DNA of 64,000 nt. Origin: Planctomycetes bacterium GWF2_41_51 (GTDB lineage Bacteria; Planctomycetota; Phycisphaerae; Sedimentisphaerales; UBA12454). The DNA is taken from the NCBI GenBank assembly GCA_001825665.1, contig MHXZ01000053.1, positions 1-64,000 on the forward strand, read 5' to 3'. A program made the translations under genes and the position numbers. Shown here in pieces: positions 1 to 64,000 of this stretch. Positions within the stretch are counted from its first letter, which is position 1. Each line of letters starts with the position of its first letter. The notes beneath the pieces were generated by a model. The model ran no database searches and was not told where the DNA came from. It was given only the letters and a program-made list of their open reading frames with translations.

Positions 1-84
1 GCACGAACTGCTGCCCGATGAGTGGGCCAAACAGCGAGCCGCGGAAAAATAACAATTCACCATCGCCACAAAAATTCCAAAAAC

Positions 85-1434
85 TCACCGGACGCTTACG
101 ATTAAACGAGACTTTCCAATCCCCGGCATACCCTGAATTCGAATTAATCTTGGATCGCCTTTTTGTACTTTTTCCCATGCCTTTTGAATTGTTTTCAATT
201 CTTTTTCACGTCCAACCAATGGGAATTTTTCCGCGTACTTGTGGTCAAATATAGTAAGTATATGTTTGTCGCTGATTACCTGGTATGCCGTAATTTTGGA
301 ATTGGAATTTAAGTGGTCGATTTCTCTACAGTCAAAGAAATTTCTCACAATAGAGTAAGTGTGATCGCTTATCACTACTTTATAACTGCAGTTTAAAGCT
401 TCAAGTTTCTCAATTGTGTGCAGCGCTCTGGTGCTGTGGATATTGTTTTTTGCCTGATCTATGCTGAAATTTTGCACCACTGTTTCAAAGGAATGTACAA
501 TAAGATAAATCTCCGGCGGCAATTGCTTATTGGATTGTTGATGCTGCCTGATTCGTTCAAAACTTTGTAGTATTTGTAAAGCGCTTTTGACAGCAGTTCT
601 GGCGTGTGAATCTATCACGTGCGGATAGCCAAAATGTGCTCTTAATGTGTCATCGTGTTCCGGCTCTATTATACCCTGGTTGTGTTTAATCGCACGTTGA
701 TATGCTTTTTTATAAGGTGTGAGCATTCGACGCGATAACTCATCGTCTGGAGTCTGTGCTAGCTTGAAAATACATTCAAGACGAGTTAATTCCCAAAGCT
801 CTTCTTTAAGCAGAGGCGGCAACGAATTCGTTTCATTTAAAATTTTTTTAGAGGGTATCCTTGATATTTTTTCATATCCAGTGTCTGACTTTTTTATAAC
901 TGAATTTGGTTCAGTCAGAACGGAAATTCTTTTGTGGTGCTCATGTGAAGATACCTTTTGTGATTTTATTTTTGTTTGAACTGCGTTCATCCAGAGATCA
1001 TCTTTGATCTGCGGATTTTGGCAGGATATTTCTTGTGCTAAATTATAGATATCTCTTCGATATTTGGTAAAGATAAGTTTGATAGAAAAACTATTTTGGT
1101 CTTTTTCTAAAAAAGATAAACTTACCGGAGGACGCCAACCAATTCTGCAACATGTCGGCAATAACCAATTAGTATTAATATGAGAACTATCTTTTTCAAT
1201 TGTGCCTGGTGCTCGGTCTTTATATTCGAGCTTCATTTTGTCACAATATTTCTGTAATTGTTCACGCGAGATCTCAGCGTGTCCATTAACGGCACTGTAT
1301 ATGTCTAATGCTATAAGTAAATGAAAATGAAAAGAGTCTTTCTCTTCTTCTGGAAGATTCTTTGTTAACCATTGCACAAGCTCATGGCATTTTGATTTAT
1401 CTACTATTTGCGGAAGAACTTTATCTACTGTCAC
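85..1434 (-). CDS. Degenerate class III cyclase-like domain + AAA/NACHT-type ATPase, apparently frameshifted just after Walker A
   Basis: Cyclase-like stretch (GIIEPEHDDTLRAHFGYPHVIDSHARTAVKSALQIL), then FPLVGREKEL...GMPGIGKSR (Walker A). Stop occurs a few codons later. Minus-strand continuation in another frame reads ...FNRKRPVSFWNFCGDGELLFFRGSLFGPLIGQQFV to the window edge. Confidence 0.6.
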   Translation of the reverse strand: MTVDKVLPQIVDKSKCHELVQWLTKNLPEEEKDSFHFHLLIALDIYSAVNGHAEISREQLQKYCDKMKLEYKDRAPGTIEKDSSHINTNWLLPTCCRIGWRPPVSLSFLEKDQNSFSIKLIFTKYRRDIYNLAQEISCQNPQIKDDLWMNAVQTKIKSQKVSSHEHHKRISVLTEPNSVIKKSDTGYEKISRIPSKKILNETNSLPPLLKEELWELTRLECIFKLAQTPDDELSRRMLTPYKKAYQRAIKHNQGIIEPEHDDTLRAHFGYPHVIDSHARTAVKSALQILQSFERIRQHQQSNKQLPPEIYLIVHSFETVVQNFSIDQAKNNIHSTRALHTIEKLEALNCSYKVVISDHTYSIVRNFFDCREIDHLNSNSKITAYQVISDKHILTIFDHKYAEKFPLVGREKELKTIQKAWEKVQKGDPRLIRIQGMPGIGKSRLIVSVR

Positions 1435-1513
1435 TTTCCAGACTCCTTTAAGTTTGTGTTATATTATGAATGATTATTTACTTGTTTTCAAGCTTTTTTT
1501 AATGTTTCAGAGC

Positions 1514-1541
1514 AGTAATTACCGGTTTTTTGGTAATTACT
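1514..1541. promoter_or_regulatory. Inverted repeat AGTAATTACC-GGTTTTTT-GGTAATTACT in divergent intergenic region
   Basis: Perfect 10-bp arms between divergent genes at 1434(-) and 1650(+). Confidence 0.6.
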
Positions 1542-1565
1542 AACTCCTTGCAAATTAAGGAGTTA
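1541..1565. promoter_or_regulatory. Second inverted repeat TAACTCCTT-gcaaatt-AAGGAGTTA
   Basis: Perfect 9-bp arms, abutting the first repeat. Confidence 0.6.
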
Positions 1566-1649
1566 TGGTAATTTCTCTCTTGCAATTGGTTTTAAATTTA
1601 ATTAAAATGTGTCGTGTAATCGACAAAACGATTCTTTAATAGAAAAGGA

Positions 1650-2750
1650 ATGGAAAGAATGAAGAATTTAGAAAAAACAAATCAGTCTGAGCCGCCCAGA
1701 TACATATCATTTTATAGGCAGGATTTGCAGTTTATCGCAGCCAAAACTAATACTTTTAATGATTATGAACATGGTTTTTCACTCTTTGGATTCAGTACCT
1801 ATGGCGGCAACATGGTTTGTATGCTTGCAGTAAGCGGTGCTCCAAACGCGATACGCAGTTCTGTACATTTCCAGGACGATCCTGAGTTTATCATGAAAGT
1901 CAGCCGATATCTTTTCGACAACTATGGAATCCAATATATTGGCAACGCGCATTCACATCATGATCTTAATATCCTGCATCCCAGTGGAGACGACAGGCTT
2001 CAGATTCATAATGTTGCGGTTAAGAACCATATAAAATCTTTAGCCCAGATTATATTGACTTATGAGTATTATCTTAACAACCCCAATTGCCAGAAGCCGA
2101 TGAAAAATGGAAAGCAACTTCACATTGGTGAAAACAGTACAATAATGAAAAAAATAATCCCATTTTATTCTCATAAAAAAAAAGTTCGCCATATCCGTTT
2201 TAATTCCTATATTTACCCGGATGCTCAAATAGAAAATTATCAGCCGGCAAAAATAAAACTGCTTGAAGGAGTAAATCCAATACGTCAACAATTGCGCGGT
2301 ACCGAACTTGGGGAATTTATCGATGTTTGTGAAAAGGATAACCTTCCTTTTGAGAGGGTATTGATTGATAAATATATTGCAGAGTCGAATGAGAATGTTT
2401 CTGAACTGCCGGAAGTTCTTTCGGACAAGTTATTGACTTTGCCGGAAGAAGTCCTGGAAAAGTCACAAATAGAATCAATTGGGTCTCATCTGAAAATTTC
2501 ATTTGTTTTCGATAGATATACGTTTTCAGCGATGTATGGTACTTCCAATGATTGTCCCTTCGAGAAAATCGAAGTAATTTCTGATAACCAGGCAATAGAT
2601 CTAACAAAATATGTCAGGAAGTTAATCAACTCTGACAATTTATTAGATGTCTGTAGGGCTACGTTGAAAGTTATGCAGCAAAAATTTGGTGTTTATTGTC
2701 GTAATGATTTTGAAATGCTAAATAATAGCAAAATTTTAGGAGATTTATAA
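1650..2750 (+). CDS. JAB/MPN (JAMM) metallopeptidase domain protein
   Basis: YEHGFSLFG (candidate Glu) and GNAHSHHDLNILHPSGDD (HxH...SxxD) match the prokaryotic JAB signature. Confidence 0.8.
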   Translation: MERMKNLEKTNQSEPPRYISFYRQDLQFIAAKTNTFNDYEHGFSLFGFSTYGGNMVCMLAVSGAPNAIRSSVHFQDDPEFIMKVSRYLFDNYGIQYIGNAHSHHDLNILHPSGDDRLQIHNVAVKNHIKSLAQIILTYEYYLNNPNCQKPMKNGKQLHIGENSTIMKKIIPFYSHKKKVRHIRFNSYIYPDAQIENYQPAKIKLLEGVNPIRQQLRGTELGEFIDVCEKDNLPFERVLIDKYIAESNENVSELPEVLSDKLLTLPEEVLEKSQIESIGSHLKISFVFDRYTFSAMYGTSNDCPFEKIEVISDNQAIDLTKYVRKLINSDNLLDVCRATLKVMQQKFGVYCRNDFEMLNNSKILGDL

Positions 2751-3190
2751 TGTCACTGGCAAATTCATTAAGATTAAGGCTGGATTTGGAAATAAATCTT
2801 ATCAAAGAACAGTTTGGCTCAGATTTTGAATTAATTTTTGACCAATATTCCGACCCTTATTTTACGGGGTGGGTGACCACCAGTTACGGCGGAAATCAAT
2901 ATAAATTAACTTTGAATCTTGACCAGTCCTATCCTGACACTAAGCCGGAACTTTATATTACTCATCCGAAATTGTTGCGCAAATATGATGGTGGTTATAT
3001 AAATGATGAAGGAACATCTCATGCGTTCCATACATGGGAAAATAGTTCGGATGGATGTATTCAGATATGTCACACAGATAACTGGGATGCCTCAGCAACC
3101 TGTTTAGGAGTTCTTTTAAGAGGTTTAATGTGGCTTGAGTTTTATGATGCATATCGTCGTAACGGTGGTGACATAGACCAATACTGTTAG
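2750..3190 (+). CDS. Prokaryotic ubiquitin-conjugating E2-like protein
   Basis: YPDTKPELYITHPKL...SHAFHTWENSSDGCIQICHTDNWDASATCLGVLLRGLMWL resembles the E2/UBC core with candidate catalytic Cys in IQIC. Start codon overlaps the stop of the JAB gene. Confidence 0.8.
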   Translation: MSLANSLRLRLDLEINLIKEQFGSDFELIFDQYSDPYFTGWVTTSYGGNQYKLTLNLDQSYPDTKPELYITHPKLLRKYDGGYINDEGTSHAFHTWENSSDGCIQICHTDNWDASATCLGVLLRGLMWLEFYDAYRRNGGDIDQYC

Positions 3191-3203
3191 TGATTATTAA
3201 ACA

Positions 3204-3232
3204 TAAGGAGGTGATTTATTATGGGTGCATGA
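3204..3232 (+). promoter_or_regulatory. Near-ideal Shine-Dalgarno (TAAGGAGGTGAT) followed by 3-codon ORF ATG GGT GCA TGA
   Basis: Direct reading of 3204-3232. Confidence 0.5.
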
Positions 3233-3285
3233 AGAAAAACGTCGGTTGAAGAATGAAAATGCAACATTTTTTTAGGAGATTTGAA

Positions 3286-3474
3286 ATGTCTGAACCTGAA
3301 TTAGTAAAAAACATAATAGATAATTCCGCCAAAGGATACAGTCTCAACAATAAATTGTATTTTGACAAGCACAGTAAGAGAATCCGCCCAACAGGTTATG
3401 GCCATAATCCTGATTCTGGTCTGTCCATGAGTGCTGAAGACACCAAATTTTCGGCAACAGGAGGAATCCGATGA
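3286..3474 (+). CDS. 62-aa small protein ending in ...SATGGIR between E2 and E1 genes; candidate modifier or substrate
   Basis: Track ORF begins at 3253, but the RBS (TTAGGAGATTTGAAATG) supports a start at 3286. Stop overlaps the ThiF start (ATGA). Confidence 0.6.
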   Translation: MSEPELVKNIIDNSAKGYSLNNKLYFDKHSKRIRPTGYGHNPDSGLSMSAEDTKFSATGGIR

Positions 3475-4724
3475 TAATCCTGGATTACGACAAGGTTGCG
3501 CACTGTCTTAAAACATCCGCATATGTGACAACTCCATTTTATAGTCTTGACAATGGTGATGTCTATTCGATGATTATAGCTGGTTCCGCCGGGGTGCCTT
3601 TTTTACAAGGCGCCCTGGCTTTTTGCGATGATATTCAAAAATATGAATGTCATAAAATGCCAATGGCTGATGAGAGAATACATATAATATTTAATCACGA
3701 TGTTATTGAATCGGATAAAAATAATTTTGAGACAATATCTGATTTATGCCGCGGATGGGTGCTTAAAAATGGCAAATGGATTTTAGATGATGTCAAATGC
3801 ATCTCTGTACAGCGGCAGTTATTGTCCCGTTTCGGCGGCATAATCGAAACAGATATTATTGCCGGCAAAAAAGTATTAATTATGGGAGTAGGTTCATTTG
3901 GTTCTGATATCGCATTAGGATTGGTTAAAAGCGGAGTAACTTATTTTATATTGATTGATGATGACCGTTTTGACATACCAAATATAATGCGACATATATG
4001 CGGATTGAGTCAGGTTGGCCGGTATAAAACCAAGGCAATAGCTGATATTATTCTTGATAAAAATTCATCAGCCACAGTTACCACATTTGAAAAAAGGGTT
4101 AATCGTCAAAATAGTGAATTGCTGCGGGATTTAATTCGGTCGGCGGATATAGTTGTTTGCGCAATAGATGACCGTGACGGCAAGGTCCTGACCAACAGAC
4201 TTTGTGTAGAAGAAAATAAAACATGTATTTTCACCGGGGCTTTCAGGCGTGCTTATGGTGGTCAGATTTTGAGGGTGCATCCTCATCAGTCATTGTGTTA
4301 TCAGTGCTTTTTAAAATCTCTTCCGGAGCAGGCCGCAAATCAGGAAATTTCAAACGATCGTCAGGCAAAAGCCATTTCTTATTCAGACAGGCCTGTTCCT
4401 GTAGAACCTGGCCTTGCCAACGATATAACACCAATAACCCAGATGGTTTGCAAGCTTGTAATTCAGGAATTGCTTAAGGATAAAAACACTACATTGCGTT
4501 CACTGGATGAAGATTTGGCTGCGCCTTTATATCTTTGGTTTAACCGCAGAGAAACCGGTAGCGACCAGGAAAACTGGGAGCCTCTGGAGTTTAATTGTGA
4601 TGGCATGCATATTTTGCGCTGGTATGGTGTTGCCATAGACGCTGATCCCGCATGTCCGGTATGTGGTGACTTTTTAAAAGAGTTAGCCAGGCAACAAGGC
4701 CATAAAACATCAAACAAGGAATAA
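3471..4724 (+). CDS. ThiF/MoeB-like (E1-like) adenylyltransferase
   Basis: KKVLIMGVGSFGSDIALGLVKSGVTYFILIDDDRFDIPNIMRH plus Zn-type CYQC...CPVC pairs. Confidence 0.85.
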   Translation: MIILDYDKVAHCLKTSAYVTTPFYSLDNGDVYSMIIAGSAGVPFLQGALAFCDDIQKYECHKMPMADERIHIIFNHDVIESDKNNFETISDLCRGWVLKNGKWILDDVKCISVQRQLLSRFGGIIETDIIAGKKVLIMGVGSFGSDIALGLVKSGVTYFILIDDDRFDIPNIMRHICGLSQVGRYKTKAIADIILDKNSSATVTTFEKRVNRQNSELLRDLIRSADIVVCAIDDRDGKVLTNRLCVEENKTCIFTGAFRRAYGGQILRVHPHQSLCYQCFLKSLPEQAANQEISNDRQAKAISYSDRPVPVEPGLANDITPITQMVCKLVIQELLKDKNTTLRSLDEDLAAPLYLWFNRRETGSDQENWEPLEFNCDGMHILRWYGVAIDADPACPVCGDFLKELARQQGHKTSNKE

Positions 4725-4729
4725 GAAGC

Positions 4730-7444
4730 ATGGATTCAAAAAAATTCCACAAGTATTATGCTATCACTGAAATTCCTGATCCTTCTGATGCCAGGTATCA
4801 GGCAAGCGCGGAAGGAAATGTCCATGGCAAAATTCAGTTGGGATTTGAACAAATATACCGAACCATGGTCAATATGCCTGCGGACAGTGTATGGTTAAGA
4901 ATTATTTATCTTTACAGGCCAGTGGCAGAAGTGGGACATAAGCAAAATCGACTTTCTATTTTTATAGAGCTTTCATCTTCTGATAAATTGATTTTAAAGA
5001 ATCTTGATTGTATGTTATGTGGAGGAGTTCTAAGTCGTTTTTACGACTTAAAAGCATTTGATGTTATAAAATACGATGAGACAAAATATCCCAGTGTGTG
5101 TTATATAAAAAGACAGACCAATCTGATTGAGCCATTATATACTAATGAACTTAATCCCAGCATTCCAAAACGGTATTTTACCATATCACCTTTTGAGGCT
5201 TGTGCTGACAACAACTATCTACTTTTGGACCAAAATCTTGATAAAATTGCGGAACCGGTATTAATTTCATTGAATGCCAGTCCTGCCGATATTACAAAAT
5301 ATTTAAAGGCTCACACTGCCTACCTTGCTCAGTTATGTTTGATTAATCGTGCGTGGAGAGATGATGATGAATATGGCTTCGAATATGATGGGCATGCAAA
5401 TTGTGGTACATCAACTAAATTGGAGGCTTTGAGCTTAAGGGATCCTCTGGCGGATGATATTATTCGCCTGCAGCGAAGATTTCATGAAACCCTGCTTGAA
5501 CCTCATCTTGGATTTGAGTTTAAGGTTATGGCCGCGAATCTTTCCACCAGCCAGATGATCGCATCGACTATCTGCAATTGTGCATTTTCTGATGGTAAAT
5601 ACAGAATATATATACCTGAGAAGATTGAAGCGATGGTGCATGAGAATTTTGATATTCTTATTGAAATGGAGCAATATGCCACAGTTGAGGAATTAGCCGG
5701 TATTATGAAACTGCCAATAGCATCTGTTAATTCCCCTTTATGCATAAGGAAAAACAATGACCCCAGGCCTTTGGATGGCAATAACATAATTACCTTTGGC
5801 CATGATATCCAGGGATTTAAATATGAAGATGGGATAGTAAGGGGAATAATAAAGGATTTATTATGCAAACACCTGGCGGTGTTTGGGATGTCAGGAGGGG
5901 GGAAAACGACTTTTATGTTTAAACTCCTAATTCAATTATGGGTTCTTGGAATTCCTTTCATTTTGATTGAATGTGCAAAAAAAGAATATCGTCAATTAAA
6001 AATGTTGCAGGATCATAATGATCCGAGGGTTTGCGGGTTAGCAAGGTCGCTTCAAATATATACTCCCGGATATGACAGGGTAAGTCCTTTTCGTTTTAAT
6101 CCTCTTGACTATCCAGATGGTGTTTATCAGCTTGCCCATATCGAAAGCATCAAGTCTTGCATAGAATCATCCATACCGGTTTCCTGCGGATCTCTGCCTT
6201 CTCTTATATTCGAAGGCTTTGAGGAAGTTTATGAACGATATCAAAGTAAAGAAATCAGGCCGGTTATGGCAGATTTGATATCTCAAATTGAAAGGGTGTT
6301 TGCAACAAAAAATTATTCTTCTGATGTAAAAGCGAATATGCAAACGGTTATAGAGGTGAGGCTGAATTCTCTGGCCCGGAGCATGATAGGAAAAATATTC
6401 CAGTGCAGTGAAGGTATCGATATTGGTCAATTGGTGAAAGTTCCTTCCATTTGTGAGATTGATATATTGCAGAAAGAACATAAATGTATCAGCACTTTGT
6501 TTTTATTGAATGCGATACGTGAGTATTTTTCAATAATTCAGTCCTCAAAAAAAGATGGATTGCAGTATGTGATCATCATCGAGGAGGCTCATAATATCCT
6601 TGGCAGATCTGCGCAAAGTGTTGTTTCAGAAGATATGACAGACCCTCAGATAGGTGCAGCGGAACTGGTGTCCAATTTGTTGCTTGAATTTAGAAATCTC
6701 AAATGCGGGATTGTAATATGCAATCAGCATCCTTCAAATATTCATGAGGCGGCATCCAAAAGCGTGGGTTCCAAAATAACCTTCAGACAGACCCACTCTG
6801 ATGATCTGGACGAACTAAAAAAAGGAATGTTAATGGGCGATATAGAATCGAAGGACACAGCAAGACTAAAACCTGGGGAGGCGTATCTCTTTACTGAAGG
6901 TTATTATGGTCCTCGAAAGATTCAAACGGATAACCTTCATGATTGGTTGTACCTGAAAAATCCGCCATCAGATGATCAGTTAAGGGTTGTTCTGGAGAAA
7001 GAAAGCTGGTTCAAAATTGCCAGGGAAAAAAGAATAAGCGCGGAACTGATTCAATTGAGTGCAGCACTTGATGAATTTGAGAGTTACCGCAAAGCGGCCA
7101 TGAAGCGATTTGATGAAATTACCAGAAAGTTTATTTCAGTGCTTGATGAAAAAAACGGCATCCTGCGACAGAATCATTTATCGGAAATTTTCCAGCGGTT
7201 TAGAGGCTTGAGAAATGAAATCATCAGGAAGTTTCGTGACTTTAAAAAGGGTCCTTGGAAAACGTATTGTTATCTGGAGAAAGAATATTTGCATGAGAGT
7301 GCGGATATAGCAGCTTTTGGTTCTAAAATCTTCAATTTATATAATAACCGGACAGAGCCTAATACACGTTCATTACTACTATGTATTGAAAAGAATCTTC
7401 AAAAATTGTCATTAATTTATCATAAGGAGATATCACATGGCTAG
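4730..7444 (+). CDS. HerA/FtsK-like P-loop ATPase
   Basis: GMSGGGKTTFMFKLLIQLW (Walker A), YVIIIEEAHNILG (Walker B), LLLEFRNLKCGIVICNQHPSNI. Confidence 0.85.
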   Translation: MDSKKFHKYYAITEIPDPSDARYQASAEGNVHGKIQLGFEQIYRTMVNMPADSVWLRIIYLYRPVAEVGHKQNRLSIFIELSSSDKLILKNLDCMLCGGVLSRFYDLKAFDVIKYDETKYPSVCYIKRQTNLIEPLYTNELNPSIPKRYFTISPFEACADNNYLLLDQNLDKIAEPVLISLNASPADITKYLKAHTAYLAQLCLINRAWRDDDEYGFEYDGHANCGTSTKLEALSLRDPLADDIIRLQRRFHETLLEPHLGFEFKVMAANLSTSQMIASTICNCAFSDGKYRIYIPEKIEAMVHENFDILIEMEQYATVEELAGIMKLPIASVNSPLCIRKNNDPRPLDGNNIITFGHDIQGFKYEDGIVRGIIKDLLCKHLAVFGMSGGGKTTFMFKLLIQLWVLGIPFILIECAKKEYRQLKMLQDHNDPRVCGLARSLQIYTPGYDRVSPFRFNPLDYPDGVYQLAHIESIKSCIESSIPVSCGSLPSLIFEGFEEVYERYQSKEIRPVMADLISQIERVFATKNYSSDVKANMQTVIEVRLNSLARSMIGKIFQCSEGIDIGQLVKVPSICEIDILQKEHKCISTLFLLNAIREYFSIIQSSKKDGLQYVIIIEEAHNILGRSAQSVVSEDMTDPQIGAAELVSNLLLEFRNLKCGIVICNQHPSNIHEAASKSVGSKITFRQTHSDDLDELKKGMLMGDIESKDTARLKPGEAYLFTEGYYGPRKIQTDNLHDWLYLKNPPSDDQLRVVLEKESWFKIAREKRISAELIQLSAALDEFESYRKAAMKRFDEITRKFISVLDEKNGILRQNHLSEIFQRFRGLRNEIIRKFRDFKKGPWKTYCYLEKEYLHESADIAAFGSKIFNLYNNRTEPNTRSLLLCIEKNLQKLSLIYHKEISHG

Positions 7445-7955
7445 AAGAAAGAATTTATCTACGCGCGGTGAGATTCAGGATAACATCGCCAAACAGCATG
7501 ATGAAATGGATGAAAGTCTGGATGACCTTGGCATCAAGGCTGAAGATACAGAAACTGTAAGGGAGACCCTGGATAGTCTTGATATGGAAGGCTTTACCGC
7601 CGAAGGCAGTGTAGAAGTGGAAGATTCCATTGAAAAAGCGGAAGATGTCACGGTGGAACTATTTGATCGGGAGGATGGCAACCTCGAACAAATTATCGAA
7701 AAAGCCGAGGATTATACCGAAAAACTCGGAGAAAATCAGGAATCTGTTCAGAAGGATTTGAGCAAGGTATCAGATGCAAGCGCAGAAATTGAAACAAAAG
7801 AAACTGTAAATGAATTGGCCCATACCAAGGCCTCCGCGATAGAGGATATGGAATTCCTGGAGCAGCGGGAGAACGAGGCGAAAGAAGACCAGGATCAGAC
7901 AGAGCAGGCAAGGAAGGAACTCCAGCAGAGAATTAATTCCGGAAGGGGGAAATAA
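7437..7955 (+). CDS. Acidic predicted coiled-coil/helical protein
   Basis: Glu/Asp/Gln-rich low-complexity helical sequence; start overlaps the end of the HerA gene. Confidence 0.6.
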   Translation: MARRKNLSTRGEIQDNIAKQHDEMDESLDDLGIKAEDTETVRETLDSLDMEGFTAEGSVEVEDSIEKAEDVTVELFDREDGNLEQIIEKAEDYTEKLGENQESVQKDLSKVSDASAEIETKETVNELAHTKASAIEDMEFLEQRENEAKEDQDQTEQARKELQQRINSGRGK

Positions 7956-7958
7956 AAA

Positions 7959-8501
7959 ATGCGTTCAAGCCAGCAAGACCAAATTACAATACAGGATGTG
8001 GAATCCATTTTGCAGCATACCGAATCGTGCATCGGAAATCTTGACAGTGCGGCAGGCCAGTTGCCCAGGGTTGAGGAAGACGGAAGTTCAGAATGCCCTT
8101 TTGCCAAAGAGCTTTATGATAAAAAAGAAGAAGCTCAGAAAAAAGTCGAGGCATGTTTGAATAGGCTGCATGAATGCCACAAATGGTGCATGGAGCAGAT
8201 CAACAAATGCAAGAATAACCTGGTTATCGTATCTGCCAATGCCGACAGACTTAATGACGATTTGCCTTTACAGGATTTTACAGAAGCCGAAGTTAAGCTT
8301 TCGGCTATGTATAAAAAAGTGATTCGTCTCAATGAAAAAATTGAGAAGATGGTGAAAAAGTGTCAGAAGGCAATCCAACATGCATCACAGAAACAATTCC
8401 CTTCCGATGTGGAAGAAGACGATGAGACTTCCCAGGAGGAAAAACAGCAGCAGGAAATGGATGGATTTCTCCGCCAGATGCTTGGGAAAAATGATAAATA
8501 A
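7959..8501 (+). CDS. Predicted coiled-coil/helical protein
   Basis: Heptad-like helical composition; 3 bp after the preceding gene. Confidence 0.6.
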   Translation: MRSSQQDQITIQDVESILQHTESCIGNLDSAAGQLPRVEEDGSSECPFAKELYDKKEEAQKKVEACLNRLHECHKWCMEQINKCKNNLVIVSANADRLNDDLPLQDFTEAEVKLSAMYKKVIRLNEKIEKMVKKCQKAIQHASQKQFPSDVEEDDETSQEEKQQQEMDGFLRQMLGKNDK

Positions 8502-8519
8502 TTGTTTTTTACTATTATT

Positions 8520-10361
8520 ATGAAAAACAGCCATTTAAAAGATGCAGTTTTATGTACAGGCGGAGATAAGCCAGGACTCCATATCTTTGATATTTATAAT
8601 AAAGAAGTCCGGTCTTTGATTTCACTGAAATCAGGGGAAAGCGTTTATACATCTGACATCTCGGAAGATGGCAAAGCGATTGTCTCAGGCACAAAATCCG
8701 GTTATTTGATTCATACTTTACTTGGTGACAATGCCGATTCTCATATAGAACGTTATTTTTTAGCTGCCCCAATCCTATCTGTGTTGTTTTTAAATAATTA
8801 CACAATCGCCGCCAGCGATTTGGCAGGAAAGGTATTCATTTGGAACAGGGACGACAAAAGAAAAACAAAAATTTTAGATTCATGCACGGAGCCTGTTTGT
8901 TCACTTTTCTGTCCAAATGTTAATTTGCTTGGTGGTTTGTCAATTTCAGGGGACGTTTATTTGTGGGATTTGGCTGATCGCGGCAAGCCCGCGATTGTCA
9001 AGGGGAGTGAACTTCCAAGAGTTTATGGCTTAATTGACATTATTTGCTGGAATGGATTATGGGTATGGCCGGACCATAGTGGACGAATCATACTTTTTGA
9101 CGCCGAATCCAGAAAGTTAAATTTTCTCAATGCACACAGCGGCTCATTGTATTCTATCTGTACTTATAAAGATTATCTGGTAAGCCTGGGTAAATCGGAT
9201 GGGGTAATGAAGTTTTGGAAATTTCAGGATGGAAAACCATGTCGTCAGGCAGAGTCGACTTATGGTGCTATATCGCTGGCGATGTGGGATCAGCAGGGTA
9301 TAAGCGGGCTAATCATTAATGAAAATGGCCGGGCTCAAAGTTTTGCAATCAACGATGATAAAATAATATCAACCGGAGAACTTGCCGGTAACTTTTACAG
9401 AAAAGTCATTGGACCCAATCAGGACATGGTCAACAAATATATAAATAATTATAATTTTGAACAAGTCGAGCAGCTATGTGTTCAGATAAAACAGAAAATA
9501 AATAACAATGAATTTATCGGGTTATCTTTGTTATATCAACAGCTTGACCAGTTGGGCTTGCGCAATATTCATCTTTGGCTCAGGGCCTGTCAGGCAGAAA
9601 AAGAAAATGATATTCTAACACAATTGAAACAGTACCAAGAACTTTATTCACTGCTTAAAGCTCAGGAAAGGGAATCTCCTGAATTTGTCGCAAAATACTC
9701 AGAAGTATTGAAACGATGCTGGCAGCCGGACAAAGCGATTTGTGTTGTAAATGAATTTTTAGGAAAACGCCAGGAAGAATATTTGGATGGAATTGATTTA
9801 AAGCTGCTGCAAAATTTTAGTAAAGCATTAGCGAACGAAATATGCATCATTGATTCAAGGATGCCATTGCCGATAATTTTACAAGCTGCAAATCTGCTGA
9901 ATAATAAAATTAAAGCGAGGATTATATATAAGCGTCTTTCTTCTTACCCGGTTGACATAAATATTGATCCGTGTGAATTTCTGATCAAATTCAAAGAAGA
10001 GTTTGGACGCAGAAATGGGAATTTACAGCAGACTGTTCTTGAAAAAGCAATCTGGATGACAGATGATGAAATGGCCGAGACATCTGTGATAATATTGAAG
10101 TTGGCTTTGTTTGGGTCATTGTGTCTCGAATATATAATAAAATTTATATCAGAATTTGACCGTACAGCGGTTATAACGACGATAGTGTTAAATCCAGAAC
10201 AATTTTATAAAATTGATCAAGAAATTTCCGACAAGTCCATTTCTGCCATAATTGAATCAAATCTGAACTCTATTCAAAAAAATGAAAATATAACACCAGT
10301 GATAAAGCATTTGGTTAAACGATATATAACAAAATCGAAGAGTTATTTGAATACATATTAA
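8520..10361 (+). CDS. WD40-like beta-propeller N-terminus with helical C-terminal region
   Basis: Repeated GKVFIWN / GDVYLWDL / GVMKFWKF blades. Track start 8502 is TTG; ATG at 8520 is likelier. Confidence 0.65.
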   Translation: MKNSHLKDAVLCTGGDKPGLHIFDIYNKEVRSLISLKSGESVYTSDISEDGKAIVSGTKSGYLIHTLLGDNADSHIERYFLAAPILSVLFLNNYTIAASDLAGKVFIWNRDDKRKTKILDSCTEPVCSLFCPNVNLLGGLSISGDVYLWDLADRGKPAIVKGSELPRVYGLIDIICWNGLWVWPDHSGRIILFDAESRKLNFLNAHSGSLYSICTYKDYLVSLGKSDGVMKFWKFQDGKPCRQAESTYGAISLAMWDQQGISGLIINENGRAQSFAINDDKIISTGELAGNFYRKVIGPNQDMVNKYINNYNFEQVEQLCVQIKQKINNNEFIGLSLLYQQLDQLGLRNIHLWLRACQAEKENDILTQLKQYQELYSLLKAQERESPEFVAKYSEVLKRCWQPDKAICVVNEFLGKRQEEYLDGIDLKLLQNFSKALANEICIIDSRMPLPIILQAANLLNNKIKARIIYKRLSSYPVDINIDPCEFLIKFKEEFGRRNGNLQQTVLEKAIWMTDDEMAETSVIILKLALFGSLCLEYIIKFISEFDRTAVITTIVLNPEQFYKIDQEISDKSISAIIESNLNSIQKNENITPVIKHLVKRYITKSKSYLNTY

Positions 10362-10374
10362 ATCGGAGAAGGCT

Positions 10375-11865
10375 ATGAATTTTAATGATTTACATGATGA
10401 TTCCAATGAACCAAAAGAATACTATCTTTCAGGCCTGCCGCAGCAGGAGGTGTATAAGGTGTCGTTGGAAGATGGCACAAAACTTTTGGATGGACGTTTT
10501 ACGATTAAATGCAAGATTGGCGCAGGCAGATTCTGCAGTGTGTACAAGGCCTATGATAAAGAGCGAGACTGTGACATTGCTTTGAAAATCGGCAGCTTCT
10601 CACCTATTGGCAATAGTAATATTGAAGAGCTTATAAAAAATGAATTGGATATCAACTCAAGAGTAATGGACAACAGCCATGTTCTGAGAATATATGATAT
10701 TAACCGCTGTATGCATGAAGGCGCTGTTTTGCTTTTATTGTCTATGGAATATGCCGATGGCGGTTCATTGCGGGACTGGCTTGAAAAAAACAAGTATAAT
10801 ATTGAACTTCGCCAAACACAGGGACCTGTTATTTTCAGGCAGATCTGCCTTGGTCTGAAAGTATTACATGAAAAAAATATTATTGATCTCGATATAAAGC
10901 CGGAAAACATTCTTTTTGTCAAAGGTGTCGTAAAAATCGCGGATTTTGGTCTTTCCAGTCTTATGTACAGTGCGATACATGGCTGCGGCAATACAATGGC
11001 AAATTTATGGCCTAAAATGGGTACGCCAAAATACATGAGTCCAGAGCAGTTTATTGCCCCTCATGCTATGGACATTGATTTCAGGTCAGATATTTATTCA
11101 TTATGCGTGGTTTTATATGAAATAATTCACCCGGAATGCAAGACTCCATTCGAGGGTAATTTTGATTTTCAGCGGTATCAGCATGTTCAGGTGCCAATCC
11201 CGGAAATAATAACTGATAACCAGATGCTGAAACAAATCATTGAAAAGGGACTCCAGAAAAAAAGCGACAAGAGGTACCAGAATATTGCCCAGTTATTACA
11301 GGATCTGGATGGTGGCGAGGCAGTTCCGGAAGATGAATCAAACCAGGATTCAGAACAAATCATTGAAGAATTGTGGAATGAGGCTTTGTCTAAAATTCAA
11401 GAACCTGATTTTGATTCAGCAATTCTATTGTGCAATCGTATTATTGAGATTGATCCCAATAACAGCAATGCATCAGCGGCATTGAGGGAATTAAATAGCC
11501 GTTTTGAGAAAGCGCAGCAGTTTTATACGGCTATTAAAAATGCCATGGATACAGAACCTATGGATGATTTGATAACATTATTATTGGAAGCCGTGAATAT
11601 TTATCCCAACCATCCGGATGGCCATCTTGTGCAAACACAACTGGCTTGCAGGTCTGCTCAATATGCCGATAAGATGGAAGAGAGAATTGAATTATTAAGG
11701 CAGGACAATATTCACAGCATACCGAGTATCAATCTGCCTACAACAAACAATTATCCGGTGTCCAATTATAGACCTTCAAACAGTTATACGGTTCCCGTGA
11801 GTTTCGATACAAGAAAATGGTACCATAAACTTTATGATTTTATTAGAAATAGTTTTCTAACATGA
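10375..11865 (+). CDS. Ser/Thr protein kinase with C-terminal TPR-like region
   Basis: IGAGRFCSVYKAYD, IALKIG, NIIDLDIKPENILF, ADFGLSS, GTPKYMSPEQ. Confidence 0.85.
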   Translation: MNFNDLHDDSNEPKEYYLSGLPQQEVYKVSLEDGTKLLDGRFTIKCKIGAGRFCSVYKAYDKERDCDIALKIGSFSPIGNSNIEELIKNELDINSRVMDNSHVLRIYDINRCMHEGAVLLLLSMEYADGGSLRDWLEKNKYNIELRQTQGPVIFRQICLGLKVLHEKNIIDLDIKPENILFVKGVVKIADFGLSSLMYSAIHGCGNTMANLWPKMGTPKYMSPEQFIAPHAMDIDFRSDIYSLCVVLYEIIHPECKTPFEGNFDFQRYQHVQVPIPEIITDNQMLKQIIEKGLQKKSDKRYQNIAQLLQDLDGGEAVPEDESNQDSEQIIEELWNEALSKIQEPDFDSAILLCNRIIEIDPNNSNASAALRELNSRFEKAQQFYTAIKNAMDTEPMDDLITLLLEAVNIYPNHPDGHLVQTQLACRSAQYADKMEERIELLRQDNIHSIPSINLPTTNNYPVSNYRPSNSYTVPVSFDTRKWYHKLYDFIRNSFLT

Positions 11866-11880
11866 GGTTGAATCATAACA

Positions 11881-12972
11881 ATGCAAACTTTATTGATAAA
11901 AAATGCTTTGGATTATGCGCAATTATCTTTGATTGAACTTACTGAACGTATCGTCAGCGATAGTGACAGATCGGCACTTTCGCAGCTTCATGAAAACAGG
12001 CCGCTTTTCAGATATAAAAGCGAAAGACCTTTGCTGATGGTGGATTTTCTTTTAAAATTAAAGCAGCAGCCTCAGTCGCGGCAGTGGTGTAATAACAACC
12101 ATATGGCAATGGAACAGGCATTTGATTTAACGCTGTCGAAATTCCTGAATATCCCTAAAAATTTCCGTTCATTTCAAGAGGATGCTGAAACCTGTGGCCC
12201 GGATTGCCGCTATTATTTCAGGGCATTTAATAAGCATATTTGGGCCCAAATCAGCTCCAAAGGTCTGAAAAACGAGCTGGAAATTGAATTTATGGCGGCA
12301 AAATCATTGCAGAATTTCGTATGCAGACATTTTTATCTTTCCTGCCTGGAATACAGGAGAAAAGAACAAAAATTTGTCAGAAAAATTTCCTATAAAGCCT
12401 CGGATATGAATTTAACACTATGGATTCCGGTCCAGATGACATCAAAGATGTTCGATAAATGGTTCAAACAAAATTGTGGCGATGGGGGCTGCAATCAACA
12501 CGATATACAGGAACAGATAGATAACTACCTCTTTTGCGGCAAGGTAATTTCACTTGAAGACCTTGATGAAGGCTGCAAACAGGGTAATGATTTTTCATCC
12601 GTAATGAAAGATCAGATAAGCTCTTTTGGACTGGCGGAAACCGTGGCGGATGAAAAGTCAGACAACATTGACCAGCAGAGAACGGCGATACGAGATCTCG
12701 GAAAAATTAAACTTAAAAATCTTGTACTTAAAATATTCGAATATCTCGGCAGCGGCGGCAAAGACTATATGAGTATACTAACTGAATTTTCACTGAGCAA
12801 GGCGACATTCAGCAGATTTGCCGGAAGAAGATGGCAGAATAATAACGGCGGCATCCCTGATCTGTGGAAGAATACTGCCCATATTCTTGCCATTCATCCT
12901 GATTTTATAGAAACAGTCAAAGAGGCGGGACTCTGGAAAGAGGTATGTCTTGCCGCAGGAAAAGAAGATTAA
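11881..12972 (+). CDS. Uncharacterised protein with Cys pairs and possible C-terminal HTH
   Basis: Intact ORF in operon; CGPDC, CGDGGCNQH and DYMSILTEFSLSKATFSRFAGRRW. Confidence 0.6.
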   Translation: MQTLLIKNALDYAQLSLIELTERIVSDSDRSALSQLHENRPLFRYKSERPLLMVDFLLKLKQQPQSRQWCNNNHMAMEQAFDLTLSKFLNIPKNFRSFQEDAETCGPDCRYYFRAFNKHIWAQISSKGLKNELEIEFMAAKSLQNFVCRHFYLSCLEYRRKEQKFVRKISYKASDMNLTLWIPVQMTSKMFDKWFKQNCGDGGCNQHDIQEQIDNYLFCGKVISLEDLDEGCKQGNDFSSVMKDQISSFGLAETVADEKSDNIDQQRTAIRDLGKIKLKNLVLKIFEYLGSGGKDYMSILTEFSLSKATFSRFAGRRWQNNNGGIPDLWKNTAHILAIHPDFIETVKEAGLWKEVCLAAGKED

Positions 12973-12978
12973 GGAGAT

Positions 12979-13536
12979 ATGGCCTTGAATAGAGAACTTT
13001 ATTTTATACCGATTCTTCAGGATGCTTTAAAAGCCAAAGACCTGAAATCCGCGTTGAGCAAAGCCGTTACCAATATTACACAATTGGGAAAAGATAATTT
13101 ATACAAAGAAGGTTTTGAAAATTTTCAAAAATTCATTAATGAAGTTTATGACTTTGATGACATTTTAAAAAAAAACATGAATTCAGAACCGACTGAATAT
13201 TTATTAGACAGTAATCTGGATTGTAAATTTTCAATATTCCAGGGTGATACGCTAATTTACATCGGTAATTTGGATAAAAGTCAAATTATCCGCTCAATAG
13301 CACCTGGTACATATGCAATCAAGTTGTCAACGGGAAGGATTTTATGGAGGGGTGAAATCACGGAAGAAGAATTGATCATGAGAAAAAATCTGGATGGTCA
13401 AAATATCAAACTTGCCGCCGACTCGGAAGATTTTAAGCCCGAACCTGTCCGCATAATAACACTGTTAAAAGGCCAAATGTTCCTGAAAATATTTAAAGGC
13501 TTTGATGGGGGATCACTACAAATTGAACTGCAATAA
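12979..13536 (+). CDS. Uncharacterised 185-aa protein
   Basis: Intact ORF, 6 bp after the preceding gene. Confidence 0.6.
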   Translation: MALNRELYFIPILQDALKAKDLKSALSKAVTNITQLGKDNLYKEGFENFQKFINEVYDFDDILKKNMNSEPTEYLLDSNLDCKFSIFQGDTLIYIGNLDKSQIIRSIAPGTYAIKLSTGRILWRGEITEEELIMRKNLDGQNIKLAADSEDFKPEPVRIITLLKGQMFLKIFKGFDGGSLQIELQ

Positions 13537-15181
13537 TTTCAATATTGAAAATAATTCAGCCAAACATATTGGCCGGGCAAAGACAGTCCTGGTATCAAGG
13601 CAATCACAGGATTTAGCTGTGGTATCTGAGATTATTGCCAGAGTTATCAATAGCAAGGATCGGCAGCGTATCAGCTTTACAGGGCTGGTTGAATTCAGTG
13701 AAAAAAGTAAAAAACACATAACAGATGACATCCTCATTTTGATTGACAGAATTACAGCACTTTTGGCAATGTCCCCACTTTGCTATGAAATATCGGCAGT
13801 TAATCCTGATATTGCCTCAAACCATGATACATCTGTTGATGTAAATGGATTTTCAGCAGATTTATCGATATTTGCCGCGATGCTTTCGGCATCCTTGAGA
13901 ATACCACTGCCTGCCAATATTCTCATGACCGGTCATATCGCCTCTTTAGAAGGTGATATAGGCACTGTTGGCTCTATTCAGACAAAGGTAAATACAGCTG
14001 CGCAAGACAAATCAATAAAGCGTTTAATTTATCCTGAGGGCAGCAAAATAACAAAAAACTTTGACAGCGACTCGCTTCAAGCGGCAGCTGTCAGCAATAT
14101 TAGGGAATTAGTGAAAATTGTCTTCAGTGAAGAAGATATTGTTGTCGCTTCACTTGAGAAGGGATTTTTTGCAAACTATTCGGAAATTGGAGATCCAAAA
14201 GACTATGTCGCCCAGATAATTAAGTATCTGGCTTTTGACAATGAAAATCGTTTCTGGCAGATACTGAGAAAACATCTTCTTATGGGTGACGCCGAGGCTG
14301 TACGAAAATGGCTTAGGCTTTTTGCCGGATATTATATTGGCCGAAAGATTTACCCGGCCTATTTTGGCGATAGGCTTTTTTCACTTATCTGTGCCACACC
14401 ACCGGCCGTAAAAAGGGCAGGCAACTTATTTCCACTGCTTGATGTCGCAGACTGTATCAAGCTGGCAGGATTTGCCCATACAGACGACTATGAAGATGTT
14501 TATAAAATGATTGATGCTATCAGGTGCAAAACGTCACAAAATACCTTTAAGTCGGATGCAGCCTTGCGTTCTGCTGAGTTTCTGCCTCAAAATGGTGATG
14601 ACAATATTTTTGATAGGGTCACCGCCCGGATAAATGAGATATCACTTGCCAGAAATTTTTGTACTATGATTGATTCAGCAAGGGCATCGTTTATCCTTGA
14701 TTCTGTAACTGTTGGCAATTACGAGGATTTTCTTGAAACTGTCACTTCTTTTTATATCCACCTTCAATGCTATGAAAATTCCAAGCCCGCAGAATCAATT
14801 GATCAGCAGCGAGCCAGAAACGAAGCAATTGAGCTACTTGAAAACTCTTTTCGTGATGCCGGCGGCATGGCAGCAGCCTTGCAAAGGGCTCGTGATGGTA
14901 CAGATGGCGGCATGAGAAAGATTCTCGATGAGATGACGGATTTTCATAAACTCCAGCAGCAGCAAAGGCACATAACAGCGACTTTCAGACAAGCTGTCGA
15001 TAGTCTCAGCTGGGATGAACGCGTACAGTTTATGAAAGATGCAATGGACAGGCTGAAGATATTTATACCTGAACATCTCAAAGACGAACATCCCGAGCGT
15101 TTTGCAAGAGATTATGAAACCATAGCAAAGGCATATGTAAAAGGTATGGATAAACTAAATCAACTGATAAGAAGGTATTAA
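13505..15181 (+). CDS. Stand-alone Lon-type (S16) Ser/Lys protease domain fused to helical C-terminus with DGTxGGM module
   Basis: NGFSADLSIFAAMLSASLRIPLPANILMTGHIASLEGDIGTVGSIQTKVNTAAQ aligns by eye with Lon PSAG...MTGEI...PIGGLKEKLLAA. No AAA+ P-loop upstream in the ORF. Confidence 0.75.
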   Translation: MGDHYKLNCNNFNIENNSAKHIGRAKTVLVSRQSQDLAVVSEIIARVINSKDRQRISFTGLVEFSEKSKKHITDDILILIDRITALLAMSPLCYEISAVNPDIASNHDTSVDVNGFSADLSIFAAMLSASLRIPLPANILMTGHIASLEGDIGTVGSIQTKVNTAAQDKSIKRLIYPEGSKITKNFDSDSLQAAAVSNIRELVKIVFSEEDIVVASLEKGFFANYSEIGDPKDYVAQIIKYLAFDNENRFWQILRKHLLMGDAEAVRKWLRLFAGYYIGRKIYPAYFGDRLFSLICATPPAVKRAGNLFPLLDVADCIKLAGFAHTDDYEDVYKMIDAIRCKTSQNTFKSDAALRSAEFLPQNGDDNIFDRVTARINEISLARNFCTMIDSARASFILDSVTVGNYEDFLETVTSFYIHLQCYENSKPAESIDQQRARNEAIELLENSFRDAGGMAAALQRARDGTDGGMRKILDEMTDFHKLQQQQRHITATFRQAVDSLSWDERVQFMKDAMDRLKIFIPEHLKDEHPERFARDYETIAKAYVKGMDKLNQLIRRY

Positions 15182-15200
15182 AATAGAAAGGAATTATAAA

Positions 15201-15782
15201 ATGGCAGCAATAAATTCGCTTATGGCAGAGCTTGATGAAAGGGCAATCGCAGCCCGTGTAGGCATCGCACACGATGAGGCCCGCATGAAATATCATTTGA
15301 ATTCGAATATAGTACAAAACTTTGAAGAATTTAAATATATAATAACGGATTACTACAATTACCATTATACAAATTGTGTAAGCAGGGGCGGCAGACTTCC
15401 AGCAAGTGAGGCGTATGGAAGGGCAAAAGAGCTTTTGGAGCGTGAATACAGGAAACGAAATGGTGATATAGTCTCAGCTTTCAATGATGCCCATGATGGC
15501 ACAAACGGAGGCATGCGAAATGTCCTGGATACAATAGCAGATGGTCTCAAGGCCGAGGTAATTGAACGGCACATGGCCGATGTATTTGACAGATATGTCG
15601 CTCCAAACAGCTGGGAGGACAAGGTGGAGATTATAAGGCAGTTCATATCATACTGCGGAAATATGCTCTCATCTTCTGTTGTCGCAAGTGATCCAAAGAG
15701 ATATGCCCATGACTACAGCGGCCTTATAAGATCTTACATAGATGGTCTGCAGAGGACTTCTTCGATGTTCAGGAGAATGTAA
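15201..15782 (+). CDS. DGTxGGM-module protein
   Basis: GDIVSAFNDAHDGTNGGMRNVLDTIADG resembles the C-terminus of the Lon-like protein. Confidence 0.65.
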   Translation: MAAINSLMAELDERAIAARVGIAHDEARMKYHLNSNIVQNFEEFKYIITDYYNYHYTNCVSRGGRLPASEAYGRAKELLEREYRKRNGDIVSAFNDAHDGTNGGMRNVLDTIADGLKAEVIERHMADVFDRYVAPNSWEDKVEIIRQFISYCGNMLSSSVVASDPKRYAHDYSGLIRSYIDGLQRTSSMFRRM

Positions 15783-15794
15783 GGAAATTAAACA

Positions 15795-16370
15795 ATGAGC
15801 AAGCTGGATAGGGTACTTGAATATATAAGTCCGCAGAAAACCATTGAACAGGTTTACAACCTGGCCAATGAGGCAATTGTAAGTTTTAATTTTGACAAGG
15901 CAAAGGTTGACAGTTGGGAAGAGTTTAAGTTATGTATAGCAAAATTTTCAAAGTATCTTGATGAAAAAATATTGAAATTAAAAAAGCATCTCGATGTTCC
16001 GCTTACAGAATATTGGAGGTTCTGCATACAGCCTTTGACCAGAATATATGGCAGCAATGGAGATATCACGGCGTTTACCATGGCAAATACAGGTAATGAA
16101 GGCGGTCTGTATGCGGTGCTCAAGGCATTCGCCATGCAGCGGGCGGAAGAGTATACAAAAAATGAAATCTCAGCAAAGGTCCATTTTTACTGGAACAATC
16201 TCTCAGCGGATGAAAAGCTGCAGGCAGCAGATGAGTATTTTTCAAAATACAAGAATATTATTCCATCAGAGCTTCTTGAATCCGATGGTGTGCTGTTGAA
16301 AAAGAACTTCTGGAAGATCTTGGAAGAGCATCCGTTTATCATGCAAAAACTTCAGAAAACAGGACGCTGA
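15795..16370 (+). CDS. DGTxGGM-module protein (divergent)
   Basis: GDITAFTMANTGNEGGLYAVLKAFAMQ aligns with the preceding module. Confidence 0.6.
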   Translation: MSKLDRVLEYISPQKTIEQVYNLANEAIVSFNFDKAKVDSWEEFKLCIAKFSKYLDEKILKLKKHLDVPLTEYWRFCIQPLTRIYGSNGDITAFTMANTGNEGGLYAVLKAFAMQRAEEYTKNEISAKVHFYWNNLSADEKLQAADEYFSKYKNIIPSELLESDGVLLKKNFWKILEEHPFIMQKLQKTGR

Positions 16371-16373
16371 ATT

Positions 16374-18854
16374 ATGGCTGAATTCGAGAAAGCTATACTT
16401 GCTCAATCAGCTCCTTTTATGCTGGCCAGCCAGGCAAAGCAATTGATTCAACAAGAGCTTATAAAAGGCTGCGATCCTGTTATCTGGCCGCAGCCTGTGG
16501 CGCTTGAGCCAATATATTCCCAAGTCATGTTTTCCAGGGAATTTCCAATAGAACCAAATTTGCCGCTTGTAACCTATGAAAATAAACCAAGCATCGAGGA
16601 TATCATCAGATTTAAGATCTGGATTTCGCCTGACCAGCCGCTTGATTGGCTGAGGGCAGAGCTTTTTTTGAAACAGCTTGCCTCTGTAAAGAGTAGAGTT
16701 GGTTTGGAAATTATCGGCAATCAGACATCTGTCTGTATTAATCTCCTGTGCCGGCGTGATGATAGCGATATAGTAGAGGCGGCATTTTCCGGCAAGCTCA
16801 AGAATCACAAAATCACCCCGATTGAGCCGGATATTTTCTCAACGATAAATTTAGCGGCATGGTCGAATATAGAATTTTTCGACTACTATCCGGCCGGTCC
16901 TTATTTTCACCTTTTGACATGCTCGGAGGAATTGAAGTATAGTCCATTTGAAAGTCTTATCAGCAATATCGCACAGATTCCTTCTGATGGCCTTGGAATT
17001 TGCCAGGTTCTTTTTCAGCCGACAAGGCCGGAAAATAACTGGTATCGCAATGTCAAAAGATTGACCGATTTAGAGTACATTACCGGCCAGATAAGCAATT
17101 TAGGCACTATTCAAAGATATGCCCAGCAATCACCATCGGCAGATCTGCATAATATGGCAACTAAAATGGAAACCAAGGCCCATAACGATAAACCTTTTTT
17201 CTCGGTTGCCTTGCGGATAGCTGTTTTGGACACCAGGGAGAATCAAAAACACTTAAGGCGGATTTCTGTATTTACCAATTTGTTTCAGCACGGCGGCAAG
17301 GCATTGGGTTATCTCAACGACCTTGATTACAAAGATAAAATCTCTATTTACCAGATCAAGGATATGTTTACTCTCGGAATCAGTTTTAGAAACGGTTTTC
17401 TGCTCAACTCTTCTGAACTATCAGGCCTTGCTCATATTCCACCTGCAGATATATTTGAAAACTATTTTACCTCTTTCGATGTGCTTGAACCTCTTGCAAC
17501 TGAAAAAATAGATCTTGGTCAGGGCGTATTAATCGGTTACGCACAAATAGCAAACAGACAAGAGCCTGTCTGTATCCCGGATAAGATAAGACCAATTCAC
17601 ATTCACATCATAGGCAAGCCTGGCAAAGGCAAGTCTCTGCTTGAAAAACACACGATTTTGAATGACATCAATAGGGGCATCGGCGTGGCATTACTTGACC
17701 CTCATGGCGACTTAGCAGAAGAACTGCTTGACCATATTCCCGAAGAAAGAATTGAAAAGGTCATCTATTTCGATCCTTCTGATCCCAACTGGGTTCCCAT
17801 ATGGAATCCCATGGCTCCAATTGCTGGCCAGGATATCGGAAGGACAACAGATGATCTTGTTGGGGTATTTAAAAGCTTTGTTACTGGTTGGGGTGACAGG
17901 ATGGAGCATTTGCTTCGCCATGGCATATTCGGCATGAAACATATAGCAGGAACTTCACTTCTGGATGTTTATGAACTCCAGCAAAAAGGCTCAAAGGCCG
18001 GCGAAGTAAACAGAAAACTCATTTTGGATGTTGTGAATAGTGAAGTGGCAAGGCAGTTTTGGGAAAATGATTATTTAAAATATGATGCAAGTGATTTTGG
18101 GCCTGGCAAACATAAACTCAGCAAGTTGCTGACAGGCGGTACGGTTTCACTTATGTTATCGCAGCCGCATAGTTTAATTGATTTCACCAGGATAATGAAT
18201 GAAGGATTCATATTTATCGCAAATCTTGCGGGTTTAGGAAGCGAAATTCTTGAGATTCTTGGCGGTTTTTTGGTGTCTGTCATGCATATGACAGCCCTTG
18301 GCCGAAGTGTTATACCGGTTGAAAAAAGAAATCCCTTTTATATATATCTTGACGAGGCTCATCGCTTTGTTACCGACTCTCTCGAAGAAATAATTGCCGA
18401 AACCAGGAAATATAACGTTGGCCTTATCCTGGCACACCAATATCTGAAACAATTTACCCAAAAAAAGATTGATGCATTGTCAAATACAGGTACGACAATT
18501 GTATTTAATGTAGATACCAGAGATGCATCGTATTTATTGAAGGACTTTCAGGAAAAGCTGCAAGTTAAGGATTTTCAGGAACTCGATGTAGGTGAGGCTA
18601 TTGTAAAGATAGCAAATACTATAACCAAGGTAAAAACACAGGGACCTGTTGAAGCACCCCAGTACAATTTTAAGCAGCAGATTATAAATAACTCCAGAAG
18701 GCTTTTTTGCAGACCTGCCGAAGATGTAAGAAAAATGATTGCCAAAAGGATGGACAGAGCTGCCCATCCCTTCACACCATTGGTAGATACCGATCCTCAG
18801 GAAATTAGAAATAAAGCAAAGAAAAGGATTTATGATGAGTTCACAGCCTTCTAA
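16374..18854 (+). CDS. TraD/TraG/HerA-like ATPase
   Basis: IHIIGKPGKGKSLLEKHTI (Walker A), GVALLDPHGDLAEELL, FYIYLDEAHRFVTDSLEEIIAETRKYNVGLILAHQYLKQF. Confidence 0.8.
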   Translation: MAEFEKAILAQSAPFMLASQAKQLIQQELIKGCDPVIWPQPVALEPIYSQVMFSREFPIEPNLPLVTYENKPSIEDIIRFKIWISPDQPLDWLRAELFLKQLASVKSRVGLEIIGNQTSVCINLLCRRDDSDIVEAAFSGKLKNHKITPIEPDIFSTINLAAWSNIEFFDYYPAGPYFHLLTCSEELKYSPFESLISNIAQIPSDGLGICQVLFQPTRPENNWYRNVKRLTDLEYITGQISNLGTIQRYAQQSPSADLHNMATKMETKAHNDKPFFSVALRIAVLDTRENQKHLRRISVFTNLFQHGGKALGYLNDLDYKDKISIYQIKDMFTLGISFRNGFLLNSSELSGLAHIPPADIFENYFTSFDVLEPLATEKIDLGQGVLIGYAQIANRQEPVCIPDKIRPIHIHIIGKPGKGKSLLEKHTILNDINRGIGVALLDPHGDLAEELLDHIPEERIEKVIYFDPSDPNWVPIWNPMAPIAGQDIGRTTDDLVGVFKSFVTGWGDRMEHLLRHGIFGMKHIAGTSLLDVYELQQKGSKAGEVNRKLILDVVNSEVARQFWENDYLKYDASDFGPGKHKLSKLLTGGTVSLMLSQPHSLIDFTRIMNEGFIFIANLAGLGSEILEILGGFLVSVMHMTALGRSVIPVEKRNPFYIYLDEAHRFVTDSLEEIIAETRKYNVGLILAHQYLKQFTQKKIDALSNTGTTIVFNVDTRDASYLLKDFQEKLQVKDFQELDVGEAIVKIANTITKVKTQGPVEAPQYNFKQQIINNSRRLFCRPAEDVRKMIAKRMDRAAHPFTPLVDTDPQEIRNKAKKRIYDEFTAF

Positions 18855-19440
18855 ACAGCCCAAAGAAATCATTGAAGCTATCATAAAAAACTTGGATGAA
18901 AAAGTTCTTAAAAAATCTATTGATGATCCGGTTGACAAAGCAGCACTGAATTTTAAGCATGATTATGAAAAAATATTAAATCATTTACAAATACAAGAAT
19001 TGCTTTCTAATTTTGTATCGCTTGTTTATAAAGATGGTCTCAAATCCAACATTGCTCAAGAAGATTTTTTGCCTTTTACAATTTTTCTGTTGGATAGATA
19101 CTATCAAGGCAATTTCTCAAACGGTTTTATTGCAGCGATATTGGATGCCGCAAATGGTAATGAAGATGATTTAAAAATAATCTTTCATCGCATAGCAGAA
19201 ATTATAAAAACAACAGAGCGAGAAAAATATATTAATGGCATTTTTACAGCCCGTATTGACATAAGCGACTGGCACTTTAGATGCCGGATAGCTGAGTATT
19301 TACTTACAAAATATAAATCCTGCCTTACTCCTGCAATTCTAAACTGCCCGCCCCAGCAGCTTGTAGATGAAATTCCATCTCTTTTGAGCATCATCATCAG
19401 TAACACATCTACTTTACAGCAGATTGTAGATTCGCTGTAA
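18832..19440 (+). CDS. Fourth, divergent module-like protein
   Basis: NGFIAAILDAANGNEDDLKIIFHRIAEIIKTTERE aligns with the DGTxGGM region. Overlaps the end of the ATPase gene. Confidence 0.55.
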   Translation: MMSSQPSKQPKEIIEAIIKNLDEKVLKKSIDDPVDKAALNFKHDYEKILNHLQIQELLSNFVSLVYKDGLKSNIAQEDFLPFTIFLLDRYYQGNFSNGFIAAILDAANGNEDDLKIIFHRIAEIIKTTEREKYINGIFTARIDISDWHFRCRIAEYLLTKYKSCLTPAILNCPPQQLVDEIPSLLSIIISNTSTLQQIVDSL

Positions 19441-19472
19441 AAAAACACATCTCACCTGAAACCGGACTCTGA

Positions 19473-19515
19473 TTTTATCCGCTATTTCTGTGGAAGCAGA
19501 AAATAGCAGATAAAA
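19473..19515. terminator. Long imperfect hairpin between the Ub-like operon and the primase-NrdJ module
   Basis: TTTTATCcGCTATTTCTG / CAGAAAATAGCaGATAAAA. Confidence 0.5.
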
Positions 19516-19533
19516 GTATTAGGAGCAGGTTTA

Positions 19534-20547
19534 ATGTCAAATTTGAATACAGCAGGGAAGATTAGACTTTACAAGAGTTTTTTTACAGGCCTTGATAACG
19601 TTTACGGAACTTATGACCCGGACACCGGAAATGTAAGACAGGCCAAAGAGCCGGTAACAGATGAAGTTATCCTGAAACACCTAAAAGGAATTCAGCCGTA
19701 TGGTGTTTATCTTCTTAATGGTGATAAGACAAAGGCTCTGGCAGTAGATTTCGATGAGGATGAATTGGCACTGCCTATAGCATTTGTTGCCGGCGCGAAA
19801 AGATTTGGCATGTTCTCATACATTGAACGCAGCAAATCCAAGGGATTTCATGCCTGGCTTTTCTTTGAGGAGCCTGTCGAGGCAAAAAAGGCAAGAATAG
19901 TCGCAAAGAAAATACTTGCCGATATGGGAAAGCCGAATACTGAGATTTTTCCAAAACAGGACCGCCTTGATAATCTATCATATGGCAATTTCATAAACGC
20001 ACCATTATTCGGCAAACTTGTTCCAAAAGGCAGGACCGTATTTGTCGAACCGGGTGAGCCTGTAAAGGTCTGTGAAGATCAGTGGGAACTCCTGCATAGA
20101 ATCCAAAGGGTTCCTGCCATCAGATTGGATGCGATAATTCAAAGCTGCGGTCTTAAATTAAATGATACAGAGGTGGTTTCAAAAGAGACTGAGCCTGTGG
20201 ATCACAATCCGCCAGAACATTCTTTCGGCCTTCCTCCATGTATAAGAAGGATATTATCTGAAGGTGTCACATTTGATCAGAGGGTATGTACGTTTCGTTT
20301 AGCCATTCATCTTAAAAAAGCCGGCCTGCCGCTTGATCTTACAATAGTTACCCTTACAGCCTGGGTCCAGAAAAACAAACCTGCCGATGGCAAAGAAATA
20401 ATCACAGAACCGGAAATCAAATCCCAGGCTGAATATGCATACAAAAATGGTTACAAAGGCTGCGGATGCGAGGAACCTGTAATTGAGGCGTTCTGTGATG
20501 ACAGTTGCCCATTGGCTTCCCGTAAAAATGGAGGATTATCCAAATGA
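19534..20547 (+). CDS. Archaeo-eukaryotic primase-like protein (TOTE-type AEP) with PriL-like Cys-rich C-terminus
   Basis: ALAVDFDED (DxD), SKGFHAWLFFEEP (sxH), EIFPKQDRL; C-terminal GLPPCIRRILSEG...GCGCEEPVIEAFCDDSCPL. Confidence 0.75.
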   Translation: MSNLNTAGKIRLYKSFFTGLDNVYGTYDPDTGNVRQAKEPVTDEVILKHLKGIQPYGVYLLNGDKTKALAVDFDEDELALPIAFVAGAKRFGMFSYIERSKSKGFHAWLFFEEPVEAKKARIVAKKILADMGKPNTEIFPKQDRLDNLSYGNFINAPLFGKLVPKGRTVFVEPGEPVKVCEDQWELLHRIQRVPAIRLDAIIQSCGLKLNDTEVVSKETEPVDHNPPEHSFGLPPCIRRILSEGVTFDQRVCTFRLAIHLKKAGLPLDLTIVTLTAWVQKNKPADGKEIITEPEIKSQAEYAYKNGYKGCGCEEPVIEAFCDDSCPLASRKNGGLSK

Positions 20548-22823
20548 TTATGAAAAAAAGAGATGACCTTGCCACAGAAGTCCTGAAAAGCAGATATCTG
20601 ATGAAAGATATAAATGGCAATATTATTGAAACACCAGAACTGATGTACCTGCGTGCGGCAAAATTTATTGCCGCGGTTGATAAAAAATACGGAGCATCAG
20701 AATTCGAAGCAGAAAAATTAACATTGCAGTTCTACAAGTTGATGGAAGAGGGAATATTTCTGCCGAATAGCACAACTCTCATGAATGCCGGCAGGGAAGA
20801 TGCGATGCTTAGTGCCTGTTTTGTAATACCTGTCAAAGACTGTATCGCTGATATTTTTGAGGCGGTTCGGGTAACCGCGCTCGTACAAAAAGGCGGTGGT
20901 GGAACAGGTTTTACATTCGACAATCTCAGACCCACCGGAGATATAGTGGCTTCAAGTGGCGGCACAACTTCCGGGCCTATTAGTTTCTGGAAGGTGATCG
21001 CTGAGACAACCAATGCGATTCAGCAGGGTGCTCACAGGAGAGGAGCGAATATGGCAATGATGAGCATAGAACACCCGGATATCATGAAGTTTATTTGTGC
21101 AAAACAACAAAAAGATGCTTTCAATAATTTCAATATATCGGTCAAAGTTACAAATGGCTTCATGGATAGTTTACGAGACACACCTGGCAAAGCACATGTT
21201 GTTATAAATCCTCGAAACAAGAAACACTATGTGATCCCTAAAAGCATTGCTCTAAATTCCTATACTATCCGGGATTTGCGAAATCCAGATGGAAATACTG
21301 CTGACTGTTTTACGGTGCAGGATGTCTGGGATTTGATTGTCAATAACGCCCATGCAACAGGTGAGCCTGGTATATGCTTTATAGATCGCATAAATCAGGA
21401 TAATCCTACGCCGGCCCTTGGCCGATTAGACACTACCAATCCCTGCGGCGAGCAGCCGTTATTGGACTATGAATCCTGTAATCTGGGCTCGATTAATGTT
21501 TCCAAATTTGTTTTGTCTGATGGCAGTGATCTGGATTGGAAGAAGCTGGCAGAAGTAATAAATTTAGCAGTCAGATTTCTGGATAACGTCATCGATGCTT
21601 CATCATACTGGCCTGTCGAAAAGATAAAAGAAATGACTTTGGGTAACCGCAAGATAGGTCTTGGCGTTATGGGATTTGCGGATGCCCTTATTCTTCTCGG
21701 AATAATATATGGCAATATTGAGTCTATTGAATTTGCACGCAAATTGAGTGCATTCCTAAAAGAACATGCCCATAACACAAGTCAGCAATTGGCAGAAGAG
21801 AGAGGAGTTTTTCCTAACTGGAAGTCAAGTATCTGGGACTCTAAATATAATCGGCCCATGAGAAATGCCAGTTGTACAACAATAGCTCCGACAGGTTCCA
21901 TCAGTATTATCGCCAAGTGCTCAAGCGGAATAGAGCCGGTGTTCAGTTTTGCATACACGCGAAGAGTATTAGATGGCGAAGAATTTATCCAGGTTCATCC
22001 ACTGCTGGAAAGGCTTGGCAAAGAGCATGGCTGGTTTGATGAAAAAGCTAAAATTATGTTGTTAGAAGGAAGCAAAATATTTGATATCCCAGGAATTCCT
22101 GACGACCTGCTGGATACTATGATTACTGCACACGAGGTTGCACCAGACGACCATATAAAAATCCAGGCTGCCTTCCAGGAAAATATCGATAACGCCGTTT
22201 CAAAAACAATTAATCTTACAGAAGAAACTGATATTACCGAAGTTGATAAAATCTTCCGCTATGCTTACCAAATGGGCTGTAAAGGAATTACAGTATTTCG
22301 GGACAGGTCCCGTGATGGCCAGATAATATCCGCGGTCAATAAACAGCCTGACGTGCCTTTGGAAATGCACTTGCCTCGTGCTCGGCCAAGAATCATAAAA
22401 GGTACGACAATAAAGGCGAAAACAGGCTGTGGAAGCTTGTTTTGCACTTTAAATAAAGATGCTAAAGGGCTTTTTGAGATATTCATTAATCTTGGACGTG
22501 CTGGCGGCTGTCCTTCACAAAGTGAGGCAACAGCAAGGATTTTGTCAATAGCACTTAGAAGCGGAATAAAACCACAGATACTTATCGAGCAGCTAAAAGG
22601 GATAAGGTGTTTGTCGACGATGGCTCGTAAAAGCACAAATCCAGAAATAGATGTTTTGTCATGTCCGGATGCGATTGCCAGAGCTCTTGAAGAGACTTTG
22701 GGTGATGGTTTTGTCTCGGCTGCTGAAATATTTATACGGGTATGTCCGGAGTGTAATTCTCTGCTGCGCAAAGAGGCAGGGTGTAATGTCTGCGATAACT
22801 GCGGATTTAGTAAGTGTGGATAA
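20544..22823 (+). CDS. nrdJ: Class II (adenosylcobalamin-dependent) ribonucleoside-diphosphate reductase
   Basis: NPCGEQPLLDYESCNLGSIN, CTTIAPTGSISIIAKCSSGIEPVFSFAYTRR; C-terminal Cys-rich CPEC...CDNCGFSKCG. Confidence 0.9.
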   Translation: MIMKKRDDLATEVLKSRYLMKDINGNIIETPELMYLRAAKFIAAVDKKYGASEFEAEKLTLQFYKLMEEGIFLPNSTTLMNAGREDAMLSACFVIPVKDCIADIFEAVRVTALVQKGGGGTGFTFDNLRPTGDIVASSGGTTSGPISFWKVIAETTNAIQQGAHRRGANMAMMSIEHPDIMKFICAKQQKDAFNNFNISVKVTNGFMDSLRDTPGKAHVVINPRNKKHYVIPKSIALNSYTIRDLRNPDGNTADCFTVQDVWDLIVNNAHATGEPGICFIDRINQDNPTPALGRLDTTNPCGEQPLLDYESCNLGSINVSKFVLSDGSDLDWKKLAEVINLAVRFLDNVIDASSYWPVEKIKEMTLGNRKIGLGVMGFADALILLGIIYGNIESIEFARKLSAFLKEHAHNTSQQLAEERGVFPNWKSSIWDSKYNRPMRNASCTTIAPTGSISIIAKCSSGIEPVFSFAYTRRVLDGEEFIQVHPLLERLGKEHGWFDEKAKIMLLEGSKIFDIPGIPDDLLDTMITAHEVAPDDHIKIQAAFQENIDNAVSKTINLTEETDITEVDKIFRYAYQMGCKGITVFRDRSRDGQIISAVNKQPDVPLEMHLPRARPRIIKGTTIKAKTGCGSLFCTLNKDAKGLFEIFINLGRAGGCPSQSEATARILSIALRSGIKPQILIEQLKGIRCLSTMARKSTNPEIDVLSCPDAIARALEETLGDGFVSAAEIFIRVCPECNSLLRKEAGCNVCDNCGFSKCG

Positions 22824-22838
22824 AAGGAATAGCTAAAA

Positions 22839-23036
22839 ATGAATATGAAATTTAAAAAAGCAGATGGTCGTGTAATTTACTTGCCAGTCAAAATCAACTG
22901 TAACAAATTTTGTACCATTGCTGGAGAGGATGGTTTTGTTGAAAAGGTAATTTGTGCCATCCTAAAGAAAAAAACTGAATGTAAGACATGCAGTTTGAAC
23001 TCAAAAAAACACCATAAATTAAAACCTAAAAATTGA
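22839..23036 (+). CDS. Small Lys/Cys-rich hypothetical protein
   Basis: 65-aa ORF between co-directional genes. Confidence 0.35.
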   Translation: MNMKFKKADGRVIYLPVKINCNKFCTIAGEDGFVEKVICAILKKKTECKTCSLNSKKHHKLKPKN

Positions 23037-23045
23037 TAAATTACT

Positions 23046-23309
23046 ATGTGCGATATGGAAAAAAGTTGTGAAGAACATTTTGATTCTAAGTGGCCCGAAA
23101 GACCCAGAATTTTTGACAATCTAATGACCGCAACTGAAGCGGCGATGTTTCTGCGGCTTGACCAAGTGGGTCATACTCCCAAATCTGCAAAGAGGACTCT
23201 GGATTACTGGCGGTTTCGTGGGGAATTGAAAGCCACAAAATATGCTAGGCATGTATGGTTTTTGAAGGATGAATTAGAACAATTTTTGAAAGCAAAAACT
23301 GAGGATTAA
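23046..23309 (+). CDS. Excisionase/MerR-type HTH protein
   Basis: LMTATEAAMFLRL...AKRTLDYWRFRGELKATKYARHVWFLKDELEQFL. Confidence 0.65.
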   Translation: MCDMEKSCEEHFDSKWPERPRIFDNLMTATEAAMFLRLDQVGHTPKSAKRTLDYWRFRGELKATKYARHVWFLKDELEQFLKAKTED

Positions 23310-23412
23310 AACATGTATTTTTTGATTGCGCTTCTGAAAAACTTAATGTATAATCCGGGGGTCAGTTGCTACTGGCAACTTTTCAATGCGTTTATCGCAG
23401 AAGGGAGTTGCT

Positions 23413-24609
23413 ATGAGTAGCAGCAAAGTAACTATTAGCCGTAAATGGCTGGAACCAGTACCAGTTATAAATGGCACGAAAATGGTTGCGTCGAATTGGC
23501 CAAAACATAGAAAGTACTGTTGGATTGTTCGATGGTATGAAACTAATGGCAAAAGGCGAGGCAAGCTCTTTGACAAAAGAAGACAAGCTGAAAGATTTGC
23601 TTTTGAAATGCAAGGATTGACTAATGTTGGAAAACAGGATGATCCTGAAATAATAACCCTCAAAAGTTTTATCACTGAACACAAAACAGTTATGGTAAAC
23701 CGAGTAAGCGATAAAACTATCGCAAGCCAATTAAGGGTTTTAAGATTGCTGGCCAGTTTTTTAGGGGAACAAAAAAATCTTCAAAAGATAACTCCGCGTG
23801 ATGCAGAAGCCTTCATTGCACATAGATTAAAACAAAAACTAAGCTTGGCAACTATTAATCACGATATCAGAACTTTAAAAAGGGTCTTTAATTTAGCGAT
23901 AGAGCCTCGTGGTTACATTAGAGAAGGGATGAATCCTTTTGGTAAAATCAAACAGCGAAAACTTACACCCAAAACAATAAAGTATTTGAGTGTCGGTGAA
24001 TACAAGGCTTTAGTTGTTGCCAGCCCAACTCTTTGGTGGAAAGCATTTTTGTCTATAGCTTATTGTTGCGGGCTTCGCCGGAACGAAATTTTGAACCTAA
24101 CCTGGGCAGACATTGATTTTATTAATCAACTATTGCATGTACGAGCAAAAGATGAAAGTGAACAAGTTTTAAAGTGGGAGTCAAAAACTCACGAAAATCG
24201 TTCTGTACCATTACCAGATGAAACTTCTCAATATCTTGCTAATCTTCAAGCAGAATCTGTGGAGGGCTTCCCCTATATTTTTATTACACCCGAAAGGTTT
24301 GCACATATAAGATACAGGGAAAAACGAGGTCAGTGGTCAGGAATTAGTGATGTTAAAAACAACATCATCAGAGATTTTGGTACAATCAGAAAGAGGGCAG
24401 GAGTTTCTAAATGTAACATCCATGATCTTAGGCGTTCTGCAATAACCAACTGGGCACAAGCATTGCCGATACAGGTGGTGCAACAATTTGCTGGTCATTC
24501 CAATATTACAACAACCAGAAAGTATTATCTGGCAGTACGTCCAGAAGATATAAAACGTGCCGGGGATTTCATGAACAACATCCTTCAAGAAAAAGTAAGT
24601 CACATATAG
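23413..24609 (+). CDS. Tyrosine recombinase/phage-type integrase
   Basis: CGLRRNEILNLTW, NIHDLRRSAITNWA, FAGHSNITTTRKYY (R..HxxR..H..Y). Confidence 0.9.
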   Translation: MSSSKVTISRKWLEPVPVINGTKMVASNWPKHRKYCWIVRWYETNGKRRGKLFDKRRQAERFAFEMQGLTNVGKQDDPEIITLKSFITEHKTVMVNRVSDKTIASQLRVLRLLASFLGEQKNLQKITPRDAEAFIAHRLKQKLSLATINHDIRTLKRVFNLAIEPRGYIREGMNPFGKIKQRKLTPKTIKYLSVGEYKALVVASPTLWWKAFLSIAYCCGLRRNEILNLTWADIDFINQLLHVRAKDESEQVLKWESKTHENRSVPLPDETSQYLANLQAESVEGFPYIFITPERFAHIRYREKRGQWSGISDVKNNIIRDFGTIRKRAGVSKCNIHDLRRSAITNWAQALPIQVVQQFAGHSNITTTRKYYLAVRPEDIKRAGDFMNNILQEKVSHI

Positions 24610-24701
24610 CTGACACAAAACTGACACAAACCAGCCGATTCGCCCCAAAATGCATAGTGATATAAAATATTAAGTTCTTATTATTAAGGAACTTATGAGA
24701 A

Positions 24702-24774
24702 TGGGCGATACAGGACTCGAACCTGTGACCCGCTGATTAAGAATCAGCTGCTCTACCGACTGAGCTAATCGCCC
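24702..24774 (-). tRNA. tRNA-Lys (anticodon CTT)
   Basis: Minus strand GGGCGATTAGCTCAGTCGGTAGAGCAGCTGATTCTTAATCAGCGGGTCACAGGTTCGAGTCCTGTATCGCCCA; loop TTCTTAA gives anticodon CTT. CCA not encoded. Confidence 0.95.
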
Positions 24775-25000
24775 TAAATAGTTATTTGTACGAGAGTTGC
24801 ACAAATATAATCAGGTAAAATTCCAGCACATTCTACATGCTGATAGCTGATTTTACAAGAAAATTAGGGGTAAATGTAATTATTTGCGTTAAATTATTTA
24901 CTTTGTAAGATAGTACAATCCTTCCACAAATTAGGCAGTATCCTGATTTTGAATTTTTCCTGTTTTGCTAAACTAAAGAGCAGCAAAAACAGGATAAATA

Positions 25001-26368
25001 ATGTTTATAGAAAAAATCAAATCACAAGGCCTTGCTCACATGTCGTATTTCATCGGCGATAAAGGTCAGGCGGCGGTAATCGACCCCCGAAGAGATATTG
25101 ACGTTTATTCCAAACTGGCTGAAAAAAATAATCTCGAAATAACACACATATTTGAAACACATCGGAATGAGGATTATGTTATCGGCTCGCAGCAGCTCCA
25201 TCATTTTACAGGAGCACAAATTTATCATGGAGGGCAGCTCGAATTTGAATACGGCAATGGTGTAAACGAGGGAGATGTTTTTGAATTCGGCGATGTAATG
25301 CTGAAAATACTTTCGACACCGGGCCATACTTTCGAGAGCATCAGTATCGCACTGTATGACAAATCATTCAGCACCGATGACGCTGTCGGAGTTTTCACAG
25401 GCGACGCTTTATTTATAGGTGACGTGGGCAGGACGGATTTTTTTCCCGACAGGGCACAGGAAGTTGCGGGTCTTCTATACGAAAGCATTCATCAAAAACT
25501 TCTGACGCTTGGCGACCAGTGCATAATCTATCCGGCACATGGAGCCGGTTCCGTTTGCGGTTCAGGAATGGCTTCGAGAGAATTTTCCACAATCGGTTAC
25601 GAGCGTCGAAATAATCCGTCACTGCAAAAAAATAAAGAAGATTTCATCCAACAAAAGATTAACGAACATCATTATCAGCCCCCATATTTCAGAAAAATGG
25701 AATACCTCAATCAAAGCGGCGATGTACCGATATTATGTCATCTCCCCACGCCAAAACCGTTATCGGCGAATGAGTTTGCCCGTGAAATGGAGTCGGGCTT
25801 ACAGGTACTCGATTTGCGAAATCCCGAAGCAATCTCCGGCGCGACAATACCCGGTTCATTAAGTATTCCGGTCAATATGCTCCCGGCTTTCGCGGGATTT
25901 TTTCTTTCCTATGATAAACCAATCGGGCTGGTTGCCGATGAAACTGATGAGGTTCAGGATGCGGTCAGGCATTTGGTCAGATTAGGTTATGATAACATCA
26001 GATGTTATTTGAATGGAGGTCTGCACAAGTGGGAAACAAGCGGAAAAGATTATAACACGATACCTGCTGTTCACGTTAAAGAGCTTATTGGAAAAATTGA
26101 GAACAATGACCAGTTCACTTTATTGGATGTCCGCAGCATAGATGAGTTTGAGTCCGGCCATCTGCCAGGCGCACAACATATATACGTTGGTGAATTACCA
26201 AAATTTATCGGTCAAGTTGACAGCAGCAAACCGGTTGTAACTTTCTGCGGCAGTGGTCAGCGGGCAGCTATCGCGGCAAGTTATCTGAAACAAAATGGCT
26301 TTCCCGATGTGAGTAACTGTCTTGGTTCGATGTCCGCCTGCAAAGCTGTTGGCTGTCCGATTGCATAG
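25001..26368 (+). CDS. MBL-fold/rhodanese fusion protein
   Basis: FETHRNEDYVIGS, STPGHTFESIS, VFTGDALFIGDVGRTDF; C-terminal rhodanese loop VVTFCGSGQRA. Confidence 0.85.
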   Translation: MFIEKIKSQGLAHMSYFIGDKGQAAVIDPRRDIDVYSKLAEKNNLEITHIFETHRNEDYVIGSQQLHHFTGAQIYHGGQLEFEYGNGVNEGDVFEFGDVMLKILSTPGHTFESISIALYDKSFSTDDAVGVFTGDALFIGDVGRTDFFPDRAQEVAGLLYESIHQKLLTLGDQCIIYPAHGAGSVCGSGMASREFSTIGYERRNNPSLQKNKEDFIQQKINEHHYQPPYFRKMEYLNQSGDVPILCHLPTPKPLSANEFAREMESGLQVLDLRNPEAISGATIPGSLSIPVNMLPAFAGFFLSYDKPIGLVADETDEVQDAVRHLVRLGYDNIRCYLNGGLHKWETSGKDYNTIPAVHVKELIGKIENNDQFTLLDVRSIDEFESGHLPGAQHIYVGELPKFIGQVDSSKPVVTFCGSGQRAAIAASYLKQNGFPDVSNCLGSMSACKAVGCPIA

Positions 26369-26387
26369 CAGCAGGAAAAGAATCAAA

Positions 26388-27005
26388 ATGAATCGAAACC
26401 GAACAATTAAAGTTATTTTTCTTATATCTTTTCTTTTGAACACAACCATTGCATTGGGTCAGGAGCAAAACAGTATATCAACTGACAATAATTGGTTTCA
26501 GCAGGTTCGCTGGTCGCCGTATGTTGTCGGCGCAGGTATTGGAATACTTAGCTGGATTTCTTTTCTATTAAGCGACCATCCGCTCGGGGTTTCCGGCGCT
26601 TACGCGCAGTCCTACGGGATGATTGAAAAATGGTTTAAAAGAAAAGACGTTGAGCAGCAATCAGGTATGCAAAAAAATGCACCCGCGATTAGCTGGGAAA
26701 TAATGCTTGTCATAGGTCTGTTTATCGGTGCTTTTTTATCTGCGATAATATCGAGAGATTTCCGTTTCGAGTTTGTCCCGCAGCTATGGGATACAAAATT
26801 TGGAGATAATGCGTTTATACGCTGGCTTGTTGCGCTGATTGGCGGGTTCATAATGGGCTTAGGTGCCAGATGGGCCGGCGGCTGCACAAGCGGTCATGGT
26901 ATCAGCGGCACGCTCCAGCTCGTCGTTAGCAGTTGGGTAGCCGTCGTCTGCTTTTTTATCGGCGGAATTGCCGCTACAATGTTTATTTATTATGTGATTG
27001 GATAA
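26388..27005 (+). CDS. YeeE/YedE family sulfur transport membrane protein
   Basis: GGFIMGLGARWAGGCTSGHGISGTLQL. Start set at ATG 26388. Confidence 0.85.
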   Translation: MNRNRTIKVIFLISFLLNTTIALGQEQNSISTDNNWFQQVRWSPYVVGAGIGILSWISFLLSDHPLGVSGAYAQSYGMIEKWFKRKDVEQQSGMQKNAPAISWEIMLVIGLFIGAFLSAIISRDFRFEFVPQLWDTKFGDNAFIRWLVALIGGFIMGLGARWAGGCTSGHGISGTLQLVVSSWVAVVCFFIGGIAATMFIYYVIG

Positions 27006-27567
27006 CAGGATGATGGAAAAGCTGCGGCAAAAAAAAGGGCTGCAATTGTTCTTCGGTTTTTTGATTGGTATATGCTTTGGCTTTTTGCTGCAGAAAGGCG
27101 GCATTACGCGCTATCATATAATTATCGGTCAGCTCCTGCTCAAAGATTTCACAGTTGTTAAGGTCATGCTCACTGCGATTATCGTCGGAATGACAGGCAT
27201 CTATTTGATGCAATCGATGAATCTTGTCAAACTTCATGCAAAGCCCGGTTCAGTTGGTCAGACTGTAATTGGCGGTTTGATATTCGGCGTCGGTTTTGGT
27301 GTCCTCGGCTATTGCCCCGGAACAGTTACAGGCGCTGCCGCCCAGGGTTCTCTCGATGCTCTGCTTGGCGGTATGGTCGGCTTGTTGTTCGGGGCAGGAA
27401 CGTTCAAAATGTTTGCCGGCAATCTCCTTAAAGATGTGCTTAAGAAAGGCTATTTTGGAGAAATTACTTTGCCGCAGCTCCTTAAAATTAATAAATGGAT
27501 TGTTATAATTATTACAACCGCGATTCTGCTTTGTGTGCTTTACATCATTGAGAAATTGGGATACTGA
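26998..27567 (+). CDS. YeeE/YedE family membrane protein
   Basis: GGLIFGVGFGVLGYCPGTVTGAAAQGSLDALLGGMVG. Confidence 0.85.
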   Translation: MDNRMMEKLRQKKGLQLFFGFLIGICFGFLLQKGGITRYHIIIGQLLLKDFTVVKVMLTAIIVGMTGIYLMQSMNLVKLHAKPGSVGQTVIGGLIFGVGFGVLGYCPGTVTGAAAQGSLDALLGGMVGLLFGAGTFKMFAGNLLKDVLKKGYFGEITLPQLLKINKWIVIIITTAILLCVLYIIEKLGY

Positions 27568-27686
27568 ACAGAATTAATTTTAGAACTTCACTAATTTCAA
27601 TTCGATTAGATTAAAAAAACATTTTAAAAAATTATTTTCCTGTTAATATGTCTCAAAGGATAAATCAAAAATAGGAAGTTGAGATA

Positions 27687-28514
27687 ATGAAAAATATTTT
27701 GGTATGTTTAGTATGTTTGTTTATAGCGGGAGATTCCATGGCACAGATAAACGACTTATCAGGTTGTGTAACAAAACCGATAGTTGCTGCTCACAGGGGA
27801 GCATCGTTTACAGCGCCTGAAAATACGATAGCATCTGTAATGCTCGCGTGGCAGCAGGGTGCTCCAATGGTCGAATGCGATATACATTTGACAAAAGATA
27901 ATCGCGTTATTGTTATGCACGATCCAAACACAAGAAGAACGAGCGGAGTTTTTTTGAATATCGCTGATACAAATTCGGCGGAGCTGCGGAAGCTTGATGT
28001 CGGCTCATGGAAAGACCCCAATCGCTATAAAAATGAAAAAATGCCTTTCTTAGAGGAACTCATCGATACAATTCCTCCGGGCAGAATGCTTTTAATTGAA
28101 GTAAAATGTGGAGACAAAGTGATGCCCTATTTGCAGAAAATTATCGAGCAAAGCGGCAAAGAAACCCAGCTTGCGATTATAAGTTTTAATCTTGATGTCG
28201 TGGCAGCTTCTAAAAAAATGATGCCGAAGATTCCCGCTTATTATTTAATTGGAACCGAGATCGATAAGGAAACTAACAAACCAAAAGGACACAGTCTCGA
28301 CTTGACAAAAATTGCGAGAGAGAAAGGGCTTGATGGGCTGGATTTGCACTATGCGGGTGTAACAGAAAATTTCGCCAAACAGGTACTTGCCTCGAATTTG
28401 GAATTATATACGTGGACAGTTGACGACCCGAATGAAGCTATAAGGCTCAAAGGGTTAGGAATTACAGGCATAACCACAAACAAGCCTGATTTGATGCTGG
28501 AAGTTTTAAAGTAA
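27687..28514 (+). CDS. Glycerophosphodiester phosphodiesterase
   Basis: AHRGASFTAPENTIASVMLAWQQGAPMVECDIHLTKDNRVIVMHD. Confidence 0.9.
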   Translation: MKNILVCLVCLFIAGDSMAQINDLSGCVTKPIVAAHRGASFTAPENTIASVMLAWQQGAPMVECDIHLTKDNRVIVMHDPNTRRTSGVFLNIADTNSAELRKLDVGSWKDPNRYKNEKMPFLEELIDTIPPGRMLLIEVKCGDKVMPYLQKIIEQSGKETQLAIISFNLDVVAASKKMMPKIPAYYLIGTEIDKETNKPKGHSLDLTKIAREKGLDGLDLHYAGVTENFAKQVLASNLELYTWTVDDPNEAIRLKGLGITGITTNKPDLMLEVLK

Positions 28515-28516
28515 AA

Positions 28517-29269
28517 TTATCTGCGGCCGAGAAATGTTACAAGTCCGTCAAGGATTGTATAAGGATGCGGCGGACAGCCGGGGATATACAAATCGACAGG
28601 TACAATTCCATTGGCGCCATTGCTTGTTTCCGTATGTCCGATGTAAGGGCCGCCGGAAATCGCGCACGCACCGACGGCTATTACAAATTTCGGCGAGGGA
28701 ATCGCATCATAAGTTTTTTTCAAAGCCAGCCGCATATTTTCAGTTACCGGGCCTGTAACGAGTATTCCATCGGCATGGCGGGGCGAAGCGACGAATTGAA
28801 TTCCGAATCGGCCAAGGTCAAAAGTCAGTGTTGTCAAAACGTTTGTGTCTGCTTCGCACGCGTTGCATCCGCCTGCGCTTACCTGGCGAAGTTTCAGAGA
28901 CCTGCCGAAAATTCTGCGGCTTTGTTTGTCAATTGCTTGTGCGAGTTTTATTTCTTTATCGCTGACAAGCAAATCTTTGCGAATGTTTGCCGCAAGGCGG
29001 TAATCTTTTGAAAATTCAATAACGCCTTTTGGACAAGCCGATGTGCAATCGCCGCAGAAAAGGCATTTGCCCATATCGATACAAACTTTATTGTCCTGAG
29101 AAGTTATCGCACCGGTTGGACAGGCTTTTTCGCAAGCACGGCAATTATCGCATTTGTCATGATTCAAAACTGGTCTGCCGTTAAACCGCTCGGGAAGCAC
29201 AGGTTCCTTTTTCGGGAATGGATATGTGCGATAGCCTTGTTTTATTCGTGATATCAGTGCTCTTATCAT
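28517..29269 (-). CDS. Hydrogenase-4/Ehr-type small subunit (NuoB-like) fused to 4Fe-4S ferredoxin
   Basis: CDNCRACEKACPTG, CLFCGDCTSACPKG, GGCNACEAD, GACAISGG, PGCPPHP. Start taken at internal Met (29269). Confidence 0.85.
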   Translation of the reverse strand: MIRALISRIKQGYRTYPFPKKEPVLPERFNGRPVLNHDKCDNCRACEKACPTGAITSQDNKVCIDMGKCLFCGDCTSACPKGVIEFSKDYRLAANIRKDLLVSDKEIKLAQAIDKQSRRIFGRSLKLRQVSAGGCNACEADTNVLTTLTFDLGRFGIQFVASPRHADGILVTGPVTENMRLALKKTYDAIPSPKFVIAVGACAISGGPYIGHTETSNGANGIVPVDLYIPGCPPHPYTILDGLVTFLGRR

Positions 29270-29276
29270 AACAGCC

Positions 29277-30797
29277 TCACAGGTCGTGTCCGCAGTAGGA
29301 AAGATTGAAACTTTTATTGCATAGCGGGAAATCGGATATCTGCTGATTCCGCAATGCGACAGCCAATCCCATCCAGTTATGGAACGACGGGTCAACAATT
29401 TTATAGCGAGCCAGTTTTCCGGAATTGTCGGTTACGGCAACGTGGCAAATTTCGCCTCGCCATCCTTCGACAAGCGAAACAGCAATTTTGCACGGCGACA
29501 TAGCTGAAATTTTATTTTGAATATTTCCTGCCGGTATCGAATCGAGCAAATCAAGAATGAACGCGACAGAATGCTGGATTTCCAACCATCGAACATACGC
29601 ACGGGCAAAAACATCGCCGCTGTCCCATGTCGCGACAGGCATTTGTTTGAATTGGAAAATTCCTGATGGGAAATTATATCGGCAGTCTCTGTCAAAGCCG
29701 CACGCACGTGCAGGGGGTCCGACGATGCCCAACTGGCTGCAAATTTGTTTGTTTAATATTCCTGTATCTTCAAACCTGCCCAGAACCGATGGCGTCGACC
29801 AGAGACAATTTGCCGCGTTGGTAACATCTTTTAAGGCCGCATTTAATCTTTTTCGCAAATCATCAATATGGCTTTTTTCAATATCATAAGCAGTTCCGCC
29901 GGGCCGCATAAAGTTTCGTCCGAACCGATTACCGCAAAGAATCGCCGTCATATTCAGAAAATCGCCGCGAATTCTTCCGCAAAAAGACGAGGTCGGCAAA
30001 TATCCGACATCACCCGCAAGTGCACCGAGGTCGCCGGTGTGATTTGCGAGTCGCTCAAGTTCGAGAGCAATGCCGCGAAGAACCTGCGCACGTGCCGCAG
30101 CAGAGCAGGATGCCAGGCCTTCAAATATATAACAATGTGCCATCGTATGGCCGATGGTCGTATCTCCCGCCGCTGTTTCCATATAATGAATTAAGCGGTT
30201 TTGCGGCGCTGTAGTCATTTGCCGTTCAATACCCCGATGCTGATAACCCAATGAAATTTCCAGATGAAGAACATTTTCACCATTGCACTGAAAACGAAAA
30301 TGGCCAGGCTCGATAATACCTGCGTGTACAGGGCCGACTGCAACTTCGTGAATTTCACTGCCTTCGACACGGAAAAAATCTGTAACGCACGGAAGAATCG
30401 TTTCATTTGCCGAGCGATTCCACACGTCATTGTTCGTATATGAATGATGAAAACGAATTGGCTTAAGCCACGGATGACCTTCGGGACGAATGCCGAACTG
30501 CTCTGCAATCTCACGTTCGAACCAGTGAGCCTGCGGACAATCGGGAGTCAGCGATGGATATTTTTCTTTTACGCAGGTTGAAGCAAGATGAAGTATGCTC
30601 TGATGGTCGTCGGCAAGAACGATAATCAATTTTAAAGAATCGTTATCGTGCGGCAAGCCGAAGAATGCTGCAATTCGTCTGCCGGTATTGACGCTATTAA
30701 TTACCGTTTCGCGAAAATCATCTATTGGCAAATTCGGAACAGCGCCGATATCCGTTGATTTATTATTATAAATGCTGATTAATTGTCGGCTCATCAA
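29277..30797 (-). CDS. Hydrogenase-4/NuoCD-like large subunit lacking NiFe ligands (Ehr-like)
   Basis: EISLGYQHRGIERQM...RLANHTGDLGALAGDVGY...SDFPLCNKSFNLSYCGHDL. L1/L2 CxxC motifs absent (GDTTIGH, DPSFHNW). Confidence 0.8.
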   Translation of the reverse strand: MMSRQLISIYNNKSTDIGAVPNLPIDDFRETVINSVNTGRRIAAFFGLPHDNDSLKLIIVLADDHQSILHLASTCVKEKYPSLTPDCPQAHWFEREIAEQFGIRPEGHPWLKPIRFHHSYTNNDVWNRSANETILPCVTDFFRVEGSEIHEVAVGPVHAGIIEPGHFRFQCNGENVLHLEISLGYQHRGIERQMTTAPQNRLIHYMETAAGDTTIGHTMAHCYIFEGLASCSAAARAQVLRGIALELERLANHTGDLGALAGDVGYLPTSSFCGRIRGDFLNMTAILCGNRFGRNFMRPGGTAYDIEKSHIDDLRKRLNAALKDVTNAANCLWSTPSVLGRFEDTGILNKQICSQLGIVGPPARACGFDRDCRYNFPSGIFQFKQMPVATWDSGDVFARAYVRWLEIQHSVAFILDLLDSIPAGNIQNKISAMSPCKIAVSLVEGWRGEICHVAVTDNSGKLARYKIVDPSFHNWMGLAVALRNQQISDFPLCNKSFNLSYCGHDL

Positions 30798-32269
30798 TTA
30801 CCTCCCAGCAGAAGGGCGATATCGTGCAGAACGTTCGTTAATTGCTTCGGAACATAAACTCCAAGCACAAGCACTCCGAAAAGCAATACCGCAGGCGGCA
30901 CAATCGAAAGCCATCGTTCATTTTTCGCCGGCAAATTTTCTGTGTTGCGTCCCTGTGCCATACGAAACGCGATTGCCGAAAAACTTACGAATATAATTGC
31001 AAGAAGTCCGAGATATGCGGCCGCAATAAAATAGCGTCCCTGTTCGATGATAGCTTTTAAAATTGTAAACTCGCTAAGAAATGTTCCGAAAGGCGGAAAG
31101 CCTGTAATCGCGAGAATTCCAGCTATCCATAAAAATCCTGAAACCGAAATCAAAGAGAAAACGCCTTTCACATGGCTTGCGATTTTTGTTTTATATACCG
31201 CGAGAATATTTCCCGCGACAAGAAACAAAGCCGCCTTGGTTAGCGAATGATTGACCGTATGCAGCATTGAACCGAAAACAGCCGCGCCTCCGAGTCCGAC
31301 ACCAAGAGCAAGTATGCCCATGTGTTCGACGCTTGAATACGCAAGCATACGTTTATAATCTGCCTGGCCGATGATGAACACCGCGGCAAAAGCCATAGAC
31401 ACAAGCCCGAACAATATCAAAAGATTTTGAGCGAAAGGAAGCAGGCCGGCAGCGGCAGTAACTTCGTACGCGCGAAGAATACCGACAAACGCGCAGTTGA
31501 GAAGTGTTCCGGACAAAAGCGCCGATACAACTGAAGGCGCTTCTGAATGAGCATCGGGCAGCCATGTGTGAAGCGGGGCAAGCCCCATTTTTGTGCCGTA
31601 GCCGACAAGGATAAATATAAACGCTGCTTTGACCCAGGGTGACAAAAGCTGCGAAGCGTTTGCAGCAAGGTCGCTGCGCATCAATGGGATTGAACTGCCA
31701 TCCGGCGCAGATGCGGCAATTGCGAGAAAAAAATTTCCCAAAAGAGATATGGCAATACCGACTGAGCAAATCAGCAGATATTTCCAGGTCGCCTCCAGCG
31801 AGCGATGATGACGATGAAAATAAATCAGCGGTGCGGATACCAACGTTGTCGCTTCCATCGCTACCCAAATCAGCCCGAAATGCTGACTTGTAATGGCCAA
31901 TGTCATTGTCATCAAAAACATCAGCAGGCAGGCGGTAAATATCGCTTCCGGAGCGTTGACGAAAAATTCTTCCTCTTCGAAATCCTTTTTAGGTTCGTGC
32001 CGCTCTGCCTTTAAATATCCAACTGCGTAGAAAGATGCGCAAAGAAACAGAACGCTTGCGATGCTGAGGAATAATTTTGCCGTTGCATCAAACGCAAACC
32101 ATCCCGCCAGAATCGGCTCAGGATTCTCCAGCCAGCATAATGTTATAATCGCCGTATGACAAACCGCGGCGGCAATTAAAATGCTTCTTCGCAGAACATC
32201 GACTCGAATAAACAAACTAAGAAGTCCTGCGATAAACGGTATCAATATTAATGCCCAAATCATCATCAA
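30794..32269 (-). CDS. Hydrogenase-4 HyfF-like / NuoN-type antiporter-like subunit
   Basis: GLAPLHTWLPDAHSEAPSVVSALLSG, QADYKRMLAYSSVEHMGI. Confidence 0.85.
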   Translation of the reverse strand: MMMIWALILIPFIAGLLSLFIRVDVLRRSILIAAAVCHTAIITLCWLENPEPILAGWFAFDATAKLFLSIASVLFLCASFYAVGYLKAERHEPKKDFEEEEFFVNAPEAIFTACLLMFLMTMTLAITSQHFGLIWVAMEATTLVSAPLIYFHRHHRSLEATWKYLLICSVGIAISLLGNFFLAIAASAPDGSSIPLMRSDLAANASQLLSPWVKAAFIFILVGYGTKMGLAPLHTWLPDAHSEAPSVVSALLSGTLLNCAFVGILRAYEVTAAAGLLPFAQNLLILFGLVSMAFAAVFIIGQADYKRMLAYSSVEHMGILALGVGLGGAAVFGSMLHTVNHSLTKAALFLVAGNILAVYKTKIASHVKGVFSLISVSGFLWIAGILAITGFPPFGTFLSEFTILKAIIEQGRYFIAAAYLGLLAIIFVSFSAIAFRMAQGRNTENLPAKNERWLSIVPPAVLLFGVLVLGVYVPKQLTNVLHDIALLLGGN

Positions 32270-32895
32270 TTCCTCAGAGCACTCAACTGGTCAGTATTTA
32301 TATGGTCGAATTGTCTGCTGATATGGAAAATCGCGATGCCCATTACAAATACGCCAACGAAAACATCAAGCAGAACGCCAAGCTCAATCAGCATCGGCTG
32401 GTGATATGCGATTGCCATACCGAACGCGTAAATTCCATTTTCCATTACCAGATATCCGAGTACCTGCGTAAGTGCCTTTTTGCGGCTGACGATAATAAAC
32501 AGCCCGACTATCAGTGTAAACAACGCAACAGGAATAAGCATTGTCGAATGAATGGTATAAGGCAGCGGAAGCCGAAGACTAATCCAGCTCGAAAACGCCA
32601 AAGCGAACGGCCCCATTAGAAGCGATAAACCATAACCAACGTACGGCGATTCCTCCTGCCAGACATTCAATTGCCGCAATGTTCGCGAAAGCATTACCGG
32701 AAAAACAATTCCTTTTAGAATTATACTCAGCACCGCAAATATAAGAAGCTGCCATTCAAAACTGTGAAGCAAGGGCAAAATTCCTAGCGCAACACCCTGA
32801 ACTGCCACAACACGAATGCACGCGCGAAGTCTGCTTGTTCCGAGAACGACCATGTTCGTCAAAATCAGTAATACCATTATTATATCTGTCCACAC
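32266..32895 (-). CDS. Hydrogenase-4 HyfE-like membrane subunit
   Basis: Position and hydrophobic profile; LGYLVMENGIYAFGMA. Confidence 0.75.
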   Translation of the reverse strand: MWTDIIMVLLILTNMVVLGTSRLRACIRVVAVQGVALGILPLLHSFEWQLLIFAVLSIILKGIVFPVMLSRTLRQLNVWQEESPYVGYGLSLLMGPFALAFSSWISLRLPLPYTIHSTMLIPVALFTLIVGLFIIVSRKKALTQVLGYLVMENGIYAFGMAIAYHQPMLIELGVLLDVFVGVFVMGIAIFHISRQFDHINTDQLSALRN

Positions 32896-32898
32896 AGC

Positions 32899-33822
32899 TT
32901 AATTCCTAAAAGTAAAAATAAGTGCAAGTATCGCAAGGGCGACCGCGGTAAAAAGCAAATGCGGTACGCGCACAAGCCGCAGTCTTGCCATACATGATTC
33001 AACAATGCCAATCAAGATCGAAACGACAAAAATTGCCGCGATAGAAACAGGTATTGAAATCTGCCACGGCATAACGTTCATCGGCAAAATAAATCCGACA
33101 AGTATCGCCGCAAAAATCCAAAGCTTTAACGCCGCACTATAAAGAAGAAACGCGAAGTCCGGCCCGCTGTTATCGAGTATCATAACTTCGTGAATCATCG
33201 TCAGCTCAAGATGCGTATTCGGGTCATCGACCGGTATGCGTGAATTTTCAGCGAGAAGAACAATAACTATAGCTGCCGTAACAAGCAGCAGCGTCGCGCT
33301 GTTAGTTGCCCACATCTGCGGCGTTATTGCGGAAAAAATATTCGAAAATGAAATGCTCGATGTTTGCCTTGCCATCGCGGCCATTGCGATAAAAAATGCA
33401 GGTTCAGCTAAAGCTGAAAATTGAACTTCACGGCTGGCTCCCATTCCTTCAAAACTCGAGCCGGTATCCAAAGCGCCTATGACGATGAAAAATCTGATAA
33501 GTCCCAGTAAATATGCCGCGAGAATCAAATCGCCGTTAAAGCTCAATATCGTTTTGCCGAAACCGAGAGGTATGATGAAAGTTACAAGTAATATCGCTGA
33601 AAGACAGACGATAGGCATCGCCTTAAAAATCCACGATGTCGTTGAACTGTAAACAGCGCTCTTATGAAGCAGTTTCCACAAGTCATAATAAGGTTGAAGC
33701 AAAGGCTGGCCGCGTCTTCCCGCAAAGTTCGCCTTGACCCAATTGATTACACCCAGCAGCATCGGTGCAAGCACCATCGCCGCGGCAGGCTGAATTATCA
33801 TTATCGCATAGTCTCTCATCAG
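32899..33822 (-). CDS. Hydrogenase-4 HyfC / NuoH-like subunit
   Basis: GRRGQPLLQPYYDLWKLLHK, NSRIPVDDPNTHLELTMIHE. Track ORF extends to 33900; MRDYAIMI start is likelier. Confidence 0.8.
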   Translation of the reverse strand: MMRDYAIMIIQPAAAMVLAPMLLGVINWVKANFAGRRGQPLLQPYYDLWKLLHKSAVYSSTTSWIFKAMPIVCLSAILLVTFIIPLGFGKTILSFNGDLILAAYLLGLIRFFIVIGALDTGSSFEGMGASREVQFSALAEPAFFIAMAAMARQTSSISFSNIFSAITPQMWATNSATLLLVTAAIVIVLLAENSRIPVDDPNTHLELTMIHEVMILDNSGPDFAFLLYSAALKLWIFAAILVGFILPMNVMPWQISIPVSIAAIFVVSILIGIVESCMARLRLVRVPHLLFTAVALAILALIFTFRN

Positions 33823-35786
33823 AGTTTCCACACCAGAAGAATTATCAGAGTTATCGCGATATAAAGAACGTACATCTGCACAACACCGTATTGCAGCCAC
33901 TGCATTTTGCCGGTGAGTCGGTCAATCCATTTAAATACAGGACGATAAATATATTCATTGCTCACATCAGGCGTGTGTGATTCGAACTGTGCCTGCTTCG
34001 GAAACAGTTCGTCGATTTTCACTTCATTTCTTTTGAGGTACATTGCGTTTTTGAACATATCGACAATCGGCTGCGAAAATGATGACGATGTATATTGAAT
34101 TCGCGGCGTCGGAGCGGCATATCCGCAATCCCACGTTGGACCGGCTGTTACGGTTTTGTTTTTCAAGAGATTTCTTCTAATCATTGCTAAAACCGAAATG
34201 AGAATAAAAAGTGCGATTGAGGAAATTACAATCCACCAAAGCATTTTATCGGGTTGATTGAAAGGCAGAACCGCGATTTCATATTCCGCCGGTACAATTT
34301 GCATAACTACCGAAATAATAACAGGCAGAACAAGCGGGGCGGTTATGCCAATTAATATACATAAAACCGCAAGCAGCCACATTGAAACAATCATTGCCTT
34401 ATCAGCTTCGTGGGCGTTCGCTGCGGCTGATGTTCTTGGCTCACCTAAAAATACAATGCCGAAAACTTTTGTAAATGCCGCAACTGCGAAACCGCCAATC
34501 ATTGCCAGGGCTGCAATTGCAGCGACAGCCGGCGCAACAATTTGTATGTCTTTTGAAAGAGCTGCGGCAAACGATGAATAATAAAGCAGAAATTCACCTA
34601 TGAAACCATTGAGCGGCGGAAGTCCGCAAATCGCAATAGCGCCGATAACAAAAGCGCCCGCAGTCAGGGGCATACGTTTAATAAGGCCTCCGAGCAAATC
34701 CATTCTTCGTGTTTCGGTTGAATGTACAACTGCGCCTGCGCCCATAAACAGCAGGCTCTTGAAAAGCGAATGGTTGATTATATGGAGTAAAGCTCCTGCA
34801 AAACCCAGAACTGCAAGTATATACGAGCCGCCTGCAAGGCCGATTAAGCCGAGTCCTAATCCAATTAATATGATTCCGATGTTCTCGACACTCGAATAAG
34901 CGAGCATCCTTTTTATATCATGCTGCGCAAGTGCGAATAGAATCCCGAGCAAACCTGAAACTATTCCGAGAATAACTAAAAGCCATCCCCACCAAAGTTG
35001 AATTTCCGGCAGAATTGAAATTGTTCGGATAATGCCATAGACACCCATTTTAATCATCACGCCGGACATCACCGCCGATATATGGCTTGGCGCCGCGGGA
35101 TGCGCTTCCGGCAGCCAGACGTGCATCGGCATAATACCGGCCTTTGTGCCGAATCCGACAAGAGCCAAAAGAAACAGCACAGAAGATGCCTTTCCAAATA
35201 CATTGACATTATCAAAATCCATAGTGCCGTTGTATTTGCCCAAACAGACGAAGAACGCAAGAAGAAATGCCGTTCCTATATGAGTTGCGACAATATAAAT
35301 CCATCCCGCCTGCCGAACAGATTCGTGTTCGTGGTCAAACGTTACAAGAAAGTATGAAGCCAGCGACATAATTTCCCACACGACAAGAAACAAAACTCCA
35401 TTTCTTGCCATAACAACCATCGCCATACTTGCGACAAGCATATTAAAGAAAAATGTCGGAGCTGAGAGTCGGCGTTGTTTGTATCCGGCCATATATCCGC
35501 AGCCGTAAACAGCCGCAATGGAACATGCCATAAAAACAATAATCAGAAACAATGCCGAAATACTATCGATTACAATATAAAAAGAACCATAAGGAACCTG
35601 CCATGGAATTTTAAATGAAATTGTTTCGCCGCTGAACAACACTTTAATTGCTGTGGTAACTGCGGCCAGCGAACCGATGATAACCCCCGCGGCGCCGAAA
35701 CGTGTGCACGTTTTACCATCTTTGATAAAAAGAGAGGCAATGCCTGTAAAAATGATAAAGCCCAGACCGGCCAATAAAATTATCAT
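33819..35786 (-). CDS. Hydrogenase-4 HyfB / NuoL-type subunit
   Basis: GIMPMHVWLPEAHPAAPSHISAVMSGVMIKMGVYG, QHDIKRMLAYSSVENIG. Confidence 0.85.
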   Translation of the reverse strand: MIILLAGLGFIIFTGIASLFIKDGKTCTRFGAAGVIIGSLAAVTTAIKVLFSGETISFKIPWQVPYGSFYIVIDSISALFLIIVFMACSIAAVYGCGYMAGYKQRRLSAPTFFFNMLVASMAMVVMARNGVLFLVVWEIMSLASYFLVTFDHEHESVRQAGWIYIVATHIGTAFLLAFFVCLGKYNGTMDFDNVNVFGKASSVLFLLALVGFGTKAGIMPMHVWLPEAHPAAPSHISAVMSGVMIKMGVYGIIRTISILPEIQLWWGWLLVILGIVSGLLGILFALAQHDIKRMLAYSSVENIGIILIGLGLGLIGLAGGSYILAVLGFAGALLHIINHSLFKSLLFMGAGAVVHSTETRRMDLLGGLIKRMPLTAGAFVIGAIAICGLPPLNGFIGEFLLYYSSFAAALSKDIQIVAPAVAAIAALAMIGGFAVAAFTKVFGIVFLGEPRTSAAANAHEADKAMIVSMWLLAVLCILIGITAPLVLPVIISVVMQIVPAEYEIAVLPFNQPDKMLWWIVISSIALFILISVLAMIRRNLLKNKTVTAGPTWDCGYAAPTPRIQYTSSSFSQPIVDMFKNAMYLKRNEVKIDELFPKQAQFESHTPDVSNEYIYRPVFKWIDRLTGKMQWLQYGVVQMYVLYIAITLIILLVWKL

Positions 35787-35789
35787 TTA

Positions 35790-36506
35790 CTAATTCTCCT
35801 GCCGCACAAGCGATGTTGTCTTTTGATTACCAAGTTCGTCTTCGACGCGAGCGATATGCGAAAAAATTTCTTCCCGCATCGCCTGCGTTTCGATTGCTTT
35901 TTTCAATTCCGCATCACGAAGAGAAAAACTCAATCGTGAAAGCAGATGAAGATGTGCTCTTACCGTGGGACTTATAATAGTGAATAAACAATATACAGGT
36001 TTGCCGTCCATCGCCTTGAAATCAATCGGCTTTTCGAGGAAACACAGCGACACTGTCGGCTCGGGAACCTGCAATACAATAGGATTGCGAACGTGCGGAA
36101 TAGCGATACCATCGCCGATACCGGTCGATGCGATTTCCTCACGGGCAAGAAGTACGTTCAGCAGAAACTCCCTGTCAATCTCCGGCGGAAGGTGCATAAT
36201 CTTAACAACTGACCGCAGCGATGATGGCTTATCATTGCCTTCTATGCGATAATAGATACCGCCAGATTGCAGCGCCCTTCCAAGATTTATCAGCGGAGCA
36301 TTTGCCGAATCCGGTTCCCTGAACAATTCAGTAGATACGTTGATTCGGTGCGCCATCGCCCATTCAAGCAGTTCCGCCCGGTTAAAGCGATATTGATTGT
36401 TCACTCGATAACCCGGCAGGGATTGCTGGTCAATCCATCTATATACGGTCTTCTCACTGACCACAAATAATCTTGCGACATCTCTAACAGTTAATTGCAT
36501 TGACAT
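35790..36506 (-). CDS. HTH (excisionase/MerR-like) + PTS EIIA(Ntr)-type fusion regulator
   Basis: LTVRDVARLFVVSEKTVYRWIDQQSLPGYRVNNQYRFNRAELLEW; LLAREEIASTGIGDGIAIPHVRNP. Confidence 0.85.
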   Translation of the reverse strand: MSMQLTVRDVARLFVVSEKTVYRWIDQQSLPGYRVNNQYRFNRAELLEWAMAHRINVSTELFREPDSANAPLINLGRALQSGGIYYRIEGNDKPSSLRSVVKIMHLPPEIDREFLLNVLLAREEIASTGIGDGIAIPHVRNPIVLQVPEPTVSLCFLEKPIDFKAMDGKPVYCLFTIISPTVRAHLHLLSRLSFSLRDAELKKAIETQAMREEIFSHIARVEDELGNQKTTSLVRQEN

Positions 36507-36521
36507 CCTTATTTAGAAATG

Positions 36522-36561
36522 GACATTTATGGACAAGCTACATTGCGTGGCCATAAATGTC
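36522..36561. promoter_or_regulatory. Inverted repeat GACATTTATGG-N18-CCATAAATGTC upstream of HTH-EIIA/Ehr operon
   Basis: Perfect 11-bp arms 16 bp upstream of the divergent-side start. Confidence 0.65.
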
Positions 36562-36788
36562 AATGGTTTTTTGTGACATATAAGAGAAGTTAAGTGGCTA
36601 TAATGGACTCCTTTAGCCCATTAATAATTTCAAAAATATTTCCTAAAAACATCCGATAAAAGATTTTTTTTTATTTGAAAATCGCACTTTCTCGAAAAAT
36701 TTTACCAATTTTAACATTTTTCCCAAATTTGCTATTTTCCCCAGCTTAACATCGACGATAATTTAATTGTAAGTTGGATTTAATTTAA

Positions 36789-37124
36789 ATGGAGTTGATT
36801 ATGACATCAGTAGAAACAGTAGTAGAAAACAGAAACGCAAATAGAACCGAACTTAGCTGGCCTGTAAGTCTTTGGCTGCCGGAAGCAAACAGATTTTTCA
36901 ACGGCAGAACCGTAAATGTCGCAAAAGGCGGCGTTTATCTATCATTACCTATGTCGGCCCCGGTTCGGCCGGGTCATATCGTCGAAATCAATTTCCCGCG
37001 AACTTCAGGTCTTGCCGAGAAAAAAGGCCAATACGCAAGGATCAAAAGCGGCAAAGTTCTGCGGGTTCAGCGTGAGTCTATCACTAACGACGCAACCATC
37101 GGAGTTGCTGTACAGTTTGCTTAA
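36789..37124 (+). CDS. PilZ-domain protein
   Basis: NRTELSWPVSLWLPEANRFFNGRTVNVAKGGVYLSL. Confidence 0.7.
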   Translation: MELIMTSVETVVENRNANRTELSWPVSLWLPEANRFFNGRTVNVAKGGVYLSLPMSAPVRPGHIVEINFPRTSGLAEKKGQYARIKSGKVLRVQRESITNDATIGVAVQFA

Positions 37125-37287
37125 TCTTTAACAGACAATAACTTGCGTTGCTCCGTCCTATCAGGCAAGGCAGGTTAAACAAGACTTTTAATCGTCTGTT
37201 TTTATCCTAAGAATTTGCTTTACACGGCTCTCTGCGGTATCTATAATACCTCCCTTAATTTTATAGGTATATATACCGGAGATAAAA

Positions 37288-37623
37288 ATGATGTATGCAG
37301 TGATAGAACAAGGCGGAAAACAATTAATAATTAAACAAGGCGATGTTTTAAAAATCGAACTTGCTGATGTTACACCAGATGCAAAAACACTGGAAATCGA
37401 TAAAGTTTTGCTTGTCGGCGAAGGCAAAGACGCCAAAATAGGAACTCCATACGTCGAAGGTGCAAAGGTTACAGCGAAATTCAACGGCGAAACACCTGCC
37501 GATTCGATTGTTAAAGGGAAAAAACTATTTCCAACTTATTTCAGAAGACGCAAAGCCAGCAAAAAACGCATCGGCCATCGTCAGAAATATATGGAAATGA
37601 CAGTCGAGTCGATTACTGCTTAA
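37288..37623 (+). CDS. rplU: 50S ribosomal protein L21
   Basis: MMYAVIEQGGKQLIIKQGDVLKIEL...KKRIGHRQKYMEMTVESI. Confidence 0.95.
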   Translation: MMYAVIEQGGKQLIIKQGDVLKIELADVTPDAKTLEIDKVLLVGEGKDAKIGTPYVEGAKVTAKFNGETPADSIVKGKKLFPTYFRRRKASKKRIGHRQKYMEMTVESITA

Positions 37624-39434
37624 TCTTCTTCGTTTCCTAAATAAATTTCCATACCGCAATTTCCGCATAGAAATTTCACTTTATATTCCCTGCTGTCTTC
37701 GTCCTGCAGTATCATCGGTTCTGCGCCGGGGTGGCACAAGTTAAGTTCTCTAAGCAGACAATATTTTGTCTTCATAACTTTTTGCCCGACAAGAAAAGTG
37801 CCTAATTCAACTCCATCTTCGACACTCTCTACTCCGTGGCGATGATAAAAGTCTTCGGCTTTATTGTTCAGCACATTGCCTGTGAAACTCAAATGCTTCT
37901 GAGGATAAGGAGCATCATTCTTTACCATCGTGGAAGTTTTTCGGGGAAAATTATTTTTGCGTATTTCAAGCAGTTTCTCTATGAGCTGCCGTCTCGCTTC
38001 GTTCAATTGAGAAGCGGGTACGAAATACATTTCCCTGGTATCTATTTTCAAATCTTTGCATTCGAATATAGTATTTCCCAGCCGTGTTAATTGATTGTGG
38101 AAGGCATCTTTTGCCGCATCTTTTTTAATCGCCGGTTTCTTTTCGCCTGCGATTTCAAAATCAGCCTTATTTCCATCTTCGTCTGTTGCTGTTAAAATCA
38201 ATCCATTGGGGCTTTCCTGCACGTTTATCGATAAGCTGATTTTTCTTTCAACAGGCTGCGAAATTAAAAGCTGGTTGAAATGATGGTCGAGATTGCGGTA
38301 AATCTTCTGACCTGCGTGAATCTCGCTTATTTTCTGAGGATAAATCTTTGAACCTTCGACGCGGTTTACCGTTGTTCCGGATAAACTGTTCTGCGAATCG
38401 AAAAAGCAAATACCGTCGCCATTGTGCAAATCAATTTTGCTGTCGATGCTAAAAAAAGTGCTTTCGACTTTTTTAACAGTGCCTGCAAATTCTCCGACAG
38501 TTTTAGGCGTGTCGATGGAACCTATTTTAGCAGATTTGTCCGCGAAATTAAAATCTGTAAATCCGCGGTTAAAAGTTTTTTCCGGGTTCGGCTCAAAATT
38601 GAATGTCACATTGCCGGAAGAACTTTTTTGGAGTTTTTTCTTTTCGAGTATAGCGTCTAATTTTTTTCGGTAAAAACTTACCGTATTGATCACATAAGTA
38701 ATATCTTTTAATCGGCCTTCAATTTTGAATGTGCTGATGCCTGCGTCAATCAGTTCTTCAAGATGCTCAGATAGATTCAGGTCCTTGATTGAAAGCAGGT
38801 AGCGGTTTCTTGCGATTGTTTTACCTGTTTCGTTTTTAAGGGTATAAAGCCTTCTGCATGGCTGTGCGCATTGCCCCCGGTTTCCGCTTCGTCCGCCCAC
38901 TCCATAGCTCAAATAGCATTGTCCGCTGGCACCCACGCATAAAGCGCCGTGAACAAAACATTCCAGCGCGATTGAAGTATTTGCGCGGATGTGTTTAATT
39001 TCATCAAGCTTTAGTTCACGTGCTAAAATTACTCTTTCAAAGCCGACGTCTTCGAGAAATTTTACTTTTTCAAGACTGCTGTTGTCCATCTGCGTACTTG
39101 CGATCAGCGGTATCGGCGGCAAATCCAGTTCGAGCAGACCCATATCCTGAATAATCAAGCCGTCAACGCCCGCATCATACAAATCATGTACCATCTTCTC
39201 GGCAATCTTTAATTCGCCGTCGAAGAGCAGGATGTTAAGCGTCACATAAACTTTCGCGTAGAATTGGTGTGCGAAATCGACGACTTCTTTAATATCTTCA
39301 ATTGAGTTTACGGCGGCCTGCCTGGCTCCAAATCTTTCTGCGCCGATATAAACAGCGTCCGCACCGCTTTTAATGGCGGCTATGGCAGTTTGGGCATCTT
39401 TGGCCGGGGCTAATAATTCGATTTTTCTATTCAT
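37620..39434 (-). CDS. U32 family peptidase
   Basis: ELLAPAKDAQTAIAAIKSGADAVYIGAERFGAR; ALECFVHGALCVGASGQCYLS..GGRSGNRGQCAQPCRRLY. Confidence 0.92.
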   Translation of the reverse strand: MNRKIELLAPAKDAQTAIAAIKSGADAVYIGAERFGARQAAVNSIEDIKEVVDFAHQFYAKVYVTLNILLFDGELKIAEKMVHDLYDAGVDGLIIQDMGLLELDLPPIPLIASTQMDNSSLEKVKFLEDVGFERVILARELKLDEIKHIRANTSIALECFVHGALCVGASGQCYLSYGVGGRSGNRGQCAQPCRRLYTLKNETGKTIARNRYLLSIKDLNLSEHLEELIDAGISTFKIEGRLKDITYVINTVSFYRKKLDAILEKKKLQKSSSGNVTFNFEPNPEKTFNRGFTDFNFADKSAKIGSIDTPKTVGEFAGTVKKVESTFFSIDSKIDLHNGDGICFFDSQNSLSGTTVNRVEGSKIYPQKISEIHAGQKIYRNLDHHFNQLLISQPVERKISLSINVQESPNGLILTATDEDGNKADFEIAGEKKPAIKKDAAKDAFHNQLTRLGNTIFECKDLKIDTREMYFVPASQLNEARRQLIEKLLEIRKNNFPRKTSTMVKNDAPYPQKHLSFTGNVLNNKAEDFYHRHGVESVEDGVELGTFLVGQKVMKTKYCLLRELNLCHPGAEPMILQDEDSREYKVKFLCGNCGMEIYLGNEED

Positions 39435-39456
39435 TTTGGGGGATTATAACGTTTGC

Positions 39457-40098
39457 TTATGAATTTGCGATATGAGATTTAATTTTTTCTTCAGTATTTT
39501 TTTCCCACTCTTCGGGGCCTTTTTCCAGATAATAATCAAAAGAAGCATCGCCCGCCAGTTCGCCGAGGATTACTTTGCGTTGCGATGAATCGGATATTTC
39601 TTCCATAATACGCTCCCGAATCGCTTCGAGTTCAGCTAAAAACTCTCCGTGCTTTTCCGTGAAGATATCTTCGAGTTTTTTCCTGATATGACCGGCATAA
39701 GAGGGGCTGTCGCCTTCCGTGCAGACAGCTATTTGCAAATCGCCGCGTTTGACGACCGCCGGCACAAAGAAATCGCAGAACTCCGGTTCATCCGCTACAT
39801 TACAAAGTATCTCGAGCTCCTGGCAATCCTTGTAAACCTGTTCATTGACGCTTCGGTCGTTTGTTGCCGCGAAAACAATAGAAGCACTTACAAGATATTC
39901 TTTTGAATATTTTGCTTCCACGAATTCAACATTGGAATTTCTGCATCTGTTTTCCAGCACATCGTCGATTTTATCAGCGACAACAACAATGCGAGCCTGT
40001 GAGTCGAGCAGTCCGAGCACTTTCCGGGCGGCGACAGAACCTCCGCCGATTACAACTGCGCGTTTTGATTTCAGATTTAAAAAGATGGGATATTTCAT
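39457..40098 (-). CDS. Precorrin-2 dehydrogenase/sirohydrochlorin ferrochelatase-like
   Basis: YPIFLNLKSKRAVVIGGGSVAARKVLGLLDSQARIVVV; NVADEPEFCDFFVPAVVKRGDLQIAVCTEGDSP. Confidence 0.9.
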   Translation of the reverse strand: MKYPIFLNLKSKRAVVIGGGSVAARKVLGLLDSQARIVVVADKIDDVLENRCRNSNVEFVEAKYSKEYLVSASIVFAATNDRSVNEQVYKDCQELEILCNVADEPEFCDFFVPAVVKRGDLQIAVCTEGDSPSYAGHIRKKLEDIFTEKHGEFLAELEAIRERIMEEISDSSQRKVILGELAGDASFDYYLEKGPEEWEKNTEEKIKSHIANS

Positions 40099-40302
40099 CT
40101 CGCACCTTCCTCAATAATTATTACTCAGCTTTATTATAATTCCAGCCCTTCAAAAATAGCAGCATCGCAAGTAGAAGGAACAGGATTTCAAACCTGCGCT
40201 ATTATACCATTTTTTTGAAAAGCAACAAAGTATTATTTTGACGTGCATAATAAGGGATTTTGTGTAAAATACGCGGACAAACAGGTTTTATCAGGTTATT
40301 GT

Positions 40303-40839
40303 ATGAAAAAGATTATAACTCCTTTGACAATTGAAGCCGTTCACTCGCTAAAAGCAGGTGATGAAGTCGCGATAACCGGCACGGTTTATACTGCTCGCGA
40401 TGCGGCGCATAAAAGACTTTGTGAAATTATCGCACAAGGCGGAAAATTGCCTATTCCGCTTGATGGTCAGGTAATTTACTTTGTCGGTCCTACTCCCGCG
40501 CCGCCGGGCAAAGTGATCGGTTCGGCAGGCCCGACCACATCGGCGAGAATGGACAAATTTTCTCCCATTCTTTTGGATGCGGGTCTGAAAGGTATGATTG
40601 GCAAAGGTTATCGCGGCGATGCGGTAAGAGAATCGCTGAAGAAAAATTGCGCAGTGCATTTCGCCGCGCTCGGCGGTGCAGGCGCGCTTTTGAGTCACTA
40701 TATAATTTCAGCGGAAGTTGTCGCGTATGAAGATTTGGGAACTGAAGCGATTCGCAAACTTGAACTGAAAGATTTCCCCGCAATCGTTGCTTATGATTGT
40801 TATGGTAATAGTGTTTTTAATAAAAATTTAGTGTCTTAG
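40303..40839 (+). CDS. Fumarate hydratase class I beta (C-terminal) subunit
   Basis: GPTPAPPGKVIGSAGPTTSARMDKFSP, GKGYRGDAV. ATG 40303 start preferred. Confidence 0.88.
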   Translation: MKKIITPLTIEAVHSLKAGDEVAITGTVYTARDAAHKRLCEIIAQGGKLPIPLDGQVIYFVGPTPAPPGKVIGSAGPTTSARMDKFSPILLDAGLKGMIGKGYRGDAVRESLKKNCAVHFAALGGAGALLSHYIISAEVVAYEDLGTEAIRKLELKDFPAIVAYDCYGNSVFNKNLVS

Positions 40840-40865
40840 TGCCTTAGTGGCTAAAAAGGTTTAAA

Positions 40866-41921
40866 ATGAAGACTGCATTTTTGGGTATAACAAGTTCGGG
40901 TAAAAGTACATTATTAGCAGCCGTTAGCGGCAGAAAGATGGCGCAGGCAGGCGTATCGCAAATTGAAGAGCTTGTCGCCAAAGTGCCCGATGAACGGCTT
41001 GATTGGCTTTACAATTTATATAAACCGAAAAAAAATGTTCCGGCTACGATTGACTGTTTGGATTTGCCGGGACTTTCTTTTGCCGATGACCACACAAGAG
41101 CGGCGGCAAGAAGACTGCTCGGAAATGCACGAACAGCCGATTTGGTTGTGCTTGTGATTAGAGCGTTCGATAACGCCGGAATCAAAGCAGAGCCTTTAAA
41201 AGAGCTTTCAGATTTGATGACGGAAATTCTTCTCGCTGACCTTGAGCTTGTCGAAACAAGAATCACCAATCTCGAGAAACAGGTTACTAAACCTTCCAAA
41301 GACCAGGCAAAACAAAAGCAGGAACTGGAAATTCAATTAAAACTGCGAAAGACTATTGAAGCGGAAAAACCTTTAAAGACTGCCATTGCCAACGACCTCG
41401 AACTTGAGATTATAAAGCCGCTTGGCTTTTTGACATTAAAACCGATGGTCGTTGTTTTTAATACACCTGAAAGCGAGCCTTCGCAAACTTTCGATACAAA
41501 AGGCATCATCGATTCGAGCATACCTGTAATTTCCGTTTGCGCTGAAATCGAATATGAAATAAGTCAGCTTGATGCCGAAAGCAGGGCCGAGTTTATGAAG
41601 GATTTGGGATTGACCGAATCGGCGGCGAACAAACTTGTCCGAAGCTGCTATTCCGCACTTGGCCTGATAAACTTTTTTACTGTCGGCGAAGACGAAAACC
41701 GCGCATGGTCGATTCTGGCCGGCACAACCGCTCTCGATGCCGCCGGAAAAATCCATAGCGATATCAAACGCGGCTTTATCAGGGCCGAGACTTTTAGTTA
41801 TGATGATTTGAAAAAATACGGCGATGAAAAAGCAGTCAAGGCCGCCGGTAAATTCCGCCTCGAAGGAAAAAATTATATTGTCCAGGATGGCGATATTATG
41901 AATTTCAGATTTAATGTTTAA
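40866..41921 (+). CDS. YchF/Obg-related GTPase with TGS-like C-terminus
   Basis: LGITSSGKSTLLAAVSG, DCLDLPGLS; C-terminal YIVQDGDIMNFRFNV. Confidence 0.8.
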   Translation: MKTAFLGITSSGKSTLLAAVSGRKMAQAGVSQIEELVAKVPDERLDWLYNLYKPKKNVPATIDCLDLPGLSFADDHTRAAARRLLGNARTADLVVLVIRAFDNAGIKAEPLKELSDLMTEILLADLELVETRITNLEKQVTKPSKDQAKQKQELEIQLKLRKTIEAEKPLKTAIANDLELEIIKPLGFLTLKPMVVVFNTPESEPSQTFDTKGIIDSSIPVISVCAEIEYEISQLDAESRAEFMKDLGLTESAANKLVRSCYSALGLINFFTVGEDENRAWSILAGTTALDAAGKIHSDIKRGFIRAETFSYDDLKKYGDEKAVKAAGKFRLEGKNYIVQDGDIMNFRFNV

Positions 41922-41931
41922 TGATGTTTAG

Positions 41932-41952
41932 CCCCCGGACCTGTGCCGGGGG
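41932..41952. repeat. GC-rich hairpin CCCCCGGACCTGTGCCGGGGG
   Basis: Palindromic; two further copies near 59233 and 59277. Confidence 0.8.
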
Positions 41953-42000
41953 ACACAGTCGCGACCAGGAGGGAGCGGTAATTAATAAGGAATATTATAA

Positions 42001-43035
42001 ATGAAAGCATTAGCGCTTACAGGTTTGAAGAAACTTGAATTTTTGGAAGTTCCGAAACCGAAAATTGTAAAAGATACTGATGTTCTGCTTAAAATTGCAG
42101 TTGTCGGTGTCTGCGGCAGCGATGTACATTATTACGAAACCGGCAGAGTCGGCTCTCAGGTCGTAACATATCCATATTTAATCGGCCATGAATGTTCCGC
42201 TATAGTTGAGCAGGTGGGCAAAGATGTAAAAAGTATAAAGCCCGGCGACAGAGTCGTCGTCGAGCCTGCGGTTTCCTGTTATAACTGCGACCAATGCAAA
42301 ATGGGAAGAGAAAACACGTGCAGAAATTTAAGTTTCCTCGGCACACCCGGCCAAGGCGACGGCTGCCTTTGTGAATATATGGTAATGCCGCAGGAATGCT
42401 GCCTTGTAATTAATGACAAGCTGACGCTCATTCAGGCTGCGCTTTGCGAACCTTTCACAATCGGATTGTATGCCGCCAAACAGGGGCAGGGGAATTATCG
42501 AGATAAAATTGCAATACTCGGCTCAGGCCCAATAGGACTTAGCACTATGACCGCCGCCGGAATCAAAGGCGCTAAAAAAGTTTATATGACCGATAAGCTC
42601 GACTACAGACTGAACATCGCAAAAAAACAGGGAGCGGACTGGACGGGCAATCCCGATAGGATTGATATTGTCGAACAGATAAAAAAACTCGAACCGCTCG
42701 GCGTCGATGTAGTTTACGAATGCGCAGGTCAGCAGAGTACGATTGACCAGGCTCTTGAAATTTTGCGCCCCGGCGGAAAACTCGTCCTCGTCGGAATCCC
42801 GCGCGAAAGCAGAATATCTTTCAGTATAGACTTTGCCCGAAGAAAAGAAATCACGATTGTGAACATTCGCAGACAAAACAGAACGACGGAAGAGTCGATT
42901 GAGCTTATTGCCGAAAAGAAAGTGAATGTCGATTTTATGGTAACGCACAAATTCCCGTTCAGTGATGCTATAAAAGCATTTGAACTCGTTGCAGACTACA
43001 ACGACGGCGTCGTCAAAGCAATGGTCGAATTTTGA
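42001..43035 (+). CDS. Zn-dependent medium-chain alcohol/sorbitol dehydrogenase
   Basis: GVCGSDVHYYETGRVG, GHECSAIVEQVG, CYNCDQCKMGRENTC. Confidence 0.9.
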   Translation: MKALALTGLKKLEFLEVPKPKIVKDTDVLLKIAVVGVCGSDVHYYETGRVGSQVVTYPYLIGHECSAIVEQVGKDVKSIKPGDRVVVEPAVSCYNCDQCKMGRENTCRNLSFLGTPGQGDGCLCEYMVMPQECCLVINDKLTLIQAALCEPFTIGLYAAKQGQGNYRDKIAILGSGPIGLSTMTAAGIKGAKKVYMTDKLDYRLNIAKKQGADWTGNPDRIDIVEQIKKLEPLGVDVVYECAGQQSTIDQALEILRPGGKLVLVGIPRESRISFSIDFARRKEITIVNIRRQNRTTEESIELIAEKKVNVDFMVTHKFPFSDAIKAFELVADYNDGVVKAMVEF

Positions 43036-43084
43036 TGTTTTAAGGTTATTGCAAAAATGATATTAGTTTACTATATTAAATAAA

Positions 43085-43351
43085 ATGTGGAATTTGAATG
43101 AAATAATCGAAATCAAATATAAAAATGGATATGTTTACCATATCGTTTTTGATGATCGATTGAATGGCGATATCGATTTTTCGCCTTGGCTCGAAAAAGG
43201 TCCCATATTTGCCCCCTTGAAAGATGTAAAATTTTTCAGACAGGCATCTATCGATGGCGGAACTATTTCCTGGCCAAATGGGGCAGATATCGCGCCGGAA
43301 ACGCTGTACGCAATTCTTCAGAAATCTCTTTCCTCTACTCAGGCAAAATGA
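43085..43351 (+). CDS. DUF2442-like protein
   Basis: [44 protein letters not shown]. Confidence 0.75.
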
Positions 43352-43459
43352 AATATAAAATCAATCTTCTGTTTTGCTTCTTTATATTTTATTTAACCAC
43401 CTGTGGTTTAAAAAATTAATTTCGTGTAAATTTGCGTTAATTAGTGGTTAATTAAAGAT

Positions 43460-44698
43460 ATGAAAAAAGCAGCGATAATCAGTGTTGGTAATGAACTTCT
43501 AAACGGCAATACTGTCGATACAAACAGCAACTGGCTGGAAAGCCGGCTGCTCACGATTTCCATTCCTGTTGTTTACAGTTGCGCGATTATCGATGATATA
43601 GAAGAAATTAAAAACGCGATAGAATACGCATCCCGCAAAGCAAATATAATTTTAATAACAGGGGGCTTGGGGCCGACAGACGATGATATTACAAGAGATG
43701 GAATTGCAAAATTTCTCAACGTCGAACTTGAATATCATCCTGAAATTTTCAAAAAGATGGAAAACTTCTTTCTCTCCATTAATCGTCCTCTTGTCGAAAA
43801 AAACAGAATTCAGGCATATCTGCCTGTGGGTGCAAGCGAAATTGAAAACGACCTCGGCACAGCGCCCGGAATATTTTATCAGGATGATCAAAAAATTATC
43901 GCATCTTTTCCCGGCGTTCCATCCGAGATGAAACAGATGTTCGATAAATCTATATTTCCGAAACTGCAAAGTTTAAGCGCCGACAATTTAGTCATAAAAA
44001 AAATCAAATGCATCGGCGCAGGCGAATCGATGATTGCCGAAATGATTGGCGATATGATGGATCGCGGCAGAAATCCGCTCATAAACTGCACAGTTGACCA
44101 CGGAATTATAACGCTTCATATAATCGCAAGAGCAAAAGATAGAAAAATCGCCGAAGATATGGCCGTCAAGGATACTGAAAAATTGCAGCACATTCTCGGC
44201 CCGCTTATTTTTGGTTATGACAATCAAACCATTGCCGAGGTAGCAGGGCAGAAACTTGCTGAAAAGAAAAAAACTCTCGCCACTGCCGAATCCTGCACCG
44301 GAGGCCAGATTTCAAAAATGATTACAGATGTCCCCGGCTCAAGCAGATATTTTACTTATGGCTGGATAACTTACAGCAATGAAGCTAAAATCTCACAGCT
44401 TGGAGTAGATAAAAAGTTAATCGAGCAATTCGGAGCAGTCAGCAGCGAGGTGGCGACAGCCATGGCAATAGGAGCGAGGAAAAAAGCAGGTTCCGATTAT
44501 GCGATTGCTGTAACCGGAATTGCCGGCCCGGAAGGCGGAACCGAACAAAAACCGGTAGGATTGGTATATATTTCTATTGTCGGTCCGAACAGTGTCAAAA
44601 CGGAGAAATTTTTATTTGGGTCAAGAAACCGAGATTTTATCAGACTACGAACTTGCCAAGTCGCGCTTAATTTACTCAGATTAAACTTGTCCATTTGA
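43460..44698 (+). CDS. cinA: CinA-family nicotinamide-nucleotide amidohydrolase
   Basis: AAIISVGNELLNGNTVDTNSNWL, GGLGPTDDDITRDGIA, TAESCTGGQISKMITDVPGSS. Confidence 0.93.
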   Translation: MKKAAIISVGNELLNGNTVDTNSNWLESRLLTISIPVVYSCAIIDDIEEIKNAIEYASRKANIILITGGLGPTDDDITRDGIAKFLNVELEYHPEIFKKMENFFLSINRPLVEKNRIQAYLPVGASEIENDLGTAPGIFYQDDQKIIASFPGVPSEMKQMFDKSIFPKLQSLSADNLVIKKIKCIGAGESMIAEMIGDMMDRGRNPLINCTVDHGIITLHIIARAKDRKIAEDMAVKDTEKLQHILGPLIFGYDNQTIAEVAGQKLAEKKKTLATAESCTGGQISKMITDVPGSSRYFTYGWITYSNEAKISQLGVDKKLIEQFGAVSSEVATAMAIGARKKAGSDYAIAVTGIAGPEGGTEQKPVGLVYISIVGPNSVKTEKFLFGSRNRDFIRLRTCQVALNLLRLNLSI

Positions 44699-44768
44699 CC
44701 TGAACAGCCGATAGTGGTATAATAGCCCTCAGGGCGGAGTTAGATAATATCTATATTTATTAGGTTAT

Positions 44769-46481
44769 ATGGCTAAAAGTAGAAGAAAATTAGGTGAAAT
44801 TCTTTACAAAAACGGGCTTATCGGCAAGGAAGCCCTGATTACTGCTATCAAGACCTGCCATCAAAAGAACAAAAGGCTTGGCGATTTGCTGATTGAGCAG
44901 GGACTTGTAACAGAAGAGGAAGTTTCAAAGGCAATCGCTCATCAGTTCGGTATGGAATATATCGACCTCGACAGATTCCACATTTCACAGGAAGCATTAA
45001 AACTCATCCCGCAGGAAGTCGTTCAGAAATACAGCGTTTTGCCGACAGCCAAAGAAAACGGCAGACTAAAACTGATAATCAGCGATCCGCTTGACCTGGA
45101 TATGATTGATACTTTGCGTTTCAGGCTCAATAGTGAGCTGGAATGCAGTATGGCAAGTCCTACCAAAATTCGGGCTTTTATCGATAGAAGCATCGATAAT
45201 GTCCGCAGCAGTATCGACGCCACCGCGGCCGAACTTGCCGCCGAAGGCCATTCGATTGAAGCGGAAATACTCAAAGCCGAAGCCGCAGGCGACGACGACG
45301 AAGGTCCGGTTATCAGGCTGGTAAATTTGATGATTGACGAAGCCGTTCACATGAAGGCAAGCGATATTCACATCGAACCGATGGCCGACCGTGTAAGGGT
45401 GCGGTATCGTGTCGATGGTGTTTGCGCTGAAAGGGATACCATCCCGAAACACATGCAGGCTTCCGTTCTTGCAAGATTGAAAATTCTGTCCGGAATGGAT
45501 ATTTCCGAACGAAGACTGCCCCAGGACGGTAGAATTCAAAGAGAAATCGATGGCAAAAAGATCGACTTCCGTGTTTCCGCTCTGCCCGGCTATCACGGCG
45601 AAAGTACCGTTCTTCGTATTTTGTCGCCGGAATCGATTAATATCGGTATTCAGGCGCTCGGTCTCGGCGATGAAGACCATCAGAAATTCTTGAAAATCAT
45701 TAAACGGCCAAACGGTATTTTCCTCGTTACAGGCCCGACCGGAAGCGGTAAAAGTACAACGCTTTATTCCGCCTTAAAGGAATTGAACAAGCCCGACAAA
45801 AAAATCATTACAGCAGAAGACCCCGTCGAATATAACGTTGCAGGCATTAACCAGTGCCAGGTAAGAGAAGATATCCATCTCTCATTTGCCAAGATTCTCA
45901 GAGCTATGCTTCGCCAGGCTCCCAACGTAATTCTCGTCGGTGAAATTCGTGACGGCGAAGTTGCGGATATCGCTATTCAGGCCGCACTTACAGGTCACCT
46001 TGTATTCAGCACTCTGCACACAAACGACGCCTCAAGCGCGATTACGCGTCTTATTGATATGGGTGTAAAACCTTTCCTTGTAGCAAGTTCCGTTCAGGCC
46101 ATTATGGCACAGAGACTTGTCAGAAGGATATGTCCGAATTGTAAAATCGTCGATGAGCATCCCGACCCGCATTATCTAAGGCTGCTTAATATCAGCCATG
46201 AAGATGTCAAAAAATACCCTGTTTACAAAGGTGCAGGATGCAATAGATGTCATAATACCGGTTATAAAGGCAGGCAGGGCATTTTCGAAATTCTGGAAAT
46301 GAACGCCTCTTTGCGAGAGCTTGCTTTCGCCAGGGCATCGGCAACTGAGTTGCGCAAAGCCGCAAAAGCCGCCGGCATGAGAACCCTGCTCGAAGACGGC
46401 AGGCAAAAAGTTTTTAAAGGTATAACCACGCCTGAAGAAATATCGAAACATTCACAGGCGGAAGGTCTGGTTTTGGATTAA
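44769..46481 (+). CDS. GspE/PilB-type secretion ATPase
   Basis: FLVTGPTGSGKSTTLYSAL, ILVGEIRDGEVADIAIQAALTGHLVFSTLHTND, CPNC...CNRCHNTGYKGR. Confidence 0.93.
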   Translation: MAKSRRKLGEILYKNGLIGKEALITAIKTCHQKNKRLGDLLIEQGLVTEEEVSKAIAHQFGMEYIDLDRFHISQEALKLIPQEVVQKYSVLPTAKENGRLKLIISDPLDLDMIDTLRFRLNSELECSMASPTKIRAFIDRSIDNVRSSIDATAAELAAEGHSIEAEILKAEAAGDDDEGPVIRLVNLMIDEAVHMKASDIHIEPMADRVRVRYRVDGVCAERDTIPKHMQASVLARLKILSGMDISERRLPQDGRIQREIDGKKIDFRVSALPGYHGESTVLRILSPESINIGIQALGLGDEDHQKFLKIIKRPNGIFLVTGPTGSGKSTTLYSALKELNKPDKKIITAEDPVEYNVAGINQCQVREDIHLSFAKILRAMLRQAPNVILVGEIRDGEVADIAIQAALTGHLVFSTLHTNDASSAITRLIDMGVKPFLVASSVQAIMAQRLVRRICPNCKIVDEHPDPHYLRLLNISHEDVKKYPVYKGAGCNRCHNTGYKGRQGIFEILEMNASLRELAFARASATELRKAAKAAGMRTLLEDGRQKVFKGITTPEEISKHSQAEGLVLD

Positions 46482-46498
46482 TTTTATTAGGATTTTAA

Positions 46499-47635
46499 AT
46501 GGCAACTGTACATATTGACAGACTTCTCGAAGCGTGTATTAAAATGGGTGGTTCCGATTTGCACATCACTGTAGGCAGACCGCCGGTTTTGAGACTCCAC
46601 GGCCGATTAAGGTCATTGGAAACCAAAGTGCTCGAACCTGAGGATACAACCGCTCTTATGAAAAGCATTACTCCTGACAAAAATCAGCAGGAATTCCAGG
46701 AAGTGGGAAGTACTGACTTTGGTTTCGCCTTCGGAGACCAGGCACGTTTCAGAACAGCCGTTTTCCGTCAGAAAAGCAATGTCTCTATGGTTTTACGTTT
46801 AATCCCTTCGGAACTGATGAGTTTGGAAAAAATCGGTTTGCCGAAGATTTGCTCCGCTCTTTGCCGCCGGCCGAGAGGATTGTTCCTTGTAACAGGCCCG
46901 ACAGGCAGCGGAAAAACCACTACTCTTGCAAGTATGATTAACTACATCAACGAAACTCTCGACCGTCACATCATTACCGTCGAGCATCCTATCGAATATT
47001 ACCATCAGCACAAAAAATCAATTATTAACCAGCGCGAAGTCGGCGTTGATGTCCCTTCTTTTGCTGAATCGCTCAGAAGAGCTTTAAGACAGGACCCCGA
47101 TGTTATTCTCGTCGGCGAATTGCGAGACCTTGAAACAATGGAAAACGCGATTAGTGCCGCAGAAACCGGACACCTTGTGTTCAGTACAGTCCACACAACC
47201 GGATGTCAGGGTACTATTAACCGTATTATCAACGTTTTCCCGGTTGACCAGCAGGAACAAATCAGAGTTCAGCTCAGCACGAACCTTATCGCGGTTTTAA
47301 GTCAGGCATTATGTCCGCTCAAAGCCGGCAAAGGCCGAGTCGCAGCTTATGAGTTCATGGTTGTTACTCCCGCTATTTCAAACCTTATTCGTGAAAACAA
47401 GACTTACAGAATCGAATCAAGTATTCAGACCGGAAAAGGTTTGGGTATGCAGCTTCTCGATGACCATCTCTGGGAGCTTTATGATGCCGACAAAATAAGT
47501 CTCGAAGAGATGATAGAAAAAGCCAGACAGCCAAGTATGCTGCTTGAAAAAGCTGAAAAGAAAATGGGCGGAAGAAATGCCGAGTTTATGAAAGAGCTGG
47601 AAAATATTGGGCCGATTATTGGCGCAAAAGAGTAA
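46499..47635 (+). CDS. pilT: PilT-type retraction ATPase
   Basis: GSDLHITVGRPPVLRLHGRL, FLVTGPTGSGKTTTLASMINYIN, ILVGELRDLETMENAISAAETGHLVFSTVHT. Confidence 0.92.
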   Translation: MATVHIDRLLEACIKMGGSDLHITVGRPPVLRLHGRLRSLETKVLEPEDTTALMKSITPDKNQQEFQEVGSTDFGFAFGDQARFRTAVFRQKSNVSMVLRLIPSELMSLEKIGLPKICSALCRRPRGLFLVTGPTGSGKTTTLASMINYINETLDRHIITVEHPIEYYHQHKKSIINQREVGVDVPSFAESLRRALRQDPDVILVGELRDLETMENAISAAETGHLVFSTVHTTGCQGTINRIINVFPVDQQEQIRVQLSTNLIAVLSQALCPLKAGKGRVAAYEFMVVTPAISNLIRENKTYRIESSIQTGKGLGMQLLDDHLWELYDADKISLEEMIEKARQPSMLLEKAEKKMGGRNAEFMKELENIGPIIGAKE

Positions 47636-47925
47636 ACTTAGGCAAATGTCAAGTCGGGGTTGGTAAAAAACGGATAATTTTCCTCATTTTACTTTCTCGT
47701 TATTAAAAGTATTTATTTGAACGATAGTTATGGTGTAGGTATTCCCAGCAGATTACCTATTTTAACGACTTTTACGATTAGCATATACGACAATAATGGA
47801 GTTTATCATAATTATAATTACTATAAACCATTTGTCGTGTACATAATTTTCTTGTTATCATAAACTTATGATTGTATATTGTAAATTGTAAGGAACGAAC
47901 GTTTTTATAAAACGGAGGTCTGAAA

Positions 47926-49674
47926 ATGGCCAAAGACATTCCAATCGAGCAGTTGCGGGGCAGATCGTTAGGACGAATCCTTGTTAAAATGGGTATCTTA
48001 ACGAGGGACAAAGTCCATCAATGCCTCACCGTCCAAAAGAAAAAGGGCGGCGGCGTTCTTCTCGGACAAGTGATGCTTGAGCTGGCAATGATTGACCAAA
48101 AGCAGCTTAATAAAGCGCTCGCGGCTCAAAGAGGAATGGATTTCGCCGAACTGGGCGGGTTGGAAATTGACAAAGCCGTTATCGAACAAATCCCTGCTCA
48201 AATGGCCAACGCATATCGTGTCATTCCCCTTGAATACAGCAAAACCGACAACCAGATGATTGTCGCTATAGACAGTCCTGATAATTTCAAAGCCACAGAT
48301 GATTTAAGCACCCTTATGGGTTACAAGGTAAGAGCCAAAGTCGCTTCCCCGGCCGACCTTGATGAAATGCTTAAAAAATACTACTCCAAGGAAGACGAGA
48401 GCATTAATGACCTCATCGGCCAGCTCGAAGGTGACGATTTCCTCGGTGAGTTTGCCGGCAGAGACCATAGTATCGACCTTGACGAGCTGAAAGAGCTTGC
48501 CGAATCGAACCCGGTCAAAAAACTGCTGAATCTCGTACTTCTTCAGGCAATAAAAGACAAAGCATCAGACATCCACTTCGAACCTTTTGAAGATGAATAT
48601 AAAATGAGGTATCGAATCGACGGCGTGCTTTATGAAATGATACCGCCGCCGAAACACATCGCCGTAGCCATCAGTTCCAGAATTAAGGTTATGGCAAACC
48701 TCGATATAGCTGAAAGAAGACTGCCGCAGGACGGAAGAATACCGCTGACAGTCCAGGGCCATCAGGTCGACCTTCGTGTCGCTATTTTGCCGACGATGTT
48801 CGGCGAAAGCGTCGTGCTTCGTGTTCTCGACAGATCCCAGCTCGATTTGAAACTCGAGAACCTCGGTATGACGTCGGTTGATATGAGCACGATTCGTCAA
48901 CTGGTCGAAAAACCCAATGGCATTTTGATTGTAACAGGCCCGACAGGCAGCGGCAAAACAACAACTCTTTATTCGGCGCTCAAGGAACTCAACACAATCG
49001 ACAGCAAATTGATTACCACCGAAGACCCCGTTGAATACGACATCGACGGAATTATTCAGGTACAGATGAAACCTGACATCGGTCTTACATTCGCAAGCTG
49101 TCTGCGTTCTATTTTGCGTCAGGACCCCGATGTGATAATGGTCGGTGAAATTCGTGACCTTGAAACTGCGCAAATCGCGTCGCAGGCTTCGCTGACAGGC
49201 CACCTTGTATTTACAACCCTTCACACCAACGACGCTCCAAGTGCAATCGCAAGACTTCTCGACCTTGGCCTTGAGCCGTTTTTGATTACCGCTACTCTCG
49301 AAGGCATCATCGCGCAAAGACTCGTCAGGAAAATCTGCGCAAATTGCAAAGAAGCCTACGAACCCACCGAAGAGCAGCTTCTCGAACTTGATTTGAGACC
49401 CGATATGGTGCAGGGCAAAAAGTTTTATTACGGCCGGGGCTGCGACCAGTGCAACAACACCGGCTACAGAGGCCGAATGGGCATTTATGAAATAATGGTC
49501 TTTGACGATGAAATGCGCGAGCTTGTGATGAATCATGCCTCGACAAACGTTCTGCGAAACGCCGCGAAAAAAGTCGGTATGATTACGCTTCGCGAAAAAG
49601 GACTTAAAGCCATTTTCGATGGCATTACAACAATAGAAGAAGTCGTAAAAGAAACAGTAATGGAAGAACAGTAA
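47926..49674 (+). CDS. Second GspE/PilB-type ATPase
   Basis: ILIVTGPTGSGKTTTLYSALKEL, VIMVGEIRDLETAQIASQASLTGHLVFTTLHTND. Confidence 0.93.
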   Translation: MAKDIPIEQLRGRSLGRILVKMGILTRDKVHQCLTVQKKKGGGVLLGQVMLELAMIDQKQLNKALAAQRGMDFAELGGLEIDKAVIEQIPAQMANAYRVIPLEYSKTDNQMIVAIDSPDNFKATDDLSTLMGYKVRAKVASPADLDEMLKKYYSKEDESINDLIGQLEGDDFLGEFAGRDHSIDLDELKELAESNPVKKLLNLVLLQAIKDKASDIHFEPFEDEYKMRYRIDGVLYEMIPPPKHIAVAISSRIKVMANLDIAERRLPQDGRIPLTVQGHQVDLRVAILPTMFGESVVLRVLDRSQLDLKLENLGMTSVDMSTIRQLVEKPNGILIVTGPTGSGKTTTLYSALKELNTIDSKLITTEDPVEYDIDGIIQVQMKPDIGLTFASCLRSILRQDPDVIMVGEIRDLETAQIASQASLTGHLVFTTLHTNDAPSAIARLLDLGLEPFLITATLEGIIAQRLVRKICANCKEAYEPTEEQLLELDLRPDMVQGKKFYYGRGCDQCNNTGYRGRMGIYEIMVFDDEMRELVMNHASTNVLRNAAKKVGMITLREKGLKAIFDGITTIEEVVKETVMEEQ

Positions 49675-49820
49675 CGAGTAAAATTTAAAATTGAAGATTG
49701 AAGATTTTTGCGTCAATCGGCTGCGGTAACGCCGCTCGTATCGGTTACGTTAAACGTGAGACGATAAACGAAACGAGCTTCACACCGCAAAACGAAAGAC
49801 GAAGGTTTGAATGGTGATTT

Positions 49821-51065
49821 ATGCCGGTATTTCAATATGAAGCTTTGGATTCCAATGGAGCGGAAGTAAAAGGCCAGATTGAGGCGCTTAGCGGCGATGA
49901 GGCGCTCAGCAAGATTCGCAATATGGGCTATTTCCCCACAAAGCCTCCCAAGGTAAAGGGCGGAGTGCGGGAAAAATTAGCCGCCGCTGCAAAACCAAAA
50001 TCCCGAAGAGGCTCTGGCGGCAAAGTTAAAGTAAAAGTGCTTACCCAATTCGCTCGCCAGCTTTCGACTTTGCAGGATGCCGGTTTGCCGATTTTGCGTT
50101 CGCTCAGAATTTTGGAAGAACAGCAAAAGGCAGGTACTTTCAGACGCGTTATCGGTTATGTCGCAGATGACATCGAAAGCGGTTCCACTTTGTCAGAGGC
50201 ACTTGGCAAATTTCCAAAGGCTTTCAACAGGCTCTTTGTGAACATGGTGGCCGCAGGCGAAGTCGGCGGTGTGCTCGATGTCATTCTCGCAAGGCTTGCC
50301 GACTTCATGGAAAAAGCGCAAAAGCTCAAAGCAAAAATCAAAGGCGCGATGGTTTACCCCGTCGTCGTTTTGACTGCCGCATTCGGTATCGTTATGGGTT
50401 TGATGATTGGCGTTATTCCGAAATTCAGTACCGTGCTGAAGGATATGACCGGCGGCGAACTCCCCGGCCTTACCACTGCTATCATCAAATTCAGTAACTG
50501 GCTTGCGTTCGGCTTCGGCTGGGCAGTTATGCTCGCAGTGCCGTTTGTAATTATGTTTACTTTGAGGATTATCAGAAAATTCGGACTCGGCAGATACATC
50601 CTCGATACCATTAACCTCAAGCTGCCCGTTGTCGGCCAGATTGTTTACAAAACAACCGTCGCCAGATGGACAAGAACTCTCGGTACTCTTATCAGCGCCG
50701 GTGTTCCGATTCTCGAAGCGATAAATATTACCGCCGATACTTCCGGCAACGAAGTTTATTCGACTATGCTTCGCAAAGTCCACAACGGCATTCGGCAGGG
50801 CGATACCTTCGCAAACCCGCTCCGCCAGTCGAAAACCGTTGACGGTCTTGTCGTCAATATGATTGACGTCGGCGAGGAAACGGGCGATATGGATAAAATG
50901 CTTTTGAAAATCGCAAACAACTTCGACGAAGAAGTGGACGTGCTCGTCGGTTCTCTTATGAGTTTGCTTGAGCCGATGATGATTATCGTCCTCGGTGGCG
51001 TCGTCGGCACTATCGTGCTCGCGATTTTCCTCCCGATGGTAAAGATTATTACATCGCTGATGTAA
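49821..51065 (+). CDS. GspF/PilC inner-membrane platform protein
   Basis: LTQFARQLSTLQDAGLPILRSLRILEEQQ; GEVGGVLDVILARLADFMEKA. Confidence 0.93.
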   Translation: MPVFQYEALDSNGAEVKGQIEALSGDEALSKIRNMGYFPTKPPKVKGGVREKLAAAAKPKSRRGSGGKVKVKVLTQFARQLSTLQDAGLPILRSLRILEEQQKAGTFRRVIGYVADDIESGSTLSEALGKFPKAFNRLFVNMVAAGEVGGVLDVILARLADFMEKAQKLKAKIKGAMVYPVVVLTAAFGIVMGLMIGVIPKFSTVLKDMTGGELPGLTTAIIKFSNWLAFGFGWAVMLAVPFVIMFTLRIIRKFGLGRYILDTINLKLPVVGQIVYKTTVARWTRTLGTLISAGVPILEAINITADTSGNEVYSTMLRKVHNGIRQGDTFANPLRQSKTVDGLVVNMIDVGEETGDMDKMLLKIANNFDEEVDVLVGSLMSLLEPMMIIVLGGVVGTIVLAIFLPMVKIITSLM

Positions 51066-51221
51066 TCGTTCCGAGATGGGTATCCGAGCCCTGACCGTAA
51101 GGGATGGGTAATAGTAATCGCTGGATGAATCCAGTGTTTGAAAAAGTAAATATCTGCGGAAATCCGCGTAATCCGTGGTTAAAAATAGAAATAATAATTA
51201 CTTATAGGAAAGGCAGCTAAA

Positions 51222-52265
51222 ATGAAAAAGAAAAGAAACAAACTGGGTTTTACAATCGTTGAGCTTCTCACGGTTATGGCAATCATTGCCATCCTTATGG
51301 GTCTGCTCGTACCCGCGTTGAATCAGGTAAGAAAACTTGCAAAGGATACCAGCCAGCGTGCTCAATTCCACAGTATCGATGTCGCTCTCGAAGCTTTCCA
51401 GAGCGAATACGGCATGTATCCGGAATCGTCAGTTTCTCCGACAACTTTTACAGCAGCTTCGGTAGGCGCTCACAAACTTGCAGAAGCTTTGGTTGGTAGA
51501 GATTTGCTCGGCTTTGATCCCAAGACAACATGGGATGCAGATAATGATGATGACAGTGGAAATCCGGATTATAAGGACATTTATGCAAATCAAAATGCTC
51601 CGCAGAGTTCACCGCCAGAAAAAGTTGAAGCTTCTTTAAAAAGAAGAATGGGACCTTATATCAACACCGATGAAGTCGAGTCTTTCCAGGTTGGACAGTT
51701 ATTTGCAGCTCGAGGAGGAGTGTATCCAGGCAATCTTGATAGTACTGGTACACCTGATACTGCTTATGTTGCAGCCCCGGTTCTCACAGACGTTTATCAC
51801 GCCAAGAGAGTTACTCTCGCTAACGGTTCAACATTAATGGCCGGCACGCCGATTCTCTACTACAAAGCAAATACTAAAGTAGTTACAAAATCCTTCTGTT
51901 TCCCGGATACTATGAATGTTACCCCTTCCGATAGTTCTGACGACTATACCGGAAGTGAGACAGTTGCCGATGCTAATGATGATGGCTTTATTTATAACAT
52001 TATGGATAATGATGAACTTGTCAATTTATTCCAAATGATGAAACCTACCAGTTTAAACCGTCATAAATTTGATGTAGGTCAATCAGAAGATTTTGATGCC
52101 GATGGCACAAATGAAAATGGTGTTTGGAATTTTTACAATGTTATCACCAATCCGAAGATGACCAGCCATCCTCGTCCATATAATATGGATAGTTATATCC
52201 TGATTTCAGCCGGTGCCGATGGCATTTACGGTACAAGAGACGATATTTTCAACTTCAAACAATAA
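51222..52265 (+). CDS. Type II secretion pseudopilin (GspG-like)
   Basis: KLGFTIVELLTVMAIIAILMGLLVPALNQVRK. Confidence 0.9.
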   Translation: MKKKRNKLGFTIVELLTVMAIIAILMGLLVPALNQVRKLAKDTSQRAQFHSIDVALEAFQSEYGMYPESSVSPTTFTAASVGAHKLAEALVGRDLLGFDPKTTWDADNDDDSGNPDYKDIYANQNAPQSSPPEKVEASLKRRMGPYINTDEVESFQVGQLFAARGGVYPGNLDSTGTPDTAYVAAPVLTDVYHAKRVTLANGSTLMAGTPILYYKANTKVVTKSFCFPDTMNVTPSDSSDDYTGSETVADANDDGFIYNIMDNDELVNLFQMMKPTSLNRHKFDVGQSEDFDADGTNENGVWNFYNVITNPKMTSHPRPYNMDSYILISAGADGIYGTRDDIFNFKQ

Positions 52266-52353
52266 AGAAATTACGTCAGCGGTTATGGTTGCAGTTCGCC
52301 GTTATACGTAATACGTAAGACGAAACGAGCCTCGCAACCGTAACTGTTCGACG

Positions 52354-53247
52354 ATGTCCAAAGGGTGCAAAATGAAGACCGAAAAACATAACAACGCCAA
52401 AATTGTCATCCCATTGGGATCTCAATCTTTCGGAAACCCAGATCGGTTTGCTGTGTCGAATCGCAGTCGTAAAGCATTCACATTAATAGAAGTCTTAACC
52501 GCCGTTGTGATTATTGCCATTCTCGTCGGCATTCTCATACCCGCGCTGAATATGGTTAGAAAGATTGCCAAAGATACTCAGCAGAAAGCGCAGATTGCAA
52601 GCATCGAAATCGGCTTAAGCATGTACAAAAACGAAGACACTTTCGGCGATTACCCGCCTTCCGTCGGTTCAACTGGAAATACATATTGCGGCGCACAAAC
52701 TTTGACCGAAGCAATGCTCGGCCAGGATCTCCTCGGTGTTGACCCGAACACTGAATACAAACCGAATGAACTTGGCGGTTTATACGCCGACGCCAACGAC
52801 AGAAAAGGCCCATATCTCGACAGAACGCATATCAGCGTTTTAACTCCGGATCATATTTTTAATTCTGTTACTACTTCACTTGAAAAGGACATGTATGTAA
52901 TTTGTGATGTTTATTCTGCTGTCAAAAAAAGCGTAACTTTTTCAAGTGGTTCTGTGAAAAAAGTAAATATCAGTACGCCGATTCTATATTACAGAGCAGA
53001 TACTTCAAAAACAACAACTAATGATGTTTATGATTTTGCTGATAACAAAGAACTTACCGACCTCGGTGCAGTATCAGATGGCAGATCGCACGAAATAGAA
53101 GCCATCTTTTATAACAATATGATCGAAGACCCGATGTTAACAAACCGTCCCCTAAGACCGGACAGCTTTCTTTTGATATCCGCCGGTAATGATGGCCTCT
53201 ACGGCACTTCCGACGATATCTGTAATTTCGAACCTAATATTGAGTGA
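52354..53247 (+). CDS. Type II secretion pseudopilin (paralogue of preceding gene)
   Basis: KAFTLIEVLTAVVIIAILVGILIPALNMVRKIAKDTQQKAQ. Confidence 0.9.
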   Translation: MSKGCKMKTEKHNNAKIVIPLGSQSFGNPDRFAVSNRSRKAFTLIEVLTAVVIIAILVGILIPALNMVRKIAKDTQQKAQIASIEIGLSMYKNEDTFGDYPPSVGSTGNTYCGAQTLTEAMLGQDLLGVDPNTEYKPNELGGLYADANDRKGPYLDRTHISVLTPDHIFNSVTTSLEKDMYVICDVYSAVKKSVTFSSGSVKKVNISTPILYYRADTSKTTTNDVYDFADNKELTDLGAVSDGRSHEIEAIFYNNMIEDPMLTNRPLRPDSFLLISAGNDGLYGTSDDICNFEPNIE

Positions 53248-53371
53248 TGTGATTAACGCTTTCGTTAATCGGGCAATGGCGGCGATGCTCGTTACGTTTA
53301 ACGTCTGACGATGTCCGAAACGAGCTTCGCAGCCGCTAACCAAGGACGCATAATCATACGGGCGGGGTGGA

Positions 53372-53899
53372 TTGAGAATTAGAAAAATGAAGATAAAATT
53401 GAAACATTCCGGTTTGACGCTTATCGAAGTTCTCGTTTCTGTTACGATTATTGCGATTCTTGCCGCCGGCCTCTTCGCTGTTGGAAATTATATCGACACT
53501 CAGATGAAAATTGAGCGTACAAAATCGACGATTAATCTTCTCGTTGCCGCTCTCGACCAGTATTTCGATTTTTATCATAAATTTCCTGACCCCAATGGTG
53601 CATTAGAAGAATATAGAACCGGATGTGCTAATGATGACAACGATATCGAAAGATTATATTATAAATTAACTCTTGCTCCTGATGCCAAAAAGATTCTTGA
53701 TCAGGTAAACCGCAAATTTTTAAAGGATTCAGATGATGATGAGAATCCTGAAATAGTTGACGCATGGAATGAAAATTTAAGATTTAGATATATAGATGGC
53801 TGGAATTTCCCTGTAATTATTTCCGCCGGTCCGGACAAGGACTTTGGCGACCATAATCCCAAAAAAACCGAAGACAATATCAGCAGTAAAGGACTTTAA
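53372..53899 (+). CDS. Type II secretion pseudopilin
   Basis: SGLTLIEVLVSVTIIAILAAGLFAVG. Confidence 0.88.
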   Translation: MRIRKMKIKLKHSGLTLIEVLVSVTIIAILAAGLFAVGNYIDTQMKIERTKSTINLLVAALDQYFDFYHKFPDPNGALEEYRTGCANDDNDIERLYYKLTLAPDAKKILDQVNRKFLKDSDDDENPEIVDAWNENLRFRYIDGWNFPVIISAGPDKDFGDHNPKKTEDNISSKGL

Positions 53900-53951
53900 A
53901 TAGTGAAGCGTATTTCGCTTCGTAATAGTTTGTGTTAATTCGTGTGAATTC

Positions 53952-54737
53952 GTGGTTAAAAAATGGCGACATAATGCATTCTCTTTGATTGAGCTTCTCG
54001 TGGCTCTCGGCATAATTGCTGCGCTTGCCGCAATAGCTATCCCATCGATTAAGGCGATGCAGAAATCTTTCGATTCCACCGGCGCCGAGAGTATGATTAG
54101 CGCTGCGTTGTCTACCGCAAGAACAATCGCAATCAGCGAGCAAAGATACGCCGGCGTCCGCTTCCAGAAAGCTTATACTCCTGACAATAGCAGTATTCCC
54201 GATATGCCCCAGTACATGATTTTCATAGTCAAAGATTACGATACAAAGCATAATATGGAAAATCTGTTCCGCGTTGTTCCCGGTTACAAGCCCATAAAAC
54301 TCCCGGCAAACACCAACATTACAGATATGTATGTTGACGATGTTAATATTGCCGGAGATGATAAAATCAATGACCCCTGTGAATTGACCGATGCAACTGC
54401 TTTTTCTATTCTCTTTTCACCGGTCGGAAAACTTGTTAATCATGAAATTCGGGTCAGGAATAAAGCAGGCGAAGCTAATCCTACAACATCTACAGCTTCA
54501 GGCCATGACGATGTTTTTAATTCGATTGATAATATAATAAAAAACAATTTAGGATTATTCGTTCAGGATGATAACCCCGATTTGGGTTTGTACAAAGAGC
54601 AAAGCCGCAAAAAATTCAAAATCTACGATTCTGATAAATTTAAAAAGATGGATAAAGACGAACGATATACTAATTATTTGAAGGAATTAAAATTTATTTG
54701 TCTTAACCCTTATACCGGCGAAATAATTAAAAAATAA
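53952..54737 (+). CDS. Type II secretion pseudopilin (GspH-like)
   Basis: NAFSLIELLVALGIIAALAAIAIPSIKAMQ. Confidence 0.88.
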   Translation: MVKKWRHNAFSLIELLVALGIIAALAAIAIPSIKAMQKSFDSTGAESMISAALSTARTIAISEQRYAGVRFQKAYTPDNSSIPDMPQYMIFIVKDYDTKHNMENLFRVVPGYKPIKLPANTNITDMYVDDVNIAGDDKINDPCELTDATAFSILFSPVGKLVNHEIRVRNKAGEANPTTSTASGHDDVFNSIDNIIKNNLGLFVQDDNPDLGLYKEQSRKKFKIYDSDKFKKMDKDERYTNYLKELKFICLNPYTGEIIKK

Positions 54738-54744
54738 AAATAAT

Positions 54745-55635
54745 TTGTGTCTTGGTGCCTTAGTGGCTAAAAAAATGAAAATTAATATCTCTGTGTTCTC
54801 TGCTGAAGCGCAGCGAAAGTCCCCGATTCTTCAGGATTTTGTTCCCTTGAAAACAAAATCAAAGGGGATGAAATCAGTGATAAAAAATAGTGGGTTCTCA
54901 TTAACCGAAGTCCTCATGGCTGTCGGAGTGCTCAGTATCGGCATAATGCTTGTCGCCACGATGTTTCCCGCTGCGCTTTATCTTACCACTGTCGCTTCCG
55001 AAAGAACAATGGCCGCACTCGTTGCCGACCAGGCCTTCGCAAAAATGCAGCTTTACGGTTTTATTCATCAGGATAAGGATGAAGATCGATATACCCGCTA
55101 CAAATTCCGTATGGTTGACCAGGAAAACAAAATAGACCCTAACGAATTTATCTATCATATTGATGGTTCCGGCCAGCCCCAGTATTCCTGGGAGGCTCTC
55201 TGCCGCAAATTAAATGACGATGCTAATGATATGCGTTACAGCGTCAAACTTTACATCTCAAGAAAAACCTCACCCAATCTTAAATATACTGTAGCATTAG
55301 GAATGGCCGGAGATGTTAATTCTGTTACTTGGCCTATGCCCGTTCCGATCAATGTTCAATATACTTCGCCCGACAAGCTGACGATGGAGTATGAAGCAGA
55401 AAAGTTTATTAATCCGCCTCCTGCGACGATAGTTATGGATTATAATTCAGGCCGATTGTTCCGCATTATCAACAGAGAAGATAATGAGGTTACTCTCGAC
55501 CGTTCCTGGGACAAAGATATATCTAATCAGAATATTAAGATCTGGCTTTTGCCTTCACCCGTTGATAGTACCGGTAAACCGACCGGCAAAAATCCGGATA
55601 TAGAAGTCTTTCAAAGAATTATTGATTTCAGATAA
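54745..55635 (+). CDS. Type IV/II pseudopilin (PilV/GspI-like); true start uncertain
   Basis: SGFSLTEVLMAVGVLSIGIMLVATMFPAAL. The annotated GTG start lies in a repeat; ATG 54775 or 54868 is possible. Confidence 0.8.
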   Translation: MCLGALVAKKMKINISVFSAEAQRKSPILQDFVPLKTKSKGMKSVIKNSGFSLTEVLMAVGVLSIGIMLVATMFPAALYLTTVASERTMAALVADQAFAKMQLYGFIHQDKDEDRYTRYKFRMVDQENKIDPNEFIYHIDGSGQPQYSWEALCRKLNDDANDMRYSVKLYISRKTSPNLKYTVALGMAGDVNSVTWPMPVPINVQYTSPDKLTMEYEAEKFINPPPATIVMDYNSGRLFRIINREDNEVTLDRSWDKDISNQNIKIWLLPSPVDSTGKPTGKNPDIEVFQRIIDFR

Positions 55636-55647
55636 AATTAAAAATAA

Positions 55648-56403
55648 ATGAAAAATAATATTCGTGATAATTCGTGTTCATTCGTGGTTAAAACAGCCTC
55701 TTTAGCCAATAAAAAATCGGTGCGGGGATTTACTTTAACCGAGCTTCTCGTCGCGATTGGCTTGCTCGCCGCCGTTATGGCATCTTCAACGATGATTTTC
55801 CATTATTCTATCGAAGCCCACAGAACCGCCATGGCAACCGCCCAGGTTATGCACTCCCTGCGTGCCGTTACAGACCAGCTAAACATCCAGCTCGCTGGCC
55901 TCCGAAAAGACGGCTGGCTCTCTGTCGGTTCCGGAGATTTGTCTTTCTTCACCGTAGGCGATTTCCAGTCGAATTTCAGAGATGATATTCGTTCCAATAT
56001 TGCATGGATTTATTTTGGCCCCGCTAACGATGCGAATGACCCTAACAATTTATTGCTCGATATCAAACTTGTAACGCCCAATCACAACTCCACCGATTGC
56101 CTTATGAAGAGTTTCGCCGACTATCAGGCAAATGCAGACGATTTGCTCGCTTCCGGCAGACCCCATTATAATCCCGACGATCCCTATAATCTCCTCGCCC
56201 AGCGCGTTACAGACCTGGAAATTTACTGGACTGACGGCAGCATAGTTAGTAACAAAATTCAATGGGAGAAGACCATTAAACATTGGAAACCGTCCGACAC
56301 CGATTGGCCCAAAGCCCTGAAATTCACTTTTACCATCCACGACTCTAAAGGCATTTTCAAGGAAGGCAAAACTTTCGAACATATTGTTTATATTGGAAAC
56401 TAA
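55648..56403 (+). CDS. Type II secretion pseudopilin (GspJ-like)
   Basis: RGFTLTELLVAIGLLAAVMASSTMIFHYS. Confidence 0.85.
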   Translation: MKNNIRDNSCSFVVKTASLANKKSVRGFTLTELLVAIGLLAAVMASSTMIFHYSIEAHRTAMATAQVMHSLRAVTDQLNIQLAGLRKDGWLSVGSGDLSFFTVGDFQSNFRDDIRSNIAWIYFGPANDANDPNNLLLDIKLVTPNHNSTDCLMKSFADYQANADDLLASGRPHYNPDDPYNLLAQRVTDLEIYWTDGSIVSNKIQWEKTIKHWKPSDTDWPKALKFTFTIHDSKGIFKEGKTFEHIVYIGN

Positions 56404-56485
56404 AGACACAAAGGCGTTAAGAAAAATATTTACAATTAAAATTCTTCGTGCCTTAGTGCCTTCGTGGCTCAAAGGATTTAGAGAT

Positions 56486-59137
56486 ATGAAAAAGACAAAA
56501 CAATTTGTTTTCAACAAAAACGGCTCAGCCCTCATCATGACCATCGTTCTTACCGTCATGCTCGCCGCCGTTGCCGTTATGTTCCTCGCGATGGCCAGGA
56601 TGGACAAAGCCTCAACAAGCAATATCGCCGACAACAAAATGCTCGATCTGACCGCAATGTCAATCATCGAAATCATAAATAAAGAACTCGTGTACGACAC
56701 TCCCGGCGTCGCAATAAAAGCCGATGTTAATGAATTGGAGCGCCCGCAATATTTCGAATACAAAGATTATCCCGACTCAAACGACCCATGGCTGGCAAGC
56801 ATCGAACCGTATCTTTTTGATAAAAAAGATACCGTCAAAGCGAGCACATATAAATGGCACCAAATCAGCGATATCACTGGTTATTTGGCAGCTCATGATT
56901 TCGAAGTTCAGGATGTTAACGTAAAACCCGTCGGCTTAAGCTCCCTTTACGACGTTCAGGATTATCCGATTTTCGATATGAACGAAGGCGGAGTATTTTA
57001 TAAAATCAGCGGTACTACAAAAACAATAGCACACAATGGCATTTCCGCAGATGCTGATGGCGACGGTATCGCCGATTCAAAATGGTTCGAGCTTTCAGAT
57101 ATGCGAACCACCAACGGCAGAGTCTTCGCCGCAGTAAGAATCATCGACAACGGCGCAATGGCAAATGTCAACACCGCTTATCAATTCAATCCCGACGATA
57201 ATGATGGTAATAATATTAATGGCGTTTCACAGACCCGCATCGACCTCGAAAACCTTTTGAAATCCGGCGATACAATCACTGCTTTGCACAATGCACGCAC
57301 TGATAACCAGGCCGACTGGCCAGGCTTCTTGCAAAATATCGTCTGGGACTTCAACAATTTTCCTGAAAATGGTTACCGTCCTTTCGATATGACCGATGAA
57401 CTTGAACTCCGTTACCGCTTCTGCATCAGCGGCCAAAATGAAAGCCGCTTCGAAACCGCTGTACCGAATACTTCCAAAATAACCGACAAAACCTACAAAG
57501 CAGAATATATTTATGATAGCAGTACGGATTGCAGCCTTGATGATTGGGAGAACCGCCTTTCAGAACCAAATTATATTTTGCGCAGACACCTACTCACAAC
57601 ATACAACTGCGACCGAATCATCGACCCCAACGGCAATAAAATGCTAAACATCAACGATGCCAATACAACATCCCTTTATAATTTATTCAGCAAAGTTTAC
57701 GATTCCAACACCGCCGCACAAATCGCCGTCAATATCTCCGATTACCGCGACGCCGACTCCGATGTAAATGTTTTCACTGCGCCTAATACCGGAAAAAAAT
57801 TCTACGGCTTCGAAGCCCCATGCGTCTACATCTCCGAAATCGCTTATAAACATTGGCAAACAGGAGTTGTACCCCCAGGCGAAGAATATAAATCCTACGC
57901 TATCGAACTTTATAAACCTTATACACAGGACGACTCTGCCGATCTTTCCGATTGGAGTTTGTATGTGGGGGCAACAGAAGTTAAGATTAAAAATTGGTCA
58001 AGTGGTAAATACCACGTAATAAGATGGAAAAGCGCCTCCGATTCCGCACCTTTACAGGCAGACAGTTCCGTACAAGTACAGGATGAGGACCTTGATGTAG
58101 ATAATCCTCCTTTTATACTCCCAGCCACTCTAATCCGATTAGAACGAAAAGCGCAGAATGGTGATAAGATTATTGTTGATATGGAAGCTGTCCCTTCCAA
58201 TATGATTCAACTTGAAACTCATTATAAGCAAAGGGATAACAGAAAGCACCAGTGCATAAGGCGTATATGGAGCGCTGTTATTAACAATGACAATACAACT
58301 CTGGGCAGCGACAACACCTTTGCTCCTGACGATGCTAATATTATTCCTACCTATCCGGCTAATTCTCCTTTGACAAATATTGGAGAAATAGGAAGCATCT
58401 TCCGGAAAAGTGCTTACATCTATAGAGATGCAAATGGCTTTCACAGTATAGAAAATTTTATTGGCTCAGTTGCCTCGCTCAAACTCGAAGAAAATGTCCG
58501 CATCAATCTTACCGATGAGACTTTATATCCTGTTTTCAATTTTGTAACGGCGTTAAAAACTCCCTACGCAAACGATTCCAATGAAACACGGGTAAAAGGC
58601 CGCATTAATATCAATACCGCTCCCGCGCGTGTTATCGCTCAGCTTCCATGGGTTTCGCAGCGAATCGGCGGCTACGATGACCTCGCCCTCGCAAAAGCAA
58701 TCGTCGCCTACAGGGACAAATTGAAAGAAGAAGGAACATCCGAACCGAATTATAATTACGAAGGCCGCCCCGATGCCAACGGCTTCGAAAGCACTGCGCG
58801 CCTTATGAAAGTCCGCAATCTCAGTCCGACCTATAAAAATTACAGCATCGATTGTTATGCCAGAGATGGCAACGATTTGGCAGGTTTCCCCGACCTTAGT
58901 CCTGGCACAACCGGCGATGAAGCGAAAGACGATATGGAGGAGCGCGATGTAATTTTCGCTCGAATCAGCGACCTCGTTACAGTCCGCAGCGATGTCTTTA
59001 CGGCGTATATTCTGGTTCGCATAGGAACCAATGGCCCGCAGAAAAGATACATTGCGATTCTCGACCGCAGCGAAGTTAAAACTCCATCCGACAAAGTAAA
59101 AATCCGCGCATTCCAATATGTCCCCGATGCACGATGA
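56486..59137 (+). CDS. GspK-like minor pseudopilin
   Basis: NGSALIMTIVLTVMLAAVAVMFLAMARMD; helix-hairpin-helix-like INTAPARVIAQLPWVSQ. Start moved to ATG 56486. Confidence 0.8.
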   Translation: MKKTKQFVFNKNGSALIMTIVLTVMLAAVAVMFLAMARMDKASTSNIADNKMLDLTAMSIIEIINKELVYDTPGVAIKADVNELERPQYFEYKDYPDSNDPWLASIEPYLFDKKDTVKASTYKWHQISDITGYLAAHDFEVQDVNVKPVGLSSLYDVQDYPIFDMNEGGVFYKISGTTKTIAHNGISADADGDGIADSKWFELSDMRTTNGRVFAAVRIIDNGAMANVNTAYQFNPDDNDGNNINGVSQTRIDLENLLKSGDTITALHNARTDNQADWPGFLQNIVWDFNNFPENGYRPFDMTDELELRYRFCISGQNESRFETAVPNTSKITDKTYKAEYIYDSSTDCSLDDWENRLSEPNYILRRHLLTTYNCDRIIDPNGNKMLNINDANTTSLYNLFSKVYDSNTAAQIAVNISDYRDADSDVNVFTAPNTGKKFYGFEAPCVYISEIAYKHWQTGVVPPGEEYKSYAIELYKPYTQDDSADLSDWSLYVGATEVKIKNWSSGKYHVIRWKSASDSAPLQADSSVQVQDEDLDVDNPPFILPATLIRLERKAQNGDKIIVDMEAVPSNMIQLETHYKQRDNRKHQCIRRIWSAVINNDNTTLGSDNTFAPDDANIIPTYPANSPLTNIGEIGSIFRKSAYIYRDANGFHSIENFIGSVASLKLEENVRINLTDETLYPVFNFVTALKTPYANDSNETRVKGRININTAPARVIAQLPWVSQRIGGYDDLALAKAIVAYRDKLKEEGTSEPNYNYEGRPDANGFESTARLMKVRNLSPTYKNYSIDCYARDGNDLAGFPDLSPGTTGDEAKDDMEERDVIFARISDLVTVRSDVFTAYILVRIGTNGPQKRYIAILDRSEVKTPSDKVKIRAFQYVPDAR

Positions 59138-59232
59138 TATTTCACGTTCAGAGCCATGAGCGTAAGCGATTGGTATTTGCATCTTAGTTCAGGCGGATCA
59201 GTACGTCCCCGACAACCGTTAATTAATTTTAG

Positions 59233-59295
59233 CCCCCGGACCCGTGCCGGGGGGAGTTAAAAGTTTCCTTCCTTAACCCCGGACCCGTGCCGGGG
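59233..59295. repeat. Two GC-rich hairpins (C)CCCCGGACCCGTGCCGGGG(G)
   Basis: Copies at 59233-59253 and 59277-59295. Confidence 0.8.
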
Positions 59296-59344
59296 GTAAT
59301 AAAAAATTTAAATTCCAACTTCCCCTGTAATGCGGGTTCTGGAC

Positions 59345-59398
59345 ATTGTCAGACCGCCTCCGCCTGTCATTGCGAGGCCGCAGCTGAAGCAATCTCAA
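59345..59398. repeat. 54-bp direct repeat, copy 1
   Basis: ATTGTCAGACCGCCTCCGCCTGTCATTGCGAGGCCGCAGCTGAAGCAATCTCAA; 3 differences from copy 2. Confidence 0.9.
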
Positions 59399-59442
59399 AT
59401 CCTTTGCCGCTCCTTGCATCTCGACTGGCATCAATTTCGATC

Positions 59443-59733
59443 TCAGTCCATTGCAATATTATATAGATCTTTCCATTCAGGATTTTTGCTTTTTATTAGT
59501 TGGATTTTTTTAGCTCTTGAGCCCGCTTTAATTTGTTTCTCTGCTGCTATAGCATCCATGATTTTGTTAAATGTTTCAAAATAGACCAATTTGTTTATAT
59601 TATATTTTTTCGTAAAGGCTGACCCTTTTTTATTTTTATGTTGAAATACTCGTCTAATTAAATCATTTGTCACGCCGGTATAAATTACTGTATTGTTCAT
59701 ATTAGTCATTATGTAAACCCAATAATTTCTCAT
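59443..59733 (-). CDS. GIY-YIG nuclease family protein
   Basis: YWVYIMTNMNNTVIYTGVTNDLIRRVFQHKNKKGSAFTKKYNINKLVYFE. Confidence 0.92.
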   Translation of the reverse strand: MRNYWVYIMTNMNNTVIYTGVTNDLIRRVFQHKNKKGSAFTKKYNINKLVYFETFNKIMDAIAAEKQIKAGSRAKKIQLIKSKNPEWKDLYNIAMD

Positions 59734-59750
59734 AAGACCATACCTCTGTC

Positions 59751-59804
59751 ATTGCCAGACCGCCGCCGCCTGTCATTGCGAGGCCGCAGCCGAAGCAATC
59801 TCAA
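59751..59804. repeat. 54-bp direct repeat, copy 2
   Basis: ATTGCCAGACCGCCGCCGCCTGTCATTGCGAGGCCGCAGCCGAAGCAATCTCAA. Confidence 0.9.
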
Positions 59805-59871
59805 CCTTTTGCCATTTTTCTGCTTTTATATCTTTGATTTAAAATAGAAACATTAATGGCTCTAATTTCCC

Positions 59872-61524
59872 TTACGTCCTAAACATCCCCATTATAATCC
59901 TTCCTATAATTACATTGATTGCCGCAAACACCGGCAGCAGCAATACTCCCAAATACATCAGCAAAGAAATAACAGTTGTGCCCGTGGTAGGAAGTTCCGT
60001 GGTTGAATTTTTCAGCAAATATTTGACCGTTTCAATTTTCTTTCTGAAAGGCTGTCTGTCGAAGGGCTTTACTTTTAACATATTGAAAATCGATGGTACA
60101 AGAATTTCATCTTTAAGCTCGATATTCTCATCCCTGATTTTGCGTTTAAGCTCAGCCATTAGGCGATTTTGTTGAATTCCCGAAAACACACCTGCGCATA
60201 ATGAAACCGAAATTATGAACAATATCGGATCCGCAAAATGTATCCCTGCAAGCACAAGAACGATAATCGACAAAACTGAAAACGCGTTTTTCAAAAATGG
60301 AACTTTTGAAAACAGCGCCAGCTCAAAAACTCTTCCTCCGTCAAGAGGCATAATCGGAATTAAATTAATATAATTTAAAATAAGCATGAATATGCCGAAT
60401 TGCATTAAAATATCGCCTCTGTTCCTGGATAACATTACCAGGCATGCCCCGATGATAATTCCCGGCGCAGGCCCCATAAGATAAACGGTAATTTTTTGAA
60501 GAACGGTTGCTTTTGATTCAGAACCGAAAGTTGCCGCCCCAAACGGCATAAACAAAATATGAACATCCTTATATTTAAACAGCCGCATCATAATATAATG
60601 TCCAAGTTCATGAATCAGCAGAACGCCGATCATTATGAAAATTACTTCGAATGAAAACTTTATTTTGAATGCAAAGATAAAAACCAGCAAGCTTATCAAA
60701 AACACTGCTATACTGCCTATAAACCCTGTTTTGCCGCTTTTCAATATGTCCTGCATTTTGAAAAAAGCTTCACTTTCCGCTTCGACAGGTACATTCACCG
60801 GCTTTGAAAGCTTATTGATTCCGGATTTTTTAACCTTGTTTGCGCCCTTGATATATTGCAAAATACATTTTATCGCAGGTATAAAACGCATTTGAAAATA
60901 CTGTTCATCCGCAGGTTTTATAAAGCCCTGAATCTTCAGACTTTCAAAATATTCGTTCATTAAAGTTTTCTCGGCAGCTGCAAACTTTTCTGCACTCGGA
61001 GTAATCAATTGTTTTTGCCGTTTTAATTTATTATGTTCTTCAAGATGTGCCTGGAACTGTCCTTCAATGGTTGGCGAATAAGGATCGATTAATGTTGTAT
61101 TTGGAATTTCACCGAATAAATCGTGCGCAGAACAATTTAAGGTATACAAACTGTAACCGTCTGAAAAAAGCGAAACAAATGCGAATTTAACTGGAGCGTT
61201 CTGATTTATCAGCATAGAGGACTGCATTTCTGCATAGCACATTATTGAAGGATTGAAATACACCGCTATTATTCTTTTGGAATATTCGCTGATTACGAAT
61301 TCCTCTGCGATTTGATAATGCGAAAATTCGAATCCCAATTCGTTGAGTTTCGCCGCGTATTCGTCGAAGAGGTTTTTCAAATAGTCCGGAACATCCGCAG
61401 CCTCGCACAAGGTGCAGTTTCCTTTTTTGAACCGCAATTTGAGCATCATCCTCAAAGCGCCGATGAGCGAAATGATCTTTATAAGAACGAAAAAACCAAT
61501 GAGATAGATGATAAAAAATTTCAT
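59872..61524 (-). CDS. Site-2-protease-like M50 membrane metallopeptidase
   Basis: GVLLIHELGHYIMMRLF (HExxH), NLIPIMPLDGGRVFELAL. Confidence 0.88.
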   Translation of the reverse strand: MKFFIIYLIGFFVLIKIISLIGALRMMLKLRFKKGNCTLCEAADVPDYLKNLFDEYAAKLNELGFEFSHYQIAEEFVISEYSKRIIAVYFNPSIMCYAEMQSSMLINQNAPVKFAFVSLFSDGYSLYTLNCSAHDLFGEIPNTTLIDPYSPTIEGQFQAHLEEHNKLKRQKQLITPSAEKFAAAEKTLMNEYFESLKIQGFIKPADEQYFQMRFIPAIKCILQYIKGANKVKKSGINKLSKPVNVPVEAESEAFFKMQDILKSGKTGFIGSIAVFLISLLVFIFAFKIKFSFEVIFIMIGVLLIHELGHYIMMRLFKYKDVHILFMPFGAATFGSESKATVLQKITVYLMGPAPGIIIGACLVMLSRNRGDILMQFGIFMLILNYINLIPIMPLDGGRVFELALFSKVPFLKNAFSVLSIIVLVLAGIHFADPILFIISVSLCAGVFSGIQQNRLMAELKRKIRDENIELKDEILVPSIFNMLKVKPFDRQPFRKKIETVKYLLKNSTTELPTTGTTVISLLMYLGVLLLPVFAAINVIIGRIIMGMFRT

Positions 61525-62042
61525 TGAGACTCCTTACAAAATCTCCCCAAATTATATCAATCTTAAAATGTCTGAATAGCAAATTCCGCGCAATCTGCCT
61601 CATCTTGCAATTTGTGATTAAATGTCCAATTTGCGTCAAAACTATCCTATTCTGTACCCCTAATATATATAAATAATGCTTCATTTTGCTATGCTTTTCC
61701 CACCATTTTTTATTAAATTCCGCGAAAATCCGCGAAATCCGTGGTTAATTTTTCGATTTTAGCAAATTCGTTGTAAATACCAGTAATTCAAGGACTTAAT
61801 GTTCAAAAAACTGCCATAAGTCTTTATTTTACGTTAAAAATGGTGCTTGCAAAAGTGATGCGTTTTTTGCAAAAAATACCCGTTTTCAGCTTAAAAACGA
61901 AGCTGAAAACTTGCGCGTTCTTCGCAAATCGTAACGGTAATTTCCTGATAAGAAAAATCGTTTTATCCCCGATTTTTTTAGTGAAATTTAACGTTAGAAT
62001 CCCTCAAACTGAATTTAACAACATTAATGGAAAGGGCATAAA

Positions 62043-62186
62043 ATGTGTGCTGATAGTGCTTTATGTGATTGTGGCAGGGAACTGGAACAGGGTCTTTGCA
62101 GCGGCTGTAAAAAACCGGTTGACACGTGTGTATGTGAAGAGGTATGTCCCGGTTGCGGCCAGCCCGTTGACGAATGCACCTGTTGA
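62043..62186 (+). CDS. 47-aa Cys-rich mini-protein with tandem CxxCxxPVDxCxC repeats (absent from supplied ORF track)
   Basis: Translation MCADSALCDCGRELEQGLCSGCKKPVDTCVCEEVCPGCGQPVDECTC*; 11 Cys; GGAAAGG RBS upstream. Confidence 0.65.
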   Translation: MCADSALCDCGRELEQGLCSGCKKPVDTCVCEEVCPGCGQPVDECTC

Positions 62187-62227
62187 GTGCTTTCTATACT
62201 TTTTGTAAGTGTTGATGCTATAAGAAC

Positions 62228-62686
62228 TTATTCAGCTTCTTTTTCGCTGATTAATTTATAAAGTTCTTCAGAAGTTTGCGAATTTTGAAGTTTATTTTTA
62301 AATTCTTCATCCAGCATAAGTCTGCTGATTCTTGCAAGTGCCTGAATATGCGGACCGGTTCTATCGATTGGCGATGCTATTAAAACAACGATATGGACTG
62401 GTTTTCCATCGATACTTTGAAAATCTATACCCTTATGTGATATGCCGATTGCCATCACTAAGTCTTTTACCCCAGAGCATTTACCGTGCGGTATAGCTAT
62501 GCCGAAACCTATTCCTGTGCTTTTCGTGCTCTCTCTTGTCAGTACCGCCTGATAGACTTGGTCACGATTAAGGAGCAATCCTTCTGCATCAAGTAGATCA
62601 ACCAGTTCTTCAATAGCTGTTTCTTTGTCTGTGCCTTTAAGCGGAACCTTAACACATGTCGGCTCAAGAATTTGTGTCAAAACCAT
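62228..62686 (-). CDS. PTS EIIA(Ntr)-type protein
   Basis: VLTRESTKSTGIGFGIAIPHGKCSGVKDLVMAIGIS. Start at internal Met (62686). Confidence 0.88.
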   Translation of the reverse strand: MVLTQILEPTCVKVPLKGTDKETAIEELVDLLDAEGLLLNRDQVYQAVLTRESTKSTGIGFGIAIPHGKCSGVKDLVMAIGISHKGIDFQSIDGKPVHIVVLIASPIDRTGPHIQALARISRLMLDEEFKNKLQNSQTSEELYKLISEKEAE

Positions 62687-62771
62687 TTTTACTAAGACCT
62701 TTAAAAATAAGAATTTAAAATTAATGCAAACTAACAATTATATCATTCTGCTTTGTCAGTGGCAATATATT

Positions 62772-63827
62772 TTAATGAATTAGCATACAGTCGCCATAGG
62801 AATAAAATCGGTATTTTTGTTCCACCGCGTGATTGTATGCATTTAAAACGTTCTCAAGTCCTGCAAAGGCCGCTATTAACGCCAATAAAGTCGATTTCGG
62901 CAAATGAAAATTCGTTATCATCGCATCGGTAATTTTAAATTCAAAACCCGGTGTTATAAAAAGTTTAGTATAACCCTTTGATGGCACAATACTTCTGGCA
63001 TTTGTTTCAAGAGCGGCGGTTTCAAGCGTTCTTACCGCAGTAGTGCCGACTGCAATTATACGCCCGCCTGATTGAATGGTTTTGTTGATCATTCCTGCGT
63101 TTTCCTCATTTATTTCATATTCTTCGCTATGAATTTCATGTTCTTCAAGCGTTTTAGTCTTTACCGGCAAAAACGTTCCCGCCCCAACGTGCAAAGTGAT
63201 TTGCGCAATGGAAATACCCATTTTTTTGATTTTTTCAAGGATTTCAGCAGTAAAATGCAGCCCCGCTGTAGGTGCGGCAATTGCGCCTTTGTGCCTGGCG
63301 AAAACCGTCTGATAACGATTTGAATCAAGTGAATGCTTATCAAGCGGCTGGGGTCTTTTTATATATGGCGGCAGGGGAGAAAAACCAATTTTTTCAAGGA
63401 TTTCATGAGTATCCAACTCTGACTCAGGTCTTATAATCCATTGGCCGGCTTCGAGTTTCGTTTCGATATGAGCAGGGCAAAATTGGTTTTTATTTCGATC
63501 GAGCAGAAATATTGTTTGTTTTTCTTTTATTTTCGACGAATTTTTCAGCATTACGCTCCATTTTCCATCCTGTATTGAAAGGAAAAGACCTTCAATTTTG
63601 GCACCTGTATTTTTTTGCGCGAAAAATCTTGCCGGTATTACTTTGGTATTATTAATCACAAGGCAATCATCTTTTCGGAGGTATTGACAAATGTCCGTAA
63701 AATTGGAATCGATAATAGAACCGTTGAAACGGTTCAAAACGAGCATTCTGCTGCCGCTGCGGTCATCGGCTGGTTTTTGGGCGATAAGCTCCGGCGGTAA
63801 ATAATAATCTAATTTTAACATTTCCAT
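62772..63827 (-). CDS. queA: S-adenosylmethionine:tRNA ribosyltransferase-isomerase
   Basis: LDYYLPPELIAQKPADDRSGSRMLVLNR, GAIAAPTAGLHFT, THVGAGTFLPVK-like ITLHVGAGTFLPVK. Confidence 0.95.
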   Translation of the reverse strand: MEMLKLDYYLPPELIAQKPADDRSGSRMLVLNRFNGSIIDSNFTDICQYLRKDDCLVINNTKVIPARFFAQKNTGAKIEGLFLSIQDGKWSVMLKNSSKIKEKQTIFLLDRNKNQFCPAHIETKLEAGQWIIRPESELDTHEILEKIGFSPLPPYIKRPQPLDKHSLDSNRYQTVFARHKGAIAAPTAGLHFTAEILEKIKKMGISIAQITLHVGAGTFLPVKTKTLEEHEIHSEEYEINEENAGMINKTIQSGGRIIAVGTTAVRTLETAALETNARSIVPSKGYTKLFITPGFEFKITDAMITNFHLPKSTLLALIAAFAGLENVLNAYNHAVEQKYRFYSYGDCMLIH

Positions 63828-63915
63828 AATAATAAATTATCAGAAACAGCTGAAAATAACACAAAAAAGGAGTAGTTTCTTATGATGTTAATTAAGATAA
63901 GCGAGAACTATACCG

Positions 63916-64000
63916 ATGATATTTACATCAGACAAAATTGACGCTGGAACAGGAAAAATGGATACCGAAAGAGTTTTTGAAAAGCTGGCTATATCAATCG
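63916..64000 (+). CDS. Possible 5' end of an unidentified gene truncated by window edge
   Basis: Open frame MIFTSDKIDAGTGKMDTERVFEKLAISI... Confidence 0.25.
   Translation, partial: MIFTSDKIDAGTGKMDTERVFEKLAISI

Follow-up and report, generated by a model that had tools for sequence, protein, structure and literature searches.

A conserved 47-aa cysteine-rich gene in a planctomycete genome and its relation to a wider family of small proteins

Near the right-hand end of a 64,000-nt stretch of the genome of Planctomycetes bacterium GWF2_41_51 (contig MHXZ01000053.1, positions 1 to 64,000; this whole stretch is called the window here) lies a very short ORF with an unusual number of cysteines. An earlier, sequence-only reading had proposed that it encodes an overlooked zinc-binding or metallothionein-like miniprotein. 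This raises the question of whether the ORF is a gene at all and, if it is, to which kind of protein it belongs. Based on comparison with related genomes, we found that the ORF is a conserved gene under purifying selection, and we used its relatives, its surroundings and the spacing of its cysteines to weigh what its product may do.

A short cysteine-rich ORF and the conservation of its frame

The translation given by the sequence-only reading was recovered exactly: 47 aa, MCADSALCDCGRELEQGLCSGCKKPVDTCVCEEVCPGCGQPVDECTC, followed by a stop codon (read from the sequence). The cysteines stand at residues 2, 8, 10, 19, 22, 29, 31, 35, 38, 45 and 47, make up 23% of the protein and form three C-x-C and three C-x2-C pairs, and there is no histidine. 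Two 13-residue repeats, which had been noted before, were found again as C-x2-C-x6-C-x-C units that are identical to each other at 8 of 13 positions (Table 1); a pattern search met this tandem arrangement in only one of 392 genomes sampled across the phylum, that of the window itself. None of 200 base-shuffled windows held a short ATG ORF with 11 cysteines—the maximum was typically 5 to 7, and 10 at the top—so the ORF is more than a product of chance.

Our protein search for the 47-aa protein covered the window's own genome and 58 relatives, 59 genomes in all. Full-length copies are present in two of the six other genomes of the genus that we examined, G005 (87% identity; also found as JAKJEQ010000085.1, a Planctomycetota metagenome-assembled genome) and G001 (77% identity; MHYA01000003.1, Planctomycetes bacterium GWF2_42_9), and the length and all 11 cysteines are invariant across the three orthologues. 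The gene is absent from the other ten genomes of the taxonomic family examined, and no further full-length copy turned up when 161 genomes of the order were searched with a profile. Among the three pairs of orthologues, substitutions at codon positions 1/2/3 number 1/3/24, 8/3/21 and 7/2/25, which puts 24/28, 21/32 and 25/34 of them at third positions (binomial p of 1.6e-8, 1.9e-4 and 1.9e-6). Nei-Gojobori pN is 0.06-0.12 compared to a pS of 0.66-0.88; since synonymous sites are near saturation, omega is merely bounded as low (<=0.09 where finite). The frame, on whose loss in close relatives the earlier proposal had been staked, is thus kept in two congeners, which lends strong support to the claim of a real small protein. 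The gene is presumably translated, and a Shine-Dalgarno-like sequence that the same reading had pointed out does precede its ATG, with GAAAGGG kept in the two other species.

Table 1. Positions of the 47-aa gene, its parts and its surroundings in the window
Feature	Coordinates	Strand	Basis
Six consecutive prepilin-like proteins, then a 917-aa protein	51222..59137	+	N-terminal methylation motifs; 917-aa protein without Pfam match
96-aa GIY-YIG domain protein	59443..59733	-	Pfam 1e-14
M50-peptidase gene	59872..61524	-	
122-aa ORF in another frame	61840..62208	+	
GTTAGAATCC, possible -10 region (TAGAAT)	61993..62002	+	three-genome alignment; inference
Shine-Dalgarno-like GGAAAGGG, 6 nt before ATG	62029..62036	+	sequence; GAAAGGG invariant in three genomes
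47-aa ORF, 11 Cys	62043..62186	+	translation; orthologues 87% / 77% identical; mostly third-position changes
CDCGRELEQGLCSGC, residues 8-22, homologous to the MCQxCGCxPC family	62064..62108	+	family profile matches from residue 7
First 13-residue unit CSGCKKPVDTCVC, residues 19-31	62097..62135	+	sequence; pattern search
Second 13-residue unit CPGCGQPVDECTC, residues 35-47	62145..62183	+	sequence; pattern search
PTS EIIA (fructose/nitrogen type), convergent neighbour	62228..62737	-	Pfam PTS_EIIA_2 2.9e-39
QueA (queuosine synthesis), next after EIIA	62772..63827	-	Pfam Queuosine_synth 5.6e-126

Genomic setting

In all three genomes the 47-aa gene converges with the PTS EIIA gene, which is followed by queA. 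The other side differs: the upstream neighbour is the divergent M50-peptidase gene in the window, a phosphorylase-like ORF in G001 and, further off, a short helix-turn-helix-like ORF in G005 (the latter two identified from the sequence by visual inspection). With its upstream side so variable and its downstream gene convergent, the 47-aa gene is most simply read as monocistronic. Beyond the M50-peptidase gene, the window holds a GIY-YIG domain protein and then a row of prepilin-like proteins suggestive of a type II secretion/pseudopilin cluster. The EIIA gene occurs in 13 of 13 family genomes examined, but the 47-aa gene follows it in only three. In an EIIA tree G001 groups weakly with G002, a genome without the 47-aa gene, and we saw no remnant of the gene in G002.

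The coding region and GAAAGGG remain aligned across the three genomes, whereas little of the upstream flank can be aligned. The other stretch in common is GTTA[GA]AATCC, ~45 nt before the start, which could serve as a -10 region; no good -35 was seen for it, and a consensus scan did not list the site. Because the 122-aa ORF overlaps the gene in another frame, gene-calling programs might mistakenly pick it over the 47-aa gene. The latter is shorter than common ORF length cut-offs but, as a coding gene whose conservation is demonstrated, is worth annotating.

A wider family of 38-40 aa proteins

A profile search with the 47-aa form led to a set of 38-40 aa proteins of the pattern MCQxCGCxPCxxCGxxIxxGVCSGCxKxxxxCxC. 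With a profile of five members, we detected this family in 43 of 158 relatives, almost exclusively within the order, and in 10 of the 392 genomes sampled across the phylum, scattered through Planctomycetota. Most copies are preceded by a purine-rich ribosome-binding site. Clustering of flanking ORFs revealed no shared neighbour beyond local synteny and thus no conserved partner gene that would suggest a target for the 47-aa protein. In some members (L055, L061, L062, L064-L068) the Cys domain is followed by a long tail rich in Asp and Glu, e.g., ...CTCEPLDEELNYDEEEDEDFDDEDEEEDEDF...

The 47-aa protein aligns with this family from residue 7 to about residue 34 and matched its profile at 7.9e-6 in the genome search. 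As a control, we scored a profile of 36 family members against 2000 shuffles of each 47-aa protein with every cysteine held in place. The three proteins score 32.8-34.7 bits compared to shuffle maxima of 17.7-20.4, and none of the 6000 shuffles reaches the true score, which supports homology; the 47-aa protein therefore resembles the family beyond its cysteine positions (32.8 bits against a shuffle maximum of 19.2). Both forms have in common a Met-Cys start, the core CG-x-x-[IL]-x-x-G-x-C-x-GC-x-K-x4-C-x-C, the ribosome-binding site and their status as orphan genes. The 47-aa protein, however, starts MCADSALC instead of with the N-terminal MC[QED]xCGCxPC of the family, and for this reason we treat it as a diverged relative and not as an ordinary member. 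It further differs in that C-x-CG replaces C-x2-CG and a second 13-residue unit is added.

Within the taxonomic family, the shorter form is encoded only in the three genomes that have the 47-aa gene. The copy in the window's genome (G000:C42:56726-56842, L032) has a one-base deletion relative to those of G001 and G005 that replaces the final C-x-C, through either decay or an assembly error. There is also a more ambitious account, which we consider speculative and rather doubtful: that the 47-aa and 38-40 aa proteins are undescribed planctomycete zinc-dependent regulators, associated for example with the ribosome or with transcription, and that one genus built the two-unit form from a one-unit ancestor whose copy is now decaying here.

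No model in Pfam, NCBIfam, PHROG or PADLOC covers the 47-aa protein or the wider family, so that all four profile libraries searched lack this family of Cys-rich small proteins, which extends over Planctomycetota. Pfam zf_DPOE_2, DUF1289 and PRK06824 were rejected as identities of the 47-aa protein, all being sub-threshold, as were its PDB profile matches (all E>0.04); an AlphaFold2 model from three sequences was poor (pLDDT 54.6). Neither form, 47 aa or 38-40 aa, matched plasmid or phage records. A single IMG/VR match, ECPDCEMPIDECTC, forms the linker of a phage prohead protease/capsid-like fusion protein (L070:1678-3723); it carries a C-x2-C-x6-C-x-C motif in an unrelated setting and was taken as motif similarity only. 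A literature search with peptide strings found no match, and the 47-aa gene is probably unnamed.

Function of the product and the nearest known systems

We favour the view that the product is a cytosolic structural zinc-finger mini-protein, an adaptor or regulator, which we hold to be probable by analogy. What favours it are the knuckles with conserved G, P and D, a unit spacing like that of DENR and the parallel with C(P)XCG u-proteins. The C-x-CG...C-x2-C part and the C-x2-C-x6-C-x-C units would be expected to hold about two Zn(II), with a possible third shared with C2/C8/C10, and the 47-residue chain would fold around the metal. The folded mini-protein would probably bind a larger partner, protein or RNA, as C(P)XCG u-proteins are thought to. 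The 47-aa form may have arisen in one group of the genus as a divergent relative of the order-wide 38-40 aa family, with the second unit added at its C terminus.

The strongest alternative, which we nevertheless regard as unlikely, is a metallothionein-like peptide that buffers or detoxifies Zn, Cd or Cu in a thiolate cluster. The density and pairing of the cysteines speak for it, as does the restriction of the 47-aa gene to one lineage, which is frequent in metallothioneins. Like the 47-aa protein, the bacterial metallothioneins BmtA/SmtA are small and Cys-rich, but their Cys spacing is different and histidines are common in bacterial metallothioneins (PMC10612145), whereas here there is none. 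Moreover, no Pfam metallothionein model matches at E<=1, the cysteines fall into regular knuckles whose G, P and D are conserved, and in none of the three genomes does a transporter, SmtB/ArsR or other metal gene adjoin. Of the two options in the sequence-only reading, zinc therefore stays plausible, from the Cys pattern and the homology to the wider family, and the metallothionein option is disfavoured.

Considerably less probable still is an iron-sulfur or redox mini-protein, for instance one with a CDGSH-like [2Fe-2S] site. C8-x-C10-G-x7-C19-x-G does have the CDGSH spacing C-x-C-x8-C, and its profile matches 3tbm weakly (E = 0.43). However, compared to the full motif C-x-C-x2-[ST]-x3-P-x-C-D-G-[STA]-H, three cysteines are in register but P and D are missing, and so is the D-G-[ST]-H end with its His ligand; no Pfam CDGSH model matches at E<=1; and the first pair in the 38-40 aa family is C-x2-C instead of C-x-C. 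The possibility that there is no gene here, and that the ORF either arose by chance or belongs to the 122-aa ORF or to a regulatory RNA, can draw on the shortness of the ORF and on the longer overlapping frame, but deserves virtually no credence, since the conserved frame with its third-position substitutions already contradicts it, the 122-aa frame is not conserved (a stop falls inside it in G001) and the locus has no Rfam match up to E = 1.

Returning to the structural zinc-finger reading, the single units have a counterpart in translation factors. The N-terminal zinc finger of DENR has the same C-x2-C-x6-C spacing in Cys34/37/44, as demonstrated crystallographically (PMC6013234), with its fourth ligand elsewhere (Cys53). 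The SUI1/eIF1-like proteins L004, L009, L015 and L016 of this planctomycete order open with MCPxCGxPxxxCxC or a slight variation on it, a motif that hardly differs from the 47-aa protein's second unit. A search of the window's own genome for a SUI1 factor carrying it came back empty, a result to which we attach no weight. The 47-aa protein, however, has no SUI1 domain, and its likeness to DENR/SUI1 factors amounts to one motif, a 14-residue match to PRK06824 at E = 0.051.

For the protein as a whole, the nearest parallel is with the C(P)XCG u-proteins of Haloferax volcanii (HVO_2753, HVO_0758 and others; PMC11241148, PMC10716476, and PMC6562870), which likewise have <70 aa, several C-x2-CG-type motifs, stand-alone genes and predicted structural zinc. 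These are archaeal and are likened here by kind alone, not by sequence relation, and the 47-aa protein adds C-x6-C-x-C ends and 11 cysteines. It fits their description (<70 aa, at least two C(P)XCG-type motifs) through CPGCG at residues 35-39 and the related CDCG (8-11) and CSGCK (19-23), although strictly only one of the three is a canonical C(P)XCG motif. Most of the Haloferax proteins tested bind zinc, and several do not; HVO_2753 has four C(P)XCG motifs but binds a single zinc, not two (PMC11241148), and the motif is therefore no guide to stoichiometry. Of 16 deletion mutants, 12 showed a phenotype under one or more conditions (PMC6562870). Orphan proteins of this small, Cys-rich zinc type are already a known kind, and we claim no new mechanism here; what the 47-aa protein and the 38-40 aa family add is a defined target for small-protein proteomics and metal-binding work in Planctomycetota.
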